Source: Prauserella halophila | GTDB lineage: Bacteria; Actinomycetota; Actinomycetes; Mycobacteriales; Pseudonocardiaceae | Assembly: GCF_024171895.1 (NCBI RefSeq) | Contig: NZ_JAMTCQ010000009.1 | Location: 843,318-907,317, forward strand | Length of the DNA: 64,000 nucleotides | Direction: 5' to 3' | Shown here: one piece after another, positions 1 to 64,000 of the stretch | Numbering within the stretch: position 1 is the stretch's first letter | Layout: each line of letters opens with the position of its first letter | The notes under the pieces: model-generated | Databases searched by the model: none | What the model was told of the DNA's origin: nothing | Seen by the model: only the letters and a program-made list of their open reading frames with translations | Position numbers and translations under genes: made by a program

Positions 1-261
1 TGCGAAGCCGACGACCTCGTCGGATGGGCTCTCGCCTTTCGGGGTTACCGCGAGGTAGTACTCCGACCGGGGTTCGAGCTGGGCGCGTTCCAGGGTCCCG
101 TTCAGCATGGCCGAGGCTTCGTCTCGGGTGCGGGCGTCGAACGCGAGATGGGACGTCACGCGCTCGTCGCCGACGATGCGGTGCACGTCGTCGAGGTCGT
201 CGGGTGTGAACTCACGGATCCTGACGTGCTTGCCAACAAGATCGATTCGATGGGTCGTCAC
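1..261 (-). CDS. GNAT family N-acetyltransferase, N-terminal part (runs off the window)
   Basis: The reverse strand is open from a GTG at 259-261 to the window edge, giving 87 residues. The start reads VTTHRIDLVGKHVRIREFT, the usual opening beta strand of RimJ/RimL-type acetyltransferases, followed by a DDLDDVHRIVGD helix and an EYYLAV strand. The family transfers an acetyl group from acetyl-CoA to protein N-termini or small amines. The acetyl-CoA binding loop would lie outside the window, so activity cannot be judged. The substrate is unknown. Confidence 0.6.
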   Translation of the reverse strand, partial: MTTHRIDLVGKHVRIREFTPDDLDDVHRIVGDERVTSHLAFDARTRDEASAMLNGTLERAQLEPRSEYYLAVTPKGESPSDEVVGFA

Positions 262-649
262 TGGGGCAACGTAAGGGGTTCACTGCTGAATGCGTGCAGG
301 TGGTTGTGCAACTCGCCGGCACCTGAACCGCCTGCCACGGCTGTACTGCCCGCCGCACCTGATCGACGGCTGTCACCACGCCGTGGATTCGCTTCGATGA
401 CGGCAATTCCAATACGGGTGCGACCGCCTCGGCGGCACCGTCGATCCGGCCACGATGAACCCTCGCGATCGCGAGTGCGCAGCAGGATTGTCCGGAACGG
501 CCGGGCTCTACTAGGCATTTTCAGGAATCAGTCGTGATGAGGTTGTGTAGTCAGAGGTCGACGGTGGCGACCCACAAGGAGGGGGCTGCTGAATGGATGT
601 GTGACGTCTGAGTTCGCTTGCTGATGTGCAGGCGTGGAAGGATGCGACT
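262..649. other. Intergenic stretch with no supported gene
   Basis: No reading frame here has convincing actinobacterial coding character; the frames that stay open give arginine-rich, low-complexity products. The right part, from about 590, probably belongs to the decayed insertion sequence that follows, because it leads directly into the transposase start. No terminal inverted repeat could be defined by eye. Confidence 0.4.
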
Positions 650-1023
650 GTGCCCAGGCCGTATCCCCGTGAGTTCCGTGAGGATGTCGTGCGGGTCGCG
701 CGTAAGCTACCGCTTGTTGCACGATGAGGTCACCGCCACGGGGTCGCGGTGTCGGACCGGACTGTGTGGAAGATCTGCTCGGACAACGAGTGGTGGTGTG
801 TGTTCGGTAAGAAACGACGGCCGGAGAAGACTCGGCCCGGTTCGCCGGCGCACGAGGATCTGGTGCGCCGTGAGTTCACCGCCCCAGCGCCGAACCAGGT
901 GTGGCTGATCGACACACCGAGCATTCCACCGGCGAGGGCACGGTCTACCTCTGCGGTGTCAAGGACGCGTGGTCGAGCCGGATCGTGGGCTACTCGATCG
1001 CCGATGCACACGTCGGTGGATCA
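650..1023 (+). pseudogene. Decayed IS3-family transposase (orfA/orfB remnant)
   Basis: A GTG at 650 opens a frame starting VPRPYPREFREDVVRVAR, the characteristic N-terminus of IS3 orfA helix-turn-helix proteins, but it stops at 727 after 25 codons. A second frame from about 737 gives HRHGVAVSDRTVWKICS and then KKRRPEKTRPG, typical of the orfB integrase of the same family. Near 915 one base appears to be missing: the text NQVWLID continues in another frame as EHSTGEGTVYLCGVKD and IVGYSI. Similarity ends at about 1015, next to the 3' end of the neighbouring membrane gene. The element has lost most of orfA, the frame of orfB and all of its catalytic C-terminus, so it cannot encode a transposase. 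Confidence 0.75.
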
Positions 1024-1027
1024 CGGG

Positions 1028-1534
1028 TCAGCCTCGGTCCGACGATCGGCGGATTCGCCGATTCCAGAGCACCAGTAGCCCCAAGGACACTCCAAGGCTG
1101 AACGCAGCTACGAGGATGGCGGCGAGGGCAGTCACCAAGTCCAACTCGCCGGGATGGATCGCCCGGAGGTATCCACTGAAAAGCACCAGCCACAGACCGA
1201 GGGCGAGAACGTCGCGGGGCCGATTGTGCCTCACTCGTGGGGAGTTCCGGGCACTGCTCACCCCCAGCAGGGCGGCGTAGCAGCTGGCCGTGAGAAGTCC
1301 TACAAGGAGGACAGCCATGAAGACCCAGATGTAGGGGAGCGCCTCCCCTCCGGCGATCCACAAACTCCCACCGGCGGCTCCCAGGCCGAGGAGGAGGATG
1401 ACCTGGAGCCCTGCCGCGGCGGCCTCGTTCGACACGTCACGTCGTCGTTCTTCGCTGTAGAGCGGGTTGGAGAGGTCTCCGACCCATCGGATGGCACGCA
1501 CCACAGGCTTGAGTCGCTGCTCGTATTCACTCAT
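1028..1534 (-). CDS. Four-helix integral membrane protein, unknown function
   Basis: The protein has 168 residues from the ATG at 1532-1534. A charged N-terminus (MSEYEQRLKPVVRAIRWVG) is followed by four hydrophobic segments at about residues 38-60, 65-91, 108-126 and 131-157 and a short basic tail. The reading frame continues upstream, but this ATG lies 8 nt inside the end of the XRE regulator gene, so the two are translationally coupled. Small membrane proteins encoded directly behind a short XRE regulator are common in actinobacteria and are usually unstudied. I do not recognise a named family. Confidence 0.65.
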   Translation of the reverse strand: MSEYEQRLKPVVRAIRWVGDLSNPLYSEERRRDVSNEAAAAGLQVILLLGLGAAGGSLWIAGGEALPYIWVFMAVLLVGLLTASCYAALLGVSSARNSPRVRHNRPRDVLALGLWLVLFSGYLRAIHPGELDLVTALAAILVAAFSLGVSLGLLVLWNRRIRRSSDRG

Positions 1535-1844
1535 CGGGCTCTCCCCTGCCATCGACTGATTCCCCTCGTGTCCCCGCCTTCTGTCCGGCACGGGCACGCC
1601 CGTCTTCCCCAGCTCGATCGGTCGCCTCGCCCTGTGGGGCGAACAACGCCTCCACGGTGGTGTCCAGGTATCGAGCCACTGCCAACGCCAGATACACCGA
1701 TGGCGCGTAATCATCCCGCTCCATTGCCACCACCGTCTGCCGGGCTACCCCGGCAGCTTCGGCCAGTTGGGCTTGGGTGACCTCAACGGCCCGGCGTACC
1801 TGACGCACCCGGTTGTTGCGATCGCTGACGGATGTCTGTTCCAC
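1527..1844 (-). CDS. XRE-family helix-turn-helix regulator
   Basis: The protein has 105 residues from a GTG at 1842-1844. Residues 13-68 form a compact XRE helix-turn-helix (QAQLAEAAGVARQTVVAMER, then PSVYLALAVARYLDTTVEALF), like the short YozG-type regulators. A glycine- and arginine-rich tail of about 35 residues has no recognisable domain. It overlaps the membrane protein gene behind it by 8 nt, suggesting that the pair forms a sensor or modulator unit. No Shine-Dalgarno sequence precedes the GTG. A TTGACA at 1875-1880 with ACAAAG at 1851-1856 could be the promoter. The overlapping longer reverse frame is not credible upstream of the GTG. Confidence 0.75.
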   Translation of the reverse strand: MEQTSVSDRNNRVRQVRRAVEVTQAQLAEAAGVARQTVVAMERDDYAPSVYLALAVARYLDTTVEALFAPQGEATDRAGEDGRARAGQKAGTRGESVDGRGEPDE

Positions 1845-2162
1845 GTGCCACTTTGTCCAGCGAGCTCGACAGAATGTCAAGCAGACCTGTCGTTCGCGGA
1901 TGCCCTTATGGCTGGCTCGAGCGGCTGCGGGGAGGTGTCCCGGCTTCCGGGCCGGCTGTGAAGCGACCAAGCATTCGCATCTCACGGCGGAGGGCTCCGT
2001 GATCCGGTCTCGTGAGGTGATTCGGCGTCGTGAGGTGCTCCGAGGGTCTGCGCGGACCCCGTTCGGTGGTGTCCGCGTCGTTTCGGTGCACCGGCGGCCG
2101 CTATGCTTGAGCCGGTCCGTCCGGGCCATCCCGACCGGCGTATTCGCTGGTCGGGACCCGTT
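1845..2162. other. Intergenic region between the XRE gene and the methyltransferase
   Basis: No gene is supported here. The stretch holds a reverse-strand promoter candidate (TTGACA at 1875-1880), a direct repeat of TCGTGAGGTG at 2010-2019 and 2028-2037 (18 bp apart), and a TATGCT hexamer at 2102-2107 that could be the -10 box of the downstream methyltransferase. The direct repeat could be an operator, which is inference. Confidence 0.4.
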
Positions 2163-2825
2163 GTGAGCTTTGACACGAAGCGGAAGGCCGAGGTCGTCAC
2201 GGATGGTGTGGTCATGCTCGATTCGTTGAAGCGCTCGCTGCCGCCGTTCGTCTCCGCGGCCGTCCGTAACCCGAAGGCCGTCGGTGCCGCTACGCCGAGT
2301 TCGCGTGCGCTGGCCGCACGCATGGCGTCGGCCGTACCCGACACGGTTGCCGCGCCGACCGTCGTGGAGATCGGTGCGGGCACCGGTGCGTTCACGCGGG
2401 CGGCGAGCGAACGCGTGTCCGGCGGCGGCCGCTACATCGCCGTCGAACAGGACGAGCGCATGGCGGGCCACCTCGAGCGCGACAACCCGAACGTCGAGGT
2501 CGTGAACGGAGACGCCGCCGAACTGGGCAAGATCCTCGCCGACCGCGGCGTGACCAGCGTCGACGCGGTGCTCTGCGGCCTGCCGTGGTCGCTGTTCACC
2601 GTGGCGGAGCAGCGCCGGATCCTCGGCGAGATCGCCACGGCGATGGCGCCGCACGCGGTGTTCACGACGTTCGCCTACGTCCACGCCGCGCGGATTCCGG
2701 GGTCGAAGCGGTTCCGCGCCGAGGTCGAGGCCGTGTTCGAGAACGTCGAGGCGCAGCCGCCCGTGTGGCGGAACCTGCCGCCCGCGATGACCTATCTCTG
2801 CCGAGGCGTGCGCGGCGAGGGCTGA
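2163..2825 (+). CDS. SAM-dependent methyltransferase, phospholipid N-methyltransferase-like
   Basis: This is a class I methyltransferase fold of 220 residues. Motif I reads VVEIGAGTGAFTRA (residues 67-80), an acidic turn AVEQDERM follows, and VDAVLCGLPWSLF matches motif IV. The arrangement, including the long N-terminal helix and the final PPAMTYLCR strand, resembles PmtA-type phosphatidylethanolamine methyltransferases and KsgA-like enzymes. The start could be GTG 2163, which has GGGA six bases upstream, or ATG 2214 (MLDSLKRSLPPFV); the earlier one is used. It stands alone between divergent and convergent neighbours, so context adds nothing about the substrate. Confidence 0.75.
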   Translation: MSFDTKRKAEVVTDGVVMLDSLKRSLPPFVSAAVRNPKAVGAATPSSRALAARMASAVPDTVAAPTVVEIGAGTGAFTRAASERVSGGGRYIAVEQDERMAGHLERDNPNVEVVNGDAAELGKILADRGVTSVDAVLCGLPWSLFTVAEQRRILGEIATAMAPHAVFTTFAYVHAARIPGSKRFRAEVEAVFENVEAQPPVWRNLPPAMTYLCRGVRGEG

Positions 2826-2853
2826 GGCGGACCGGCCCGGCGGTGTCGCCGCG

Positions 2854-3585
2854 TCAGGCCCCGCCGGGTTCGGCGCTGTCGCCGGGCTCGGTGCCGCCGG
2901 GTTCGGAGTCGTCGCCGGGGTCCGGCGTCAGTCGGCGTAGCGCGTCGGCCATGTGCTCGTCGAGGAGTCGGAGCAGTTCCGGCTCGTCACCGGCACGGAC
3001 GGCTGCGATGATCGCGTGGTGCTCGGCAACGCGCACGTCGGTCTCGTAGTCGTCGGTGGGGTAGGTGTGCTGCAGCGCCGTCAGGCACATGCGGGTCTCG
3101 ATCATCAGCGTGCGGGCCATGCGGCGAAGCCGGGGACTGCCGGAGGCGTCGATGAGCGCCTCGTGGAACTGCAAGTCCGCTTCGGACAGTGCGGTCGGAT
3201 CGCCCTGGGCGTCAGCGTCGGCCATCCGTGCCACGGCCTCGTCCAGTACCGCGGCGATCGCGTCCCGTTCGGAGGCACGCACGACGAGCGTTGCCGCGGC
3301 GCGCTCCACCGCCGATCGCGCGGCGTAGATGTCCTGGATGTCGCCGGGTTCGAGGTCGACGACGAACAGACCGCGGTGGCGTTCGCTGCGCAGCAGGCCC
3401 TCGGACACGAGCCGCTGCATCGCCTCACGCAGCGGTCCGCGGGAGACCTCGAACCGGGAGGCCAGTTCGGCCTCGCCGAGTTGCATACCCGGAGCCAGCG
3501 TCCCGGCCATGATCGCCTCGCGCAGCCTGCGGGCGATGATCGCGGCCGTGGATTCCCGGTTGACCGGTTCGATGTCGGCGATCAT
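2854..3585 (-). CDS. GntR family regulator, FadR subfamily (FCD domain)
   Basis: The protein has 243 residues. A winged helix-turn-helix occupies residues 10-78 (LASRFEVSRGPLREAMQRL), followed by an all-helical FCD domain at about 85-205 with the metal-site pattern of an acidic residue and histidines (DLQFHEAL, EHHAI, DEHMADAL). FCD regulators usually sense small organic acids. The C-terminus is a degenerate PGD/SEPGG repeat. The ATG at 3583-3585 overlaps the stop of the racemase-family gene by four bases (ATGA), so both come from one mRNA. The palindrome at 4418-4429 in front of the operon is the likely operator. Confidence 0.85.
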   Translation of the reverse strand: MIADIEPVNRESTAAIIARRLREAIMAGTLAPGMQLGEAELASRFEVSRGPLREAMQRLVSEGLLRSERHRGLFVVDLEPGDIQDIYAARSAVERAAATLVVRASERDAIAAVLDEAVARMADADAQGDPTALSEADLQFHEALIDASGSPRLRRMARTLMIETRMCLTALQHTYPTDDYETDVRVAEHHAIIAAVRAGDEPELLRLLDEHMADALRRLTPDPGDDSEPGGTEPGDSAEPGGA

Positions 3586-4307
3586 CGGCGCCCGCCGGTA
3601 CGCAGCAGCGTGCCCAGGCCGTCGTAGGTGCGGGTGACGCCCGCGATCTGCAGGCCCTCCCACACGGTGACCTGGTTGGCGGTCAGGACGGGTTTGCCGA
3701 GCCGGCGTTCGATCTCGTCGACGAGCGCGAGGGTGCGCATCGCGGTGTCCGGCACAACGAGCGCGTCGGCGTCGGGGTGGTCGTGGCTGACCGCCAGCTC
3801 GACGACCCGCTCCGGCGGCAGCTCCCCGACCTCGGCGGCGGTGTCGATGTCGGCCGCGGCGGCCGACACCACGTCGATCCCGCCGTGGTCGAGGAAGTCG
3901 GCGAACAGTTCCGCCACGTCGTCCGGATAGCTCGCCGCCACGGCGACGGTGCGCAGCCCGAGCGCCCGGGCGGCGTGGACGAACGCCAGCGACGTGCTCG
4001 ATGCGGGGACTCCGCCCGCGGCCTCCGACAGTCCGGCGGCCTGCTCCGCAGCGCCGTCCCAGCCGTAGACGAAGCTGCCGCTGGTGCAGGCCCAGACGAC
4101 GGCGTCGGGTGTGTGCTTGCCGAGCAGTGCGGCGCCCTCGGACAGCCGGGTGGGTGAGCCGAGGTCGAGCAGCTCGGGCACGGCGTGCAGGTCGGTGCCG
4201 TAGATGTGTTCGACGGGCAGTGCGGTGCCGTCACCGAGCATCCGTTCGGCCAGTGGGTAGTCGTCTTCCGCGGCGTGATCCGGGTAGACGAAACCGATCG
4301 TGGGCAC
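3582..4307 (-). CDS. Asp/Glu racemase or maleate isomerase-family protein
   Basis: The protein has 241 residues and the twin Rossmann-like layout of the Asp/Glu racemase superfamily (maleate cis-trans isomerase, arylmalonate decarboxylase). The first active-site cysteine is present in VVWACTSGSF (Cys74). At the second position, where relatives have a cysteine in a xxCTxLRT context, this protein has VVPDTAMRT with Asp187. Family two-cysteine isomerases need both, so the reaction may differ. The gene is cotranscribed with the GntR regulator and divergent from a D-2-hydroxyacid dehydrogenase, which suggests a small pathway for a dicarboxylic or hydroxy acid. The start follows GGAGG about six bases upstream (AGGAGGTGCCTCGTG region). 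Confidence 0.7.
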   Translation of the reverse strand: MPTIGFVYPDHAAEDDYPLAERMLGDGTALPVEHIYGTDLHAVPELLDLGSPTRLSEGAALLGKHTPDAVVWACTSGSFVYGWDGAAEQAAGLSEAAGGVPASSTSLAFVHAARALGLRTVAVAASYPDDVAELFADFLDHGGIDVVSAAAADIDTAAEVGELPPERVVELAVSHDHPDADALVVPDTAMRTLALVDEIERRLGKPVLTANQVTVWEGLQIAGVTRTYDGLGTLLRTGGRR

Positions 4308-4417
4308 GAGGCACCTCCTCGGCGTCCGTGGGGTCCACGGTGGACACGACCGACGGCCACTGCCCGAGTGACGGCGGCTGCCGGAGTGGCGGCGGGTGGG
4401 CTCCGAGGCACGCCCGG

Positions 4418-4429
4418 ATTGTTGACAAT
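4418..4429. promoter_or_regulatory. Candidate GntR operator
   Basis: ATTGTTGACAAT has ATTGT and ACAAT as inverted arms around a TG centre. It fits the TnGTnnnACnA-like pattern known for FCD-type GntR regulators. It covers the -35 box of the dehydrogenase promoter and the expected transcription start of the opposite promoter, so a bound regulator would block both directions. Confidence 0.55.
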
Positions 4430-4450
4430 CATACGACCCAGTCCTAGCGT
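4422..4450 (+). promoter_or_regulatory. Promoter of the D-2-hydroxyacid dehydrogenase gene
   Basis: TTGACA at 4422-4427 and TAGCGT at 4445-4450 are separated by 17 bp. Transcription would begin at about 4457-4458, exactly on the GTG at 4458, which predicts a leaderless mRNA. Confidence 0.65.
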
Positions 4451-4455
4451 GTCAA
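4428..4455 (-). promoter_or_regulatory. Promoter of the racemase-GntR operon, overlapping the opposite promoter
   Basis: On the reverse strand TTGACA (4450-4455) and TATGAT (4428-4433) are separated by 16 bp. This promoter shares most of its bases with the forward promoter, so the two should exclude each other. Confidence 0.6.
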
Positions 4456-4457
4456 CG

Positions 4458-5444
4458 GTGAATGCGGTGACCGAGACCGGCACACCCGTGCTGGCCGTGC
4501 TGACAGGTGACACCCCGCCTCCGGACATGACGGCCGTCGAGCAGCAGGCCGAGGTCCGGTACACCGATGCCGCCGGGCTCGCCGACGCGGTGCGCGGAGC
4601 CGACGTGCTGTTCATGTACGACTTCCTGTCCACGGTGCTCCCGTCGGCGTGGCATGCCGCCGACCGGCTGCAGTGGCTGCACATCGCCGCGGCCGGCGTC
4701 GACCCCGTGATGTTCCCGGAACTGCAGGCCAGCGACGTCGTACTCACCAACGCGCGCGGCGTGTTCGACGACTCCATCGCCGAGTACGTACTCGGCCAGG
4801 TGCTCTCGTTCGCCAAGGACATGCCGCGCTCGCTGCGCCTGCAGGACGCGCGCACCTGGCGTCATCGCGAGACCGAGCGGATCGGCGGCGCCTCGGCGGT
4901 CGTCGTCGGCACCGGTCCCATCGGCAGGGCGATCGCACGGTTGTTGCGTGCCGCGGGCCTGCAGGTGTCGGGTGCGGGCAGGCGTGCGCGGTCCGGGGAT
5001 CCGGACTTCGGCACCGTGCACGCCACCGACCGCCTCGCCGAGTGCGTGGCCGACGCCGATTACGTCGTCGCCGTCGCACCGCTGACCGAGCAGACGAAGA
5101 ACATGTTCGACGCGGCTGCGTTCGCGGCGATGAAACCGTCCGCGCGGTTCATCAACGTCGGCCGTGGCGAGCTGGTCGCCACCGACGACCTCGTCGCCGC
5201 GCTGCGGTCGGAGACGATCGCCGGCGCCGCGCTCGACGTGTTCGACACCGAGCCACTGCCCGCCGACCATCCGTTGTGGACGATGGAAAACGTGCTGATC
5301 TCCCCGCACATGTCGGGTGACGTCGTCGGTTGGCGACGCGAACTCGTCGGCGTCTTCACGGACAACTTCCAACGGTGGCGCACCGGGGACGAGCTGCGCA
5401 ACGTCGTGGACAAGCAGCTGGGCTACGTGCCGTCCGGCAGCTGA
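4458..5444 (+). CDS. D-2-hydroxyacid dehydrogenase
   Basis: The protein has 328 residues. The NAD-binding glycine motif is GTGPIG (residues 151-156); the catalytic Arg236 (NVGRGELV), Glu265 (DVFDTEPLP) and His284 (LISPHMSGD) of the family are all present. The enzyme interconverts a 2-keto acid and a D-2-hydroxy acid with NAD(P)H; the substrate is not evident. Start codons GTG 4449, 4458 and 4467 are possible; 4458 is chosen because it coincides with the predicted transcription start. The gene faces the racemase-GntR operon and probably shares its regulation. Confidence 0.85.
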   Translation: MNAVTETGTPVLAVLTGDTPPPDMTAVEQQAEVRYTDAAGLADAVRGADVLFMYDFLSTVLPSAWHAADRLQWLHIAAAGVDPVMFPELQASDVVLTNARGVFDDSIAEYVLGQVLSFAKDMPRSLRLQDARTWRHRETERIGGASAVVVGTGPIGRAIARLLRAAGLQVSGAGRRARSGDPDFGTVHATDRLAECVADADYVVAVAPLTEQTKNMFDAAAFAAMKPSARFINVGRGELVATDDLVAALRSETIAGAALDVFDTEPLPADHPLWTMENVLISPHMSGDVVGWRRELVGVFTDNFQRWRTGDELRNVVDKQLGYVPSGS

Positions 5445-5466
5445 TCACGCACGTGACGTGTGATCA
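5441..5466. terminator. Hairpin holding both convergent stop codons
   Basis: TGATCAC on the left and its complement TGATCA with CACG/CGTG pairing on the right form an imperfect hairpin between two convergent genes. The stop codons of the dehydrogenase (5442-5444) and of the MFS gene (5464-5466) sit in opposite arms. No U-run follows. Confidence 0.4.
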
Positions 5467-6711
5467 GCTCCCCGGCAGCCGTTGGAGCGTGCGTATCTGC
5501 CTGCTGGTCAGTGTGAGCAGGGTGACGACCGCCAGCACGGCCGCGCCACCGACGAGCGTCGCGGACCTGCCGAACTGTTCGGCCAGCGGCCCCGCGGCCA
5601 TCTCGCCGATCGGCAGTGCGATGAACGAGCCGAGCATGTCGTAGGAGTAGACCCGCGCCAGCCGGTCGGGCGGGATGTTCTCCTGCAGCGACACGTCCCA
5701 GGCGATGGTGAACTGTTCGATCGCGATGCCGGCCAGGAACATCACGGCCATGAGCGGCACGAGCTCGGGCAGGTGCGCGAGGAACACGAGCGGGACGGCC
5801 TCGACGAGCGTCACCGCGACCCCGATGCGCAGCGCATACCGGGGGCGCCACCGGGCGGCGAGGAAGCCGCCCGCGAACGCTCCGGCGGTCTGCGCGGCGA
5901 GGACGAAGCCCCAGCCGCCGCGGCCGATGCCGTCGTCCGCGATCGTGGGCCCGAGCACCACGAGGCCGCCGGATACGACCGCGTTGACCACCATGAACTG
6001 CAGCACGACGAGCCACACCCACCGGCGTGCGGTGAATTCGCGCCACCCTTCGGCGAGTTCGCGCAGCGGCGACCGGCGCGTGTCCTCGCCTGCCGACGGG
6101 GCGTGCACACCTCGGTAGGCCACCGCCGACAGTGCGAAGAGGGCCGCGTTCGCACCGAGTGTCCATCCCGGACCGGCGGCCGCGACGAGCACGCCGCCGA
6201 GCGCGGCCCCGCCGATGCGCCCGGCGTTGGCTGCAGCGCGGACGAGCGCGTTGGCCTGGGTGAGCAGCGACGACGGCACGGTCTGCGGGGTCAGCGCAGC
6301 CGCGGCGGGCAACGAGATCGCCGACACCGCTCCGTTACCGACACTCAGCGCGACGAGTAACGGCACGCTGGCGAATCCGTAAAGGACACTGGTCGCGATG
6401 GTCGCCTGGGTCAGCGCGGCCGCGACGCCGGTTCCCTGGAGGATCACCGCCCGTGGGAACCGGTCGGCGAGGACACCGGCCAGCAGCAGGAACGCGACGT
6501 TGGCCAGTGACCGCGCTCCGACGACGAGGCCGAGCGCTGCGGGTGAACCGGTGAGGTCCAGCACGGCGAAGGCGAGTGCGACCGGCGCGAGCGCGTTGGC
6601 GAACTCGTCGAACGTGCGGCCGAGGAACAGATTGCGAAAGTCCGGCAGGCGGAGCGGAGCCGTCAACCCTGCGGATGCCGACAAGGGCTCCCGGGATGGT
6701 GTTGCCGTCAT
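5464..6711 (-). CDS. MFS transporter (DHA3/enterobactin-exporter-like)
   Basis: The protein has 415 residues and about twelve hydrophobic segments, with the MFS loop 2-3 signature GVLADRFPRAVILQGTG and a repeat-type second half. The NLFLGRTFDEFANALAPVALAFAV opening (read in two parts) is typical of DHA3-type exporters. Its ATG at 6709-6711 overlaps the stop of the ArsR-type regulator by four bases, so it is expressed with that regulator and is probably controlled by it. The exported compound is unknown. Confidence 0.8.
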   Translation of the reverse strand: MTATPSREPLSASAGLTAPLRLPDFRNLFLGRTFDEFANALAPVALAFAVLDLTGSPAALGLVVGARSLANVAFLLLAGVLADRFPRAVILQGTGVAAALTQATIATSVLYGFASVPLLVALSVGNGAVSAISLPAAAALTPQTVPSSLLTQANALVRAAANAGRIGGAALGGVLVAAAGPGWTLGANAALFALSAVAYRGVHAPSAGEDTRRSPLRELAEGWREFTARRWVWLVVLQFMVVNAVVSGGLVVLGPTIADDGIGRGGWGFVLAAQTAGAFAGGFLAARWRPRYALRIGVAVTLVEAVPLVFLAHLPELVPLMAVMFLAGIAIEQFTIAWDVSLQENIPPDRLARVYSYDMLGSFIALPIGEMAAGPLAEQFGRSATLVGGAAVLAVVTLLTLTSRQIRTLQRLPGS

Positions 6712-7223
6712 CGCTGTTCGAGCCGGAACAGCGCGACCGTGGCACTGATCCGGTGGGTGCCGGGCGTGCGGGGAGGCTTCGCGTGGGTGTGCAGCAGCTC
6801 GCCGAGCTCGTCGGCCAGCGCGCGGGCACGTTGCCACACCCGCTCGTCGACCCACACCTCGGCGTCCGTGGTCGCGTACTCGGCGCCCGGCCTCCGCTGC
6901 GTGGACCTGCGTTTGAGCTCGTCGGCGAGGGTGCTGAGCAGGATGCGTTCCTCCTCGGGCTCGCGGTCGAGGAACGGGCCTGCGCTCGCCGGGTCGTGCC
7001 GGTACCGCTTGGCCCGGCCGCCGCGGATCACCGTTTCTCCTGCGGGTTCCACCAGTCCGGCCGCGCGCAGGCGGCGCAGGTGGTAGCTGACGTTGGCCTG
7101 CTTCTCGCCCAGCTCGCGGGCGGCTTCGGCCGAGCTCATCGCCGCTCCGGTCAGCAGCGAGAGCAGCCGCATGCGCAGCGGGTGGGCGAGTACGCGCAGG
7201 CGGTCGAGGCTGTCTTCGGTCAC
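6708..7223 (-). CDS. ArsR-type winged-helix regulator
   Basis: The protein has 171 residues. Residues 5-75 form an ArsR/HTH-20 winged helix (LAHPLRMRLLSLL, then EKQANVSYHLRRLRAAGLVE), with a wing RGGRAKRYRH. The C-terminal 90 residues are helical with a WVDERVWQRARALADEL helix and no metal-binding cysteines, so it is not a classical metal sensor. The start is a GTG at 7221-7223 with a weak upstream ribosome-binding site. It is translationally coupled to the MFS exporter behind it, the usual arrangement for a local efflux repressor. Confidence 0.8.
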   Translation of the reverse strand: MTEDSLDRLRVLAHPLRMRLLSLLTGAAMSSAEAARELGEKQANVSYHLRRLRAAGLVEPAGETVIRGGRAKRYRHDPASAGPFLDREPEEERILLSTLADELKRRSTQRRPGAEYATTDAEVWVDERVWQRARALADELGELLHTHAKPPRTPGTHRISATVALFRLEQR

Positions 7224-7365
7224 GAGGCGGCAGTCTCCGGGCGTGCGGCACCGACTGTCAAATAGTTCTTTTGGGGTCGGCCGTTTCCCGGGGAGCGTCT
7301 ATTCCTCTCGCCGAGGTGGAGGACCTCACGGTGCGTGTGCTGGCCGTGCGGGGTAGTCCTGGGGC

Positions 7366-8340
7366 ATGCAGACGATCACATTGGGCAGGAGCGGCCTCGA
7401 CGTCTCGCGCATCTGCTTCGGCACGTGGCAGATCGGCGGCGACTGGGGTTCGTTCGACTCGGACGCGGCGATCGAGGCCATCCGGCAGGCCCGCGAACTG
7501 GGCGTGACGTTCTTCGACACGGCGCAGGCGTACGGCTTCGGTGCGTCCGAGGAACTGCTCGGCAAGGCGTTGCGGCCGGACCTGGACCGCGATCGCGACA
7601 GCGTCGTCGTCGCGACGAAGGGCGGCATCGAACCGGGCAGCGACCGGCCGCGGAAGGCGACGCGGGAGTTCCTGCGCAGCGGCGTCGAGCAGAGCCTGCG
7701 GCACCTCGGTGTCGATCACATCGACCTGCACCAGGTGCACTGGCCCGACGAGCAGACGCCTGCGGAGGAGACGGCTTCGGCGTTGCAGGAACTCGTCGAC
7801 GAGGGCAAGATCCGCCACGCGGGAGTGTCCAATTACGACAGCCAGCAGCTCGCGGCGTTCGACCGCACCCGGCCCGTGGAGACGCTGCAGCCGCCGTATC
7901 ACCTGCTGCGCCGGGACATCGAGACCGATCCGCTCCCGTACGCGCGGTCCCACGACATCGGCGTGCTGGTCTACAGCGCGCTCGGCAGTGGCCTGCTGAC
8001 CGGCTCGCTGACGGCCGACGCGACGTTCGAGGACTCGGACTGGCGGTCGCGGTCGTCGGCGTTCCGGGGCGAGAACCTGAGGCGGAACGTGGCCGTGGTC
8101 GAGGAGCTGAAGGAGTTCGCGGCGGGCAAGAACGCGAGCGTCAGCCAGCTCGCCATCGCGTGGACGTTGGCGCAGCCGGGCGTGCACGTGGCGATCGTCG
8201 GCGCGCGCCGGGCCCGCAACATCGCCGACAGCGTCGGCGCCGCGGACCTCGAACTGACGGCAGGCGACCTGGCGGAGATCGAGCGCATCACCGCGGCGGG
8301 CGTCCCGGTCACGGGAGCCAGCCCGGAGGGCATCGCCTGA
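7366..8340 (+). CDS. Aldo/keto reductase
   Basis: The protein has 324 residues and the (alpha/beta)8 aldo/keto reductase layout: the Asp and Tyr of the tetrad appear in FFDTAQAYGFG, the Lys in VVATKGG and the His in HQVHWPD. It should reduce aldehydes or ketones with NADPH. The start ATG has no Shine-Dalgarno sequence; TAGTCC lies six bases upstream, so the mRNA may be leaderless. It stands alone in its orientation and ends in a strong composite hairpin. Confidence 0.85.
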   Translation: MQTITLGRSGLDVSRICFGTWQIGGDWGSFDSDAAIEAIRQARELGVTFFDTAQAYGFGASEELLGKALRPDLDRDRDSVVVATKGGIEPGSDRPRKATREFLRSGVEQSLRHLGVDHIDLHQVHWPDEQTPAEETASALQELVDEGKIRHAGVSNYDSQQLAAFDRTRPVETLQPPYHLLRRDIETDPLPYARSHDIGVLVYSALGSGLLTGSLTADATFEDSDWRSRSSAFRGENLRRNVAVVEELKEFAAGKNASVSQLAIAWTLAQPGVHVAIVGARRARNIADSVGAADLELTAGDLAEIERITAAGVPVTGASPEGIA

Positions 8341-8476
8341 CCCGCAGTAACCACCCGTTGCTGCGGGTTGCTGCTACTGGTTGCCCCCAAGGGCACCTTC
8401 GGGGCGCTCAACGCCCCGAAGGTGCCCTTCGGGGCACGTCGCCGGACGTGGGGGTGGCGCGGGCGGTTACTGCGGG
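8341..8476. repeat. Composite inverted-repeat element between convergent genes
   Basis: A perfect 18-bp stem (AAGGGCACCTTCGGGGCG, 8389-8406, with its complement at 8412-8429) surrounds a CTCAA loop. Outside it, a second inverted repeat of 17 bp with one mismatch lies at 8341-8357 and 8460-8476 (CCCGCAGTAACC and GGTTACTGCGGG cores). The outer arms nearly touch the aldo/keto reductase stop on one side and the wax ester synthase stop on the other. It can act as a two-way terminator; its size of about 136 bp and nested symmetry also fit a small non-coding mobile repeat. Confidence 0.7.
8389..8429. terminator. Bidirectional hairpin terminator
   Basis: This is the inner 18-bp perfect stem with a 5-nt loop, placed between the convergent aldo/keto reductase and wax ester synthase genes. 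The stem is very GC-rich with no U-run, as is usual for actinobacterial terminators. Confidence 0.6.
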
Positions 8477-8492
8477 TGGACGGACGCCGGGG

Positions 8493-9863
8493 TCAGCGGG
8501 TCGCCTTCTCCAGGTCCGTCAGGGCCGTGTCGAGATGGGTCAGCAGGCGCTGCAGGTGGGGGACGTTGCGGCGGCAGCCCGTGATGCCGACGTCCAGGTC
8601 GTCGCCGGAGTTCGTCAGCGTGATGTTCAGCGCCTGCCCGTCCAGCAGCACCGACGCCGGGTAGATGCCGTCGAGACGCGCGCCGTTCCAGTACATCTGC
8701 TTGTGCGGTCCCGGTACGTTCGAGATCACCAGGTTGAACGGCGGGCGCGTGTTCCCGGCGACGCCGGGCAGCGGGCTCGCCGCGAGCGGAGCGACGTTCA
8801 GCGCCGACAGCAGCAGTGCCTGCAGTGGGGTGAGTTCGCGGAACAGGCGCTTGGCGTCGGCCGTCGACCGCGCGACTGTCGCCAGCCGCTCGTCCGCGTC
8901 CTGCAGATCCGTGCCGAGGTTCGCCAGCAGCGCGCCGATCTGGTTGCCGGACGCCTCCCCGGCATCGCCGCCCGAGCGCATCGACACCGGCACCATCGCC
9001 GTCAGCGGTGCGGTCGGCAGCGCATGCCGTTCGGTCAGATAGTCCCGCAGCGCGCCGCCGCACATGGCGAGCACGACGTCGTTGCGGGTCACCCCCGCGG
9101 CGGAGGCGACGGCTCTGACCCGCTCCAGTGGCCACGACTGCGCGGCGAACCGCCGGGCGCCACCGATCGGCACGTTGAACATCGTCTTCGGAGCTTCGAG
9201 CGGCAACGTCAGCGTGCGTTCGCGGAACGCCTCCCGGGCGATGGACAGTGCCGCACCGGGTGTCCCCGCGAGTTGCCGCGCAGTTCCGGCCGCCGTGTGC
9301 AGCATCTCCATCGGGTCCGGCGCGGCACGCGGGGGACGGCGCCGCGACTCGCGTTTGCCCCACGGCGGCGGACATGCGCGGTCGTCCGGATCGTCCGACA
9401 GCACGCCGGTCACCTGCCGCAGCGCGGACACGCCGTCCATCGCCGCGTGGTGGATCTTGCTGTACAAGGCGAACCGGCCGTCGGCCAGTCCTTCCACGAG
9501 GTGCACCTCCCACAGCGGGCGATGCCGGTCGAGCAGGGTGCTGTGCCAACGGGAGGTCAGTTCGAGCAGCTCGCGGATGCGGCCGGGTCCGGGAAGGGCG
9601 GAGTGCCGGAAGTGGTAATCGAGGTCGAGGTGCGGGTCGCGTTGCCATGCCAGGTAACCCGCGGTGTTCACGGGCCTGCGCAGCCGCTGCTGGAAGACCT
9701 CGCGGACGGTCGTTCGCTGCAGCATCGTTTCGCGGAGGTCGCGCAGGTACTCGGGTCCCGCGCCGTCGGGTGGGGTGAACAGTTGCAGTCCGCCCACGTG
9801 CATGGGGTGTTCGCGGGTTTCGACGGCGAGAAACATCGAATCGGTCACGGGCATGAGCGACAT
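8493..9863 (-). CDS. Wax ester synthase / diacylglycerol acyltransferase (WS/DGAT)
   Basis: The protein has 456 residues. The acyltransferase motif HHxxxDG appears as IHHAAMDG (His138, His139, Asp143), the opening MSLMPVTDSMFL matches the family, and the C-terminal NVPGP motif is present. It transfers a fatty acyl group from acyl-CoA to a diacylglycerol or fatty alcohol to make storage lipid. An in-frame GTG three codons earlier overlaps the ribosome-binding site GGAGG (9872-9876), so the ATG at 9861-9863, eight bases downstream of it, is the start. Confidence 0.9.
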   Translation of the reverse strand: MSLMPVTDSMFLAVETREHPMHVGGLQLFTPPDGAGPEYLRDLRETMLQRTTVREVFQQRLRRPVNTAGYLAWQRDPHLDLDYHFRHSALPGPGRIRELLELTSRWHSTLLDRHRPLWEVHLVEGLADGRFALYSKIHHAAMDGVSALRQVTGVLSDDPDDRACPPPWGKRESRRRPPRAAPDPMEMLHTAAGTARQLAGTPGAALSIAREAFRERTLTLPLEAPKTMFNVPIGGARRFAAQSWPLERVRAVASAAGVTRNDVVLAMCGGALRDYLTERHALPTAPLTAMVPVSMRSGGDAGEASGNQIGALLANLGTDLQDADERLATVARSTADAKRLFRELTPLQALLLSALNVAPLAASPLPGVAGNTRPPFNLVISNVPGPHKQMYWNGARLDGIYPASVLLDGQALNITLTNSGDDLDVGITGCRRNVPHLQRLLTHLDTALTDLEKATR

Positions 9864-9999
9864 CGGCGCCACCTCCCACGGGTCGGAGACCGCCGCGCGG
9901 AGCGTGCGGTGGCAGGAGTGTACGCACCGGTGCCGGTGTCAGGACCATTCCGACGGGCCTTGAGGTCGGGGATTTCCACCGCGCGCCGGGCGGGCGGAG

Positions 10000-10227
10000 T
10001 CAGCGGGCGTCGATCACGATCCGGACGGGGGCGGCGCCGTGTTCCAGTTCGGCGGCGCGTTGGTAGAGCTCCGCGGACATGCCGCCGAGCAGTTCGGCCA
10101 GTTCGCGGACGCCGTCGACGGGCAGCGTGCCGCCGTCCTGGCGGCCCATGAGGTCCACGACGGCCCGGCCGAGTCCGGTGTTGACCTGCCCGAGACGTGC
10201 GAGCAGGTCGCGGTCGCGGGCGATCAT
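10000..10227 (-). CDS. Small helical protein (75 aa), unknown function
   Basis: The 75-residue product MIARDRDLLARLGQVNTGLG... is predicted helical with an LAELLGGMSAELYQRAAELEHG helix region (read in two parts) and a short C-terminal strand VRIVIDAR. Its ATG overlaps the stop of the 44-aa ORF in front by four bases. Small proteins of this look are found beside XRE/DUF397 or DUF6879 genes in actinomycetes, but I know of no assigned function. It is divergent from the DUF6879/XRE operon. Confidence 0.6.
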   Translation of the reverse strand: MIARDRDLLARLGQVNTGLGRAVVDLMGRQDGGTLPVDGVRELAELLGGMSAELYQRAAELEHGAAPVRIVIDAR

Positions 10228-10358
10228 TCGTCGTCCTTGTCGTCCTTGTCGGCGAGGACGTCGTCGTCGGGCTGGCCTTCGTGTGGGTCGTTGGGCGATA
10301 TGCCGTCCGCGTTGACGAGGACGTAGGGCAACCTGCAGTCCCCGCTGATCCATCCCAT
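10224..10358 (-). CDS. Very small acidic protein (44 aa), possible peptide precursor or antitoxin-like
   Basis: The ATG at 10356-10358 gives MGWISGDCRLPYVLVNADG followed by a strongly acidic tail ending DDKDDE. A CAGGGAG ribosome-binding site lies about eight bases upstream. The stop overlaps the next ATG by four bases. The N-terminal half is hydrophobic with a single cysteine, and the tail holds about 15 acidic residues in 25. The reading frame is supported by spacing and coupling rather than by homology. Without a known family, a role as signalling peptide or inhibitor partner is only a guess. Confidence 0.5.
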   Translation of the reverse strand: MGWISGDCRLPYVLVNADGISPNDPHEGQPDDDVLADKDDKDDE

Positions 10359-10418
10359 GACGTACTCCCTGTTGTGGCCGTGTCCTGTGGTCGCGTTTCA
10401 GCGTGTCGCCCTGGAGTA

Positions 10419-10535
10419 AGAAATTTGAGAAATATTGGCGCGATACCCTCCAGTGGAGGATGTCGAGGGAGGCTATGGGGGTGAGGTTCCTGCGCAGGTT
10501 GACTCCATCGTTGGTTGTACTGTGCTCAAATTTCT
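10419..10535. promoter_or_regulatory. Divergent control region with an 11-bp inverted repeat
   Basis: AGAAATTTGAG at 10419-10429 and its exact complement CTCAAATTTCT at 10525-10535 face outwards, so each transcription unit has the same AT-rich box reading CTCAAATTTCT in its own direction. A TTGACT (10499-10504) with TGTGCT (10521-10526) could be the rightward promoter, with the box at its start point. A separate palindrome CCTCCAGTGGAGG lies at 10447-10459. The boxes stand out in GC-rich surroundings and probably bind the XRE regulator encoded downstream. Confidence 0.55.
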
Positions 10536-10576
10536 CGGAGTACATCGATGATGTGCTCATCAACCAAGGAGCCCAG

Positions 10577-10798
10577 ATGAAGATCCGGTACCTCGGCACC
10601 AGCTCGGAAGAGGGCAGCTGCCCGACCGTCTATGAGACTGACCGCGACACGTTCCTCGTCCAGGGCAACGTCGTCACGGACACGGCCGCGCTTGCCGAGC
10701 TGCGAAGGCACAACAACGGGATCCCGGAGTGGGAGACCGTTGTCGAGATCCCCAAGGAGCTGGTACGCCACTTCCCGCAGGAGTCTCGCCACGTATGA
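10577..10798 (+). CDS. Small protein (73 aa) of the DUF6879-linked type
   Basis: The start is the ATG at 10577, preceded by AAGGAG eight bases upstream. The sequence has a KIRYLGTSSEEGSCPTVYET opening, a strand TFLVQGNVV and a terminal VVEIPKELVRHF. Small proteins with this pattern commonly precede DUF6879 genes in actinomycetes; none has a known function to my knowledge. The stop overlaps the DUF6879 start by four bases (ATGA). Confidence 0.75.
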   Translation: MKIRYLGTSSEEGSCPTVYETDRDTFLVQGNVVTDTAALAELRRHNNGIPEWETVVEIPKELVRHFPQESRHV

Positions 10799-11307
10799 GT
10801 CCGATGGACGAACTGAACGAGCTGTTCCGCAGCTTTCGCCACAGCTCGTGGCGGTGGGAATGCCAGGGTGAGTACGCCGTTGACGAGGCGAAGTTGCAAC
10901 GGTGGCGCGACGGCTTGCCGCCCGACCTGGCGGCCAAGCGGCCGTGGCTCGACTTCATCGGAGGTCTCGTCGCCGACGGTAAGACGTGGCAGCGGGTGCG
11001 GATGCTGACCGAACCGCTGACCGAGTACCTCCAGTGGATGCTGGAGAACACGCAGACGAACGTCGATGCGGGCGAGGACATCCGGTGGATCGAGCAATCC
11101 ACGGCGCAGCAGCTGGCGATGCCGGACTACGATTTCTACCTGTTCGACGACCGCCTCGTCGCGATCATGCGCTTCGACGATGACAAGCTGCTGAGTCGGG
11201 TCGAGACCAGTTCGGACGAGAGTGTCGTCGCCGAGCATCGCGCCTACCGCGATAAGGTCTGGCCTCAGGCCCGCCCGCACACCGATGATCTCGCAGGGAC
11301 CTCTTGA
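10795..11307 (+). CDS. DUF6879 family protein
   Basis: The protein has 170 residues. It starts MSPMDELNELFRSFRHSSWR, and carries the family pattern of a conserved aromatic-charged core (GKTWQRVRMLTEPLTEYLQW, then DFYLFDDRLVAIMRFDD). DUF6879 proteins are almost always encoded next to XRE regulators with DUF5753-like tails and are thought to form a regulatory module; the biochemical role is not known. It overlaps the 73-aa gene in front and the XRE gene behind by four bases each. Confidence 0.8.
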   Translation: MSPMDELNELFRSFRHSSWRWECQGEYAVDEAKLQRWRDGLPPDLAAKRPWLDFIGGLVADGKTWQRVRMLTEPLTEYLQWMLENTQTNVDAGEDIRWIEQSTAQQLAMPDYDFYLFDDRLVAIMRFDDDKLLSRVETSSDESVVAEHRAYRDKVWPQARPHTDDLAGTS

Positions 11308-12143
11308 CCGACACCAGTCCGCGCCGACTCGCACTCGGTGACACGTTGCGCCTGTTGCGCGGGTCGACAGGTCTGTCGGGCAAACTGCTTGCCGAGCAAC
11401 TGGGGTGGCAGGCGTCGAAGATCAGCAAGATCGAAAACGCCCGGCAGGCGGTCACCGACACCGACATCGTGGACCTCGGTCGCGTGCTCGATCTGGATCA
11501 TGAGCAGGTCGAGGAACTGCGCGACGAATTGCGCGCGATCCGGCTCGACGAGGCCCGGTGGGCCCGGCAGTTGCGCGTCGGGCACCGGCCGTTGCAGGAG
11601 AATGTCGCGCGGGCGGACCAGACAGCCGACCGCATCGGTGTGTTCTCGTTGACGCTTGTCCCCGGACTCCTGCAGACCGCCGAGTACGCCCGGCACGTGT
11701 TCTTGTCGTTGGCCGAGATGCACGACTCCCCGCGCGACACCGACGAGGCTGTCCGCGGCCGGATGGACCGGCAACAGGTCCTCTACGACGAGTCGAAACA
11801 GGTCGAGCTGCTCATGGCGGAGTCCGCCCTGCACTATCCGGTCGCTCCGAGGAACGTCATGCTCGGCCAGATCGACCGGCTGATCACGGTGCAGGGGTTG
11901 CCGTCGTTACGGTTCGGGATCATCCCGCTCGGACGCCGGCTCCCGGCTGTGGTCGCACACAACTTCGTCTTGAAAGACGACGCCGTCACGGTGGAGCTGA
12001 TCAATACTGAGTTCACCACGCAAGACGCCGCCGACGCGGCGTTGTATCGCCGCTACTTCGACAGCCTGTGGTCGGTGGCGGCCGAGGGCGATGACGCCAG
12101 GGCGATTCTCACGCGGATCGCGTCGGACCTCACGATGTCGTAG
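11304..12143 (+). CDS. XRE regulator with DUF5753-type C-terminal domain
   Basis: The protein has 279 residues from a TTG start that overlaps the DUF6879 stop (TTGA). Residues 8-65 form an XRE helix-turn-helix (LLAEQLGWQASKISKIENAR), and the remainder is the DUF5753 domain with ADRIGVFSLTLVPGLLQTAEYAR and FGIIPLGRRLP. Regulators of this type occur in large numbers in actinomycetes and often pair with DUF397 or DUF6879 partners; some affect development. The operon is translationally coupled from the first to the third gene, so stoichiometry is probably important. It may bind the CTCAAATTTCT boxes upstream. Confidence 0.9.
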   Translation: MTDTSPRRLALGDTLRLLRGSTGLSGKLLAEQLGWQASKISKIENARQAVTDTDIVDLGRVLDLDHEQVEELRDELRAIRLDEARWARQLRVGHRPLQENVARADQTADRIGVFSLTLVPGLLQTAEYARHVFLSLAEMHDSPRDTDEAVRGRMDRQQVLYDESKQVELLMAESALHYPVAPRNVMLGQIDRLITVQGLPSLRFGIIPLGRRLPAVVAHNFVLKDDAVTVELINTEFTTQDAADAALYRRYFDSLWSVAAEGDDARAILTRIASDLTMS

Positions 12144-12160
12144 GACTGCGGCGTATCGAC

Positions 12161-12166
12161 TAGCGT
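12161..12166 (+). promoter_or_regulatory. -10 box, leaderless start
   Basis: TAGCGT lies seven bases before the ATG at 12174 and no Shine-Dalgarno sequence precedes it, so the quinone reductase mRNA is predicted to begin at its start codon. Confidence 0.5.
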
Positions 12167-12173
12167 CGGTGTC

Positions 12174-13175
12174 ATGACCATCCCGACGGACCCGGAGACC
12201 GGCGAGTTCCACCGCGCCCCCAACGCCTTCGACGCTCGTATCACCGCCGACGGCCGTGACGGCTGGCCCGTCGAAGCGGGCCGCTACCGCCTGGTCGTCA
12301 GCCGCGCGTGCCCGTGGGCGAGCCGGGCGCTGGTCGTCCGCAGACTGCTGGGCCTTGAGGGAGTCCTGTCGCTGGCGGTCGCCGATCCGATCCAGGACTC
12401 CCGCAGCTGGCGATTCACCCTCGATCCGGGCGGACTCGACCCAGTACTCGGCATCGGATTCCTGTACGAGGCCTACGAGAGGGCCGCCCCGGCCTACGAC
12501 GGCGGCATCAGCGTGCCCGCGATCGTCGACGTGCCGAGCGGCAGGCTCGTCACCAACGACTACCCGCGGATCACGCTCGACCTCGACACCGAGTGGACGG
12601 CGCTGCAACGCGACGGCGCGCCCGAGCTGTATCCGGAGGCACTGCGCGACGAGATCGACGCCGTCAACGCCGACGTGCACCGGGACGTCAACGCGGCCGT
12701 CTACGAAGCAGGCTTCGCCACGAAACCGGCCGCCTACGAGGACGCCTACGACCGGCTGTTCGCCCGGCTGGACGTGCTGTCGGACCGGCTCTCGCGGCAG
12801 CGCTATCTCGTCGGGGACACGATCACCGAGGCCGACATCCGCCTGTTCACCACGCTGGTGCGATTCGACGCCGTCTACCACGGTCACTTCAAGTGCAACC
12901 GCCACAAGCTCACCGAACTGCCGGTGCTGTGGGCCTACGCGCGGGACCTGTTCCAGACGCCCGGCTTCGGCGACACGGTCGATTTCGACCACATCAAGCG
13001 GCACTACTACGAGGTGCACGAGCAGGTGAATCCGACGGGCATCGTGCCGAAGGGTCCGGACCTGTCGGGGTGGACCACCGCGCACGGCAGGGAGGAACTG
13101 GGCGGACGGCCGTTCGGCAACGGTACGCCTCCGCCACCGCCGCCCCCGGAGGAGGCCGTCACCTCCCGGTCGTGA
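12174..13175 (+). CDS. Glutathionyl/mycothiolyl-hydroquinone reductase (Xi-class GST)
   Basis: The protein has 333 residues. The catalytic cysteine sits in SRACPWASR (Cys46), the CPWA signature of Xi-class glutathione transferases (EcM4/YqjG), and the C-terminal helical domain has the expected YLVGDTITEADIRLF motif. The family reduces thiol conjugates of hydroquinones and detoxifies quinones. Actinobacteria generally use mycothiol, so the cofactor is probably mycothiol. The C-terminus ends in a run of seven prolines and a short tail, which is not typical. Confidence 0.85.
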   Translation: MTIPTDPETGEFHRAPNAFDARITADGRDGWPVEAGRYRLVVSRACPWASRALVVRRLLGLEGVLSLAVADPIQDSRSWRFTLDPGGLDPVLGIGFLYEAYERAAPAYDGGISVPAIVDVPSGRLVTNDYPRITLDLDTEWTALQRDGAPELYPEALRDEIDAVNADVHRDVNAAVYEAGFATKPAAYEDAYDRLFARLDVLSDRLSRQRYLVGDTITEADIRLFTTLVRFDAVYHGHFKCNRHKLTELPVLWAYARDLFQTPGFGDTVDFDHIKRHYYEVHEQVNPTGIVPKGPDLSGWTTAHGREELGGRPFGNGTPPPPPPPEEAVTSRS

Positions 13176-13185
13176 GGTCTACTCG

Positions 13186-13191
13186 TATCCT
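13186..13191 (+). promoter_or_regulatory. -10 box, leaderless start
   Basis: TATCCT lies six bases before the GTG at 13198 of the ThDP-dependent enzyme gene. There is no Shine-Dalgarno sequence. Confidence 0.45.
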
Positions 13192-13197
13192 CGCGGC

Positions 13198-14841
13198 GTG
13201 GCGGCGACCGGAGGATGCACGGGAGGCAGGAGGCTCGCGGACGCACTGCGCGAGCTCGAGGTCGATCGCGCGTTCGGGCTGCCCGGCGTGCACAACCTGC
13301 CGGCGTGGAACGCGCTGTCGCAGCAGGGAGTCCGGCTGATCGGCGTGCGCCACGAACAGTCGGCCGGGTTCGCCGCCGACGGCTACGCCCGCGCCACCGG
13401 GCGGCTCGGCGTGGCGGTCGTGACGAGCGGTCCCGGAGCCGCGGGCACCCTCGCCGCGGTCGGCGAGGCGCACGCGTCGGCGTCGCCGGTGATCGTCATC
13501 GCCACCGATGTGCCCTCCACTCTGCGCACGCCCGGCGTGGTGCGCGGGGCGCTGCACGAGACGTCCGACCAGGCCGCGATGTTCGCCCCGGTGACGAAGG
13601 CGACGCTGACCGCCGACTCGCCGGACGACATCGCGCGCGTGGTCCGCAGGGCGGGCCGGATCGCGCGGCGACCGCAGAGCGGCCCGGTGTACGTCGGCAT
13701 TCCCGCGGACTTCCTCACCGCCGAGGCCGCCGATCCGCTGCCCGCCGAGTCGACGGAGGTGATCCAGCGCGTCGACGTCGCCGATCTGCTGCAGGCACGC
13801 GAACTGCTGAGCACCGCGCGGCGCCCCGTGATCTGGGCAGGCGGCGGGGCGCTCCGTGCAGGCGCGGGCGAGGTGCTGGGGGAGCTGGCCGAATGCCTGG
13901 CGGCCCCGATCATCACCACGTACGCCGCGCGGGGGATCGTGCCGCCGGACCACCCGTGCCGGGCGTCGAATCCCGTGCACACACCCGAGGTCGGCGCGCT
14001 GTGGGACGAGGCGGACATCGTGCTCGCCGTCGGCACCGATTTCGACGGCATGATGACCCAGAACTGGCGGATGCCGAAGCCGCCGACACTGATCACCATC
14101 AATGTCGACCCCGCCGACGCGGCCAAGAACTACCCACCGGACCTGCAGCTGACCGGCGACGCCCGCGAGGTCACCGAGAACCTGGCGCTGGGCATGCCGC
14201 GGCGTGCGGGCCTGGCCGAACTGTCGCGCAGGCTCGACGACATCGAAACGCGCGTGCGCAGGCGCATCCGGAGGGAGGAACCGCAGGCTGCGGAGCTGCT
14301 GACCGCGCTGTCCGAAACGTTGCCCGACGACACGGTGCTGGTCTCGGACATGTGCGTCGCCGGCTACTGGATCGGCGGCTTCTACCGTGTCGCGGCCCCG
14401 CGCAAGCTGGCCTACCCGATGGGCTGGGGCACGCTCGGGTTCGGCTTTCCCGCGTCCCTCGGCGTCGCGGCCGCAGGCGGCGGCCGGGCGGTGTGCGTGA
14501 CGGGCGACGGCGGATTCCTGTACGGCGTCGCCGAACTGGCAACGGCGATCCAGGAGAGCCTGCCCATCACGGTGGTCGTGGTCGACGACAGCGGGTACGG
14601 CATGCTCCGCTACGACCAGACGCGCGGCGGCCTCCCGCACGAGGGTGTCGATCTCGTGACGCCGGACTTCGTCGGGCTGGCGAAATCGTTCGGGGTCGAT
14701 GCCGACCGGGTCGACGGATTCGGCCGCGCGTTCCGCAGGCGCCTCCGCGAGTTCACGCGCTCGGCGGAGCCCAACCTGCTGGTCGTGGCGGCCGAGCTCA
14801 GCCCGCCGCTGAACACCTCGCCCCGCTGGTACCGCCGCTGA
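13198..14841 (+). CDS. Thiamine diphosphate-dependent enzyme, acetolactate synthase-like
   Basis: The protein has 547 residues with the three-domain layout of ThDP decarboxylases and synthases. The catalytic Glu53 lies in VRHEQSAGFAADGYAR, and the ThDP/metal motif begins with GDG at residues 436-438. The motif normally ends in an NN pair; here it reads VVDDSGYG with Asp463-Asp464, so the usual Asn ligand is replaced by Asp. It is unlike anabolic acetolactate synthase in having no regulatory subunit nearby. It may act on 2-keto acids such as benzoylformate or an unknown substrate. The GTG start follows a -10 box by six bases. Confidence 0.8.
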   Translation: MAATGGCTGGRRLADALRELEVDRAFGLPGVHNLPAWNALSQQGVRLIGVRHEQSAGFAADGYARATGRLGVAVVTSGPGAAGTLAAVGEAHASASPVIVIATDVPSTLRTPGVVRGALHETSDQAAMFAPVTKATLTADSPDDIARVVRRAGRIARRPQSGPVYVGIPADFLTAEAADPLPAESTEVIQRVDVADLLQARELLSTARRPVIWAGGGALRAGAGEVLGELAECLAAPIITTYAARGIVPPDHPCRASNPVHTPEVGALWDEADIVLAVGTDFDGMMTQNWRMPKPPTLITINVDPADAAKNYPPDLQLTGDAREVTENLALGMPRRAGLAELSRRLDDIETRVRRRIRREEPQAAELLTALSETLPDDTVLVSDMCVAGYWIGGFYRVAAPRKLAYPMGWGTLGFGFPASLGVAAAGGGRAVCVTGDGGFLYGVAELATAIQESLPITVVVVDDSGYGMLRYDQTRGGLPHEGVDLVTPDFVGLAKSFGVDADRVDGFGRAFRRRLREFTRSAEPNLLVVAAELSPPLNTSPRWYRR

Positions 14842-14917
14842 CCCGAGCCGCACCGCGGTGGGCGGCGTGGCGAGGCCCGGATGCGGCGAGGCCGGGCTGC
14901 GGTGCCCGCACGCCACG

Positions 14918-14923
14918 TACGCT
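14918..14923 (+). promoter_or_regulatory. -10 box, leaderless start
   Basis: TACGCT lies six bases before the ATG at 14930 and no ribosome-binding site is visible. Confidence 0.5.
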
Positions 14924-14929
14924 GAGCAC

Positions 14930-15340
14930 ATGAGCGACGCTGCCACCGCTGAGCGGGTGTTGTCCGAGGCCACGACGATCGCCGTGGTGGGCCTGAGCAG
15001 GGACCCCGCGAAGTCCGCGCATTCGGTGCCCGCGGCGATGCAGTCCGCGGGGTTCCGGGTGATCCCCGTGCATCCGTCGGCCGACGTGCTGCTGGGCGAG
15101 CGGGTGTACCGCTCCCTGGCCGACGTCCCGGAGCCGGTGGACATCGTCGACGTGTTCCGCCCGTCCGGCGAGGCGGCCGAGGTCGCCCGTGGCGCCGCGG
15201 CGATCGGGGCGAAGTCGCTGTGGCTGCAGCAGGACATCGTGTCGGCCGAGGCGCGCGCCATTGCCGCCGAGGCGGAGATGGACTACGTCGAGGACCAGTG
15301 CATCGCCGTGGTCCGCGCTATCGCCGGCATCACCCGGTAG
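14930..15340 (+). CDS. CoA-binding protein (YccU family)
   Basis: The protein has 136 residues and a single Rossmann fold of the CoA_binding_2 type, with the glycine-rich AVVGLSRDPAKSAHSVP loop, VIPVHPSADVLLGERVY, and a conserved late cysteine in VEDQCIAVV. Proteins of this family bind CoA or a nucleotide; their cellular role is not settled. The gene is monocistronic with a leaderless-type start. Confidence 0.8.
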   Translation: MSDAATAERVLSEATTIAVVGLSRDPAKSAHSVPAAMQSAGFRVIPVHPSADVLLGERVYRSLADVPEPVDIVDVFRPSGEAAEVARGAAAIGAKSLWLQQDIVSAEARAIAAEAEMDYVEDQCIAVVRAIAGITR

Positions 15341-15378
15341 TCCGCGCCACCCGTCGCACGCCGCGCGTTCTGCGGGCT

Positions 15379-15455
15379 CCTGTCACGCGGCGCCCCTGTC
15401 ACGCTGCGCCCCTGTCACACCGCGCCGCCTGTCATACCGCGCCGCCTGTCACGTC
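15379..15455. repeat. Degenerate tandem repeat spanning the MarR stop codon
   Basis: About 4.5 copies of a 16-17-bp unit with a CCTGTCAC core (variants CCTGTCAC and CCTGTCAT followed by GCGGCGCC-like text) lie between 15379 and 15455. The unit contains the reverse-strand TGA; the last unit is the actual end of the MarR gene (stop 15449-15451). The 3' end of the gene therefore looks tandemly copied into the intergenic space. Confidence 0.6.
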
Positions 15456-15991
15456 CCGGGGTCCGGCCCGCCGCTGCCGACGTGGTCGACCGGCACGTCC
15501 CCGGTGTGTGCCAGGCACAGCGTGTGGAGCAGGTCCGCGAGGGTGTCGCGATCGGACTCGTCGAGGACGGCCAGTAGCCGGTCCTCGTGGGCGAAGATCT
15601 CGCCCGCCGTGTCGTCGACGATCCGGCGCCCGGAGTCGGTGAGGTGCACGAGGACGCTGCGGTCCTCACCGGGTTCGCGGGACACCCAGCCTTGACGTTC
15701 CGCCCGGGTCAGCCGCTGGGAGATCGCGGCGGGTGTCACGCCGTCGAACTCGGCGAGCTGCCGCGTGGTCAGTGCGTACGGCGCTCCGCTCCGGCGCAGT
15801 GTGCCGAGCAGGTCCATCAGTGCGGGGTCGATGCCCTGCCGGCTCAGCAACTGTCGCCGTTCGATGCCGAACGCGTGGGCCAGGTGCCAGATCCGCGTCA
15901 CGACCGCGATCGACGACGGGTCGAGGTCGGGCCGCTCCCGGCTCCACGCGGCCATGATCTGTGCCGCTCGATCCTGTTTGCTCACGGCCAC
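15449..15991 (-). CDS. MarR family regulator
   Basis: The protein has 180 residues. The winged helix-turn-helix occupies residues 60-130 (LTTRQLAEFDGVTPAAISQRL, read as the recognition region, and REPGEDRSVLVHLTDSGRR as the wing). It starts at a GTG (15989-15991) and is divergent from an SDR gene. Two related 12-bp palindromes in the intergenic region are the likely operators, so it probably represses itself and the SDR gene in the absence of a ligand. Confidence 0.85.
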   Translation of the reverse strand: MAVSKQDRAAQIMAAWSRERPDLDPSSIAVVTRIWHLAHAFGIERRQLLSRQGIDPALMDLLGTLRRSGAPYALTTRQLAEFDGVTPAAISQRLTRAERQGWVSREPGEDRSVLVHLTDSGRRIVDDTAGEIFAHEDRLLAVLDESDRDTLADLLHTLCLAHTGDVPVDHVGSGGPDPGT

Positions 15992-16000
15992 GAGCTTACA

Positions 16001-16012
16001 TTAAGGTCTTAA
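16001..16012. promoter_or_regulatory. MarR operator candidate 1
   Basis: TTAAGGTCTTAA is a palindrome with 5-bp arms around GT, close to the MarR start codon. It matches operator 2 in 10 of 12 positions when that site is read in reverse. Confidence 0.6.
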
Positions 16013-16024
16013 CGTATCCCAACG

Positions 16025-16036
16025 TTTAGACCTAAA
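16025..16036. promoter_or_regulatory. MarR operator candidate 2
   Basis: TTTAGACCTAAA is a palindrome centred 24 bp from operator 1; its reverse complement TTTAGGTCTAAA shares the pattern TTwAGGTCTwAA with it. It overlaps the ribosome-binding site (AAAGGAG) of the SDR gene, so binding would also hinder that transcript. Confidence 0.6.
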
Positions 16037-16045
16037 GGAGAGCTC

Positions 16046-16762
16046 GTGTACATCGTCACCGGAGGTGGAACCGGAATCGGCCGGGCCGTCGCGCTGTCAC
16101 TGCAGAGCCGGGGCGAGGACGTCCTCGTCGCCGGGCGCCGACGCGCGCCGCTCGACGACGTCGCCGGTGACACCGGCGGCGCAGTGCGGACCGTGCGCTG
16201 CGACCTGTCGACACCGGACGGTGCCCGGACACTCGCCGCGGCGGTCGACACCGATGTCGACGGCCTCGTCCACTGCGCGGGCGGCAACCCGGCCATCGGC
16301 GGACCGGAGGCGTCGACGTTGGAGGCCGAAGCCGATCTGGTGCGGGAAACCCTCGACAGCAATGTCACGTCGGCGGCCCTGGCCGTCTCCGCGCTGTCCG
16401 GGCACCTGACCGCTGGTGCTTCGATCGTGCTCTTCGGCTCGATCGCCGCGGAACACGGCGTGGGCTACTACGGGCCGGCCAAGGCCGCGGTCGCCTCCTA
16501 CGCGCTCGGGCTGGCCGCGTCGCTGGGGCCGCGCGGTGTCCGGGTCAACTGCATCTCACCCGGCTACATCGCCGAGACCGAGTTCTTCGCCGGGACCATG
16601 ACCCCCGAACGGGAAGCGGAGCTGCGTGCCGGCACCACACTCGGCAGGACCGGAGTTCCCGACGACGTCGTGGGCCTCACCGAGTTCCTGCTCTCCTCGC
16701 GCGCGCAGCACATCACCGGCCAGAACCTCCACCTCGACGGCGGTGCCCACCCGACGCGGTAG
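16046..16762 (+). CDS. Short-chain dehydrogenase/reductase
   Basis: The protein has 238 residues. The cofactor motif VTGGGTGIGRA lies at the very N-terminus and the catalytic YxxxK at YYGPAKAA, with the usual VNCISPGYI after it. It is a classical SDR oxidoreductase; the VLVAGRRR strand end suggests NADP(H). GTG 16046 follows AAAGGAG by five bases. The shared operator region makes it the target of the divergent MarR regulator. Confidence 0.85.
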   Translation: MYIVTGGGTGIGRAVALSLQSRGEDVLVAGRRRAPLDDVAGDTGGAVRTVRCDLSTPDGARTLAAAVDTDVDGLVHCAGGNPAIGGPEASTLEAEADLVRETLDSNVTSAALAVSALSGHLTAGASIVLFGSIAAEHGVGYYGPAKAAVASYALGLAASLGPRGVRVNCISPGYIAETEFFAGTMTPEREAELRAGTTLGRTGVPDDVVGLTEFLLSSRAQHITGQNLHLDGGAHPTR

Positions 16763-16801
16763 CCGGTTGTAAAAGGCCTGTCGCGCCCGGCAGGCCGCCG
16801 G

Positions 16802-16807
16802 TATCGT
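16802..16807 (+). promoter_or_regulatory. -10 box before a stranded ATG
   Basis: TATCGT lies seven bases before an ATG at 16815, the spacing used by other leaderless genes here, but that ATG is followed after three codons by an in-frame TGA. Confidence 0.4.
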
Positions 16808-16835
16808 GTGAGGCATGTCTCCACCGTGACACTCT

Positions 16836-16925
16836 GCGAGCCAAAGCGCTGCGAACCAAAGCGCTGCGAACCAAAGCGCTGCGAACCAAAGCGCTGCGAA
16901 CCAAAGCGCTGCGAAACGACACGCT
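16836..16925. repeat. 15-bp tandem repeat, six units
   Basis: Four exact copies of GCGAACCAAAGCGCT (16851-16910) are flanked by one degenerate unit on each side (16836-16850 and 16911-16925). The unit length of 15 keeps frame. In the frame of the downstream MFS gene it would read SAANQ repeatedly. No spacer sequence separates the copies. Confidence 0.85.
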
Positions 16926-16982
16926 GCGGACCGCCGCGGCGATCCCGTCGCACGGCTGTCCCGGCGCGCCTGCGCCTGGGCG

Positions 16983-18191
16983 GTGCTCGCGGACGCGGTG
17001 CCGCTGTATCCGCTCTACGCGCTGTTGTTCCGCGCCCACGGCCTGTCCGACGCGGAGATCTCCGCGCTGCTGGCCGTCTGGTCGCTGACCAGCGTCGTCG
17101 CCGAGGTGCCCACCGGCGCGCTCGCCGATCGCTTCTCGCGCACCGGCTCCATGGCCGCGGGCGGCGTGGCCCAGGCGCTGGCCTACGTGCTGTGGACGGC
17201 GCTTCCCGGGTTCCCCGCGTTCGCGGCCGGTTTCGTGCTGTGGGGCATCGGCGGCACACTCGTCTCCGGTGCCGTCGAGGCGTGGCTCTACGACAGCCTC
17301 GTCGACCTGGGCGAACCCGAGCGGTTCCGCCGGATCTACGGCCGGCTCGACGCGTGTGAACTGCTGGCGCAGGTTCCCGCCGCCGTCGGGGCGACCGTGC
17401 TGCTGCCCCTCGGCGGGTTCGAACTGGTCGGCTGGGTCAGCGTCGCCACCTGCCTCGGCGCGGCCGTGCTGGCCGCCCGCCTCCCCGAATCCTCCCGTGG
17501 CGGCACCGAAGCCGATTCGGCAGGCGAACCCGATGCGGCGGGCGAACCCGATGCGGCGGCCGGTGGATCCGACGAGGCCGGTTCGCCCGCCTCAGTTGTC
17601 TCCGGCGAACCGGCGGAGAGCGGGTATGTCGCCACTCTGCGGTCCGGCATCGCCACCGCGGTCCGCACACCCGGTGTGCGGACCGCGGTGATCGCCGTGG
17701 CCCTGCTGACGTCGTTCGACAACATCGAGGAGTACTTCGGTCTGCTCGCCGAGGACTGGCACGTCCCGCCGAACTGGGTTCCCCTGGCCATCCTCGGCAT
17801 CCCACTCTCCGGTGCCGCGGGAGCTCTGCTCGCAGGCCGGGTCCGCGACACCTGGGTCACGCCGCTGCTGCTGACCGGCGTCGCACTGTTGGCCCTCGCT
17901 CACCTGTGGGCCCGGCCTGCGGGGCTCGCCCTCGTCGCGGGGTTCTACGCGCTGTACCGCGCGGTGCTCGTCGTGGCCGAGTCGCGGTTGCAGGACCGCA
18001 TCGCGGCCGGCGCGCGGGCGACGGTCACGTCCATCGCGGGTGTCGGCACCGAATTGGCAGGCCTGGTGCTGTTCGCCGCGTGGGCGATCGGGGGTCTGCC
18101 CGCGGCGCTGGTGCTGGCCACGGTGATCGCGCTGGCCGTGACGCCCGGGATGCGCTCGCGGAACCCCAGTCGGCCTCGGGCCGTCCGATGA
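16983..18191 (+). CDS. MFS transporter
   Basis: The protein has 402 residues from GTG 16983, with about twelve membrane segments and the loop VPTGALADRFSRTGSMAAGG. A long acidic Ala/Gly/Pro/Asp cytoplasmic loop (around residues 170-215) contains a GEPDAAGEPDAA duplication. The chosen start leaves the first membrane segment almost without a leader, and the frame is open upstream through the 15-bp repeat as far as a TGA at 16827 with no ATG, GTG or TTG. The true N-terminus may therefore have been lost or shifted. No substrate can be assigned. Confidence 0.75.
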   Translation: MLADAVPLYPLYALLFRAHGLSDAEISALLAVWSLTSVVAEVPTGALADRFSRTGSMAAGGVAQALAYVLWTALPGFPAFAAGFVLWGIGGTLVSGAVEAWLYDSLVDLGEPERFRRIYGRLDACELLAQVPAAVGATVLLPLGGFELVGWVSVATCLGAAVLAARLPESSRGGTEADSAGEPDAAGEPDAAAGGSDEAGSPASVVSGEPAESGYVATLRSGIATAVRTPGVRTAVIAVALLTSFDNIEEYFGLLAEDWHVPPNWVPLAILGIPLSGAAGALLAGRVRDTWVTPLLLTGVALLALAHLWARPAGLALVAGFYALYRAVLVVAESRLQDRIAAGARATVTSIAGVGTELAGLVLFAAWAIGGLPAALVLATVIALAVTPGMRSRNPSRPRAVR

Positions 18192-18271
18192 CGCGGTACC
18201 CGTGAAGGGATGCGGTGATGACTCCGATGACTCCGATGTCACCGATCGGCCCCGGGCGGCGCGTGTCGCAC

Positions 18272-18277
18272 TATCGT
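18272..18277 (+). promoter_or_regulatory. -10 box, leaderless start
   Basis: TATCGT lies seven bases before the ATG at 18285. No ribosome-binding site precedes that ATG. Confidence 0.5.
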
Positions 18278-18284
18278 GGGGATC

Positions 18285-19670
18285 ATGCTGCTCGGGAACC
18301 TGCGCCGTGACCTGCCAGCCGACCGGCTCGTGGACGACCCCGACGTCGTCGCCGGTTACGTCCACGACGAGGCCGAATGGGCGCCGCGCGGCAAACCGGA
18401 CGTTGTCGTGCGGCCGCGCAGCGCCGAAGAGGTCCAGACCGTCGTCCGCGCTTGCCTGGCGCACGGAACTCCGCTGGTCACGCGGGGTGCGGGCACGGGA
18501 CTGTCCGGTGGGGCGAACGCCGTCGACGGGTGCGTGCTGCTGTCGACCGAGTTGATGACGGCGGTGCGGGAGATCGACGAGTCCGAGCGCCTCGCCGTCG
18601 TCGAGCCGGGCGTCGTCAACGACGATCTGCGCGCGGCGTGCGCCGACCGCGGCCTGTGGTATCCGCCGGACCCCGCCAGCTCCTCGTGGTCGACCATCGG
18701 CGGCAACGTCGCCACCAACGCGGGCGGGCTCTGCTGCGTCAAGTACGGCGTGACCCGCGACTACGTCCTCGGGATGCAGGTCGTCACCGGAACCGGGGAG
18801 CTGGTGCGGCTCGGCAGGCGCACCGCGAAGGGCGTCGCCGGGTACGACCTCGCCGGTTTGATGGTCGGCTCGGAGGGCACGCTCGGTGTCGTCACCGAGG
18901 TGACGGTGAAGCTGCGGCCGCTGCGCGATCCGGAGCACACCGTGGCCGGGTACTTCTCGTCGATCATCGACGCGGGACGCGCCGTCGCCGCGGTCGCCGA
19001 TGCGGGCATCACGCCGTCCGCGCTGGAACTGGTCGACCGGCACTGCCTCGCCGCCGTCGACGCGTGGAAGAACATGGGGCTGTCGGTCGAGGCCGACATC
19101 GTGTTGCTCGGCCGGACGGACGCGCCGGGCCCGGCGGGGGAACAGGAGGCGGACCGCATGCTGGCCTGCTTCGAGCAGGGCGGTGCCACGTGGGCGGCGC
19201 GGTCGACGGATCAGGAGGAGGCCGACGCGCTGTTCGCGGCCCGCCGCCTGGCCTACCCGGCGCTGGAACGGCTCGGTCCGCTGCTCACCGAGGACGTGTG
19301 CGTGCCGAAGGTGGCCGTGCCGGAGATGCTGGCCCGGATCGAGGCGGCCGCGACGCGGCACGACACCCGTATCGCCAACATCGCGCACGCGGGCGACGGC
19401 AACCTGCATCCGCTGCTGAGCACACCTCCCGGGGACGACGCGGCCCGGGAGCGAGCACAGGAGGCGTTCCACGACATCATCCGCGACGCCCTCGAACTCG
19501 GCGGCACCGTCACCGGTGAACACGGCGTCGGGCTGCTGAAGAAGGACGGTCTCGGCTCGGAGCTGGACGGTGAGGTCGTCGCCATGCACCGGGCGGTCAA
19601 GACCGCGCTCGACCCGCACGGGATCCTCAACCCCGGCAAGGTCATCCCGGACCGGCCGGGGCCCCGCTGA
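18285..19670 (+). CDS. FAD-linked oxidase, glycolate/D-lactate dehydrogenase-like (GlcD type)
   Basis: The protein has 461 residues. The N-terminal FAD_binding_4 domain carries the RGAGTGLSGGA flavin loop and TIGGNVATNAGG; the C-terminal FAD-oxidase_C domain ends with the HAGDGNLHP and GEHGVGLLKK motifs. The family oxidises 2-hydroxy acids such as glycolate or D-lactate to keto acids. The start is set at ATG 18285 by the -10 box in front. No iron-sulfur partner subunit is nearby, which favours a stand-alone D-lactate dehydrogenase type. Confidence 0.85.
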   Translation: MLLGNLRRDLPADRLVDDPDVVAGYVHDEAEWAPRGKPDVVVRPRSAEEVQTVVRACLAHGTPLVTRGAGTGLSGGANAVDGCVLLSTELMTAVREIDESERLAVVEPGVVNDDLRAACADRGLWYPPDPASSSWSTIGGNVATNAGGLCCVKYGVTRDYVLGMQVVTGTGELVRLGRRTAKGVAGYDLAGLMVGSEGTLGVVTEVTVKLRPLRDPEHTVAGYFSSIIDAGRAVAAVADAGITPSALELVDRHCLAAVDAWKNMGLSVEADIVLLGRTDAPGPAGEQEADRMLACFEQGGATWAARSTDQEEADALFAARRLAYPALERLGPLLTEDVCVPKVAVPEMLARIEAAATRHDTRIANIAHAGDGNLHPLLSTPPGDDAARERAQEAFHDIIRDALELGGTVTGEHGVGLLKKDGLGSELDGEVVAMHRAVKTALDPHGILNPGKVIPDRPGPR

Positions 19671-19684
19671 CGGCCCGTCAGCGG
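19664..19684. terminator. Palindrome containing both convergent stop codons
   Basis: CCGCTGACG and CGTCAGCGG form a perfect 9-bp stem around GCC. The stop codon of the FAD oxidase (19668-19670) lies in one arm and that of the P450 (19678-19680) in the other; only seven bases separate the genes. Confidence 0.5.
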
Positions 19685-21135
19685 CGGTGCAGGTGCATCG
19701 GCAAACCGTCGGCGGGCACCGGCAGCGAGGTGTTGTCCCAACGCGGGTGCACCCCGTCCGGCACCGACCACGTGTAGGTGCGCAACATCTCGTGGAGAAT
19801 CGCCTTCACTTCGAGCGTGCCGAAGTGCAGTCCGATGCACTTGTGCACCCCGCCGCCGAACGGGATCCACGCGAACCGGTGCCCGGCGTCCTCTCGGCGG
19901 GACTCGGAGAAGCGGTCCGGGTCGAACCGGTCCGGGTCGGTCCAGATGCCGGAGTCGAAGTGGTTCACGCCCGGCGCCGCGACGACAGCGGTCCCGGCGG
20001 GGACGTGGTGGCCCGCGATCTCGGTGGGCTTCACGGTCATCCGCATCAGTGTCGGCACCGGCGCCACGAGCCGCAGCGACTCCTTGATGATCAGATCCAG
20101 TGTGGTGAGGCTTTCCAGCGCGTGGATGTCGGGGACGTCGTCGCCGAGCGCGAGGGACTCCTCGCGGGCGCGCTGCTGCCACTCCGGATGTTTGCCGAGG
20201 TAGTGCGCCGCGGCGCTGGTGGTGATCGTCGAGGTGTCGTGCGCGGCCATCATCAGGAAGATCATGTGGTTGACGACGTCGTCGTCGCTGAACCGTTCGC
20301 CGTCGTCGGCGGCCGCTTGGCAGAGTCCGGCGAACAGGTCCGAGCCGCCGGATTCCCGCGCCGCGGGCAGATGCCTGCGAAAGTAGTGTTCCAGGGTCCT
20401 GCGGCCCTGTACACCCGCGCGGAACCGGGTGCCCGGCAGCGGGTACCGCACGATCGACGTCGCCGCGCGCACGGCTGCGACGAAGGCCCGGTTGATCTCG
20501 TCGAGGTTCTCGTCGCCGCCGCGGCCGCCCATGAAGACCTGCGTCGCCACGTCGAGCGTCAGTTGCTTGAGCAGCCAATAGATGCGCACCGGACGGTCGG
20601 CGGTCCACTGTGGAACTCTCGCCCGCACCGACGGACCCAGCTGGTCGACGTAGCCGGTCAACCGGTCACGCGTGAAAGCGGACTGCATGATCCGGCGGTG
20701 CATGCGGTGCTCGTCGAAGTCGAGGAGCATCAGTCCGCGGTGGAAGAAATCGTCGATCAGCTGGGTCCAGCCCTCCTGGGAGAAGGCCTTGTCCTTGTTG
20801 ACGAGAACCTGCTGGGTGGCATCGGGCCCGCCGACGGTCACCACTTCGGGGCCGACCGAGCCCATCCACGACACCGGACCGAACCGTTCGTAGCGGTCCC
20901 GCAGGAACTCGTTGCCGAACCTGATGTAGCTGAGCGTGTGGCCGACGAGCGGTGGACCGTGGTCCCCGCGGACCGGTTTCAGGTCGCTGTCGGCCGGTGG
21001 CGGTGCCAGGGAGCCGACCCGGCCGCGGGTCGCGCGCAGCCAGGCGTCGTCGACCGCTTTCGGCGCGGGTGCGGCGAGCACGGACGAGAGCCGCTCGCGT
21101 GCCGCCCGGTTCGTGCGTTCCAGTAGTGAAACCAT
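19678..21135 (-). CDS. Cytochrome P450 (CYP136-like)
   Basis: The protein has 485 residues. The I-helix oxygen motif is AAHDTST, the ExxR motif KESLR, and the haem loop FGGGVHKCIG carries the cysteine ligand. The sequence KAFSQEGWTQLIDDFF and its context with an SDR recall the mycobacterial CYP136 locus, from memory rather than a search. The start is placed at the ATG at 21133-21135 (MVSLLERTN); the frame is open for 18 codons upstream. Substrates of such P450s are usually lipophilic. It is the third gene of a same-strand P450-SDR-P450 run. Confidence 0.85.
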   Translation of the reverse strand: MVSLLERTNRAARERLSSVLAAPAPKAVDDAWLRATRGRVGSLAPPPADSDLKPVRGDHGPPLVGHTLSYIRFGNEFLRDRYERFGPVSWMGSVGPEVVTVGGPDATQQVLVNKDKAFSQEGWTQLIDDFFHRGLMLLDFDEHRMHRRIMQSAFTRDRLTGYVDQLGPSVRARVPQWTADRPVRIYWLLKQLTLDVATQVFMGGRGGDENLDEINRAFVAAVRAATSIVRYPLPGTRFRAGVQGRRTLEHYFRRHLPAARESGGSDLFAGLCQAAADDGERFSDDDVVNHMIFLMMAAHDTSTITTSAAAHYLGKHPEWQQRAREESLALGDDVPDIHALESLTTLDLIIKESLRLVAPVPTLMRMTVKPTEIAGHHVPAGTAVVAAPGVNHFDSGIWTDPDRFDPDRFSESRREDAGHRFAWIPFGGGVHKCIGLHFGTLEVKAILHEMLRTYTWSVPDGVHPRWDNTSLPVPADGLPMHLHRR

Positions 21136-21246
21136 GTGAACGTCCCGTCGAAGAGGGGATTCCGTGGCCGCCGCTCCCGCGGCGTCCACAATGGATGAAC
21201 TGTGATGGAGGTGTGATCGCGCGATGGGTGCGCGGTCGTGGCCGGG

Positions 21247-22119
21247 TCAGTGGCCCGCGTCCCGCGCCGCGCCGACCGCGCGGGTCTCGTACTCCTTGCG
21301 GGCGGTGTGATCGGCGGCGCCGAGCACGCGATGGGCGCCACTGGCGCGCAACAGGGCGTCGGAGACCCGCCGCGGCAGCAGTGCGCCGAGGACGTTGGCC
21401 ACCACCAGATCGCGCGGCACGTAGACGTCGAACCGCGGCTTGCGGATCGTCGCCAGGATGGCGGCCGCGACCTCCTCCGGTGTCACCGAACGGATCGCGC
21501 GCGACTCGCCGAGACCGGCCGCCAGTTCGGTACGCACGACCGAGGGCATGACGACCGATATGTCGACACCCGTGCGGTGCAGTTCCGCGCGTACGGCGCC
21601 GGAGAAGCCGACGACGCCGTGTTTCGTGGCGCAGTAGGTCGCCGCGCCCTCGAAGCCGACCTTGCCCGCCTCGGACGCGAGGTTGATGATGTGGCCACGA
21701 CCGCGTGCCCGCATCCGCCGCACGGCCTCGCGGCTGCCGTGGATCACCGCGTGCAGGTTGATCGCCAGCTGTTTCGCGGTGACCTCGTCGGGTTCGTCGT
21801 CGATGCGGCCGAGTGGCATGATCCCGGCGTTGTTGATCACCACGTCGGCCGGTCCGAGGGTGTCTTCCGCGGCGTCGAGGAACCGGGTGTACGCGGCGGG
21901 GTCGGTGACGTCGACCCGCCAGCAGTGTACCCGGGGGTGCTCACGCAGCCGTTCCGGCAGTGCAGCCGGTTCCAGGTCCGCGACCGCGACCGTGGCGCCG
22001 GTCTCGGCCAGTGCCGTCGCCGCCGCCGCACCGATGCCGCGCGCGCCGCCGGTGATCGTGACGACCGTGCCCGCGATGGTCCGTTCCCGGCGGCCGAATC
22101 GTCCGCGTTCCTGCCCCAT
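21247..22119 (-). CDS. Short-chain dehydrogenase (lipid or alcohol type)
   Basis: The protein has 290 residues with TGGARGIGA (cofactor loop), NNAGIMPLG, the catalytic S-YCATK set, and a longer than usual C-terminus of about 40 residues typical of membrane-associated SDRs. GGAGG lies five bases before the ATG. It sits between two P450 genes in the same direction; the P450-SDR pairing suggests that hydroxylated lipids or sterols are further oxidised here. The upstream spacer holds a possible TTGACA (22199-22204) with GATGCT 17 bp downstream. Confidence 0.85.
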   Translation of the reverse strand: MGQERGRFGRRERTIAGTVVTITGGARGIGAAAATALAETGATVAVADLEPAALPERLREHPRVHCWRVDVTDPAAYTRFLDAAEDTLGPADVVINNAGIMPLGRIDDEPDEVTAKQLAINLHAVIHGSREAVRRMRARGRGHIINLASEAGKVGFEGAATYCATKHGVVGFSGAVRAELHRTGVDISVVMPSVVRTELAAGLGESRAIRSVTPEEVAAAILATIRKPRFDVYVPRDLVVANVLGALLPRRVSDALLRASGAHRVLGAADHTARKEYETRAVGAARDAGH

Positions 22120-22236
22120 CGGCGCCTCCTCGCGCTGACCGCTGATGCCGCACCTGATCTTGGGCGACGAGGGTCAGCATCCAACTGACAACTATGCATG
22201 TCAATATCGACCGAACGGGTGGCGCGCGGTGGAACC

Positions 22237-23538
22237 TCAGGTCAGCCGGGCAGGCAGCTTCTCGTAGCCGCGCAGGATGCGAGTGGGGCGGTGTGCGGCA
22301 CCGGGACGCAGTGACAGGTCCGGGAAGCGGTCGAACAGCGCGCGAAGGCCGATCTCGCCCTCCATCCGGGCCAGCGCCGCGCCGAGGCAGTAGTGCCTGC
22401 CGGAGGAGAACGCGATGTGCTCACGAGCGTTCGGCCGGGTCACGTCGAACGTGTGCGGGTCGTCGAAGACGCCGGGATCCCGGTTGGCACCCGCCAGTAG
22501 TGTCGTCACGAGCGACCCGGCGCGCACCGGCTTGCCTGCGATCTCGGTGTCGCGCACGGTCGTCCGCCCGGTCAGCAGTACGGGTGGGTCGAACCGCAGG
22601 ACCTCGTCGACCGTGCCCGCCCACAGCGACGGATCCTGCCGCACCTTGTCGAGCTGCTCGGGGTGTTCCCGCAGTAGCGCGATGCCGTTGCCGAGCAGGT
22701 TGACGGTCGTCTCGAACCCGGCCGCCAGCACGAGCCCTGCCGTTGCGCGGAGTTCCTTGTCGTTGAGGCCGACGCCGTCCTCACGGGCCGCAACGAGCTT
22801 GCTCAGCAGGTTGTCGCCGGGGTTCTCCTTCAGCGCGGCGAGGTGGTCGCCGAGCCAGGCGTCGAACTCGCCCAGCGCGCGGTCGGTGTCGCGGAACTGC
22901 CGCCACGGCATGCCCAGGTCGAGGCTCGGTGCGGCTGCGGTGCCGAGGGTGAGGACCTTGTGCCGTTCGTGATCGGGGACCCCGAGGATCTCGGCGATCA
23001 CGGTCACCGGCAGCAGGCTGCAGTAGGCCTGGACCAGGTCGACCTCCTCGCCTGCGCGCGCCCGCTGTTCGAGCGCGTCGAGCAGGTCGGCGGCGATCTC
23101 CTCGGTGCGAGTGCGCAGGTTCTCCACGGCGCGGGCGGTGAACACCCGGGTGACGAGCTTGCGGTAGCGCGTGTGCTCCGGCGGCTCGGTGGCCAGCAGT
23201 GAGGGCGGTTCCACCGGGTGCAGATGATTCGAGACCGACCACGTGCCCAGCCTGCCGAGCACGCCGTCGGCGTTGTCGACGCCGGCGCGCACGTCCTGCG
23301 AGGTCAGCACGTCGCGGACGACGGAGTGGTGCGAGACGAGGTAGGAGTATTTCCCGCGGATGATCGGCCCGCGAGCGTGGATCTCGTCGAAGAGCCCGGT
23401 CAGGTCCAGGGTCGGCGTCTCGGCGGATTCGGTGAACAGCCTCGCCTGCAGATCTCCTGTGTCTGCGGCGCGGCGGAGTGCGGCGCGGGGCATCGCATGG
23501 GTCACGCCCCAGCGCACGGCCATTTTCGCGAGGGACAC
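22237..23538 (-). CDS. Cytochrome P450
   Basis: The protein has 433 residues: I-helix AGFETT, ExxR motif EVLR, and haem loop FSSGRHYCLG. It belongs to the soluble bacterial class that takes electrons from a ferredoxin; no ferredoxin gene is adjacent. The frame has an upstream ATG at 23551-23553, but it lies inside GGGAGGT (23545-23551), which is the ribosome-binding site of the GTG at 23536-23538; that GTG is the start. It is oriented with the SDR and the other P450. Confidence 0.85.
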   Translation of the reverse strand: MSLAKMAVRWGVTHAMPRAALRRAADTGDLQARLFTESAETPTLDLTGLFDEIHARGPIIRGKYSYLVSHHSVVRDVLTSQDVRAGVDNADGVLGRLGTWSVSNHLHPVEPPSLLATEPPEHTRYRKLVTRVFTARAVENLRTRTEEIAADLLDALEQRARAGEEVDLVQAYCSLLPVTVIAEILGVPDHERHKVLTLGTAAAPSLDLGMPWRQFRDTDRALGEFDAWLGDHLAALKENPGDNLLSKLVAAREDGVGLNDKELRATAGLVLAAGFETTVNLLGNGIALLREHPEQLDKVRQDPSLWAGTVDEVLRFDPPVLLTGRTTVRDTEIAGKPVRAGSLVTTLLAGANRDPGVFDDPHTFDVTRPNAREHIAFSSGRHYCLGAALARMEGEIGLRALFDRFPDLSLRPGAAHRPTRILRGYEKLPARLT

Positions 23539-23556
23539 CGTTGAACCTCCCATTGT

Positions 23557-23570
23557 CTACTGTCGAGTAG
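23557..23570. promoter_or_regulatory. Palindrome upstream of the P450 gene
   Basis: CTACT and AGTAG flank GTCG directly upstream of the P450 ribosome-binding site. It could be an operator; no regulator gene is adjacent. Confidence 0.3.
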
Positions 23571-23781
23571 GTGCTGGTCCAGTCTGCCCCCCGACCGGCT
23601 CCGCGCGAAAGAGAAGACCCGGGCACATCGCGCAGGCGGGCACTGGCTGCTGAACGCCGGCCGGATCTGGACGCTCGTCGTCGTGATCGACACCGTGTGG
23701 TCACTGGGTCGCGCGGCGTTCACCCGGCGGAGTCGTTGACGCGCAGGACTCGCAGGCGTCGGAGGTCCGCAGGGAGCGGGA

Positions 23782-23787
23782 TACGGT
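23782..23787 (+). promoter_or_regulatory. -10 box, leaderless start
   Basis: TACGGT lies seven bases before the ATG at 23795 of the sensor kinase gene. Confidence 0.45.
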
Positions 23788-23794
23788 ACCGGGC

Positions 23795-25288
23795 ATGACA
23801 TCCGGTACCGGCTTCGGCGTCGTGCGCCGCACAGCGGCGTGGAGCGAGTGGCGCAGACCTCGCCCGGACCCCGCGATCCAGCGTTCGGACGTGGTGATCA
23901 CGGCCGGGGTGTTCGCCGGCATGGTGATCGCCGTGCTGGCGGTCAACGGCATGGGCGCCCAGGCCTTCGGGACCGCGCCGTCGCTGGGGGAACAGCTGGT
24001 ATGGGGCACGGCGCTGTCGCTTCCGCTCGTGGCGAGGCGGCGGTTCCCCGTCGTGGTGCTGCTGTTCGTCGGGGCGGTGTTCATCGCTGCGCAGGCGCGC
24101 CAGATCGGTGACAACACCGTGCCGTCGGTGTGCGTGTTCCTCGCGAGCTACAGCGTGGGCGCGTGGGAGCGCAACCGCAGACTCGCTCGCTGGTCGCGGC
24201 TCGCGGTGATCATCGCGATGTTCCTGTGGCTGGTCGCCTCGTTCGTCGGGGCGATGGCCGAGAACCTCCCCGATTTCCCCGGTGCACGAGGGCCGTTCGA
24301 TCCGGTCGTCGCCTCGGTGGTCTACACCCTGCTGTTCAACGGCGTGTTCTTCGCCGCCGCGTACTTCTTCGGGAACATGGCCTGGGAGACGGCGCGCCGC
24401 AGGGCCGAGCTGGAGCAACGCAACGAACAGCTGCGCCGGTCGCAGGAGGAGAACCTCCGCGGTGCGCTCGTCGCCGAACGGGTCCGGATCGCGCGGGACC
24501 TGCACGACGTCGTGGCGCACAGCGTGTCGGTGATGGGGGTGCAGGCGGGTGCCGCACGCCGCATGCTCGACCGCGACCCCGCGCTGGCAGGCGAGGCGCT
24601 GCAGACGGTGGAGGAGACCGCCCGGTCGGCGATCGGTGAACTGCGCGGACTGCTGGGCGTCCTGCGGGCGGATCCGGAGCCCGGCGGTGCCGCGGGCGAC
24701 GGGGAGGCCAGTGCGGTGGGCGGTGCGAACGTCGCCGCTGCCGACGGTGCCACTACCGACGCCGCCACTGCGGGAGACGCGGCCACTGCGGGAGACGCGG
24801 CCGGTGGCGCCGGCGGCGGCACCACGGCCGTGGTGAGCGGCGATGGCGGACCGGGCGAGCGCGCCGCATCCCCGGGATTGAACGACATCCCCGAACTCGT
24901 ATCCGGAATGGACGCGACCGGCGTCGAGGCTCACCACGGGGTGTACGGCGAGGAACGGGCGGTCCCGGACGCGCTGGCGCTGTCGGCCTACCGCGTCGTG
25001 CAGGAGGCGCTGACCAACGTGGCCAAACACTCCGGGGCCGAACAGGTCGACGTACGGGTGCGGTATCTGGCGAGCGCGCTCGAGGTCGAGGTCGTCGACG
25101 ACGGATACGGTCGGTCCTCGGTGGCCGGCAGCGGTCTCGGCCAGGTCGGGATGCGGGAGCGGGTGGCCGTGCACGGCGGCGAGCTCGAAGTGGGACCGCG
25201 CAACGGCGGGCGGGGATACCGCGTATGGGCGAGCATGCCGCTCGGTCCCCGGCCGGGAGGCCGCAACACACAGGAGGAGGCCGGGTGA
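23795..25288 (+). CDS. Sensor histidine kinase, NarL/DesK type
   Basis: The protein has 497 residues. About four or five membrane helices occupy residues 33-185, a coiled coil follows, and the HisKA_3 phosphoacceptor is His237 in ARDLHDVVAHSVSVMG. The HATPase domain near the C-terminus has VVQEALTNVAKHS and GSGLGQVGMRERV. Between the two lies an unusually long Ala/Gly/Thr linker of about 90 residues that contains an 18-bp tandem duplication (24764-24799). The response regulator follows with a GTGA overlap. A NatAB-like exporter directly downstream is the obvious candidate target. Confidence 0.9.
   Translation: MTSGTGFGVVRRTAAWSEWRRPRPDPAIQRSDVVITAGVFAGMVIAVLAVNGMGAQAFGTAPSLGEQLVWGTALSLPLVARRRFPVVVLLFVGAVFIAAQARQIGDNTVPSVCVFLASYSVGAWERNRRLARWSRLAVIIAMFLWLVASFVGAMAENLPDFPGARGPFDPVVASVVYTLLFNGVFFAAAYFFGNMAWETARRRAELEQRNEQLRRSQEENLRGALVAERVRIARDLHDVVAHSVSVMGVQAGAARRMLDRDPALAGEALQTVEETARSAIGELRGLLGVLRADPEPGGAAGDGEASAVGGANVAAADGATTDAATAGDAATAGDAAGGAGGGTTAVVSGDGGPGERAASPGLNDIPELVSGMDATGVEAHHGVYGEERAVPDALALSAYRVVQEALTNVAKHSGAEQVDVRVRYLASALEVEVVDDGYGRSSVAGSGLGQVGMRERVAVHGGELEVGPRNGGRGYRVWASMPLGPRPGGRNTQEEAG
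24764..24799. repeat. 18-bp in-frame tandem duplication
   Basis: Two exact copies of GCCACTGCGGGAGACGCG lie in the low-complexity linker of the sensor kinase and add six residues per copy (ATAGDA). Confidence 0.8.
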
Positions 25289-25962
25289 CCGAGTCGTTGC
25301 GTGTCGTGCTGGTGGACGACCAGGATCTGGTGCGGGCCGGGTTCCGGGTCATCCTCGGAGCCGAGCCGGATGTGACGGTCGTCGGTGAGGCGGGTGACGG
25401 CCTGGAGGCCGTCCGCCTGGTCGGGGACGTGTGTCCCGACGTGGTGCTGATGGACGTGCAGATGCCCGGTGTCGACGGGCTCGAGGCGACCCGCCGGATC
25501 CTGAACCGGCAGGCGGCCGCGGCCGGCTCGACGAAGGTCGTCATCCTCACGACCTTCGACCGGGAGGACTATCTCTTCGAGGCGCTGCAGGCGGGAGCGA
25601 GCGGATTCCTGCTGAAGAACGCGTCGCCGGAGGACCTCGTCGAATCGGTGCGGATCGTCGCGCGCGGGGACGCACTGCTGTCGCCCGAGGTCACCCGGCG
25701 GGTCATCGCGCGGTTCAGCGGACCTTCCGCACCGCCGGTCCCTGCGATCAGACCCGACGTGCTGACCGAACGTGAGTACGAGGTGCTGGTCATGCTGGCG
25801 CGCGGTGCCTCCAACGGGGAGATCTCCGAACGGTTCGTGGTCAGCGAGGCGACGGTGAAGACGCACGTGTCGCGCGTGCTGACGAAACTCGACCTGCGCG
25901 ACCGGACCCACGCCGTGGTGTTCGCCTACGAGAACGGGATCGTCGCCCCCGGCACGGCGTGA
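25285..25962 (+). CDS. Response regulator, NarL/LuxR type
   Basis: The protein has 225 residues. The receiver domain has the acidic pair DDQD, the phospho-acceptor Asp57 in VLMDVQMPG and a Lys in LLKNASPED; the C-terminal LuxR helix-turn-helix reads GEISERFVVSEATVKTHVSR. The GTG start overlaps the kinase stop by four bases and follows AGGAGGAGG. It is the partner of the kinase in front. Its likely target is the ABC transporter starting 97 bases downstream. Confidence 0.95.
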   Translation: MTESLRVVLVDDQDLVRAGFRVILGAEPDVTVVGEAGDGLEAVRLVGDVCPDVVLMDVQMPGVDGLEATRRILNRQAAAAGSTKVVILTTFDREDYLFEALQAGASGFLLKNASPEDLVESVRIVARGDALLSPEVTRRVIARFSGPSAPPVPAIRPDVLTEREYEVLVMLARGASNGEISERFVVSEATVKTHVSRVLTKLDLRDRTHAVVFAYENGIVAPGTA

Positions 25963-26046
25963 GCGCCGGCACCGGCAGTGGGATCGGTCGCGCGGTCGAC
26001 CGCCCGGATACATCGCACGCCTGACGCGCGGCGCCGCCCGTGCTCC

Positions 26047-26052
26047 TAGGCT
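26047..26052 (+). promoter_or_regulatory. -10 box, leaderless start
   Basis: TAGGCT lies six bases before the ATG at 26059 of the ABC ATPase gene. Confidence 0.5.
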
Positions 26053-26058
26053 GCTCGT

Positions 26059-26964
26059 ATGTTGAAGGTGAATGGCGTCAGCCGGAGCTTCGGCGACCAC
26101 CGGGTGCTCGACTCGGTGTCGTTCGACGTCAAGCCCGGCCGAATGACGGGGTTTCTGGGGGCCAACGGCGCCGGTAAGACCACCATGATGCGGATCATCC
26201 TGGGGGTTCTGAAGGCCGATGCGGGCTCGGTGTCGTGGAACGGGCAGCCGGTCACGCAGGCGTTGCGCCAGCGGTTCGGCTACATGCCGGAGGAACGCGG
26301 CCTGTACCCGAAGATGAAGGTCGCGGACCAGATCCAGTGGCTCGGCAGGCTGCACGGCATGTCTGCGGCGAACGCGGCGGCGAGTACCGAGCGCCTGCTC
26401 GAGGAGCTCGACCTGAGCACGCGTGCCAACGACAAGCTCGAGGCGCTCTCGCTCGGCAACCAGCAGCGTGCGCAGATCGCCGCGTCGCTGGTGCACGACC
26501 CGGAGCTGCTGATCCTCGACGAGCCGTTCTCGGGCCTGGACCCGATCGCGGTCGACACGGTGCTGCGGGTGCTGCGCCAGCGCGCGGCCGACGGGGCGCC
26601 GGTGCTGTTCTCGAGCCACCAGCTCAGCGTCGTCGAGCAGCTGTGCGACGACCTGGTGATCATCTCCGAGGGCCAGATCAGGGCCAGCGGTGAGCGGGAC
26701 GAGATCAAGGAGCGTTACGGCACGCCGCGGTACGAGCTGGTCGTCGGCTCGGACGCCGGGTGGTTGCGCGATGTTCCGGGTATCAAGGTGACCAGCGTGG
26801 ACGGTCCGCGGGCGGTGTTCGAATCCGCATCCGCCGACGGTTTCCGGGCCGGTGGCGAGGCGCTGGACCAGCGCATCCTGCAGGAGGCGATGCGCCGCGG
26901 CGAGGTGCGTGCGTTCACGCCCGTCGTGCCGTCGCTCAACGAGATCTTCAAGGAGGCGATCTGA
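26059..26964 (+). CDS. ABC transporter ATP-binding protein (NatA-like)
   Basis: The protein has 301 residues. Walker A is GANGAGKTT (residues 34-42), the signature motif LSLGNQQR (a variant of LSGGQ), and Walker B LLILDEPFSGLD. The C-terminal 80 residues are the extension usual in NatA/CcmA-type exporters (DUF4162). It should energise the permease whose ATG overlaps its stop by one base. A preceding NarL two-component system suggests that the exporter responds to envelope or antibiotic stress. Confidence 0.95.
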   Translation: MLKVNGVSRSFGDHRVLDSVSFDVKPGRMTGFLGANGAGKTTMMRIILGVLKADAGSVSWNGQPVTQALRQRFGYMPEERGLYPKMKVADQIQWLGRLHGMSAANAAASTERLLEELDLSTRANDKLEALSLGNQQRAQIAASLVHDPELLILDEPFSGLDPIAVDTVLRVLRQRAADGAPVLFSSHQLSVVEQLCDDLVIISEGQIRASGERDEIKERYGTPRYELVVGSDAGWLRDVPGIKVTSVDGPRAVFESASADGFRAGGEALDQRILQEAMRRGEVRAFTPVVPSLNEIFKEAI

Positions 26965-28097
26965 TGACCAGCGTCGAGGAGCGGACCTCCGTGGAGTCTC
27001 GCAACAACGACGGCGGCCTGAGCTTCGTGCAGGCCACGTGGCTCGTCGCGGAACGCGAGCTCAAGGCGTTCCTGCAGATGAAGGGTTTCTGGATCGGGCT
27101 CGCGACGATCGTGATCGGCCTGTTCGCGGCGTCGATCCTGCCGAACGTGCTCGGCGGTGGGGACACGAAGATCGCCGTCGCCGGCTCCGACGTGGCGCAG
27201 ACACTCGAGGCCGGCCCCTTCGACATCGAGCGCACCACCGACCCCGCCGTCGCGGAGGAACTCGTCCGCAGCGAAACGGTAGCGGCGGCGGTCGTACCGG
27301 ACACGACGGGGCAGTCGGCGACGGGAGTCCAGGTCGTCGCTCTCGAGAGCCCGCCGAGCGACCTCATGGCTTCGCTGGGTTCGCCGCCACCGGTGGACCT
27401 GCTCGAACCAGGCGAGGTGAGTGAGGGCGAGAAACAACTCGTCATCATGGTGTTCGCGCTGGTGTTCATGCTCTTCGCCATGAGCGGCACCGCGATCGCG
27501 CAGAGCACGGTCACCGAGAAGCAGACCCGGGTCGTCGAGATCCTGGTGTCGACGCTGCCGGTGAAGTCGTTGCTGGCCGGCAAGATCGTGGGGCACACGA
27601 TGCTCACCGTCGGCCAGGTGGCGGTGCTGGCCATCGCGGCGCCGATCGCGCTGCAGGCCGGTGGCAACGAGGCCCTGCTCGAGGTCATCCTGCCCGCGCT
27701 CGGCTGGTACGTGCCGTTCCTCGTCCTCGCGTTCCTGCTGCTGGCCTCGATGTGGGCGGTCGCGGGGTCGCTGGTGAGTCGTCAGGAGGATCTGGGCTCG
27801 ACGATGGGCCTGGTCATGATGCTGGTGTTCGGCCCGTACATGGCCGTCATCTTCCTGGCCGGCAATGCGACCGCCATGGCCGTGCTGTCCTACGTGCCGT
27901 TCTCGGCCGCGATCGCGATGCCGGTGCGCCTGTTCACCGGTGAGGCCCAGGTCTGGGAACCGTTCGTGTCGCTGGGCCTGATGGCCGTCATGGTCGTGCT
28001 GATCACCGCAGTGGCCACCCGGCTCTACTCGGGCTCGCTGCTGCAGACCGGTGGCAAGATCAAGCTCTCGCGCGCGTGGTCGGCGGCGTCGGACTGA
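26964..28097 (+). CDS. ABC-2 type permease (NatB-like)
   Basis: The protein has 377 residues. A first membrane helix (GFWIGLATIVIGLFAASILP) is followed by an extracytoplasmic domain of about 130 residues and five or six C-terminal helices with the ABC-2 signature QSTVTEKQTRVVEILVSTLP. This is the layout of NatB sodium exporters and related drug or peptide exporters. The ATG overlaps the ATPase stop (TGATG). A strong hairpin follows the stop. Confidence 0.9.
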   Translation: MTSVEERTSVESRNNDGGLSFVQATWLVAERELKAFLQMKGFWIGLATIVIGLFAASILPNVLGGGDTKIAVAGSDVAQTLEAGPFDIERTTDPAVAEELVRSETVAAAVVPDTTGQSATGVQVVALESPPSDLMASLGSPPPVDLLEPGEVSEGEKQLVIMVFALVFMLFAMSGTAIAQSTVTEKQTRVVEILVSTLPVKSLLAGKIVGHTMLTVGQVAVLAIAAPIALQAGGNEALLEVILPALGWYVPFLVLAFLLLASMWAVAGSLVSRQEDLGSTMGLVMMLVFGPYMAVIFLAGNATAMAVLSYVPFSAAIAMPVRLFTGEAQVWEPFVSLGLMAVMVVLITAVATRLYSGSLLQTGGKIKLSRAWSAASD

Positions 28098-28117
28098 CCG
28101 GCGAGGACCGACGAACC

Positions 28118-28154
28118 GTTGCCCCGGCCGGGACGAGCTCCCGGCCGGGGCAAC
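28118..28154 (+). terminator. Hairpin terminator of the ABC transporter operon
   Basis: GTTGCCCCGGCCGGGA and its exact complement form a 16-bp stem with a CGAGC loop 20 bp after the permease stop. A GTCGTTCCC stretch follows instead of a U-run. Confidence 0.75.
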
Positions 28155-28294
28155 GTCGTTCCCGGCCCCGAATCCGCTACGCCCGATCTCGGGTGCAGCG
28201 TCACGTTAAACACGGCGCGTGCGGGGCTACCCGGGTGGCGGGTCCGTTGCCGATGCGATCCGAACGCCGCCGCCACCTGCACGATGGAGGGCTG

Positions 28295-29395
28295 ATGATG
28301 CACCGCAGCGAGCTGCGCGACGTACTGGCCGCCGAGGGACCGTTCGCCTGTGCGTACTTCGACGTCACGCACGACACCGAGGACTCGGCCGAACGGACCC
28401 GCCTGCAGTGGCGGTCGGTGCGCGAGGAGCTGCTCAGGCAGGGAGCCGACGAGTCGACGGTCGATGCGATGGCTGCCGCCGTCGAGCAGCAGAGCCCGCC
28501 GGTCGGAACGGCGACCAGGGCGCTCGTCGCCTCCCACGGCGGGCTGCTGGTGAACGAATGGCTGCCGTCGACGGCCGGCACGGAATCAAGCGACGTGCGC
28601 TGGACCGAGGTGCCCTACGTCCTGCCGTTGCTGGCGAGCACGGACCGGCCGGTGCCGTACGTGGCGGTCGTCGCCGACCGCACCGGCGCCACCCTGCGCG
28701 CGGTCGACGGCCACGGCGATCCCGTGTCGACCGAGGACGTCAGCGGCGAGGAGCACCACGTCCACAAACCGCGTGGCGGTGGCTGGTCGCACCGGCGGAT
28801 TCACCAGCACGCGGAGGAGACGGTCAAACGCAATGTGCGCGACATCGCCGACGAGGCGGACCAGCTCGCCCAGAAGGTCAGTGCTCGGTTGCTGGCCTTC
28901 GCCGGTGAGGCGCAGACGCGGTCGGCGCTGCGTGCCGAGCTCTCACCGCGCTGCGAGGAGATCGCCGTCGAGCACGATGCGGGCCACCGCGACGGGGAAC
29001 CGGACCTCGCCGAGCACGAGGCGTGGCTGGCCGAGCTCGTCGCCCGGCAGCAGGCAGAGGATCGCGACGGCGTCGTGCGGCGGTTCCGTGCCGCGACGGG
29101 CCGGGACGGCGAGGCTGCGGCCGGGTTGCGCGACGTGACGTCCGCGCTGCGTGACGGGCGCGTGGCGACGTTGCTGATCGACCGGGACGGACTCGGTGAC
29201 CGCACCGTCGTGACCGGCGGGGACCCGCTCCGGGTCGGTATCGACGACGGCGAGCTGTCCGAATCGAACGTGAAGACCACCGAGCGGCGTGCCGACGAGG
29301 CACTGCCCGCAGCCGCGGTGGCAGGCGGTGCCGACGTGCTGGTCGTCGACGGGGTCACCGTCGACGACGGTGTCGGAGCCCTGCTGCGCTACTGA
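28295..29395 (+). CDS. Rv2629-family ribosome hibernation factor (Balon-like)
   Basis: The protein has 366 residues from ATG 28295 (28298 is also possible), preceded by GGAGGG. The layout matches the bacterial aeRF1-related family that includes Rv2629 and Balon: an N-terminal domain starting HRSELRDVLAAEGPFACAYF, a central domain with VPYVAVVADRTGATLRAVD, the HHVHKPRGGGWSHRRIHQ segment, and a C-terminal release-factor-like domain. Members bind idle ribosomes during stress or stationary phase. The gene is single, between an ABC operon and a divergent efflux pair. Naming rests on recalled similarity, so the exact member is uncertain. Confidence 0.7.
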   Translation: MMHRSELRDVLAAEGPFACAYFDVTHDTEDSAERTRLQWRSVREELLRQGADESTVDAMAAAVEQQSPPVGTATRALVASHGGLLVNEWLPSTAGTESSDVRWTEVPYVLPLLASTDRPVPYVAVVADRTGATLRAVDGHGDPVSTEDVSGEEHHVHKPRGGGWSHRRIHQHAEETVKRNVRDIADEADQLAQKVSARLLAFAGEAQTRSALRAELSPRCEEIAVEHDAGHRDGEPDLAEHEAWLAELVARQQAEDRDGVVRRFRAATGRDGEAAAGLRDVTSALRDGRVATLLIDRDGLGDRTVVTGGDPLRVGIDDGELSESNVKTTERRADEALPAAAVAGGADVLVVDGVTVDDGVGALLRY

Positions 29396-29408
29396 GTCGT
29401 GCGGGCCC

Positions 29409-29504
29409 ACCGGTGCCGTCGGGGCCGCGCCGGTGTCGTCAGGGCCGTTCGGTGTCCGACGGGGCCTCGGTGTCCGACGGGGCCTCGGTGTCGGCAGGGG
29501 CGTC
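29409..29504. repeat. Degenerate 18-20-bp tandem repeat across the TetR stop codon
   Basis: Two exact copies of GGTGTCCGACGGGGCCTC (29451-29486) are followed by GGTGTCGGCAGGGGCGTC and preceded, beyond the TetR stop codon at 29439-29441, by two more diverged copies. Inside the gene the repeat encodes the acidic SDTEAP tail. Confidence 0.65.
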
Positions 29505-30074
29505 GCCGCCCGCCGAGCCCCCGTTGTCCGCGATGCCGTTGTCCGCCATGCCGAGGCGCCGGAACACCGTGGGGAGGTCGTCGAGGACGGGCGTCCGCAG
29601 GTCGCGGCCCATGATGGTGGCGCGCAGGTAGAGCCCGTCGCCGATCAGGCCGATCAGCTCGGCGGTCAGCGGGTCGGCCACGTACTCGTGGGCCAGGTTC
29701 GTCCACATGCGAAACGACGTGGCGAGGGCTTCGTCGACTTTCGGTTCGCTGCCGAGCAGGCGAAGGGCCGCCACGGACGTCCGGTGGGCGGGCTTGGCCA
29801 TGTCCGCGTCGGTCACGGCCGACGACAGCAGATACCGCACCATGCCTTCGGGCGCGGTCCTGGCGTGGTCCAGGTCCTGGCGCGTGCGTTCGAGGAGCCG
29901 GTCGACGAGACCGTCGAGCAGGGCGTCCTTCGATTGGAAGTGGTAGAGCAGGCCGCCCTTGGACACGTCCGCTTTCGCTGCGACGGCGTCGAGCGTGACG
30001 GCGGCAAGGCCCTTCTCGATCAGCAGGTCTTCGTAAGCGTCGAGAACCTGTTCGCGTGCGGATGGTCGTCCCAT
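29439..30074 (-). CDS. TetR family regulator
   Basis: The protein has 211 residues. The helix-turn-helix lies at about residues 25-50 (LDAVAAKADVSKGGLLYHF). The ligand domain is of the QacR/TetR_C type, and the last 35 residues are a repetitive acidic tail (ADTEAPSDTEAP) formed by the tandem repeat. It is divergent from a QacA-like exporter, and two copies of a 14-bp palindrome lie between them, so it should repress both genes until it binds a drug. Confidence 0.9.
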   Translation of the reverse strand: MGRPSAREQVLDAYEDLLIEKGLAAVTLDAVAAKADVSKGGLLYHFQSKDALLDGLVDRLLERTRQDLDHARTAPEGMVRYLLSSAVTDADMAKPAHRTSVAALRLLGSEPKVDEALATSFRMWTNLAHEYVADPLTAELIGLIGDGLYLRATIMGRDLRTPVLDDLPTVFRRLGMADNGIADNGGSAGGDAPADTEAPSDTEAPSDTERP

Positions 30075-30101
30075 GGCTGACCACTGTACCGCCTTGACTG
30101 A

Positions 30102-30115
30102 ACCGTCCAGACGGT
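30102..30115. promoter_or_regulatory. TetR operator 1
   Basis: ACCGTCCAGACGGT is a perfect palindrome with 6-bp arms, 27 bp from the TetR start codon. Confidence 0.7.
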
Positions 30116-30143
30116 CTAGTTTCGGATTCGATCGGCAAACTAT

Positions 30144-30157
30144 ACCGGCTGGACGGT
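30144..30157. promoter_or_regulatory. TetR operator 2
   Basis: ACCGGCTGGACGGT matches the reverse complement of operator 1 in 13 of 14 positions and lies 42 bp from it, just before the exporter gene. Together the sites form a 13-bp inverted repeat with CTGAACCGTCCAG and CTGGACGGTTCAG. Confidence 0.7.
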
Positions 30158-30175
30158 TCAGAAATCGGAGGAGAC

Positions 30176-31675
30176 GTGGACAGGGTGGGTAGGCGCGAGT
30201 GGGTCGCGCTCGGCGTGCTGGTGCTGCCGGTGCTGCTCATCAGCGTGGACATGACGGTGCTCGGGTTCGCCTTGCCCTACCTGAGCGAGGACCTCGCGCC
30301 CACGGGTGCGCAGCAGCTGTGGATCGTCGACATCTACTCGTTCGTGCTCGCGGGGCTGCTGGTGTTGATGGGTTCGGTCGGCGACCGCATCGGCAGGCGC
30401 AGGCTGTTGTTGACGGGTGCGGCGTTGTTCGGTGCGGCCTCGGCGTTCGCGGCCTTCGCGGCGAGTCCCGCGATGCTGATCGCCGCACGGGCGCTGCTGG
30501 GCATCGGCGGGGCCACCTTGATGCCCTCGACGTTGTCGCTCATCCGCACGATGTTCGTCGACCCCGGGCAGCGCAGGCTCGCGATCGCGGTGTGGGGTAC
30601 GGGCTTCTCCGGCGGGATGGCGCTGGGGCCGGTGGTCGGCGGCTGGTTGCTCGAGCACTTCTGGTGGGGCTCGGTGTTTCTCGTCAACGTGCCGGTGATG
30701 GCCGTGCTGCTGCTCGTCGGGCCGTTCCTGCTGCCGGAGGCGCGCGATCCCGCGCCGGGCCGGTTCGACCTGCCGTCGGCGCTGCTCTCACTGGCCACCG
30801 TGCTGCCGGTCGTCTACGGGATCAAGGACATCGCCAAGCACGGCCCCGGGTGGGAGCCGCTCGTGGCGGGCGGACTCGGGATCGTGTTCGGCCTGGCCTT
30901 CGTGCGCAGGCAGCGCATCCTCTCCGCCCCGATGGTCGACCTGCGGCTGCTGGCCAAGCCCGAGTTCAGCGTGTCGGTCGGCACCAACATGCTGGGCGTG
31001 TTCGCGATGGCGGGGCTGCTGTTGCTGATTCCGCAGTATCTCCAGCTCGTACTCGGGATGCGGCCGCTCACGGCGGCGTTGTGGATGCTGCCGATGACCG
31101 TGGCAGGCGTCGCGGGCTCGCTGCTCGTGCCGCGGCTGGCCCGGCACGTGGCGGTGCCGCAGCTGATCGGCGCGGGGCTGCTGCTCGCCGCGGCGGGGTT
31201 CGTGCTCGTCGCCGTCACGGGCGGCGGTGCCGGACCCGCGATCGTCGTGGCGGCGCTCGTGCTCGTCGGGTTCGGCGTGCCGCTGTCGGAGGTGCTCACG
31301 AACGACCTCATCGTCTCGACCGCTCCGCCGGAGCGGGCGGGGTCGGCGGCGGCCATCTCCGAGACCGGATTCGAACTCGGCGGTGCGCTGGGTGCGGCAG
31401 TACTCGGCAGCGTGGCGATGTCGGTCTACCACTCCGGTGTGCCTGCCGGCGCGGGAGACGCCGCGCGCGAGACACTCGGCGGCGCCGTCGCCGCGGCGCG
31501 AGGGCTCCCACCGGAGCAGGCCGAGGTGCTGCTCGACGCGGCGCGGGAGGCGTTCGTCTCGGGCATGCGGATCAGTGCGGTGGCCGGCGCCGTGCTTTTG
31601 GTGCTGACCGCGGTGCAAGCGTTCGTCCTGCTGCGCCGGGCTCGTACGGACACGTCCGCTCCGGTGCCGGCATGA
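30176..31675 (+). CDS. MFS drug efflux protein, QacA/SmvA type (14 helices)
   Basis: The protein has 499 residues and about fourteen membrane segments. The DMTVLGFALPYLSEDLAPT opening with an Asp in helix 1 and the motif GSVGDRIGRRRLLLTGA are typical of the DHA2 drug:proton antiporters. GTG 30176 follows GGAGGAG. It is divergent from the TetR regulator, with the two operators between. It probably exports cationic biocides or dyes. Confidence 0.85.
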   Translation: MDRVGRREWVALGVLVLPVLLISVDMTVLGFALPYLSEDLAPTGAQQLWIVDIYSFVLAGLLVLMGSVGDRIGRRRLLLTGAALFGAASAFAAFAASPAMLIAARALLGIGGATLMPSTLSLIRTMFVDPGQRRLAIAVWGTGFSGGMALGPVVGGWLLEHFWWGSVFLVNVPVMAVLLLVGPFLLPEARDPAPGRFDLPSALLSLATVLPVVYGIKDIAKHGPGWEPLVAGGLGIVFGLAFVRRQRILSAPMVDLRLLAKPEFSVSVGTNMLGVFAMAGLLLLIPQYLQLVLGMRPLTAALWMLPMTVAGVAGSLLVPRLARHVAVPQLIGAGLLLAAAGFVLVAVTGGGAGPAIVVAALVLVGFGVPLSEVLTNDLIVSTAPPERAGSAAAISETGFELGGALGAAVLGSVAMSVYHSGVPAGAGDAARETLGGAVAAARGLPPEQAEVLLDAAREAFVSGMRISAVAGAVLLVLTAVQAFVLLRRARTDTSAPVPA

Positions 31676-31829
31676 CGAGGTCCGGGTGCCCGCTGCCTGC
31701 GGGTGCCGGTGCAGGACCGTGCCCGCGAGGTCGCGGAGAAGCTCGTCGGTTTCCCGTCACGGTCGGCGGGCTTCGAGGTGTAATGGTCACCGCACGTGTG
31801 TCCGGGGACGAGAGGCGTCGAGGGAAGAC

Positions 31830-32303
31830 ATGATCAGCAGTGTGCAGGAGTGGGCCCTGTCCCTTCCGTGGTTCCTCCACTGGGTGGGAATCATGGTGCT
31901 CGGGGCGATCCCGTTCGTCGAGTCGTACCTCGGGTCGATCATCGGGGTGTTGTCGGGCCTGTCGCCGTTCGTGGCGATCCCGGTGGCGATCGGGGGCAAC
32001 GTCGTCTCGATGCTCGCGTTCGTGTTCGGTGCGCACGCGGTGCGCGGTCGCGTCATGGCCGGCCGCGAGGAGGACTCGTTGTCGCCGCGGAAGCAGAAGG
32101 TCAAGGAACGGTTCGACAAGTACGGCGTGGTCGGGGTGAGCCTGCTCGGTCAACTGGTTCTGCCCAGTCAGATCACGTCGGCGCTCATCGTCTCGTTCGG
32201 CGCCGTCCGGAACCGGGTGATCCTGTGGCAGGTCATCTCGATCGTCCTGTGGGGCCTGGTGTGCGGCGTGCTCGCCGTCTACGGCATCAATGTGTTCGGC
32301 TGA
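31830..32303 (+). CDS. Small multidrug export / DedA-like membrane protein
   Basis: The protein has 157 residues and about four membrane segments: a first one with WFLHWVGIMVLGAIPFVESYLG, a second around SPFVAIPVAIGGNVVSMLAF, and two after the cytoplasmic loop with RKQKVKERFDKYG. The PFVES and GN motifs match the small multidrug export protein family (COG2426). The start ATG has GGGAAG just upstream. It follows the QacA-like exporter by 154 bases and might be cotranscribed. Confidence 0.65.
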   Translation: MISSVQEWALSLPWFLHWVGIMVLGAIPFVESYLGSIIGVLSGLSPFVAIPVAIGGNVVSMLAFVFGAHAVRGRVMAGREEDSLSPRKQKVKERFDKYGVVGVSLLGQLVLPSQITSALIVSFGAVRNRVILWQVISIVLWGLVCGVLAVYGINVFG

Positions 32304-32465
32304 GCCCGGCCTGCGTCGCCGGTGATGTTCGCCGGCGACGGCTCGGGCGTACCATCGGCGGCCGGTGTGGGCAGTGTGGGCAGTGTGGGGCGGGGTCGGG
32401 CGGTGTCGGGTGGAGCGCCGCAGGAGCCGCCTCGCCGGCACCACTCGGGAACGTTCGAGCCAGCG

Positions 32466-32541
32466 GTAGTGGTCGCGACGGCAGTGGCCGAGAATGCAGT
32501 GGTCGCAACGGAAGTTGTCGAGACCAGCAGTAGTCGCAACA
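32466..32541. repeat. Degenerate 15-bp tandem repeat
   Basis: Five diverged units of a GCAGTGGTCGCAACG-like sequence lie in the space in front of the oxidoreductase gene. A 78-codon frame (32322-32558) runs through them and overlaps the next ATG by four bases, but its composition does not look like a folded protein. Confidence 0.5.
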
Positions 32542-32554
32542 GCAAGGTGGGGCA

Positions 32555-33583
32555 ATGACCGTACGCACGGCCGTCATCGGTTTCGGACTCGCAGGCCGCG
32601 TCTTCCACGCACCGTTCGTGCATCACGACGACGCGTACTCGCTCGACTACATCCTCACGGGGAACGAGGAGCGCGCGCAGGAGGCGCGTGAGTCCTATCC
32701 CGGTGTGACGGTGCTGCCGGACCCGGCCGCGCTGTGGCAGCGGGCGTCCGAAGTGGACCTCGTGGTGATCGGGACGCCGCCGGCGACGCACGCCGATATC
32801 GCGGCGCAGGCGCTGGATGCGGGTGTGCACGTCGTTGTCGACAAGCCGTTCGCGACGACGAGCGAGCAGGGTCGCGCGCTGATCGAGCGTGCGCGCCGGG
32901 CCGGGCGGATCCTGACGGTGTATCAGAACCGGCGTTGGGACGGGGATTTCCTGACGCTGCGGGAACTCGTGGCCGCGGGTGAGCTGGGTGAGGTGCACAG
33001 TTTCGAGTCGCGGTTCGAGTGGTGGAAGCCCGAGGGCGGGCGCGGCTGGAAGGCGAGCGCGAGTGTCGCCGAGGGCGGCGGCATCCTGTTCGACCTGGGC
33101 ACGCATCTGATCGATCAGGCGGTGCAGTTGTTCGGGCCGGTCGAGGACCTGTGGGCCGACGTGATCACGCGGGGATCGGACGAGGCCGACGACGATTCGA
33201 TGGTCGTGCTGCGGCACGCGAGCGGCACCCGGTCGCGGCTGATCATGTCCGGGTTCGCCGCGTTGCCTGCGCCGCGGTTCCACGTGCTGGGTTCGCGTGG
33301 TGCGTTCACGATCTGGGGTCTGGACCCGCAGGAGGACGCGCTGCGCGGGGGAGCGAAGCCCGGTGACGCCGGGTTGGGTGTCCGTGACGAGGAGCAGTGG
33401 GCGACCGTCGGCACGCGCGGCGAGCCGCACCGCGTCGAACCCCGGCGCGGTGACTACGGCGGGTTCTATGCGCGGCTCGCGGAGGCCATCGCGGGCACCA
33501 CCGGTGAGGTGCCGGTCGATCCGAACGACGCGGTCGAGGTCCTCGAACTCGTCGAACGAGCCCACCGCTTCGCGGCTCGCTGA
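32555..33583 (+). CDS. Gfo/Idh/MocA family oxidoreductase
   Basis: The protein has 342 residues. The N-terminal Rossmann domain has IGFGLAGRVFHAPF, and the EKP-type motif appears as VDKPFAT with the conserved lysine. The second domain shows the family GGGILFDLGTHLIDQ strand and helix. Such enzymes oxidise or reduce sugars, inositols or related compounds with NAD(P). AAGGTGGGG lies just upstream of the ATG. The gene has no linked partners, so its substrate is not deducible. The RVFHAPF motif is seen in YvaA/YdgJ-type scyllo-inositol dehydrogenases. Confidence 0.85.
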   Translation: MTVRTAVIGFGLAGRVFHAPFVHHDDAYSLDYILTGNEERAQEARESYPGVTVLPDPAALWQRASEVDLVVIGTPPATHADIAAQALDAGVHVVVDKPFATTSEQGRALIERARRAGRILTVYQNRRWDGDFLTLRELVAAGELGEVHSFESRFEWWKPEGGRGWKASASVAEGGGILFDLGTHLIDQAVQLFGPVEDLWADVITRGSDEADDDSMVVLRHASGTRSRLIMSGFAALPAPRFHVLGSRGAFTIWGLDPQEDALRGGAKPGDAGLGVRDEEQWATVGTRGEPHRVEPRRGDYGGFYARLAEAIAGTTGEVPVDPNDAVEVLELVERAHRFAAR

Positions 33584-33621
33584 CCCGCGCGGGTCCGGCC
33601 CGATTACGTTTCCAGGAGCTT

Positions 33622-33674
33622 GATTACAGCCACTGCCAGCAATACCCACCGAGGGAGTGACACTCCTCGGGTAT
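33622..33674. promoter_or_regulatory. Control region of the TRAP/CoA-transferase operon
   Basis: The region holds GATTACAGCCACTGCC (33622-33637) and an imperfect palindrome from ATACCC (33642) to GGGTAT (33674) with CCGAGG/CCTCGG and AGTG/CACT arms. A very similar GATTACGCCATTGCC followed by GGGTATC lies in the LysR-CaiB intergenic region (39944-39965), so both may be bound by the same LysR regulator. Confidence 0.4.
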
Positions 33675-33762
33675 CAATCGCTCCGACAAGAAGTATTGGC
33701 GTCGAGCGCGTGCCGTCCATCACCGTTGCCGGTGGTGCTTCTCCCAACGACGGGACGAATGG

Positions 33763-34893
33763 ATGGACACTCGACGTCACACGCCGGCCGCGCTCGTGGC
33801 CGCCGCCCTGCTCGCTCTCTCCGGCTGCGCAGGGGGTGAGGATCCGGCGCGCAGCGAGACCCCGCTCGACGTGGTGGCCCTGTCCACCTACGGCACGGGC
33901 ACGGCGACGTTCGCCGACGTGGCGGCCGTCGCGGACGCCGTCACCGCGGAAGCGGGAACCCGGTTCCGGATCATCACCTCCGGCACGGCGATCGGCCGGA
34001 TGCTGCCGCTGAAGGACGGCCAGACCCAGTTCGCCCGTACCGGCGACGAGTACATCTTCGGCTTCCGTGCCGAGCACGAGTTCGCCGACGAGGACTGGGG
34101 CCCGCAGCCGACCCGGGTGGTCTGGGCCCCGACCGCGCCGCACAGCTGGATGGCCAGGGACGGTTCCGGCGTACGTGAGGCGGCCGACCTCGAGGGCAAG
34201 CGGGTCCCGCGGATCACGGCCAACCCCTCGGTCAATCAGAAGACGAAGGCGATGCTCGCCAGTGCCGGGCTTACCTGGGACGATGTCCGTCCGGTCGACA
34301 TCGGGTACGGCGAGCAGCCGGACGCGCTCAAGGCGGGCAAGCTCGACGTGCTGTTCCAGCAGGTGTACGGCTCGTCCCTGGCGGAACTGGAATCGGCCAC
34401 CCCGGTGCACTGGCTCGAGTTCGACGCCGACGACCGGCGGACGCAGCGGGCCGTCGAGGAGAACGTGCCGTCGGTGGAGCTGCGGTCGTTCAGCGGTGCG
34501 CCGGGCCAGGAGGAAGGTGCAGCGGACACCGGTTTCTGGTATGCGGTGCCGATCATCACCTACGCCGACACCTCCGGCGTGGTCGCCTCGCAGCTCGCGA
34601 GATCCATTGTGGACAGTTACGACACCTACCGGGACGCGACCTCGACCACCGACCTGTGGTCGACCGACGACGCGATGATCGCGCCGGTCGAGGTGCCGTT
34701 CCATCCCGGGCTGATCACGGTCCTGAAACAGGAGGGCGTGTGGACCGCCGAAGCTCAGGAGCGGCAGGAGGAGCTGCTGGCGCAGGAGAAACAGCTCCGC
34801 CGCGGCTGGCAGCAGGTGACGGGGTCGGAGAACCTCCGCCGCGACTGGGCGGCCTGGAAGCAGCAGCATCTCGAGGAGGCCGGCGATGCGTGA
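33763..34893 (+). CDS. TAXI family TRAP transporter solute-binding lipoprotein
   Basis: The protein has 376 residues. A signal peptide ends in the lipobox LSGC (Cys22), so the protein is anchored on the outside of the membrane. The mature part follows the TAXI pattern: an ALSTYGTGTATFADVAAVAD strand-helix, TSGTAIGRMLPL and a late VPFHPGLITVL. TAXI proteins bind organic acids such as glutamate or aromatic or aliphatic carboxylates. The stop overlaps the permease start by 8 nt, so the two form one transporter. Confidence 0.85.
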   Translation: MDTRRHTPAALVAAALLALSGCAGGEDPARSETPLDVVALSTYGTGTATFADVAAVADAVTAEAGTRFRIITSGTAIGRMLPLKDGQTQFARTGDEYIFGFRAEHEFADEDWGPQPTRVVWAPTAPHSWMARDGSGVREAADLEGKRVPRITANPSVNQKTKAMLASAGLTWDDVRPVDIGYGEQPDALKAGKLDVLFQQVYGSSLAELESATPVHWLEFDADDRRTQRAVEENVPSVELRSFSGAPGQEEGAADTGFWYAVPIITYADTSGVVASQLARSIVDSYDTYRDATSTTDLWSTDDAMIAPVEVPFHPGLITVLKQEGVWTAEAQERQEELLAQEKQLRRGWQQVTGSENLRRDWAAWKQQHLEEAGDA

Positions 34894-37090
34894 CGCGACC
34901 GACGACGACCGGGCCGTAGACCACGGCGTTCCGCCCGACACCCCGCCCGACACCCCGGCCGCTGACGACGGCGCGCCCGACGATCACGGTGCGGCGCCGG
35001 CGTCCGGCACGCCGGAGACCGCGCGGCTGGCCGGCGGGCAGTGGTTCTGGGCTGCGGTGGCCGTGACGATGACCGTCACCGGGGTGCTGATCGTGCTCAA
35101 CCAGGTCTTCTTCTGGAACCCCGGCGGTTTCACGCTGCTGCTGAACGCGTTCCTGTACGTCGTACTGGCGTGTTTCCTGTCGCAGGTCTTCATCCTCGTC
35201 CGGGCACGCAGGTCCACCGAGCGGCCCCGGTTCTCGGTGCCCTGGTACGACGCCGTCCTCGCCGCGATCTGTGTCGCGACCAACCTGTACTTCGCGGTGC
35301 ACGCCGAGCAGATCTCGCTGGAGGGCTGGGACTACGCCGCTCCGCCGCCGGCCGTGGTCGGGTCGTTCGTGCTGTGGCTGCTGGTGCTGGAGGCGCTGCG
35401 GCGCACGGCGGGCCTCGTCGTCACGATCATCGCGGGTGCGTTCTCGCTGTATCCGCTGATCGCGGAGCAGATGCCGATCGGGTTCCTGCAGGGCGTGCCG
35501 TTCCCGATCGAGCGCGCGGCGACGGTCCACGCGCTGGGGCCGGATTCGATCCTCGGACTGCCGCTGCAGACCGCGGGGGCGATCCTGATCGGGTTCCTGG
35601 TGTTCGGTGTCGTGCTGCAGCGCACCGGCGGCGCGGAGTTCTTCATCGACCTCGCGCGCAGCGTGTTCGGCCACGCCCGCGGCGGCTCCGCCAAGGTCGC
35701 GGTCACGAGCTCCGCGTCGATGGGCATGATGAGCGGTTCGGCGGTGTCCAATGTGCTCACCACCGGCCCGATGACGATTCCCGCGATGAAGCGGGCGGGC
35801 TATCCCGGCACGTACGCGGCCGGTATCGAGGCGACCGCGGCCACCGGCGGATCGATCACCCCGCCCATCATGGGCACGGCGGCGTTCCTGATGGTCTCGT
35901 TCCTCGGCGTTCCGTACTCCGAGGTGGCGCTGGCTGCGGCCGCGCCCGCGCTGCTGTACTACGTCGGCGTCTTCACCCAGATCGACGCCTACGCCGCCCG
36001 CACCGGTCTGCGCGGCGAACTGCGGTCCCGCCTGCCGAAAGCACTGACGACGCTGCGGACGGGCTGGCCGTACCTGCTGGCGCTCGGTGTGCTGATTCTG
36101 CTGCTGGTGTGGCGGCGCGACGAGGCGCAGGCGCCGTTCATGGCGGCGGCGCTGCTGCTGGCCATCGCCCTGGTGCGACCGCGGCGCAGGCTCGGCGCCC
36201 GCGGCCTGCTCGCCGTGGTCATCGACTCGGGACGGTCGATCGCCGAGATCGTCGGCATCATCGCGGGTGTCGGACTGATCGTCGGCGCGCTGTCGATGTC
36301 CGGTGCGTCGCTCTCGCTCGCCCGTGAACTCGTCGCGGCCGTCGGCGACAACGTGCTGCTGATCCTCATTGCCGGTGCGATCACGTGTTTCGTGCTGGGA
36401 ATGGGGATGACGGTGTCGGCCGTGTACGTCTTCCTCGCGATCGTGATGGCTCCCGCGCTCGTCGAACTCGGCGTGAACCCGGTCGCCGCGCACCTGTTCG
36501 TCATCTACTGGGCGGCGGCCTCGTACATCACGCCACCCGTCGCACTGGCGGCGTTCGCGGCGGCCGGCATCGCCCGGACGTCACCGATGGCCACGGCCGT
36601 CACCGCAATGCGGCTGGGTGCGGCGAAGTACATCGTGCCGTTCTGTTTCGCACTCAACCCGGCGCTGGTCGCCCAGGACGACGTCGGCTCGGTGCTGCAG
36701 GCCGTCGGACTGGCGATCGTCGGTGTCTTCGCGATGGGCGCCGCGTTCGAGGGGTACGCACCGCTGGTCGAGGTCCGGCTGCCCGGATGGGCACGCGTCG
36801 TGGCGCTCGTCGCCGGGGTCGCACTGCTGCTGCCGGAGACCGTGTCGTCGCTGACGGGGCTGCTCGTCATGGTCGTGCTGTTCGGTGCGCTCCGGGTGCT
36901 CCGCGGGCGCGAGGCGCGTGCGGACCAGCGACCTGCGGACGAGCAGCCACCCGACGAGCAGCCACCCGACGAGCAGCCACCGAACGGACGGGACCGCGAC
37001 GAGGAACCACCCGACGAGCAGGCACCGGATGACCGGGACGGGACGACTCCCGGCGTTCGGCAGGACGGCGACCCGGAGGTGCGCGCGTGA
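34886..37090 (+). CDS. TRAP transporter fused permease (4TM-12TM)
   Basis: The protein has 734 residues. After a disordered Asp/Pro-rich N-terminus of about 50 residues come the small DctQ-like helices and then the large DctM-like unit with SSASMGMMSGSAVSNVLTTG and TGGSITPPIMGTAAF, the usual TAXI-type fused permease. The C-terminal 50 residues are hydrophilic and contain a tandem repeat (DEQPP). It uses an ion gradient to take up the acid bound by the TAXI protein. Its stop overlaps the CoA-transferase A start by four bases, a link between uptake and activation. Confidence 0.9.
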   Translation: MRDATDDDRAVDHGVPPDTPPDTPAADDGAPDDHGAAPASGTPETARLAGGQWFWAAVAVTMTVTGVLIVLNQVFFWNPGGFTLLLNAFLYVVLACFLSQVFILVRARRSTERPRFSVPWYDAVLAAICVATNLYFAVHAEQISLEGWDYAAPPPAVVGSFVLWLLVLEALRRTAGLVVTIIAGAFSLYPLIAEQMPIGFLQGVPFPIERAATVHALGPDSILGLPLQTAGAILIGFLVFGVVLQRTGGAEFFIDLARSVFGHARGGSAKVAVTSSASMGMMSGSAVSNVLTTGPMTIPAMKRAGYPGTYAAGIEATAATGGSITPPIMGTAAFLMVSFLGVPYSEVALAAAAPALLYYVGVFTQIDAYAARTGLRGELRSRLPKALTTLRTGWPYLLALGVLILLLVWRRDEAQAPFMAAALLLAIALVRPRRRLGARGLLAVVIDSGRSIAEIVGIIAGVGLIVGALSMSGASLSLARELVAAVGDNVLLILIAGAITCFVLGMGMTVSAVYVFLAIVMAPALVELGVNPVAAHLFVIYWAAASYITPPVALAAFAAAGIARTSPMATAVTAMRLGAAKYIVPFCFALNPALVAQDDVGSVLQAVGLAIVGVFAMGAAFEGYAPLVEVRLPGWARVVALVAGVALLLPETVSSLTGLLVMVVLFGALRVLRGREARADQRPADEQPPDEQPPDEQPPNGRDRDEEPPDEQAPDDRDGTTPGVRQDGDPEVRA
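36938..36982. repeat. 15-bp in-frame tandem repeat in the TRAP permease tail
   Basis: Three copies of GACGAGCAGCCACCC (the last with one change) encode DEQPP units in the cytoplasmic tail. Confidence 0.8.
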
Positions 37091-38010
37091 CGGGATCGAA
37101 GGTGACGACGCTGGCCGAGGCCGTCACCGCACACGTGCGCGACGGGATGACCGTGGCGCTGGAGGGGTTCGGGCACCTGATCCCGTTCGCGGCAGGGCAC
37201 GAGATCATCCGGCAGCGCAGACGGGATCTGACGGTGTGCCGGATGACGCCGGACATCCTCACCGACCAGCTCCTGGTCGCAGGCTGTGTGAGCAGGCTCG
37301 TCGCGTCGTTCTTCGCCAGCGGTTCGGCAGGCTCGCTGTACGAGATCCGGCGCCGGGTCGAACAGCACGACCCCGCTCCGCTGGAGACGGAGGAGTACTC
37401 GCACTACGGCATGTACTGCCGGTACGAGGCGGGCGCGAAACGACTGCCGTTCCAGCCACTGTTGTCCTATGTGGGCAGTGACCTGCCCGCGCTCAACCCC
37501 CGGATCCGGTCGGTGGAGAGCCCGTACGGCGAGGGCAGGGTGTACGTCGTACCACCGCTCAACCCCGACGTGACGATCGTGCACGCCCAGCGGGCGGACG
37601 CGAGCGGCAACACGCAGCTGTGGGGCATCACCGGGGCGCAAGCACCCGCGGCGTACGCCGCCTCGGCCGTGATCGTGACGGTCGAGGAGGTCGTCGCGCC
37701 GGAGGTGGTGCGCGCGGATCCGAACCGCACCCTGATCCCCGCACACGCGGTGGACGCGGTGGTCGAGGTGCCGGGCGGCGCGCATCCGTCGTACGCGCAG
37801 GGCTGTTACGACCGGGACAGCGCCTTCTACCGGGAGTGGACGCCGATCAGCCGGGACAGGGAGTCGGCGCTCGCCTGGATCGACGAGTGGATCCACGGCA
37901 CGGCCGACCACGCGGGCTATCTCGCCAAGCTCGGCGAGCAGCGCTGGGACGGCCTGGGGGTCGCGCCGGCCCCGTCCGGTTCGGTCTCGTACGGCAGGAG
38001 GAAGCAATGA
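37087..38010 (+). CDS. CoA-transferase subunit A (family I)
   Basis: The protein has 307 residues. The N-terminal glycine-rich motif appears as ALEGFGHLIPFAAGHEIIRQ, and QRADASGNTQLWGITG is the usual late CoA-transferase alpha motif. The gene pair resembles the glutaconate, 3-oxoacid or IpdAB type of enzyme. GTG 37087 overlaps the permease stop and the stop overlaps the subunit B start (ATGA). It should transfer CoA to the imported acid. Confidence 0.85.
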   Translation: MTGSKVTTLAEAVTAHVRDGMTVALEGFGHLIPFAAGHEIIRQRRRDLTVCRMTPDILTDQLLVAGCVSRLVASFFASGSAGSLYEIRRRVEQHDPAPLETEEYSHYGMYCRYEAGAKRLPFQPLLSYVGSDLPALNPRIRSVESPYGEGRVYVVPPLNPDVTIVHAQRADASGNTQLWGITGAQAPAAYAASAVIVTVEEVVAPEVVRADPNRTLIPAHAVDAVVEVPGGAHPSYAQGCYDRDSAFYREWTPISRDRESALAWIDEWIHGTADHAGYLAKLGEQRWDGLGVAPAPSGSVSYGRRKQ

Positions 38011-38858
38011 CGGCGGACTCACCGGGGCAGGGTGGTCGATCGTCCACTGCGGACGCCGAATTCACGGAAGGATACACTGTGGACACGGCCGACGTTCCGC
38101 CGCACAGTGCGGAATTCCTCGCCACGGTCGCCGCGCGCGAACTCGCGGGGTGCCGCCGGGTCTTCGCCGGGGTGGGCCTGCCGACGCTGGCGGTCGACCT
38201 CGCCACCCGCACCGTCAACCCCGGTGTGGAACTCGTCTACGAGTCCGGCGTCGTCGGTGCGCATCCGGAGGCGATGGCCGAGGGGATCGCGGACTCCGTA
38301 CTGGTGTCGGGATCCGAGGCGATGCTGAGCATGGACGCACTGTTCGGCTACGTGCTGCAGGGCGGGTACGTCGACGTCGGATTCCTCGGCGCCGCGCAGG
38401 TCGACCGGATCGGCAACATCAACACGTCCGTGATCGGCGACTGGCAGCGGCCGAAGGTGCGGCTGCCCGGTTCGGGCGGGGCGAGCGACATCATCGCCTC
38501 CGCTCGCGAGATCGTGGTCGTGCTGCGCCGGCACGACCTGTACGCGCTGCCTGCGGAGGTGGACTTCTGCACCTCGCCGAGCCCGGCCCGCGCGGGGCGG
38601 CAGGAGGGGTTCCGTCAGCCGCCGGGTGCCGGGGTCGCCACGGTCATCACGCCGCTCGGCATCCTGCGCAGGCCGGACCGCCACGGTGAACTGGAGCTCG
38701 CGGCGGTCCATCCCGGTGTCTCGGTGGCCGAGGCGACCGAGAACACGGGCTGGGACCTGCGGGTGCGCGGTGACGTGACCGTAACGCCGAGGCCCCGCAC
38801 CGAGGACGTCCGCCTGCTGCGGGAGGAGATCGACACGGTGCGGCTGTACCTGCGGTGA
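38007..38858 (+). CDS. CoA-transferase subunit B (family I)
   Basis: The protein has 283 residues. The catalytic glutamate is in LVYESGVVGAHPE (Glu79), the motif of beta subunits, and GGYVDVGFLGAAQVDRIGNINTS (read in two parts) follows as in IpdB/GctB. A 30-residue hydrophilic extension precedes the domain. The gene is coupled to subunit A by ATGA. Right behind the stop, the last 17 bases including TGA are repeated (38864-38880). Confidence 0.85.
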   Translation: MTADSPGQGGRSSTADAEFTEGYTVDTADVPPHSAEFLATVAARELAGCRRVFAGVGLPTLAVDLATRTVNPGVELVYESGVVGAHPEAMAEGIADSVLVSGSEAMLSMDALFGYVLQGGYVDVGFLGAAQVDRIGNINTSVIGDWQRPKVRLPGSGGASDIIASAREIVVVLRRHDLYALPAEVDFCTSPSPARAGRQEGFRQPPGAGVATVITPLGILRRPDRHGELELAAVHPGVSVAEATENTGWDLRVRGDVTVTPRPRTEDVRLLREEIDTVRLYLR

Positions 38859-38880
38859 AAGGTGGCTGTACCTACGGTGA
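38842..38880. repeat. Direct repeat copying the stop codon of CoA-transferase B
   Basis: GGCTGTACCTGCGGTGA (38842-38858, the gene end) recurs as GGCTGTACCTACGGTGA (38864-38880) with one mismatch and a 22-bp period. Confidence 0.8.
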
Positions 38881-38937
38881 GTGCCTGTGACCCGGCGCTG
38901 CGGCGACGGCGTGCGGACCGCGGTCGGTGGCCACGGA

Positions 38938-39846
38938 TCACAGCCCGGCGTAGCCGCCGGGCGTGGGCAGCGCGAGTTCGGACAGTTCGAGGACGCGGTC
39001 GACGGCCGGTGTGGTCTCGGTACGCCAGATCAGGCGGGCCAGCGCTTCCTCCCTGCCGCCTTCGAGCGGGATGACCGACAGCCCGGTGGTGATGACGTTC
39101 CGGAACGCCGTGTCGACGGTCATCGTCAGTCCCACGCCGGCGGCGACGAGTGCCATGAGCGTCCAGGTGTCGGGTCCGTGCTGGACGATGCGCGGCGTGA
39201 ATCCGGCCTGTTCGGCCTTGCGGATCGCGGTGTCGCGCAGCGACGAGCCGGTCGCGGCCTCGAGGAACACCCACGCCTCGTCGGACAGTTCGTCCATGCC
39301 GACCGAGTCGCGTCCCGCCAGCGGGTGCGATTCGGGAACGACGACGACGTAGTGGTCGACGCGGACGACGCGGGAGCGCATGCCGGGCGGTGTGGAGTCC
39401 CAGCGCACGATCGCCATGTCGAGGGTGCCGTCGGCGAGCTGGCCGATCGCGTCGGTGCCGTAGGTCGTGCTGCTCAGCGCCAATTCGATGCCCGGCTGGT
39501 CCTGCCGGACGCGCTGGGCGAGCGCGCTGATCAGCGGGTGCGACGACGGGCCCGCGAAGCCGATCGAGGCCGTGCCGACCGTTCCCTCTCCCGCGTGTGC
39601 GACCGCCCGTTCGGCGGCGTCGAAGGCGCTGACGATGTTGTGGGCGGCGGGCACGAGCGCCTCGCCCTGCGGGGTCAGGCTGACTCGGCGGGTGGTGCGG
39701 TCGAACAGCGGTGAGCCGAGGTGGCGTTCGAGCTGCTGGATGGTGCGGCTCAGTGGTGGCTGGGCGATGTGCAGTCGGGCGGCGGCCCTGCCGAAGTGCA
39801 GTTCCTCGGCGACGGCGAGGAAGGCCTTGACGTGGTGGAGGTCCAT
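38938..39846 (-). CDS. LysR family regulator
   Basis: The protein has 302 residues. The N-terminal helix-turn-helix is the LysR type (MDLHHVKAFLAVAEELHFGR, with IAQPPLSRTIQQLE), followed by a substrate-binding domain with GFAGPSSHPLISALAQ and VVPESHPLAGRD. AGGAG lies about eight bases before the ATG. It lies between the CoA-transferase operon and the divergent CaiB gene, and probably activates the acid utilisation genes on both sides. Confidence 0.9.
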   Translation of the reverse strand: MDLHHVKAFLAVAEELHFGRAAARLHIAQPPLSRTIQQLERHLGSPLFDRTTRRVSLTPQGEALVPAAHNIVSAFDAAERAVAHAGEGTVGTASIGFAGPSSHPLISALAQRVRQDQPGIELALSSTTYGTDAIGQLADGTLDMAIVRWDSTPPGMRSRVVRVDHYVVVVPESHPLAGRDSVGMDELSDEAWVFLEAATGSSLRDTAIRKAEQAGFTPRIVQHGPDTWTLMALVAAGVGLTMTVDTAFRNVITTGLSVIPLEGGREEALARLIWRTETTPAVDRVLELSELALPTPGGYAGL

Positions 39847-39953
39847 CCGGTGTCTCCTGGCTCGGGCGTACCGGCGGTCACCGGCGACCGCCGGTGTGCG
39901 TGGGCGCAGGCCATTGATGCGTGCACTCGATGGATACCATACCGATTACGCCA

Positions 39954-39982
39954 TTGCCGGGTATCGGTCCCGTTGGCAGGAT
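39954..39982 (+). promoter_or_regulatory. CaiB promoter, LysR-activated type
   Basis: TTGCCG (39954-39959) and CAGGAT (39977-39982) are 17 bp apart and the ATG follows six bases later, so a leaderless transcript from a weak promoter is predicted. ATACC and GGGTAT boxes (39934-39965) surround the -35 element, consistent with activation by LysR. Confidence 0.4.
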
Positions 39983-39988
39983 CGGGGC

Positions 39989-41197
39989 ATGGTCGACACC
40001 GACGCCGACTCGTCTCCGGCGCTGCCGCTCGAAGGAATCCGAGTGGTCGCGCTGGAGCAGGCCGTTGCGGCGCCACTGGCCACCCGGCATCTCGCCGAGC
40101 TGGGCGCCGAGGTGATCAAGGTCGAGCGGGTCGGCGAGGGCGACTTCGCCAGGGCCTACGACGACACGGTCGGTGGCGTCGCCTCCCACTTCGTATGGCT
40201 GAGCCGAGGGAAGAAGTCCCTCGCGCTCGACGTCAAATCCGAACGGGGCGGCACGCTGCTGGCAGAGCTGCTGGACACCGCCGACGTCTTCGTGCAGAAC
40301 CTGGCACCCGGCGCCGCCGCCCGGCTCGGCCTCGATTCCGAGTCGCTGCGGGGCCGCGACCCGCGCCTGGTGACCGTGGACCTCAGCGGGTACGGCGAGG
40401 GCGGTCCGCAGGCCGGCCGCAAGGCCTACGACATGCTCGTGCAGGCCGAGAGCGGGCTGGTGTCGATCACCGGGACGCCCGAACAGGCCACCAAGACCGG
40501 CATCCCCACCTCCGACATCGCGGCCGGCATGTACGTCCTCACGTCGGTGCTCAGTGCGCTGTTGCGGCGTGAGCGCACGGGCGAGGGCGCGAGCGTGGAC
40601 GTGTCGATGTTCGACGCCACCGCCGAATGGCTGGGACACCCCATGTACGTGGCGATGTACGCAGGCCGGCAGCTGCCGCGGTTGGGGCTCAGCCACGCCG
40701 CGATCGCGCCGTACGAGGCCTATCCGACCCGCGACGGTCAGGTGCTGATCGGCGTGCAGAACGACCGCGGGTGGGAGGCCCTGTGCCGCGAGGTCTTCGC
40801 CGACGACGAGCTCGCGGTGGACCCCCGGTTCGTGACGAACGTGCTGCGGGTCGAGCACCGCGGCGCGTGCGACGCGGAGGTCGGAGTGCGCACGGCGCGA
40901 TTCGATACGGCCACTCTGGAAGCGCGCCTCGCCGAGGCAGGAGTGGCAGCCGCACAGGTCAACGACATGGCGGGGCTCATCGCCCACCCGCAACTGTCCG
41001 AACGCGACCGCTGGCGCGAGGTGCACACCGAGAACGGCCCCGTGCGGGCACTGCTGCCGCCGATGACGTACCGCGACATCGAACTCGTCATGGGTGATGT
41101 TCCTGCCCTCGGCGCGCATACCGACGAGACGCTCACCGCCCTCGGCGTGCCGGCAGGGGAACTCGACGACCTGCGCGCCGACGGCGTGATTCAGTGA
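39989..41197 (+). CDS. CaiB/BaiF family CoA-transferase (family III)
   Basis: The protein has 402 residues. The catalytic aspartate lies in RKAYDMLVQAESG (Asp148), the N-terminal APLATRHLAELGAEVIKVE motif is typical, and the C-terminal small domain is complete. Family III enzymes transfer CoA between acids such as succinate, mesaconate or carnitine. It is translationally coupled to the acyl-CoA dehydrogenase gene that follows, so the CoA ester made here is probably dehydrogenated next. Confidence 0.9.
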   Translation: MVDTDADSSPALPLEGIRVVALEQAVAAPLATRHLAELGAEVIKVERVGEGDFARAYDDTVGGVASHFVWLSRGKKSLALDVKSERGGTLLAELLDTADVFVQNLAPGAAARLGLDSESLRGRDPRLVTVDLSGYGEGGPQAGRKAYDMLVQAESGLVSITGTPEQATKTGIPTSDIAAGMYVLTSVLSALLRRERTGEGASVDVSMFDATAEWLGHPMYVAMYAGRQLPRLGLSHAAIAPYEAYPTRDGQVLIGVQNDRGWEALCREVFADDELAVDPRFVTNVLRVEHRGACDAEVGVRTARFDTATLEARLAEAGVAAAQVNDMAGLIAHPQLSERDRWREVHTENGPVRALLPPMTYRDIELVMGDVPALGAHTDETLTALGVPAGELDDLRADGVIQ

Positions 41198-41217
41198 CCG
41201 ACAGGAAGGCCACCGCC

Positions 41218-42417
41218 ATGACCACGACGCCCGATCCGATGTCGAAGCCCGGTCTCGAACAGGTCGGCGACGAGGACTTCGCCGCGATCCACGCCGCCGC
41301 CCGCGACTTCGTGCGCAGCCGGGTGGTGCCGCGGGAGACCGAGATCATGGAGGCCGATGCGATTCCGGACGACCTGCGCGGTCAGGTCGCCGACATGGGG
41401 CTGTTCGGCTACGCGATCCCGCAGGAATGGGGCGGCCTGGGGCTGAACCTGACCCAGGACGTCGAGCTGGCCATGGAACTGGGCTACACGACGCTCGCAC
41501 TGCGATCGCTGTTCGGCACCAACAACGGCATCGCGGGCCAGGTGCTCGTCAACTACGGCACGGACACGCAGAAGGCCACGTGGCTGGAACGGATCGCCTC
41601 GGGAGGCGTGGTCGCCTCGTTCGCCCTGACCGAACCGGGTGCCGGGTCGAGCCCGGCGGGGCTGCGCACGAAGGCCGCGGCGGACGGCGACGACTGGGTG
41701 ATCAGCGGCGGCAAACGGTTCATCACCAACGCGCCGATCGCGGACCTGTTCGTGACGTTCGCGCGTACTCGCGAAGCGACGGACAAGGAACCGGGTATCG
41801 CGGTGTTCCTGATCCCGGCCGACGCTCCCGGAGTCCATATCGGACCGAAGGATCGCAAGATGGGGCAGGAGGGCGCCTGGACGGCCGATGTCACGTTCGA
41901 CGACGTGCGGGTGTCCGCCGACGCGCTGGTCGGCGGATCCGAAGAGGTCGGATACAAGGCGGCGATGATGTCGCTGGCCCGCGGCCGGGTGCACATCGCC
42001 GCACTCGCGGTGGGTGCGGCGCGGCGGGCGCTGGACGAGTCGGTGGCGTACGCGGCGGAGGCCACGCAGGCAGGCACGCCGATCGGCGATTTTCAGTTGG
42101 TCCAGGCCATGCTGGCGGACATGCAGACGGGCGTGATGTCCGGCGAGGCGCTGGTGCGGGATACCGCGCGGAAGTATCACACCGGAGAGGACCGCAGGAT
42201 CGCGCCGTCGGTGGCGAAGCTGCACTGCACGGAGATGGCCGGCAGGGTCGCGGATCTCGCCGTCCAGGTGCATGGCGGCACCGGGTACATGCGCGAGGTT
42301 CCGGTCGAACGGATCTACCGCGACGTCCGGCTGCTGCGGCTGTACGAGGGCACGAGCGAGATCCAGCGGCTGATCATCGGCGGCGGTCTGGTCAAGGCGG
42401 CGCAGCGGGCCCGCTGA
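41218..42417 (+). CDS. Acyl-CoA dehydrogenase
   Basis: The protein has 399 residues from the ATG at 41218, which has AGGAAGG eight bases upstream; an in-frame GTG at 41194 overlaps the CaiB stop but would place that site inside the gene. The flavin motif FALTEPGAGSSPAG and the late catalytic segment LYEGTSEIQR, whose glutamate is the base in short- and medium-chain enzymes, are present. It introduces a double bond into an acyl-CoA and passes electrons to ETF. Its context suggests a branched, dicarboxylic or cyclic acyl-CoA. Confidence 0.9.
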   Translation: MTTTPDPMSKPGLEQVGDEDFAAIHAAARDFVRSRVVPRETEIMEADAIPDDLRGQVADMGLFGYAIPQEWGGLGLNLTQDVELAMELGYTTLALRSLFGTNNGIAGQVLVNYGTDTQKATWLERIASGGVVASFALTEPGAGSSPAGLRTKAAADGDDWVISGGKRFITNAPIADLFVTFARTREATDKEPGIAVFLIPADAPGVHIGPKDRKMGQEGAWTADVTFDDVRVSADALVGGSEEVGYKAAMMSLARGRVHIAALAVGAARRALDESVAYAAEATQAGTPIGDFQLVQAMLADMQTGVMSGEALVRDTARKYHTGEDRRIAPSVAKLHCTEMAGRVADLAVQVHGGTGYMREVPVERIYRDVRLLRLYEGTSEIQRLIIGGGLVKAAQRAR

Positions 42418-42486
42418 GGCTCACCGGGGCGCCCGCCGTTGCCGGGTCGGCCCCGCCGGGTGCTCGGGTGAGCACAGGCCGGCACG

Positions 42487-43056
42487 TCACCGCCGCAACA
42501 GGCCCTCGGCGATCTCGCGGCCTTCGGCGAGCAGACCGGCGCCGTAGATGCGGTGGTGGGCGAAGGCGCCCTCCAGCAACAGGAACAGGTGGTCGGCGAG
42601 GCGGCCCGGTTCGGCCGTGTCCGGCAGGTCCTCGGCGATGAGGTCGGCCAGCCGCTGCCACACCAGGTGCTTGTGCTGCCGGATGACCGGGTAGGCGGGG
42701 TGGTCCTCGGCGAGTTCGGCGGCCGCGTTGAGGTAGGCGCAACCGCGCGTGATGGTCGTGGCGTCCTCGGAGTAGACGTCGAAGAACGCCAAGGCGCGCG
42801 GCCTGTCCGCGGCGGCGATGGCTGCCTCGAGGACGGGCCACCACGTGTCGTGGCGATGCTGGAGGTACGCGGTGACCAGACCGTCCTTGTTGCCGAAGTT
42901 CTTGTACAGAATCGGCTTTGTGACGTTCGACTCGGCCGCGATGGTGTCGACGCCGACCGGATGGATGCCCTGTTCGTAGAACAACCCCGACGCGACCTCG
43001 AGAATCCGGCGTGCGCCGGGGGTGAGGTGATCGAGATCGATGTGTTGTGCGTCCAC
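42487..43056 (-). CDS. TetR family regulator
   Basis: The protein has 189 residues. The helix-turn-helix reads VDTIAAESNVTKPILYKNFG, and the ligand domain is of the fatty-acid or aromatic type. The start is placed at GTG 43054-43056 because AAGGAG lies five bases upstream (43062-43067); the seven codons before it are therefore not used. It is divergent from the BCCT transporter and convergent with the acyl-CoA dehydrogenase gene. Two TGTATAyC boxes in the upstream region (43081-43088, 43117-43124) are possible operators. Confidence 0.85.
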   Translation of the reverse strand: MDAQHIDLDHLTPGARRILEVASGLFYEQGIHPVGVDTIAAESNVTKPILYKNFGNKDGLVTAYLQHRHDTWWPVLEAAIAAADRPRALAFFDVYSEDATTITRGCAYLNAAAELAEDHPAYPVIRQHKHLVWQRLADLIAEDLPDTAEPGRLADHLFLLLEGAFAHHRIYGAGLLAEGREIAEGLLRR

Positions 43057-43080
43057 GCCCACTCCTTGACTTGACAAACC

Positions 43081-43124
43081 TGTATATCTAGCCTGGCCGT
43101 CGCCTGGTTACTGATCTGTATACC
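43081..43124. promoter_or_regulatory. Possible TetR sites before the BCCT gene
   Basis: TGTATATC (43081-43088) and TGTATACC (43117-43124) are direct repeats 36 bp apart in an otherwise GC-rich gap. A TTGACA sits at 43070-43075 on the + strand. Confidence 0.35.
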
Positions 43125-43283
43125 GGGCGGGCGGGCATCGTGACACCCGCCGGGCCGGAGGAGCCGCCGAGTATGCCCGTGTCGCATGGCGAGACCGCGG
43201 GCCGGGCCTGCCGGCGCAGGGGCGAATCAGGCCGGCACCGAGGCCGGTCCACCGAGACGTGTTCGAACAGGAGCGTTGTTTTC

Positions 43284-45389
43284 GTGGCTTCGCAGGAAGA
43301 AGCGAGACCGGGGGCGGCGAATGCGCCGCAGGCGCCGCCGAAGGCGCGGTTGTCCAAACCCGTGTTCGTGCCGGCCGTCATTGTGATCGTCGCCGCACTG
43401 GGCTTCGCGACGTGGTACGGCGCGCGCTACGGCGACGGCGCGGCGGATGCGTTCACCGAGCTGCGTAACGTCATCGGTACCAACATCGGCTGGTGGTACA
43501 TCATCGTGGTGACCGCCATGCTGGTGTTCTGCCTGTGGGCCGCGCTGTCCAAAGTGGGCAACATCCGTCTCGGCAGGGACGACGAGCGGCCGGAGTTCTC
43601 GCTGTACTCCTGGTTCGCGATGTTGTTCTCCGCGGGTATGGGCATCGGCCTGGTCTTTTCCGGTGTGTCCGAACCGCTGAACCACATGTTCGGCCCGCCG
43701 GAGGTTGCAGGCGTCGAGGCCGGCACCGGTGAGGCGGGACGGGCCGCGATCGGCCAGTCGATGTTCCATTGGGGACTGCACGCCTGGGGCATCTACGCGA
43801 TCGTCGGGCTCGGCCTCGCGTACATGACGTTCCGCCGGGGTCGTCCGCTGTCGATCCGCTGGCTGCTGGAACCGATCTTCGGCCGCAGGCTCATCGAGTC
43901 GTGGGTCGGGCACGTGATCGACGTCGTCGCGATCGTCGGCACCGTGTTCGGCGTGGCCACCTCGCTCGGCATGGGAGTGCTGCAGATCCAGGCGGGTCTG
44001 TCCTATCAGGGCTGGTTCGAGCCCTCGGACACGCTGCTGGTGATCCTGGTGCTCGGCATCACGGCCCTCGGCACCATCTCGGTCGTCACGGGTCTCCACA
44101 AGGGACTGCGGTGGCTGTCGAACGCGAACATGGCCCTGGCCACGGTGCTGGCCGTGGTGGTGCTGCTGGTCGGGCCGACGGTGTTCCTGCTGCGTTCGCT
44201 GGTGCAGAACTTCGGTGAATACCTGCAGACGATTCCGCAGCTGGCGTTCGTCACCGGCGCAGGCGCAGGCGACACGTGGACGCTGGACTGGACCCTGTTC
44301 AACCAGGCGTGGTTCCTCGCGTGGGCGCCGTTCGTGGGCATGTTCATCGCGCGCATCTCGCGCGGGCGCACGATCCGCGAGTTCGTCCTCGGCGCGCTGC
44401 TGGCGCCGACGCTGGTCTCGCTGATCTGGTTCACGATCTTCGGCAGCACGGGCGTGCTGAGCCAGCTCACCGACGGCAACCTCGTCGGCAGCGACGGCGC
44501 AGTCGATCAGGACACCGCGCTGTTCCTGCTCTTCGGTGAACTGCCCATCAGCGAGGGCATCGTGACCGTCTTGTCGGTCATCGCGATCGTGGTGATCACC
44601 TTGTTCTTCGTCACCAGTGCCGACTCGTGTTCCCTGGTGGTCGACGTGCTCTCCCACAACGGACGGAGCGAAACCCCGTGGGTCACCCGCGTGTTCTGGG
44701 CGGTGCTCGTCGGTGTCTCCGGCGCGCTGCTGCTCATGGCGGGCGGTGAGGCCGCGTTGACGGTGCTGCAGGTCAGTTCGCTGGCCGGTGCCGCTCCGCT
44801 GTCACTCGTCTACGTACTGGCGATGATCGCACTGTGGCGCATGTTCCGCCTCGAAGTCGCCACCATGCCGCGCTACGTCCGTATCCGGTCGCAGGCCACT
44901 CCGTCGGCACTGGTTTCGGCGGCGCGCGAGAACTCCGACACCGATCGCGAGGTGGAGCGGAGCCTGCGTGAGGTGCTGCGGTCCCGCAACGGCATTGGCG
45001 ACGGCATTGGTGACGGCAACGGCAACGGCGACGTTGGCGGCGGCAACGGTCGCGGCGCGCTGAAGCGGGCGTCGGCGACGTTGGCCGGGCTGGACGTGAG
45101 CGCATCGGCCGCTCCGGCTCGTGCGTTGCAGCTCGACAGCACCGTGCTGGCGGTCCACGACGTGCCTGCGCACGCGACGACCGTCGATCCGGAAACCGGC
45201 GCCATCGGGCTCGACGACGACGGCGTGCACGCCGATCCGACCGCGGGCGAGGTGTTCGACACGCCCGAGTTCACCGATTCCGCTGTGGGCGCCGAACACC
45301 ACTCACAGGAACTGCTGGAACGCTACGTCGACGGCCAGGGCAGCGACCGGGCCGACGACCAGGATGGCGACCGGGCCACCTCACACTGA
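43284..45389 (+). CDS. BCCT family transporter (betaine/choline/carnitine type)
   Basis: The protein has 701 residues from GTG 43284 (MASQEEAR after recoding), preceded by CAGGAG. Twelve helices lie between about 25 and 525, with the family segments GMGIGLVFSGVSEPLNH and AWFLAWAPFVGMFIARISRG. The Trp-rich region of substrate binding is present. A 160-residue hydrophilic C-terminal tail contains a GIGDGIGDGNGNG repeat. The family imports betaine, choline, carnitine or related zwitterions with sodium. A downstream hairpin at 45402-45445 ends the transcript. Confidence 0.9.
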   Translation: MASQEEARPGAANAPQAPPKARLSKPVFVPAVIVIVAALGFATWYGARYGDGAADAFTELRNVIGTNIGWWYIIVVTAMLVFCLWAALSKVGNIRLGRDDERPEFSLYSWFAMLFSAGMGIGLVFSGVSEPLNHMFGPPEVAGVEAGTGEAGRAAIGQSMFHWGLHAWGIYAIVGLGLAYMTFRRGRPLSIRWLLEPIFGRRLIESWVGHVIDVVAIVGTVFGVATSLGMGVLQIQAGLSYQGWFEPSDTLLVILVLGITALGTISVVTGLHKGLRWLSNANMALATVLAVVVLLVGPTVFLLRSLVQNFGEYLQTIPQLAFVTGAGAGDTWTLDWTLFNQAWFLAWAPFVGMFIARISRGRTIREFVLGALLAPTLVSLIWFTIFGSTGVLSQLTDGNLVGSDGAVDQDTALFLLFGELPISEGIVTVLSVIAIVVITLFFVTSADSCSLVVDVLSHNGRSETPWVTRVFWAVLVGVSGALLLMAGGEAALTVLQVSSLAGAAPLSLVYVLAMIALWRMFRLEVATMPRYVRIRSQATPSALVSAARENSDTDREVERSLREVLRSRNGIGDGIGDGNGNGDVGGGNGRGALKRASATLAGLDVSASAAPARALQLDSTVLAVHDVPAHATTVDPETGAIGLDDDGVHADPTAGEVFDTPEFTDSAVGAEHHSQELLERYVDGQGSDRADDQDGDRATSH

Positions 45390-45401
45390 CCCGTTCCGTC
45401 G

Positions 45402-45445
45402 GCCCGTCCGGCCGCGGGCCGGCCGTGACCGGCGCCCGGACGGGC
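45402..45445. terminator. Hairpin after the BCCT gene
   Basis: GCCCGTCCGG (45402-45411) pairs exactly with CCGGACGGGC (45436-45445) with additional inner pairing between. It lies 13 bp after the BCCT stop and faces a convergent pseudogene. Confidence 0.5.
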
Positions 45446-45450
45446 AGGCC

Positions 45451-45884
45451 TCAGGGACGCCAGGCCGGGTCACGGCCGAGGAAGCCCATCAGCCTGTCCT
45501 GAGCGGGTGCGTCGTCGGGCACCGGCACGGCGGGCCGAACTGTCCGCCGTCGCGCAGCAGTCCTTCGATGGCCCGCATGCCTTCCAATGCGGGGGCGCAC
45601 CGCTCTTGGCCGAGGTCGGGTTCGTGGCCGAGTGCCTTCGCCAGGTCCCAGGAGTGCAGCGAGCGCGGCCCGACCCAACGGCGGTACGGCTCGGGGTCGA
45701 CGTGGGCGTGGAACACCTGCTCCGGCTCGGCGTCGAACTCGCGGACGATCTCGATCCAGATCGACATCAGGTCGAACACCTCCGGGTCCAGGTGGACCGG
45801 GCGGCGCTGGGCCTCCTTGCTGCGGGTCACCGGTCCGGCGTCGCCCAGTACCTTCAGGTGCTGGGAAACCGCCTGGAAGCTCAT
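45451..45884 (-). pseudogene. Deletion fusion of an ArsR/SRPBCC gene and a TIGR03086-type gene
   Basis: The reading frame opens inside an ArsR helix-turn-helix (MSFQAVSQHLKVLGDAG), the first helices are missing, and an SRPBCC opening REFDAEPEQVFHAH follows. After YRRWVGPR the text jumps to RSLHSWDLAKALGHEP, which belongs to the C-terminal half of TIGR03086/maleylpyruvate isomerase-like proteins. Near 45530 the frame shifts: the expected end VPVPDDAPAQDRLMGFLG continues in another frame to the stop at 45451. One deletion, one N-terminal loss and one frameshift mark it as non-functional. Confidence 0.65.
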
Positions 45885-45926
45885 GTCGTAGTGCTCGGGT
45901 CGGGTCGGGTCGGCCGTGCAGACTGC

Positions 45927-48110
45927 TCAGCGCAGCACGTTCAGCGAGGAGAGCTGCTCGTCGAGCCACGGCGCGAGCGTGCGCGCGTAGGTCGCGGTCA
46001 GGTGGGTCGTGACGCCGTAGACGACGACGTCGCCGATGACGGCCGGGCAGGTGTCGTCGCGGCAGAACGCCGGGGTCGGGTCGAGCAGCCTCGCGCCGTC
46101 GACGCGCCGTGCGGCGTGGTCGGCCACGTGCGGATAGGCGAACGCGACGTCCTGCGCAGTGGCACAGTCGCCCAGCCGGTCGGGTGCACGGGAGACGCAG
46201 CTGGGCACGTCCTTGTCCGGATGTGGATTGTCCTTGATGGTGACGACGCGCGCGCCGGTGTCGCGCAGCTCGGTCAGGGTGTCGGCGTACCCGTCGCGGA
46301 GTGCCTCGGCGCTGGCGGCGGGGTCGAGCTGCCGCTCGCCGTCGATCACCGTGTACGTGTCGCGGCCTCCGGTGAGGACGAGGTCGGGGTTCTCCTTCTC
46401 TTTGATGCGGGTCAGCGTGTCCGCGCGCCACGTGTCGCATTCGGAGTAGTAGCGCCGCAACGCGTCGTTGTGGAGGCTGACCTGTGGGGGAGGGCAGCCG
46501 GACTTGGTCAGTGCCACCAGGCGCCATCCCCGCTCCTTCGCGAGCCGTTCGAGGGCGGGAAAGTACTGCATCGCGTGGGAGTCGCCGAACAGGACGACGG
46601 TGCGTTCGGAGCCCGGATCGCCGTAGACGCAGTCGGGTGAGGTGGTCTCGGGCCGGTCGGCGTGGCAGCCGTCGTCGTAGTTGCGGGGCCAGTCCTGCCG
46701 CGCCAGCCGCGGTTCGGGGCGCACGGCGTCGACGGACGGCTGGACCGCGTCGCCGTGGCCGAGTGCGGGTGCGCCCGTGGCCTCGTCGGGTGCCTTGGTG
46801 GGCAGCGACGGGATGGTCAGCGGCAGCACCAGGCCGGGAATGACGGCGATCGCCGTGCAGGCCACACCCAGCGTCAGCGCGCGCCGTGGCCGCTGGAAGG
46901 CCGCCGCACCGCGGACAGGCTGCTCGACGAGGTGGTAGGTGGCCGCGGCGAGTACGTAGGCGCCCGCGACGACCGCCAGTCCTTCCGCCGCCGACAGTTC
47001 GCCGAAGGCGGCCGCGGCGAACACGAGCGCAGGCCAGTGCCACAGGTACCAGGAGTACGAGACGCGCCCGAGGTGCCGCATGACGGGTGCGGCGAGCAGC
47101 TGGTGCGGCCGGACCGACGGTGCCGCACTGCCTGCCGCGATCACAGCCGCCGTGCCCAGTGCGGGCAGCAGCGCCCACGGTGCGGGGAACAGTGTCGTCT
47201 CGTCGAACGAGACGACCGACCAGCCGATCGCGGCGAGGCCCGCCCACGCCAGCAGTGTCGCCGCGCGTGGTGAGAGCCGGGTGACCGGGACGAGGGCGAC
47301 GGCACCGCCGACCGCGAACTCCCAGCCGCGGCCGAACGTGTCGAAGTACGCGGTGTCGGCGGCCTGCAGTGTGCCGAACACCGAGTACGCCAGCGACACC
47401 GCACCGAAGCCGAGGACGACGGTGAGCAGGGCTCGCCGCGGGGTGCCGGCGTGGCCGATGCCGACGAACCGTCGCACCAGCCACACCGCAGCCAGCAGCA
47501 GGAGCGGCCACCCGAGGTAGAACTGCTCCTCCACGGCCAGCGACCAGAAGTGCTGCACGGGACTGGCCTGCAGCCCCGCCGCGAAGTAGTCGACCGCCTG
47601 GCCCGACAGCCACCAGTTGAGTGCGTACAGGGCGGAGGCGACGAGGTCGGCGGCGACCGAGTCGCGGTCGACGGGGGACAGCAGCAGCCAGGACAGGGCG
47701 GCGACGGCGGTGAGCACGACGGCGACCGCGGGCAGCAGCCGCCGGGCGCGGCGCGCGTAGAACCGGCCGAGCGACAGGGACCCGGTGCGCTCGATCTCGT
47801 CGTGGATCAGCCGGGTCATGAGGAACCCGGAGAGCACGAAGAACACGTCGACGCCCACATAGCCGCCGGTGACCGGCACGCCCGCGTGGTAGAGCAGCAC
47901 GGCGAGGATCGCCACCGCGCGCAGGCCCTCGATGTCGGGCCGGAACCGGTGCGTGCCGGGCGGGAGCCGGTGGGTTGCCGTTGCCTCGGTGCTCACCGAT
48001 CCCGGGCCGTTCGAGGCTGTCGCGTCCGGTGCGGTTCCCGGGGTCGTCGGCCGCGCCGGGGCATCCCCGTGACGGGAGGGCGGGAGCCCGGGGCGCGGCA
48101 GTGAACGCAC
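45927..48110 (-). CDS. Acyltransferase-3 family protein with SGNH domain (OafA type)
   Basis: The protein has 727 residues. An acyltransferase-3 domain with about ten helices (FRPDIEGLRAVAILAVLLYH, FVLSGFLMTRLI, HFWSLAVEEQFY) occupies residues 55-430, followed by a linker and an SGNH hydrolase-like domain with LFGDSHAMQYF (Ser511). At the other catalytic site the family DxxHLT appears as VTTHLT, so His703 is kept but the Asp position is Val700. Such proteins O-acetylate cell-surface polysaccharides. GTG 48110 is used; GTG 47996 is an alternative. Confidence 0.85.
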   Translation of the reverse strand: MRSLPRPGLPPSRHGDAPARPTTPGTAPDATASNGPGSVSTEATATHRLPPGTHRFRPDIEGLRAVAILAVLLYHAGVPVTGGYVGVDVFFVLSGFLMTRLIHDEIERTGSLSLGRFYARRARRLLPAVAVVLTAVAALSWLLLSPVDRDSVAADLVASALYALNWWLSGQAVDYFAAGLQASPVQHFWSLAVEEQFYLGWPLLLLAAVWLVRRFVGIGHAGTPRRALLTVVLGFGAVSLAYSVFGTLQAADTAYFDTFGRGWEFAVGGAVALVPVTRLSPRAATLLAWAGLAAIGWSVVSFDETTLFPAPWALLPALGTAAVIAAGSAAPSVRPHQLLAAPVMRHLGRVSYSWYLWHWPALVFAAAAFGELSAAEGLAVVAGAYVLAAATYHLVEQPVRGAAAFQRPRRALTLGVACTAIAVIPGLVLPLTIPSLPTKAPDEATGAPALGHGDAVQPSVDAVRPEPRLARQDWPRNYDDGCHADRPETTSPDCVYGDPGSERTVVLFGDSHAMQYFPALERLAKERGWRLVALTKSGCPPPQVSLHNDALRRYYSECDTWRADTLTRIKEKENPDLVLTGGRDTYTVIDGERQLDPAASAEALRDGYADTLTELRDTGARVVTIKDNPHPDKDVPSCVSRAPDRLGDCATAQDVAFAYPHVADHAARRVDGARLLDPTPAFCRDDTCPAVIGDVVVYGVTTHLTATYARTLAPWLDEQLSSLNVLR

Positions 48111-48299
48111 AGTGGTGCAACCTCTCGGTCGACGTCGTGGGCCCGCACGGGGTCGCGGCGAGCGCTGCCACCGGGATCGCTGTCGTCGCTGATCGAGGCG
48201 CGGTTCGCCGCGGGCGGGTCACCGCAAAGCTGCCGCCCGCCGTTGCGGCTGTCAATGGTTTCGACCGCGTTTTCCCTTGTCTCACAACGGTTTTACGTG

Positions 48300-48345
48300 T
48301 GAGTTCACATGTGGATCACGGTAGTGAGATTCCGGTCAGGTCGGC
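48300..48345. repeat. 3'-flanking repeat, copy 1
   Basis: On the + strand ATCACGGTAGTGAGATTCCG followed by GTCAGG matches copy 2 at 49690-49722 (TTCACGGTGGTGAGATGCGG, GTCAGG) in about 21 of 26 bases. In both copies the embedded TCA is the stop codon of the reverse-strand gene that ends there. Confidence 0.55.
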
Positions 48346-49037
48346 TCGTCCGCCCGGTTCTCGAGTCGTCGCGTGTGTCGGCGTCCGTACCAGATGACGG
48401 CCGCTGCCGAGGCGTACATGAGCAAGCCGTAGACCCCGGACGGAACCGCCATCTCGGGCTGCCCGATGACGGTGACGGCGATCAGGATGCCGATCGTGGC
48501 GTTCTTGATGCCCAGTTCGACGGCCCCGGCGACCCGGTCGGCCCACGATGCCCGCGCCAACGCCATCACTCCGAAACCGACCGTCAGCCCGCCCAGGTTG
48601 AGCAGGATCACCGGGAGGCCGGCGCTGCGCAGGTATTCCCAGAACTCGTCACCCAGCGACACCGAGATCACCACGATCAGCGCCGCGAGGACGAGCCCGC
48701 CGAACACTGACACGGCCCGCTCCATGGCATGGGCGATCGCGGGCCTGACGGCGCGTACCGCCATCCCGATCAGGACCGGAACCAGGACGAGCGCGAGGAG
48801 CAGGGCGATGGTCCGCAGCACGGGAACGTGGATGTCGCCGACGCCGGCCACCGGCCAGATACCGAGCGCCAGGTTGGCGAAGATCGGAAGGGTCACGATC
48901 GTGATGAGGCTGGCGATCACCGTCAGCACGATCGACAGCGCGACGTTGGCCCTGGCCAGGTACGCGATGAGGTTCGACGTCGTCCCGCCGGGACACGCCG
49001 CGATGATCACCAGGCCGGCCGCGACGAGCGGCGGCAA
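48336..49037 (-). pseudogene. 5'-truncated bile acid:sodium symporter-family (BASS) gene
   Basis: The frame encodes 233 residues from a TTG, with the BASS core GLVIIAACPGGTTSNLIAYL near its N-terminus and about seven helices. Family members have about 80 more residues before this motif. The in-frame text upstream (TASFLVRNRTLPPLVAAG) starts at the very stop codon of the YetF gene, so the 5' part is missing rather than overlooked. The protein probably cannot form the ten-helix transporter fold. The 3' end carries a repeat shared with the sensor kinase gene. Confidence 0.6.
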
Positions 49038-49067
49038 CGTTCGGTTCCGTACCAGGAAGGACGCCGT

Positions 49068-49637
49068 TCACAACGGTTTCCCCGGTGGCGTCCGGTCGCC
49101 GACGAGCCATTCGTAGCCGCGGACACTGGTGAACAGGTCCGGATCGAGGGGCTCTCCACCGGGATCGCCCGCCAGCACCGAGACCTCACCGGTGGTTTCG
49201 AGCACCACCGCGCGCACGCGGTCCATCCGGGTCACACCCGCGAGCCGAAGCTTGGCGCGCACGTCGTCGCGGGTCAGCTGGCCCTGGGCGAGGTTCTCCT
49301 CGATGACGTTCCTGCCGACCATCAGCAACAGCGGCCGGTTGTCGACGATGTCCTGGACCCCGTTCCGCTTGCGCACTCCCGCGATGAGCCACTGCAGAGC
49401 GAACAGCACCCCGAGGCCGACGGCGCCCTGAAGGAGTGACACCTCCGTGCTCACGGCGGTCGTCGCCGTGATGGAGCCGAGGGCCACCGTCGCGGCGATG
49501 TCGAAGTTCGTCATCTGTGCGAACGAGCGCAATCCGGCGAGTCGCGAGTACACGACGAGGGCCAGATATATCGCGGCGGTACTGACGGCGACGAGTGCGA
49601 GCGTTCCCCACGGGGCGCCGAGCTGCTCTGCAAACAT
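49068..49637 (-). CDS. DUF421/YetF-type membrane protein
   Basis: The protein has 189 residues from ATG 49635-49637. Two or three N-terminal helices (LALVAVSTAAIYLALVVYSR) are followed by the YetF sequence FAQMTNFDIAATVALGS and a soluble domain with LLLMVGRNVIEENLAQGQLT and the late VRAVVLETTGEVSVL. Function of the family is unsettled, possibly envelope or spore related. The frame extends upstream, but MFAEQLGAPWG is the normal opening. It lies between the truncated BASS gene and the sensor kinase, on the same strand. Confidence 0.8.
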   Translation of the reverse strand: MFAEQLGAPWGTLALVAVSTAAIYLALVVYSRLAGLRSFAQMTNFDIAATVALGSITATTAVSTEVSLLQGAVGLGVLFALQWLIAGVRKRNGVQDIVDNRPLLLMVGRNVIEENLAQGQLTRDDVRAKLRLAGVTRMDRVRAVVLETTGEVSVLAGDPGGEPLDPDLFTSVRGYEWLVGDRTPPGKPL

Positions 49638-49689
49638 GAGGTGAGGGTACGTTCGCCCAGGGTGGAGCGCCGCGTCAACGCAGGAGCAC

Positions 49690-49722
49690 GTGCGGTTCAC
49701 GGTGGTGAGATGCGGGTCAGGC
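49690..49722. repeat. 3'-flanking repeat, copy 2
   Basis: TTCACGGTGGTGAGATGCGG with GTCAGG lies at the 3' end of the sensor kinase gene and matches copy 1 at 48300-48345. The two copies lie about 1.4 kb apart in direct orientation, flanking the truncated BASS gene and the YetF gene. Confidence 0.55.
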
Positions 49723-51657
49723 CGAATCCGGGTGGCGAAGAGGCAGGTGGACGGTCAGCACCGTGCCGGCGCCGACGGTGCTGTCCACGTCGATCCGCCC
49801 GCCGTGTGCGTCGATCAGCTGGTGCGTGATCGCGAGCCCGAGCCCGCTGCCGCCGCTGCTGCGACTACGCGATTTGTCGGCGCGCCAGAATCGGTCGAAG
49901 ACGTGGGGAAGCGACTCCGCGTCGATGCCGCTGCCGGTGTCGCTGACGTCGATGCGCACCTCGTCGCCGGCAGCCCGCGTCCGCAGTTGCACGGTGCCGT
50001 CCCGGGGCGTGTGGCGGATGGCGTTCGACACGAGATTGCCCAGTGACTGGCGCAAGCGGGTCGGATCCGCCGAAAGCTCCGGGTCGTCGTCGATGCGCAC
50101 CGACAACTCGACGCCGCGTGCCTCGGCCGCAGCACGGTGGGCGGCGGCCACCTGTTCCACCAGGGCCCGGAGTTCGACCGGCTCCGGGTGCACGCGGAGT
50201 TCGCCCGCGTCGGCGAGTGCGAGGTCCTGCAGGTCGTCGATGAGGTGCTGCAGCAGCACGGTCTCGTCGAGCAGGGAGGCGACCAGCTGCGGGTCGAGGT
50301 CGGCGACACCGTCCTGAGTCGCTTCGAGCCAGCCGCGCACGTTGACCAACGGCGTCCGGAGTTCGTGTGCGACGTCGCTGACCATGGTCCTGCGCTGGTG
50401 TTCCGAGGTCTCGATGCGCTGCGACATGGTGTTGAACGCGGCCGCGAGCTCGCCGATCTCGCCGCGTGCGGACGTTTCGGCGCGCGCGGACCGGTCGCCG
50501 TCGCCCATCCGCCTCGCCGCCGAGGTGATCGCGTGGATCGGACGGACGAGCCTGCTCGCCGCCAGCGCTGCGACGCCGATCGTCACGGCCAGCACGGCCG
50601 CCGCGGTCCACACGATGTTGTCGACCCCCACAGTGGACAGATCGGGTCCTGCCGCGTCCCCGTTCGGCTCGGTGATGAACAGTTGCGCCGCAGGGGCCAC
50701 ATGGGAGCCGAGCTGTTCGCGCCGCGCCGAGTCGACACATCGCTTCGCGTGGCGGCCCGTGGTGGTGAGTTCCTCGGCCGAGGTGATGTCCGAGACGTCG
50801 ACCGGTAACGGCCCGCGCCCCTGCCGTTCGAGGCAGGCATTGACGAGCGTCAGCAGTGCCTCGCTCGCCGTGCGTTCGGTGCGGGTGGCCGCCGGTTCGG
50901 GTCCGCAGAGATCGTCGGGTGACGGTGCCGGCAGTTCGGCTCGCGGACCGGCTTCCCGCGTCGGTTGCTGCGCAACCGACGCCGGCGGCCGCGTGTCGCC
51001 GCGGGACGGTAGTTCCCGCGGCGGTGTCTCCGCTGTTGGTGGGGGTGATGACGCGGTGACGGGTTCGACGGCGGAGCGCCCGTTGGGGCGTTCGGCGATG
51101 GTGCCGTCCCGACCGTGGCGCTTCAGGCACGTCAACCGCGACTGCGCTGCCTCGCGCAGTCTGCGGCGTTCGTCCGCGGTCAGCCGGTACGGGCCGACGG
51201 CCCGGGGGTCGATGCCGGAGGCCGTGGCGTCCGGCTTGAGCACGGTGTCGACGGCGAGCGGATCGACCACGGCCGACGGCGTGCGGGGAAGCGTGTCCCG
51301 GTCGTGGCCGCCGGAGTCGGCAATCGGGACGCGGGCAGGCGTGGTCAGCGTGATCCGGCGGCCCGTCTCGTCGGCGAGCCGGTCGACCGTGTCCTGCACG
51401 CCCTGCCACCGGGAATGCGTCGCGGCGTGGCCGAGCAGCGAGTCGTAGATCGTGGCGTCGTGGGCCAGCGACGTGCGGAGCTCGCGGTTGATCGCGCCGC
51501 TCGTGCTCTGTGCGGCGAGCCACGCGGTCGCGCCGATCGATGCGCACGCCACGACTGCGGCGAGCGCGAGCAGCCGCGTGAGGAGGCTGTGTCTGCCGAG
51601 TCTGCCGAGCCTGCGGTGACCGTTCGGAAGCTCGTCGCGCTGGTTACGACGCCGCAT
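49717..51657 (-). CDS. Sensor histidine kinase, EnvZ/BaeS type, with cysteine-containing sensor domain
   Basis: The protein has 646 residues. A first membrane helix at about 25-49, an extracytoplasmic domain of about 300 residues, a second helix near 352-374, a HAMP domain, the phosphoacceptor His431 in VSDVAHELRTPL and a HATPase domain (SGLGLAITHQLIDAHGG) are all present. The outside domain is much longer than usual, is Pro/Arg-rich in its middle and has four cysteines, two in the related segments TCLKRHGRDG and ACLERQGRGP. It starts 14 nt inside the response regulator gene. Its position suggests control of the sortase genes. Confidence 0.9.
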   Translation of the reverse strand: MRRRNQRDELPNGHRRLGRLGRHSLLTRLLALAAVVACASIGATAWLAAQSTSGAINRELRTSLAHDATIYDSLLGHAATHSRWQGVQDTVDRLADETGRRITLTTPARVPIADSGGHDRDTLPRTPSAVVDPLAVDTVLKPDATASGIDPRAVGPYRLTADERRRLREAAQSRLTCLKRHGRDGTIAERPNGRSAVEPVTASSPPPTAETPPRELPSRGDTRPPASVAQQPTREAGPRAELPAPSPDDLCGPEPAATRTERTASEALLTLVNACLERQGRGPLPVDVSDITSAEELTTTGRHAKRCVDSARREQLGSHVAPAAQLFITEPNGDAAGPDLSTVGVDNIVWTAAAVLAVTIGVAALAASRLVRPIHAITSAARRMGDGDRSARAETSARGEIGELAAAFNTMSQRIETSEHQRRTMVSDVAHELRTPLVNVRGWLEATQDGVADLDPQLVASLLDETVLLQHLIDDLQDLALADAGELRVHPEPVELRALVEQVAAAHRAAAEARGVELSVRIDDDPELSADPTRLRQSLGNLVSNAIRHTPRDGTVQLRTRAAGDEVRIDVSDTGSGIDAESLPHVFDRFWRADKSRSRSSGGSGLGLAITHQLIDAHGGRIDVDSTVGAGTVLTVHLPLRHPDSA

Positions 51658-52357
51658 CGGCCGCGCCGTCCTGCATCTTGTAGCCGACGCCGTACACCGT
51701 GATCAGGCGAGCCGGCTTACGCGGGTCGGCTTCGAGTTTGCGGCGCAGGTTCATGATGTGCACGTCGACGGTCCGTTCGGTGACGAACCGGTCCATACCG
51801 AAGGCCTGGTCGAGCAGCTGGCCGCGCGTGAACACTCGTCCCGGCTCGGCGGCCAGCGTGGCGAGCAGGCCGAACTCGGCAGGTGTGCAGTCCAGGGGCG
51901 CTCCCGCCAGTGCCACCTCGTGCCGCTTCCGGTCGACGACGAGCTCACCGAGTTCGAGAACGTCGTCCTGCCGACGGGACGCACGTCCGGCGCGGCGCAG
52001 GATCGCACGCACCCGCGCCGCGAGCTGTCGCGGACTGTAGGGCTTGGTGACGTAGTCGTCGGCGCCGAGGTCGAGGCCGAGCAGCACGTCGTCCTCGGTG
52101 GTGCGGGCGGTGAGCAGCACGATCGGCAGGTCGGACTCGGCGCGCAGTACGCGGCAGACGTCGAGGCCGTCGACCTTCGGCATCATCACGTCGAGTACGG
52201 CCAGGTCCGGCCGCTGCCGCCGTGCTTCGTCGATCGCCGCCCGCCCGTCCTGGACGACCGCCACGGTGTGGCCGTCGCGGCGCAGATAGCGCCGGATCAG
52301 CTCGGCCTGCATGGGGTCGTCTTCCGCGACCAGTACCTGTGCGCACATCGTCGGCAT
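51644..52357 (-). CDS. Response regulator, OmpR/PhoB type
   Basis: The protein has 237 residues. The receiver domain carries the acidic pair AEDDP, phospho-acceptor Asp56 in LAVLDVMMPKVDG, and a Lys in DYVTKPYSPRQL; the C-terminal winged helix reads TERTVDVHIMNLRRKLE. The gene overlaps the kinase gene by 14 nt. It is divergent from a sortase substrate gene whose promoter holds two direct repeats spaced by two helix turns, a typical OmpR-family arrangement. Confidence 0.95.
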   Translation of the reverse strand: MPTMCAQVLVAEDDPMQAELIRRYLRRDGHTVAVVQDGRAAIDEARRQRPDLAVLDVMMPKVDGLDVCRVLRAESDLPIVLLTARTTEDDVLLGLDLGADDYVTKPYSPRQLAARVRAILRRAGRASRRQDDVLELGELVVDRKRHEVALAGAPLDCTPAEFGLLATLAAEPGRVFTRGQLLDQAFGMDRFVTERTVDVHIMNLRRKLEADPRKPARLITVYGVGYKMQDGAADAAS

Positions 52358-52417
52358 TGTCTCCGGTCGAGAGGCTGCAGCGGCCCGGTACGGACAACTC
52401 CCCCGGGGAACCGAACA

Positions 52418-52450
52418 GGATCTTCACATTTGCCGGACGGGATCTTGACA
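52418..52450 (+). promoter_or_regulatory. Direct repeats, likely response regulator site, and -35 of the sortase substrate gene
   Basis: GGATCTTCACA (52418-52428) and GGATCTTGACA (52440-52450) are identical in 10 of 11 positions and spaced 22 bp. The second copy contains TTGACA, a perfect -35 hexamer, with a TATGCC hexamer at 52465-52470 as a possible -10 box (14-bp spacing is short). Direct repeats at 22 bp are typical for OmpR-type regulators. Confidence 0.5.
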
Positions 52451-52506
52451 ACTCGGCGTCAGGGTATGCCTCGCCCCTCCCGAAACAGGAAGAAAGGACA
52501 CGATCG

Positions 52507-52956
52507 ATGAAGCTTGGGCGAACCCTGGCCGCGACCGCGGTACTCGGCGCGTTGGCGTTGCCGATGACGACCGCCGTCGGCTGGGCGGACACCGCCGAGT
52601 CCTCGACCGCTGAACCGCCGCGATCCGCTCCCGCGGCCAGTGAGCCGCAGGAGCGGCCGACGGAGCAGGCGCCGCAGGAACGGCCGTCGGAGCAGGCGCC
52701 GCAGGAGCGGCCGTCGGAACGTCCGACGGAGCGGAAGGATCTTGATGACGGGCGACAGCGACAGGCGGAGGACTCGCCGCGTACGACCGTCCCGATGGAA
52801 CGGCAGGTGACCGAACGTCCGGTGGGTGCACCCGAGACCGGGGGCGACCCGGCCGGGTGGGACGCCACACCGGTGTACGTCGGCGGCGCGGTGGTCGCGG
52901 TCGTCGGCGCCGGTACCGCTGTGCTGCTGCGTCGTCGCGGCGCCGGTGAACGGTAG
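52507..52956 (+). CDS. Sortase substrate: secreted protein with APETG sorting signal
   Basis: The protein has 149 residues. A signal peptide (cleavage likely after VGWA, residue 27) leads into a Pro/Gln/Glu/Arg repeat region (PQERPSEQA, three copies) and an extended, disordered wall stalk. The C-terminus has the pentapeptide APETG (residues 108-112), a hydrophobic segment at 123-141 and an LRRRGAGER basic tail: a complete cell-wall sorting signal. The pentapeptide is a variant of LPxTG. A ribosome-binding site AAAGGA lies eight bases upstream. The sortase gene follows ten bases after its stop. Confidence 0.75.
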   Translation: MKLGRTLAATAVLGALALPMTTAVGWADTAESSTAEPPRSAPAASEPQERPTEQAPQERPSEQAPQERPSERPTERKDLDDGRQRQAEDSPRTTVPMERQVTERPVGAPETGGDPAGWDATPVYVGGAVVAVVGAGTAVLLRRRGAGER

Positions 52957-52966
52957 GCATCCGACG

Positions 52967-53605
52967 GTGCACGTGTGGCGTGGCACGCGGGGAGGCCGGT
53001 TCACGGTCTCCCCGCTGTTGGCGCTGGTCCTCGCGGTCGCCGGGTGTGCGGCACCGGATCACCCGGCCGGTGGGGGCACCGGATCCCCGGCTCCCACGTC
53101 GACGTCGGTGCAGGGAGACCGGGGTGCGCCGGAGAACCCCGCGGAGCCGGTTCCGGAATGGGTGGACGTGCCGACGATCGGCGCGCACTCGTCGCTGATT
53201 CCGCTGGGGCTCAACGAGGACGGGACGGTGGCGGTGCCGTCGGTGCAGCGGCCGATGCAGGCCGGCTGGTATCGCCACGGTCCCGTACCGGGCGAGGTGG
53301 GCCCGGCCGTCGTGCTCGGCCACGTCAACGGTGACGGCAGGGACGGCATCTTTGCGCGGCTGCACGAACTGGGGCGCGGGGACGACATCCGCGTCGGCCG
53401 TGACGACGGCACGGTCGTGCGGTTCAGGGTGACCCGGGTGTCGCAGGTGCCGAAGGAGCGGTTCCCGTCCGATCGGGTGTACGGCGACACGGCAGATCCC
53501 GAGCTGCGGCTGATCACCTGTGGCGGGGAGTACGACGAGGACGCCGAGAGCTATCGCGACAACGTGATCGTCTACGCCGAGCGTCCGCCGGCCCGCGGCC
53601 ACTGA
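52967..53605 (+). CDS. Sortase, class E/F type
   Basis: The protein has 212 residues. The sortase triad is visible as His119 (VVLGHVNG), Cys185 (LRLITCGG) and Arg197 (ESYRDNVIVYA). The core is class F like, with a VPTIGAHSSLIPLGL opening. The N-terminus looks like a lipoprotein signal: a hydrophobic run ending LAVAGC with Cys27, rather than the usual uncleaved helix. It should recognise the APETG motif of the gene directly in front. GTG 52967 is the first possible start; a weak ribosome-binding site precedes it. Confidence 0.8.
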   Translation: MHVWRGTRGGRFTVSPLLALVLAVAGCAAPDHPAGGGTGSPAPTSTSVQGDRGAPENPAEPVPEWVDVPTIGAHSSLIPLGLNEDGTVAVPSVQRPMQAGWYRHGPVPGEVGPAVVLGHVNGDGRDGIFARLHELGRGDDIRVGRDDGTVVRFRVTRVSQVPKERFPSDRVYGDTADPELRLITCGGEYDEDAESYRDNVIVYAERPPARGH

Positions 53606-53625
53606 GCGGCCGGGCCGGCGGACGC
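53581..53625. terminator. Hairpin around the sortase stop codon
   Basis: GCGTCCGCCGGCCCG (53581-53595) pairs exactly with CGGGCCGGCGGACGC (53611-53625), a 15-bp stem. The TGA at 53603-53605 lies in the loop. It separates the sortase gene from the convergent luciferase-like gene. Confidence 0.6.
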
Positions 53626-53684
53626 GGACGCCCGTTTCGTCGGCGAGGACGTCGGCCCCGCGGAGCGTTACGCCGTGCGGACGG

Positions 53685-54674
53685 TCACTGCGGGTTCAGT
53701 CCTGCGGCGCGGGCGGTCAGCTCGGCGGAGCGGAGCCGGTTCTCGAGCGTCGGGGCCGGGTGGGTGACGATCAGCTCGTCCGCATCGGCGTGCTTGCCGA
53801 ACCAGTCGAGGTAGTCGGCGACCTCGTCGGCCGTGCCCACCGCGGAGTAGCGGACCATGTTCATGATCGGCTTGCCCTGCGGCGAGTCGAGCACGGCGTC
53901 GGCCTCGGCGTCGGTGAACGTGCGGCCCCTGCCCGCGAGCAGCTTCAGTCGCGCGCGCTTGACGATCTGGAAGTCGGCGTTGGCCTGCTCGGCGGTGTCG
54001 GCGGCGAGGACGTTGGCGCCCGCGATCACGTGCGGCTCGGCGAGCTGCTCGGACGGCTGGAACTCGCGCCGGTAGGCGGCCACGGCGTCCTCGAGCGAGT
54101 CCGGCGCGAAGTGGGACGCGAACGAGTACGGCACGCCGAGCGCGGCGGCCAGCTTGGCGCCGAACAGCGACGAACCGAGGATGTAGAGCGGGACGTGAGT
54201 GCCCTTGCCCGGGGTCGCCTTGACGCCGGACACGATGGACTGCTCGCCCAGGAATCCCTGCAGTTCCTGCACGTCGCGCGGGAAGCTTTCCGCCGAGCTC
54301 GGGTCGCGGCGCAGCGCGCGCACGGTGTTCTGGTCCGTGCCCGGTGCGCGGCCGAGTCCGAGGTCGATGCGGCCGGGGTGCAGAGTCTCCAGCGTGCCGA
54401 ACTGTTCGGCGATGGTCAGCGGGGCGTGGTTCGGCAGCATGATGCCGCCTGCGCCGAGGCGGATCGTCTCCGTCTGCGAGGCCACGTGTGCGATGAGCAC
54501 GCTGGTGGCCGAGGACGCGATCGTCGACATGTTGTGATGCTCGGCGTACCAGACCCGCCGGTAGCCGAGCTTCTCGGCGTGCTGGGCGAGCGCGACGCTG
54601 TTGTGGAGTCCGTCGCCCACGGATTCTCCGCTGCCGACCGTGGCGAGATCGAGGATGGACAGCGGAAGAGTCAT
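53685..54674 (-). CDS. Luciferase-like (LLM class) flavin-dependent monooxygenase
   Basis: The protein has 329 residues with the bacterial luciferase fold: a LPLSILDLATVG opening, RVWYAEHHNMSTIASSATSV, and GAGGIMLPNHAPLTIAEQFGTL, which is the short MsnO8-like subclass. Such proteins use FMNH2 or F420. The start is placed at ATG 54674 (MTLPLSILD); the 19 codons upstream are not convincing, and AAAGG lies nine bases before the ATG. It is monocistronic and convergent with the sortase gene. Confidence 0.85.
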   Translation of the reverse strand: MTLPLSILDLATVGSGESVGDGLHNSVALAQHAEKLGYRRVWYAEHHNMSTIASSATSVLIAHVASQTETIRLGAGGIMLPNHAPLTIAEQFGTLETLHPGRIDLGLGRAPGTDQNTVRALRRDPSSAESFPRDVQELQGFLGEQSIVSGVKATPGKGTHVPLYILGSSLFGAKLAAALGVPYSFASHFAPDSLEDAVAAYRREFQPSEQLAEPHVIAGANVLAADTAEQANADFQIVKRARLKLLAGRGRTFTDAEADAVLDSPQGKPIMNMVRYSAVGTADEVADYLDWFGKHADADELIVTHPAPTLENRLRSAELTARAAGLNPQ

Positions 54675-54859
54675 GGTCGCGCGCCTTTCGTCGGGAGTCC
54701 ACACGGACACGGAGTGTCTCGTCAGGGACAACCACGGCGCCGGATTCGATATTTCGCCGGGGGTCGTGGCTCACAGTCGTGCCGGGCGATCAGCCGTGCC
54801 GGCAGCCGGTGCCCTCGGCGGACGGGTACTGGCCGGATACGCGCCGCTGCGGTCGGTGT

Positions 54860-55288
54860 TCAGCCGCCTGCGAGGCCGGCGATGCCCGCCGCGAAGACGC
54901 CCTGGCTGAACGTGGTGTCGAGGTCGGGCTCGTCGGCGGCGTCGGCGTCGTACTCGGTCCACCACTCGACGAACGTGTCGCCGGTGGCCGTCACCGGGGC
55001 GAGGCGGATGGTGCTGATGTAACGGCGGATGGGGAACGGCCCGTCGAGGATGTTGTACGTGTAGCTGCGGCCGAGGTCGTCGAGCGCCAGCAGTTGTTCC
55101 CGCACGACGCCGCCGTCGGCGAGGGTCAGCTTGCGCACGGCGCCGACGTCGGTGGCGTTGTGGCCGGGTTCGATCTCGCTGCTGGCGATCCCGGGGTGAA
55201 AGGCCGGCAGGCCGTTGAAGTCGCGGACGCGCCGCCACACCTCGTCGACGTCGCCGGGCACGATTCCGCTGGCGTAGGGCCGTGGCAT
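54860..55288 (-). CDS. SRPBCC family protein
   Basis: The protein has 142 residues with the START-like fold of the polyketide cyclase type: a DVDEVWRRVRDFNGLPAFHP opening, a central VREQLLALDD, and the strand VEWWTEYDADAAD. Members bind hydrophobic ligands or catalyse ring closure or lyase steps. It follows the PEP-hydrolase-like and Tm-1-like genes with an 18-nt gap and is probably the last gene of that operon. Confidence 0.8.
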   Translation of the reverse strand: MPRPYASGIVPGDVDEVWRRVRDFNGLPAFHPGIASSEIEPGHNATDVGAVRKLTLADGGVVREQLLALDDLGRSYTYNILDGPFPIRRYISTIRLAPVTATGDTFVEWWTEYDADAADEPDLDTTFSQGVFAAGIAGLAGG

Positions 55289-55306
55289 CTACTGCTCCTC
55301 CGTGGT

Positions 55307-56146
55307 CTACGTGTTGTCGGTTTGCAGTGCCTTGAACTCGCGGGTGCGCGCGGTGAGCGCCTCTTCGACGGGCAGCCGTTCCATGCTGCTGGCGCCGTAG
55401 AAGCCGTGGCAGCGTTCGGTGCGCGAGAGGACGTAGGCCGCGTCCTCGGGGGTGGCGATGGGGCCGCCGTGGCACAGCACGAGGACGTCGTCGCGGATCT
55501 CGCGGGCCGCGGCCGACCATTCGTCGATCGCCGTGACGCAGTCGTCGAGGGTTTTCGCGGTGACCGCGCCGATCGATCCGCTGGTGGTCAGGCCCATGTG
55601 GCAGACGAGGATGTCGGCGCCCGCCTCGGTCATGGCACGGGCGTCGTCGGCGGAGAACACGTACGGCGTCGTCAGCAGGTCGGCGCGGCGGGCGGCGGCG
55701 ACCAGGTCCACCTCGTGGGCGTAGCCCATGCCGGTCTCTTCGAGGTTGGCGCGGAACGTGCCGTCGATGAGGCCGACGGTGGGGAAGTTCTGCACGCCGG
55801 AGAAGCCGAGGTCGGCGAGCTTGCGCAGGAACCGGTCGGTGTCGAGGAACGGGTCGGTGGCGTTGACCCCGGCGAGCACCGGGGTCCGTTTCACCACGGG
55901 CAGCACCTCGTCGGCCATGTCGATGACGATGTCGTTGGCGTTGCCGTAGGCCAGGAGTCCGGCGAGCGAGCCGCGGCCCGCCATGCGGTAGCGGCCGGAG
56001 TTGTAGATGACGATGAGGTCGATCCCGCCCGCCTCTTCGCATTTGGCGGACAGACCCGTTCCCGCACCGCCGCCGACGATCGGTTCGCCGCGCGCGGCCA
56101 TCGCCGTGAACTGTGTGAGCAGTTCCTGCCTGTCGATCCGGGGCAC
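55307..56146 (-). CDS. TIM-barrel protein of the PEP-hydrolase-like family
   Basis: The protein has 279 residues. It starts [20 protein letters not shown] and carries the TIM-barrel repeats [29 protein letters not shown] and [15 protein letters not shown] (PF09370). The family is often fused to, or adjacent to, Tm-1-like (UPF0261) proteins; the reaction is unproven. GTG 56144-56146 has AAGGAG upstream, and the Tm-1-like gene stops one base before. It seems to act with the neighbours on an aldolase- or lyase-type step. Confidence 0.8.
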
Positions 56147-56147
56147 G

Positions 56148-57386
56148 CTAACTCCTTGCCATGTCGGTGAATGCGGCCACGAGCTCCTCGGCGAACTCCG
56201 GGTCGTTGAGGTGCCGCGGCGAGCGGATCAGTTGCCGGCTGCCGGTCTGGTGGACCTCGCGTTCGAGGGTGTCGAAGAGCACGGCGTCCACCTCCGGGTC
56301 GTGGAACGCCTGGCCGGGCGCGTCCAATGCGGACACGCCGCCTTCGGGCAGCAGGAAGCGGACGGGGCCGTGGCAGGCGTTGAGCTTGCGCGCGAGGAAC
56401 TCACCGATCGCGCGGACCTCGTCGGCAGTGGTGCGCATGAGCGTGATCTGCGGATTGTGCGGGTAGAACAGCCTGCCGGAGTAGCGGTCGGGCACGGTGT
56501 CGGGTGCGCCGAAGTTGACCATGTCGAGGGCGCCGCACGAGCCGACGTAGGGGATTCCGGTGCGGGCGATCGCGTCGAGGCGGTGCTCGCCCGCCGCGAG
56601 AACGCCGCCCGCGACGAGGTCGCAGATCTCGGTGGTGGAGATGTCGAGGATGCCCGCGAGGTGGCCGTCGTCGGCGAGTTTCTCCATGGCGGCGCCGCCG
56701 GTGCCGGTGGCGTGGAAGACGAGGCAGTCGTAGCGCTCGCCGAGCCGGTGGGTGACGGCGTCGACGCACGGGGTGGTGACGCCGAACATGGTGAGGCCGA
56801 CGGCGGGGCGGGTGTCGCTCGCGGGGACGGGGTGGGCGCAGGCGCCGGCGAGTGCGTGGGCGGCGTTGCCGAGGACCTGGCGGGAGATGCGGTTGAGCCC
56901 GGCGACGTCGGTGACCGAGTGCAGCATGGCGATGTCGCTGGCACCGACGTAGGGGCCGACGTCGCCCGCGGCCATGGTCGAGACCATGAACTTGGGGACG
57001 CCGACGGGCAGTGCCTGCAGGGCGGGTGTGATCAGCGCGGTGCCGCCGGAGCCGCCGAGTCCGACGACGCCGTCGAGGTCGTGCTGGGCGGGCAGGAAGC
57101 GGGCGAACGCCTCGGTCATGGCGGCGACGGCGCTGCCGCGGTCGCCCGTGAACACCGCGTCCGCGCCGTCGGGGTGCCAGACGGCGACCTCGCGTGCGGA
57201 GACGTCGGCGCCGGAAGCGCCGGCGTCGCTGTGGCCGAGGTCGCTGTGGCCGATGTCGCTGTGCCGGCCGCTGGTGGTCAGGTCGACGGTGCGCACGGGC
57301 ACGCCGGCCGCGCGGATCAGCTCGGCGACGTAGCGCAGCTCATCGCCCTTGGTGTCGAACGTGCCGACAACGTACGCACTGCCCAC
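56148..57386 (-). CDS. Tm-1-like ATP-binding domain protein (UPF0261)
   Basis: The protein has 412 residues. The opening [20 protein letters not shown] and the glycine-rich [19 protein letters not shown] are the UPF0261 signature; later [15 protein letters not shown] and the [11 protein letters not shown] segment complete the family. Function is unknown apart from nucleotide binding. GTG 57384-57386 is chosen because GGAGG (57392-57396) lies five bases upstream. A three-copy 15-bp repeat (57225-57269) codes for GHSDL-like units in a loop. Confidence 0.85.
57225..57269. repeat. 15-bp in-frame tandem repeat in the Tm-1-like gene
   Basis: GTCGCTGTGGCCGAG, a second copy with one change, and a more diverged third copy lie in a row and code for HSDxG units on the reverse strand. 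Confidence 0.7.
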
Positions 57387-57467
57387 GGGCGCCTCCTTTG
57401 GCGTGGCGGAACCGGTGATCACCGCCCATCTGACCATGACCGGCGGTGCGATGCCAGGGGTCGGACT

Positions 57468-57563
57468 GCGAGGTCAGGCCGAGGGGGCAGGCTGCGGGGT
57501 CAGGCTGAGGCGTCAGGCAGAGGGGGCAGCTGTGGGGTCAGGCTGCGAGGTCAGGCTGTGGTG
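57468..57563. repeat. Degenerate tandem repeat spanning the NUDIX stop codon
   Basis: Units with a GTCAGGCTG core, 12-14 bp apart, run from 57468 to 57563. On the reverse strand each contains a TGA; one of them (57551-57553) is the stop codon of the NUDIX gene. The others lie downstream of the gene end. Confidence 0.55.
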
Positions 57564-58039
57564 CGGTGTCCGTCCTGGCACAGCGCGAGGGTGCCGGTGT
57601 CGGCGGCGTGGACGGCGGAGTCGAGGCGTGCGGCCAGTGAGGACGGCACCTTCGCGGCGGCCTGTTCCGGCGTGTGGAGAGAGGCGGAGACGATCTCCGG
57701 GTCGGTGAGCGTGAGGGTGTCGACCTCGGACGCGGTGATCGGCCCGCCGTCCCAGACGAACATGAGGCCGTCGGGCATGCGATCGGTCGCGGACAGGTTG
57801 TCGATCACCAGGAGCGGGCCGGGCCGCCGGTCGAGGCCGATCTCCTCGCGCACCTCGCGCGCGGCGGCGTCCCACGGCGGTTCGCCGGCCTCCACCACGC
57901 CACCGGGGATGTCCCAGAACCGTTTGTAACTCGGTTCGACGAGCAGCACCCGCCCGGCGTCGTCGCGCAGCAGCACGCCTGCGGCCATGCGCCGCCGGGG
58001 CAGCGAACGCACGTACTCGTCGAACGGCAGCAGCTCCAC
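57551..58039 (-). CDS. NUDIX hydrolase
   Basis: The protein has 162 residues from GTG 58037-58039. The NUDIX box is complete (GGVVEAGEPPWDAAAREVREE followed by IGL, quoted in parts), so it should hydrolyse a nucleoside diphosphate linked to another group. The RRRMAAGVLLRDDAGRVLLV strand in front is typical. TAGCCT (58047-58052) lies seven bases before the GTG with no Shine-Dalgarno sequence, which supports this start over an upstream TTG. The stop lies inside a tandem repeat. Confidence 0.85.
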   Translation of the reverse strand: MELLPFDEYVRSLPRRRMAAGVLLRDDAGRVLLVEPSYKRFWDIPGGVVEAGEPPWDAAAREVREEIGLDRRPGPLLVIDNLSATDRMPDGLMFVWDGGPITASEVDTLTLTDPEIVSASLHTPEQAAAKVPSSLAARLDSAVHAADTGTLALCQDGHRTTA

Positions 58040-58046
58040 ACCCCGG

Positions 58047-58052
58047 AGGCTA
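58047..58052 (-). promoter_or_regulatory. -10 box of the NUDIX gene, leaderless start
   Basis: TAGCCT on the reverse strand precedes the GTG at 58039 by seven bases. Confidence 0.45.
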
Positions 58053-58161
58053 CGCGCGTGCGTGGCCGACAAACTGGTGGTGGCGTGACGTCACAGCTCG
58101 GAGTGTCGTCTGCCCAGTGCGGTGCGGTGCGGTGGGAACGGGCCGACGCAGTGGACGGTCC

Positions 58162-58374
58162 ATGGTGAGCGGCTGGTCGGCGGATGCGGACAACAGGTTG
58201 TATGTCTCGCTCAGTGCGGAGTACGTCGGCGACCCGACAGACATCCACGAGGCCGAGGAGATCGTGCGGCTCCGTCGCCTGCAGATCCTGGTCGAGGGCG
58301 TCAGGACAGCGCTGGCCGCGATCGCGCCTGATAACTCGACGGTGAGTCGGAGGGGAAGCGATGGCGTCGTATGA
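58162..58374 (+). CDS. Small protein (70 aa), unknown function
   Basis: The ATG at 58162 gives a product with DNRLYVSLSAEYVGDPTD and then a long helix HEAEEIVRLRRLQILVEGVR. The codon third positions are mostly G or C, as in real genes here. No known family is recognised. The end overlaps the next small ORF by 14 nt. The ATG lacks an evident ribosome-binding site. Confidence 0.4.
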   Translation: MVSGWSADADNRLYVSLSAEYVGDPTDIHEAEEIVRLRRLQILVEGVRTALAAIAPDNSTVSRRGSDGVV

Positions 58375-58468
58375 AGAAACCTTGGCGGCTCTTCGCATTG
58401 CGTCACGACGACTCCTCGTCCTTAAACAGTTCCTGGGTGCAACCGGCCCGGTGGCCGGGTTCGCCTAG
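58361..58468 (+). CDS. Small helical protein (35 aa), unknown function
   Basis: The ATG at 58361 is preceded by GGAGGGG six to eight bases upstream, one of the best ribosome-binding sites in this part. The product MASYEETLAALRIASRRLLV is followed by LKQFLGATGPVAGFA. It overlaps the 70-aa ORF in front, and its TAG shares CTAG with the stop codon of the convergent HNH gene. Its third codon positions are less GC-rich than its neighbours, so it is uncertain. Confidence 0.35.
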   Translation: MASYEETLAALRIASRRLLVLKQFLGATGPVAGFA

Positions 58469-59754
58469 AACGGTGGGCTGTCGTTGTTCTGCCGTTCCGG
58501 GTCGGTGGTGTTTGTGGGGCTGTCGCGTCCCGGTGCGCGGCGTGCCTGGGCGTCGCGCACCGGGACGTCGTCGTGCACTGGGGTAGTGCATGTCGGGGTG
58601 AGGACGGGTTGGCGGTGTGCGGTGTAGGTCGCCCCGTGCGGGGTCGTTACCCGTGTGGTGCCGTGGATGGGGTTGTAGCGGGCATTCCAGCCAGGTTGGT
58701 CCTTCAGGCGGTGGTGCCGCCGGCACCGCGGGCCGCCGTTGGCGACCGACGTGGAACCACCACCTCCGGCTGCGGCCCAGGCCTTTTCGTGGTCGTGATC
58801 GCAGTGCCGGGCGGGCCGGTGGCACCACGGCATGACGCATTCCCGGTCCCGCACCCGCACCAACTCGCGGATCACCGCACTCGGCCTCCGCCGGGTGCGT
58901 CCCAGATCGACTGGCTCGCCGGTTCCCGGATCACACAGCACCGCCCGCCAGATGCTGTGCTGGCTGGTCATGATCTCCCGGGCAATCGGAGCCGGTATCG
59001 GCCCGTAGCCGTCCAGTTCACACCGCTCGTCGGAGATCGACAGCGCCGCATCGACCGGAACATGCACGTAGACCATGGCCGCCGCCTCCGGCACCGCCAC
59101 CCCGGGATCGCGCCCCAACAGCAGATCGGCGGTCACGTCCGCACGTAGTTGATCGAGGGTGCGCCCGTCACCGCCACGGCGCAGCGACCGCGCCATCCCG
59201 TCCACGCGTGAGTAGCACGCCGCTGCGACCTCCGCGGGCAGGATTGCTTCGAGTGAGGACACGGCGTGCTCGCCCGGGGTGAGTGCGATCCGTCGTTCCG
59301 CCCGCGCCCGTCGCGCACGCTCGGTGTGCCCGCCCGGGTCGACCTTCTCCACGAGCCTGCGCACGCGTTGCGCCAGGTTCCCCGGCTGCCACGCCGTCTC
59401 CGGCGCATTCGTCAGTCGTTCCGCCAGCAGAGCATCGACACCCCGGGCGGCGTCGTCGTCGAGTGGATCGACCACGGCCAATACCCGCCTCACCCCACAT
59501 GCCTCGAGCTCACCGGCGCGCATCGCTCCGAGTAGCTGCGGCATCCGCCCCGTCAACGACGTCGCATCGTCGATGCGGCGTTCGACCTCACGCGTCGACA
59601 CCCGCAACACCGGCGTCAACTCCTCCGTCAACCCCCGATCATCACCCACCACAGCCGAGATCTCCGCCAGTAGTGCCAACTCCTCGGCATCCAGCTGCGC
59701 CCGCCGGGCACGGAGTTCTCGTACCCGCTCGATCATGTCCCTCACGTCATCCAC
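58465..59754 (-). CDS. DUF222 HNH endonuclease-family protein (REP13E12 type)
   Basis: The protein has 429 residues. The N-terminal DUF222 domain extends to about residue 300; the HNH motif follows with CVMPWCHRPARHCDHDHEKA, NGGPRCRRHH and a final W. Such proteins are multi-copy in mycobacteria and related genera and often mark mobile or repeated loci. GTG 59752-59754 is the start, with TAGTGT six bases upstream. The last 60 residues are Thr/Pro-rich. Confidence 0.85.
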   Translation of the reverse strand: MDDVRDMIERVRELRARRAQLDAEELALLAEISAVVGDDRGLTEELTPVLRVSTREVERRIDDATSLTGRMPQLLGAMRAGELEACGVRRVLAVVDPLDDDAARGVDALLAERLTNAPETAWQPGNLAQRVRRLVEKVDPGGHTERARRARAERRIALTPGEHAVSSLEAILPAEVAAACYSRVDGMARSLRRGGDGRTLDQLRADVTADLLLGRDPGVAVPEAAAMVYVHVPVDAALSISDERCELDGYGPIPAPIAREIMTSQHSIWRAVLCDPGTGEPVDLGRTRRRPSAVIRELVRVRDRECVMPWCHRPARHCDHDHEKAWAAAGGGGSTSVANGGPRCRRHHRLKDQPGWNARYNPIHGTTRVTTPHGATYTAHRQPVLTPTCTTPVHDDVPVRDAQARRAPGRDSPTNTTDPERQNNDSPPF

Positions 59755-59760
59755 GACTCC

Positions 59761-59766
59761 ACACTA
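59761..59766 (-). promoter_or_regulatory. -10 box of the HNH gene, leaderless start
   Basis: TAGTGT precedes the GTG at 59754 by six bases; TTGTTG at 59785-59790 is the likely -35 box with an 18-bp spacer. Confidence 0.5.
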
Positions 59767-59956
59767 TCGAACTTGTGGTCGAGACAACAATTGCACAATG
59801 GAGTGAACCAACTCCAGCGACACCAACCGGAAGCTCAACTGAGGAAACAACTCGGGACCGGCCCAATGCATGGTCGGCCGGTACCTCGCCGGACGGTCCC
59901 GACCTGCATATCGGCCCGGCAACGCGCTGCGGACGTGTGCCGACTGGGAGCATGAC

Positions 59957-60274
59957 GTGACCACGCTGAACGCCGACCAGATTCGTGAGCTGTCCTGGCG
60001 GAAGTCGCGGTACTCCTCTGGTGGCGAGGGAAACTGTGTCGAGGTGGCGAAGTTGTCCGGCGGTGGGGTTGCCGTGCGGCATTCGCAGGCGCCCGAAGGC
60101 CCCGCGATCACGTACACCGCCGCCGAGTGGGCCGCGTTCGCGCAGGGCGTGGCGAGACGAGGACGAGTTCCACGACCTGCTCGCCTGAACGGCACTCGCT
60201 CATCGCGGGCGCACCGCTGCGTCGGCTGCGCGGCCGCGTCCGTGCCTAGTTGGCCGCCGTCACGCGTTCGATGA
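59957..60274 (+). CDS. DUF397 protein with frameshifted C-terminus
   Basis: GTG 59957 (after GGGAG) opens a DUF397 domain of the usual pattern: ELSWRKSRYSSGGEGNCVEV, VAVRHSQAPEG, TYTAAEWAAFAQGV. Proteins of this family end shortly after WAAF. Here the frame shifts near 60155; the alternative frame would read DEDEFHDLLA and stop at 60188, which looks like the original end. In the present frame translation runs 39 residues longer into arginine-rich text. The XRE/DUF5753 partner that usually precedes DUF397 is not adjacent. Confidence 0.65.
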   Translation: MTTLNADQIRELSWRKSRYSSGGEGNCVEVAKLSGGGVAVRHSQAPEGPAITYTAAEWAAFAQGVARRGRVPRPARLNGTRSSRAHRCVGCAAASVPSWPPSRVR

Positions 60275-60733
60275 TGCCGCCGCGGGTGCGACGGCGGTAC
60301 AGGACGGTGAACCCGGCCGCGCGCAGGAGCGGCACGACCTGCCGGGTCTGCCGGTCAGCGGGCCGCCGCGTACCGACGACAGCGGGGAACCGTTCGAGGA
60401 GATGTTGCAACGCCCGCAGCGGCCGGTGCGGGCTGGCGACATGTCCGAGCAGCACGACGTGGCCGCCCCGGCGCAGCACGCTGTGGTCTCCCCGGCGCAG
60501 CACGCTGTGGTCTCCCCGGCGCAGCACGCGATGCATCTCCGCGACAGCGGTCCGATCGGTTGCGGCCGGTGCCGATCGCGACTTCCAGCACCTCGCCACG
60601 GGCTTGTGAGCGGGCTCAGGCGCGGCCGTCGTCGAGCGTCGCCCGTTCGTAGGCGCTCGTCTCCCGGCCATGCCGCGCGGTGTGGGCGCCGTAGTCCTGC
60701 CGCATGCGAGCGATGGATTCCCGAACCGCTCGA
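60246..60733 (-). pseudogene. Decayed SAM-dependent methyltransferase
   Basis: Three frames together give a methyltransferase: an N-terminus with RESIARMRQDY and YERATLDDGRA, then motif I VLEVAIGTGRN, then MHRVLR and GGHVVLLGHVAS. A TGA at 60616-60618 replaces what is probably a tryptophan codon; the segment between motif I and MHRVLR is missing with a frame change; and a 24-bp repeat (60466-60531) adds VLRRGDHS units. The C-terminal VVPLLRAAGFTVLYRRR is intact. Confidence 0.65.
60466..60531. repeat. 24-bp tandem repeat in the methyltransferase remnant
   Basis: Two complete and one partial copy of a 24-bp unit (starting CCCCGGCGCAGCACGCTG) lie in a row. In the reverse frame each copy adds the eight residues VLRRGDHS. 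Confidence 0.8.
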
Positions 60734-60786
60734 TTTGCCTAGTGACCTGGACAAACGCACCGGACTGGCCCCACCCCCAAGGTCGT

Positions 60787-60817
60787 GTTACCTTGAGTAA
60801 CAGTAAATCTTGGTAAC
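60787..60817 (+). promoter_or_regulatory. Operator-like palindrome before the diiron oxygenase gene
   Basis: GTTAC and GTAAC flank CTTGA (60787-60801), and a further GGTAAC (60812-60817) pairs with GTTACC. The AT-rich site resembles operators of TetR-type lipid regulators. A TetR gene is not adjacent in this window. Confidence 0.45.
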
Positions 60818-60845
60818 AGGCATTCTCGTCGTCAGGGAGCTCCCT

Positions 60846-61760
60846 ATGACCAGCGTCGAACACCGCAGTGACGCGGACGCGCAGCAGGACCACGACTCGG
60901 TCGCGCAGCGGCTGCTGGACTCCTCGGAAATGTTGTCGTACGACCCCGCGACCGAAGTCGACTGGGAAACCCCGCTCGACACCTCGTATTGGGGCACATC
61001 GCCCGAGTGGAGCACGCTCTACGGCACGCCCTACTGGGACGAGATGACCGAGGACCAGCGCCGCGAGCTCACGCGCCAGGAAGCGGCGTCGGTGGCCAGC
61101 ACGGGCATCTGGTTCGAGATGATCCTGCAGCAGATGGTGCTGCGCGACTTCTACGCCAAGGACCCGACCTCGCCCGAGTTCCAGTGGGCCCTGACGGAGA
61201 TCGCCGATGAGTGCCGCCACTCGATCATGTTCGCCCGCGGCGCGGAGAAGCTGAACGCCCCCGCCTACCGGCCGAAGTGGCACGCGGTGCACGGCGGCCG
61301 GATCTACGCGGCCACCGCGCGCGGCGAGGCCGCCTACGCGGCGATTCTCGTGGCCGAAGAGGTCCTCGACGTGATGCAGCGCGACTGGATGCGCGACGAG
61401 CGCGTCGTGCCCTTCGTGCGCACCATCAACAACATCCACGTGGTCGAGGAATCGCGGCACATGAAGTTCGCCCGCGAGGAGACCAAGGAGCGGATGAAGA
61501 GCGCGGGCAAGCTGCGCCGCCAGATCAACGCGATCAACATCGCCGTCGTCGCGTACTTCATCGTCGACGCCATGTGGAACCCGAAGGTCTACGAGAACGC
61601 GGGCCTCGACCCGAAGCGCGCCGTCCGGGAAGCCAAGAACAACGAGAACCACAAGGCGATGCTGCGCTCCAGCTGCTCCGGCCTGATGGAGTTCCTCAAC
61701 TCCGCGGGCCTGCTGACCAAGGCATCGAAGAGCATCTACAAGCGCGCCAACCTGATCTGA
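60846..61760 (+). CDS. AurF-type non-haem diiron oxygenase
   Basis: The protein has 304 residues from ATG 60846, with GGGAG six bases before. The iron ligands are visible as EAASVASTGIWFEM, EIADECRHSIMFARG, VAEEVLDVMQRD and VVEESRHMKFARE, matching the AurF/p-aminobenzoate N-oxygenase family. Such enzymes oxidise amines to nitro groups or hydroxylate lipids. A ferredoxin-fused reductase follows after 16 nt and is a likely electron donor, so the two genes look like a complete oxygenase system. Confidence 0.85.
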   Translation: MTSVEHRSDADAQQDHDSVAQRLLDSSEMLSYDPATEVDWETPLDTSYWGTSPEWSTLYGTPYWDEMTEDQRRELTRQEAASVASTGIWFEMILQQMVLRDFYAKDPTSPEFQWALTEIADECRHSIMFARGAEKLNAPAYRPKWHAVHGGRIYAATARGEAAYAAILVAEEVLDVMQRDWMRDERVVPFVRTINNIHVVEESRHMKFAREETKERMKSAGKLRRQINAINIAVVAYFIVDAMWNPKVYENAGLDPKRAVREAKNNENHKAMLRSSCSGLMEFLNSAGLLTKASKSIYKRANLI

Positions 61761-61776
61761 GACCCGGCTCGACAAC

Positions 61777-63390
61777 ATGGCCTACGCGATCACGCAGACC
61801 TGCTGCAACGACGCCTCGTGCGTCACAGTGTGCCCGGTCAACTGCATCCATCCCACGCCGGACGAACCGGATTTCGGCACCACCGACATGCTCTACATCG
61901 ACCCGCGCAGCTGCATCGACTGCGGCGCGTGCGCCGATGCGTGTCCGGTGGACGCCATCTTCCCGGTGGACACGCTGAGCGAGTCCCTCAAGCCGTATGC
62001 CGACGTGAACGCCCGGTTCTACGACGGCAAGCCGGTGTCGGGGGACGTGCTCGGCTCCTCGCCGGTCTTCCACAACTGGGGCGCGCCCACGTTCGACCGG
62101 ACGATCTCGGCCGACTTCCCGGCGCTGGACGTCGCCGTCGTCGGCAGTGGGCCCGCGGGGATGTACGCGGTCGAGGACCTGCTCCTGCACACGAGCGCAC
62201 GGGTCACGCTGATCGACCGGCTTGACGTCGCGGGCGGGCTGATCCGGTTCGGCGTCGCGCCGGACCATCCGTCGACCAAGGGGATCGACGAGACGTTCGC
62301 GCGCTACCGCGAACACCCGCGGCTGACGCTGCGGCTCGGCGTCGAGGTCGGCAAGGACGTCACGGTCGACGAACTGGCCGCCAAGCACGACGCCGTGATC
62401 TACGCCGTCGGCGCGTCGTCGGCGCGGTCGCTGGGCATCGAAGGGGAGCAGCTGCCCGGCAGCGTCGCCGCGACCGACGTCGTGTCCTGGTACAACGGCC
62501 ACCCCGACACGGGTCGTTCGGATGCGGGGCTCGACCTGTCGTCGGAACGCGTGGTGCTCATCGGCAACGGCAACGTGGCACTCGACGTCGCGCGCATCCT
62601 GTCCAGCGATCCCGACGGGCTCGAGACCACGTCGATCTCGCGGGAGGCGCTGGCGCGGCTGCGGTCGAGTTCGGTGCGCGAGGTGGTGTTGCTGGCCAGA
62701 AGGGGGCCGGAACACGCCGCCTACACCGAGCCGGAACTGCTGGCGCTGACCCGGCACCCCGACTTCGACGTGGTCGTCGATGCGCACGACGAGCGCGTGG
62801 CCAAGGCGATCAACGCCGCAGCGCCGGGGCAGAACGCCGCAGCGCCGGGGGAGAACGCGGCAGCGCCGGGGGAGAACGCGGCAGCGCCGGGGGAGAACGC
62901 GGCAGCGCCGGGGGAGAACGCGGCAGCGCCGGGGGAGAAGGCGCGGCTGTTGCAGGATGTCGCGCAGGAACACGTCGACTGGTCGGCGCCGCCCGTGGGG
63001 GGTCGGCGCCGGATCGTGCTGCGGTTCCACTCCTCGCCGCTGGAGGTGCTCGGCGGGGACCGGGTGTCCGGACTGCGAACGAGCGGGGCGGAGGCCGACG
63101 TCGATATGCCCGCGGGCATGGTCGTGCGGGCCGTCGGATACCGCGGCGTCGGGGTGCCGGGGCTGCCGTTCGACGAGGCGACGGGCACCGTCCCGAACAC
63201 GGCGGGCCGGGTCGACGGCCGCGACGGCACCTACGTCGTGGGGTGGATCAAGCGCGGCCCGTCCGGCGGGATCGGTGCGAACAAGACGTGTGCGCAGGAG
63301 ACCGTCGCCGCGCTGCTGGACGACGTCCGCAGTAACCAGGTGCAGGCAAGGAAGCCGCGGAAACGGATGGGCCTGCTCCGCCGGTCCTGA
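61777..63390 (+). CDS. Ferredoxin-NADP reductase with fused N-terminal ferredoxin (FprB type)
   Basis: The protein has 537 residues. A 4Fe-4S type ferredoxin domain (SCVTVCPVNCIHP and SCIDCGACADACPVDAIFP) fills residues 1-75, then an adrenodoxin reductase-like flavoprotein with VVGSGPAGMYAVEDL, VLIGNGNVALDVARIL and a late GWIKRGPSGGIGANK. Between the NADP domain and its end, a six-copy 21-bp repeat (62812-62937) adds the heptapeptide NAAAPGE. It should pass electrons from NADPH to the diiron oxygenase encoded just upstream. Confidence 0.9.
   Translation: MAYAITQTCCNDASCVTVCPVNCIHPTPDEPDFGTTDMLYIDPRSCIDCGACADACPVDAIFPVDTLSESLKPYADVNARFYDGKPVSGDVLGSSPVFHNWGAPTFDRTISADFPALDVAVVGSGPAGMYAVEDLLLHTSARVTLIDRLDVAGGLIRFGVAPDHPSTKGIDETFARYREHPRLTLRLGVEVGKDVTVDELAAKHDAVIYAVGASSARSLGIEGEQLPGSVAATDVVSWYNGHPDTGRSDAGLDLSSERVVLIGNGNVALDVARILSSDPDGLETTSISREALARLRSSSVREVVLLARRGPEHAAYTEPELLALTRHPDFDVVVDAHDERVAKAINAAAPGQNAAAPGENAAAPGENAAAPGENAAAPGENAAAPGEKARLLQDVAQEHVDWSAPPVGGRRRIVLRFHSSPLEVLGGDRVSGLRTSGAEADVDMPAGMVVRAVGYRGVGVPGLPFDEATGTVPNTAGRVDGRDGTYVVGWIKRGPSGGIGANKTCAQETVAALLDDVRSNQVQARKPRKRMGLLRRS
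62812..62937. repeat. 21-bp in-frame tandem repeat, six copies
   Basis: Six units, each coding for NAAAPGQ or NAAAPGE, lie head to tail; the first two differ from the last four by a C-to-G change and a Q-to-E change. The last four are identical, which suggests recent expansion. Confidence 0.95.
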
Positions 63391-63564
63391 CGGGCCGCAA
63401 CATCCTTCTCTGCGAACGGCATCGCTGTGCGTGTCACGGCGGTGCCGTTCGTCGTCCGTCGCGGCACGTGCCCGCGAGCGGAGACCTGACCGAACGGATG
63501 GGGCGGCTTCCTCTCCCACGGGGGCGTTCTACCTCCGCCGGTGAGCGGTTTCGGCCTCGGACCC

Positions 63565-63594
63565 TTGGGCCGGGAGTGATCGCGACCATAGCTT
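63565..63594 (+). promoter_or_regulatory. Promoter candidate of the methanol oxidoreductase gene
   Basis: TTGGGC (63565-63570) and TAGCTT (63589-63594) are 18 bp apart and would start a 30-nt leader. Confidence 0.35.
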
Positions 63595-63630
63595 CGGCGT
63601 GGTACGTGTCACGACGGAAAGGGTCAGCCA

Positions 63631-64000
63631 ATGCAGGTCGACGAACTTCTCAAGCCGTTTCCCCTCAAGGAATTCCATCCGATTCCGCGAGCGCTGCTGG
63701 GCCCCGGCTCGCACGAGATGATCGGCCCCGAAGCCCTGAAGATCGGGATGCGCAGGCCGCTGGTGATGACCTCCGGACTGCGCGGCACCGACATCGTGAA
63801 CAAGCTCGTCGAGTCGCTGAAGTACCACGGGCTCGAACCGTCCGTGTACGACAAGGTGGAGTCCAACCCCAAGGACTACAACGTGATGGACTCCGTCGCG
63901 ATCTATCAGCAGGACGGTTGCGACGGCTTCATCTCGATCGGCGGCGGTTCCTCCCACGACGCGTGCAAGGGCGCGCGGATCTCGGTGGCGCACGACGGAC
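63631..64000 (+). CDS. NDMA-dependent methanol dehydrogenase-like iron-type alcohol dehydrogenase (partial)
   Basis: The first 123 residues are present. The sequence DELLKPFPLKEFHPIPRALL, VMTSGLRGTDIV, KVESNPKDYNVMDSV and GGGSSHDACKGARISVAHDG follow the actinobacterial nicotinoprotein methanol oxidoreductases (Mno/Mdo) very closely, recalled from Amycolatopsis and Mycobacterium enzymes. These contain tightly bound NADP and oxidise methanol to formaldehyde. AAAGGG lies about seven bases before the ATG. The gene runs off the window, so the metal site cannot be seen. Confidence 0.85.
   Translation, partial: MQVDELLKPFPLKEFHPIPRALLGPGSHEMIGPEALKIGMRRPLVMTSGLRGTDIVNKLVESLKYHGLEPSVYDKVESNPKDYNVMDSVAIYQQDGCDGFISIGGGSSHDACKGARISVAHDG

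Follow-up and report, generated by a model that had tools for sequence, protein, structure and literature searches.

In a 64,000-nucleotide stretch of Prauserella halophila DNA (the window), we found five small, tightly coupled genes that form a single insertion, in which a regulatory trio faces two very small genes across a shared intergenic region. The trio is a portable regulatory cassette, widespread in actinomycetes and combined with different cargo from locus to locus. We think it probable that the insertion is a mobile cassette in which a WhiJ-type local switch controls the accessory proteins of a deaminase-toxin cassette, the toxin being missing from this copy.

Locus anatomy and insertion site

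An earlier note on this DNA had described five genes in two divergent units coupled by 4-nt overlaps, and the open reading frames bear this out. The left unit, on the minus strand, opens with pep44 (10224..10358), encoding a 44-aa acidic small protein (MGWISGDC...DKDDKDDE), and continues with p75 (10000..10227), encoding a 75-aa helical small protein. On the plus strand, the regulatory trio opens with p73 (10577..10798; Shine-Dalgarno sequence AAGGAG, 10566-10571), which codes for a 73-aa alpha/beta small protein, and is followed by the genes for a DUF6879 protein (10795..11307; PF21806, E 8.8e-52) and for an XRE/DUF5753 protein (11304..12143; TTG start), a putative DNA-binding regulator of the WhiJ type. 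All three overlaps could be read directly: ATGA at 10227-10224 (pep44/p75), ATGA at 10795-10798 (p73/DUF6879) and TTGA at 11304-11307 (DUF6879/XRE). Only the DUF6879 and XRE/DUF5753 proteins were recognised by Pfam, with no family for pep44, p75 or p73. The XRE protein presents the WhiJ-type architecture, i.e. an N-terminal HTH (HTH_31, PF13560, E 3.8e-14) and a C-terminal DUF5753 domain (PF19054, E 9.4e-34), both above cut-off. It also matched NF058600 (Sco1979-type regulator), but under the cut-off of that model. Over its full length it is matched by PHROG family 9908 as well (viral DNA-binding protein, E 1.2e-41), indicating that phages or prophages carry such regulators too.

Alignment to the empty site of congeneric genomes placed the insertion at 9988..12148 (right edge 12148-12161), i.e. 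from 12 bp past the p75 stop codon to 5–18 bp past the XRE stop codon. The module lies between a WS/DGAT acyltransferase gene (left) and a glutathione S-transferase-like gene (right). These two adjoin, about 80–215 bp apart, in all six of the other Prauserella genomes searched, and the module is present in one of the seven genomes of the genus. Given that the flanks are neighbours in six congeners and that the module fills the gap, the five genes appear from these alignments to have arrived together as one 2.16-kb block, loss from six genomes being the less simple alternative. No transposase or integrase gene was found inside the insertion. An imperfect direct repeat flanks it (9898-9987 and 12148-12220) and resembles the start of the glutathione S-transferase gene; since the repeat is also present in relatives with the empty site, it is older than the insertion, and it may have served recombination.

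A related five-gene block of Prauserella aidingensis (L006) occupies a site whose flanks lie 26–405 bp apart in five congeners. In P. halophila the site is occupied by another cassette, L040 (G000:C5:104182-108784), 4.6 kb long and made up of two XRE/DUF6879 fragments, p75, zf86 (a zinc-finger-like 86-aa protein) and a DddA-like deaminase, and in other congeners it is empty or nearly empty. Judging from these comparisons the site is an insertion hotspot, and the presence of the L006 block and the L040 cassette at one site suggests that such blocks are exchanged at intergenic sites.

The regulatory trio and its paired boxes

A p73 scan of 84,980 species genomes retrieved 80 loci; removing duplicates and adding loci from other searches gave a set of 81. 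In 78 of these 81, p73 is followed by DUF6879 and then XRE/DUF5753 in the same order, and the p73 family is found in 193 of 390 Pseudonocardiaceae genomes. The cargo on the divergent side varies. At one locus (L162) it consists of an FxLD lanthipeptide precursor, a methyltransferase and a thiopeptide-type bacteriocin biosynthesis protein, the FxLD lanthipeptide genes beside the trio being recognised by TIGR04364, TIGR04363 and TIGR03891. Radical SAM enzymes (L101, L106, L153 and L157) or members of the glutamate-cysteine ligase family 2 (GCS2; L129, L130 and L135) are found at others, p75 lies on the divergent side in 11 trio loci, and DddA-like deaminase genes are also among the trio neighbours. 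Of the co-occurrence that the earlier note had proposed to survey, it is the trio that proved widespread; the full five-gene set was restricted to two Prauserella genomes.

The fold predicted for the DUF6879 protein offers a clue to its role. Its AlphaFold2 model (mean pLDDT 95.8) retrieved with Foldseek the phospholipase D PLD3 (probability 1.00, E 5.3e-5, with a moderate TM of about 0.5) and the sugar-binding domain of TrmB (PDB 2f5t; E 1.4e-3, TM-score 0.48). The HxK of the catalytic HxKxxxxD was found in none of 48 aligned DUF6879 sequences, so the catalytic motif is missing and DUF6879 would be a relative of the phospholipase-D (PLD) fold and not an active phospholipase D. We predict with high confidence, on the strength of the model, a PLD fold devoid of the catalytic HKD motif, and the fold together with its genomic context points to a ligand-sensing role. 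For p73 the AlphaFold2 model is alpha/beta (pLDDT 86, lower than that of DUF6879), and a fold search of it against the PDB gave no match. An alignment of p73 to DUF397 with hhalign, which places a p73 cysteine on a conserved DUF397 cysteine, was weak and not significant (probability 1.5%, P 0.03).

The same 11-bp box had been noted facing each unit in its own direction, and reading the coordinates on both strands upheld this: CTCAAATTTCT is located at 10419-10429 (-) and 10525-10535 (+), about 60 bp from the first start codon of the left unit and 41 bp from that of the right unit. Within one mismatch it occurs twice in the window versus 0.03 expected. In the 5.05-Mb genome the exact box appears twice, both times at the module, and only two further sites are found at one mismatch. 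Each box falls within a predicted operator. The left one (10419..10436, -), facing pep44-p75, is a direct repeat of 9-bp period, AGAAATTTG-AGAAATATT, and the right one (10518..10536, +), facing p73, contains the box and consists of a good half-site and a degenerate one. The locus thus has, between its divergent units, the direct repeats characteristic of WhiJ/BldB-type loci. A consensus scan gave no sigma-70-like promoter.

Box pairing was then assessed in the promoters of the 81 non-redundant p73 loci, which come from many genera, by comparing the distal half of each promoter with the proximal half and scoring their best match over 14 bp against a null in which halves were swapped among loci. 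Matches to an inverted copy averaged 10.91 versus 10.41 after swapping (z 6.6; 0 of 20,000 swaps reached the observed value), and matches to a direct copy were at chance in these 81 promoters. Repeats of 9-bp period were also enriched, with a perfect 7/7 copy in 15 promoters versus 1.2 expected. The inverted pairing across the 81 loci suggests that paired, oppositely facing predicted operators are general at p73 loci, although the sequences of these predicted operators vary from locus to locus. A covariation of recognition helix and box, striking by eye, was discarded, since among distantly related pairs recognition-helix identity did not follow box similarity (Mantel r -0.04). It is consequently by the within-locus boxes, and by these only, that the XRE protein is linked to its candidate operators.

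The left pair and the deaminase link

Among the 390 Pseudonocardiaceae genomes, pep44 has five clear copies, in two Prauserella genomes, and in all five it sits ahead of p75. Its N-terminus MGWISGxC (then ...V...G) is invariant in the five copies and its tail is divergent. With this tail and a dN/dS of 0.5–0.9, the evidence that pep44 is coding is weaker than for p75, and its acidic end doubles as the p75 Shine-Dalgarno sequence. The p75 gene shows a dN/dS of about 0.2–0.33 against sister copies, with substitutions mostly at third codon positions, a pattern from which we take it to be a real coding sequence under purifying selection. Its family is multicopy and found in 69 of the 390 genomes, with six copies in the P. 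halophila genome. Against solved structures p75 gave coiled-coil and designed-helix matches only.

The four other copies of pep44 belong to P. aidingensis, where the units continue with zf86 (L005 and L006) and/or a DddA-like deaminase. Of the five known full sets, three have the deaminase after pep44-p75(-zf86). It matches PF14428 in L005 (E 5.6e-31) and L007 (E 1.1e-29) and a custom profile in L043, and in L007 two Imm1 genes lie downstream of it. The window module contains no PF14428 deaminase gene and no Imm1 gene, the conserved flank resuming about 12 bp after p75. More generally, several p75-family genes directly precede DddA-like deaminases and others do not; since p75 is found away from deaminases too, its link with the toxin is a non-exclusive one.

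Other features of these families deserve mention. DddA-like (PF14428) genes, of about 250 aa, are present in 169 of the 390 Pseudonocardiaceae genomes; some genomes have ten or more of them, and P. halophila has eight. In what seems to be one conserved Prauserella neighbourhood (L042, L044 and L050), a p75-family gene occurs with no deaminase, which suggests an older, non-toxin role of the family. The genes past the deaminase and Imm1 genes of L007 (L007:11184-12894) encode a small helical protein and an NlpC/P60 protein; the latter matches WXG100 weakly, a hint that these toxins may be exported by type VII secretion. In L052 (L052:5992-7539), a p75-family sequence reads in frame into a 3-hydroxyacyl-CoA-dehydrogenase-like ORF of 515 aa, which may reflect a gene fusion or a misassigned start.

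Interpretation and relationship to known systems

In the explanation that we favour, the XRE/DUF5753 protein would bind two direct-repeat operators, one per divergent promoter, and would thereby control the p73-DUF6879-XRE operon, to which its own gene belongs, as well as the opposite pep44-p75 unit. Its DNA binding and the sign of the regulation are proposals, with WhiJ9 as precedent; as no other place in the genome has the exact box, it would act only at the module. Whether the XRE protein activates may be decided by DUF6879 and p73, as its sensing and antagonising partners. The output would be pep44-p75, to which sister loci add the deaminase and, in one checked case, Imm1. The two small proteins might assist the deaminase, in the role of adaptor, chaperone or regulator; in this genome they may act with deaminases encoded elsewhere, or they may be a remnant.

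The last possibility can be extended to the whole locus, as a deaminase-toxin cassette that has decayed after losing toxin and immunity, with a regulator that still runs and an output that has no function. The zf86, DddA-like and Imm1 genes of sister loci are indeed missing here, and P. halophila has another, partly broken cassette, L040, at C5. However, the five ORFs and the three overlaps are all intact, p75, p73, DUF6879 and XRE show a dN/dS of 0.1–0.33 against sister copies, and the sister copy L006 is intact even though it also lacks the deaminase. We therefore regard decay as rather unlikely.

The earlier note had suggested a regulated small-protein module with a peptide-like product, in a combination not described before. 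The regulated module is well supported by the single insertion, the shared boxes unique to the locus and the conserved co-occurrence, and the five-gene combination was indeed not found in the available literature, a limited set. The peptide-like product fared worse, pep44 having no family match, no adjoining modification gene and only five clear copies. A peptide-signal or modified-peptide locus, in which pep44 would be a precursor or signalling peptide and the trio its sensor, would suit the constant N-terminus and variable tail of pep44, and the trio does have lanthipeptide and radical-SAM genes on its divergent side in Streptomyces, among others. Yet genes for modification, export or proteolysis are absent from the insertion, so that the pairing of precursor and modification enzyme used to define RiPP clusters is not seen within it; moreover, pep44 appears only ahead of p75 in two genomes and its acidic tail coincides with a ribosome-binding site, all of which makes this reading improbable. 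We give even less credence to a toxin-antitoxin or phage-defence module, in which one of the small proteins would be toxic and the XRE protein the antitoxin. An earlier prediction had classed XRE/DUF397 pairs as type II toxin-antitoxin systems (cited in PMC10364602), and the insertion is found in a single genome out of seven from the genus, but the fourteen such pairs tested in S. coelicolor did not behave in this way (PMC10364602), PADLOC identified no defence family in the module, with generic HTH matches only, and the XRE gene and pep44-p75 belong to opposite units.

A broader proposal, which we put forward tentatively and hold to be less likely true than not, is that the trio is an undescribed, portable, signal-responsive actinomycete switch, in which a dead PLD-fold ligand sensor and p73 set the activity of a WhiJ-type regulator that works on paired operators specific to each locus, with lanthipeptide, radical-SAM or deaminase-toxin genes as cargo and the window copy driving the accessory proteins of the toxin alone. 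WhiJ-type regulators are multicopy in actinomycetes, and the one described here travels with a protein whose predicted fold points to a ligand sensor; as the sequence also reveals its candidate operator, sensing and wiring are directly testable. Uncharted peptide clusters and deaminase-toxin loci are flagged by the trio, which could become a handle for genome mining and whose activation might turn on silent clusters.

TrmB is an instance of a PLD-like fold that serves a regulator and not a lipase. The DUF6879 protein resembles it by the Foldseek match (PDB 2f5t), at a TM-score of 0.48, but in TrmB sensor and DNA-binding domain are fused and here they are separate genes. In the available, limited literature we found no mention of DUF6879, nor any description of a PLD-fold partner, the p73 family, paired 9-bp operators, swappable cargo or the deaminase link. 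Like SCP1.201/DddA-like toxins with Imm1 (PMC3482391), the sister loci carry PF14428 and, where checked, Imm1, unlike the window copy, which has neither toxin nor immunity gene. The XRE protein shares with the XRE-DUF397 pairs Scr1/Scr2 an HTH plus DUF5753, a length of about 280 aa and multicopy occurrence in actinomycetes (PMC10364602, PMC6262351), but it is set apart by its gene order, its partners and the DUF6879 gene.

WhiJ/BldB loci already provide precedents for this class of regulator and for the divergent layout. The WhiJ9 protein of Streptomyces venezuelae binds to three direct repeats located between its own gene and the divergent iosA; it is required for iosA activation and mildly represses itself, while BldB (DUF397) keeps iosA off and its loss turns iosA on (PMC10294661). 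As in WhiJ9-BldB9-iosA, an XRE-type regulator with a small partner lies here divergent from the gene it would control, with intergenic direct repeats. Unlike in that system, where the small partner is a DUF397 protein (BldB), p73 is not demonstrably a DUF397 protein; the locus has in addition a DUF6879 protein of predicted PLD fold, and two operators are predicted, with pep44-p75 in place of iosA as the proposed output.
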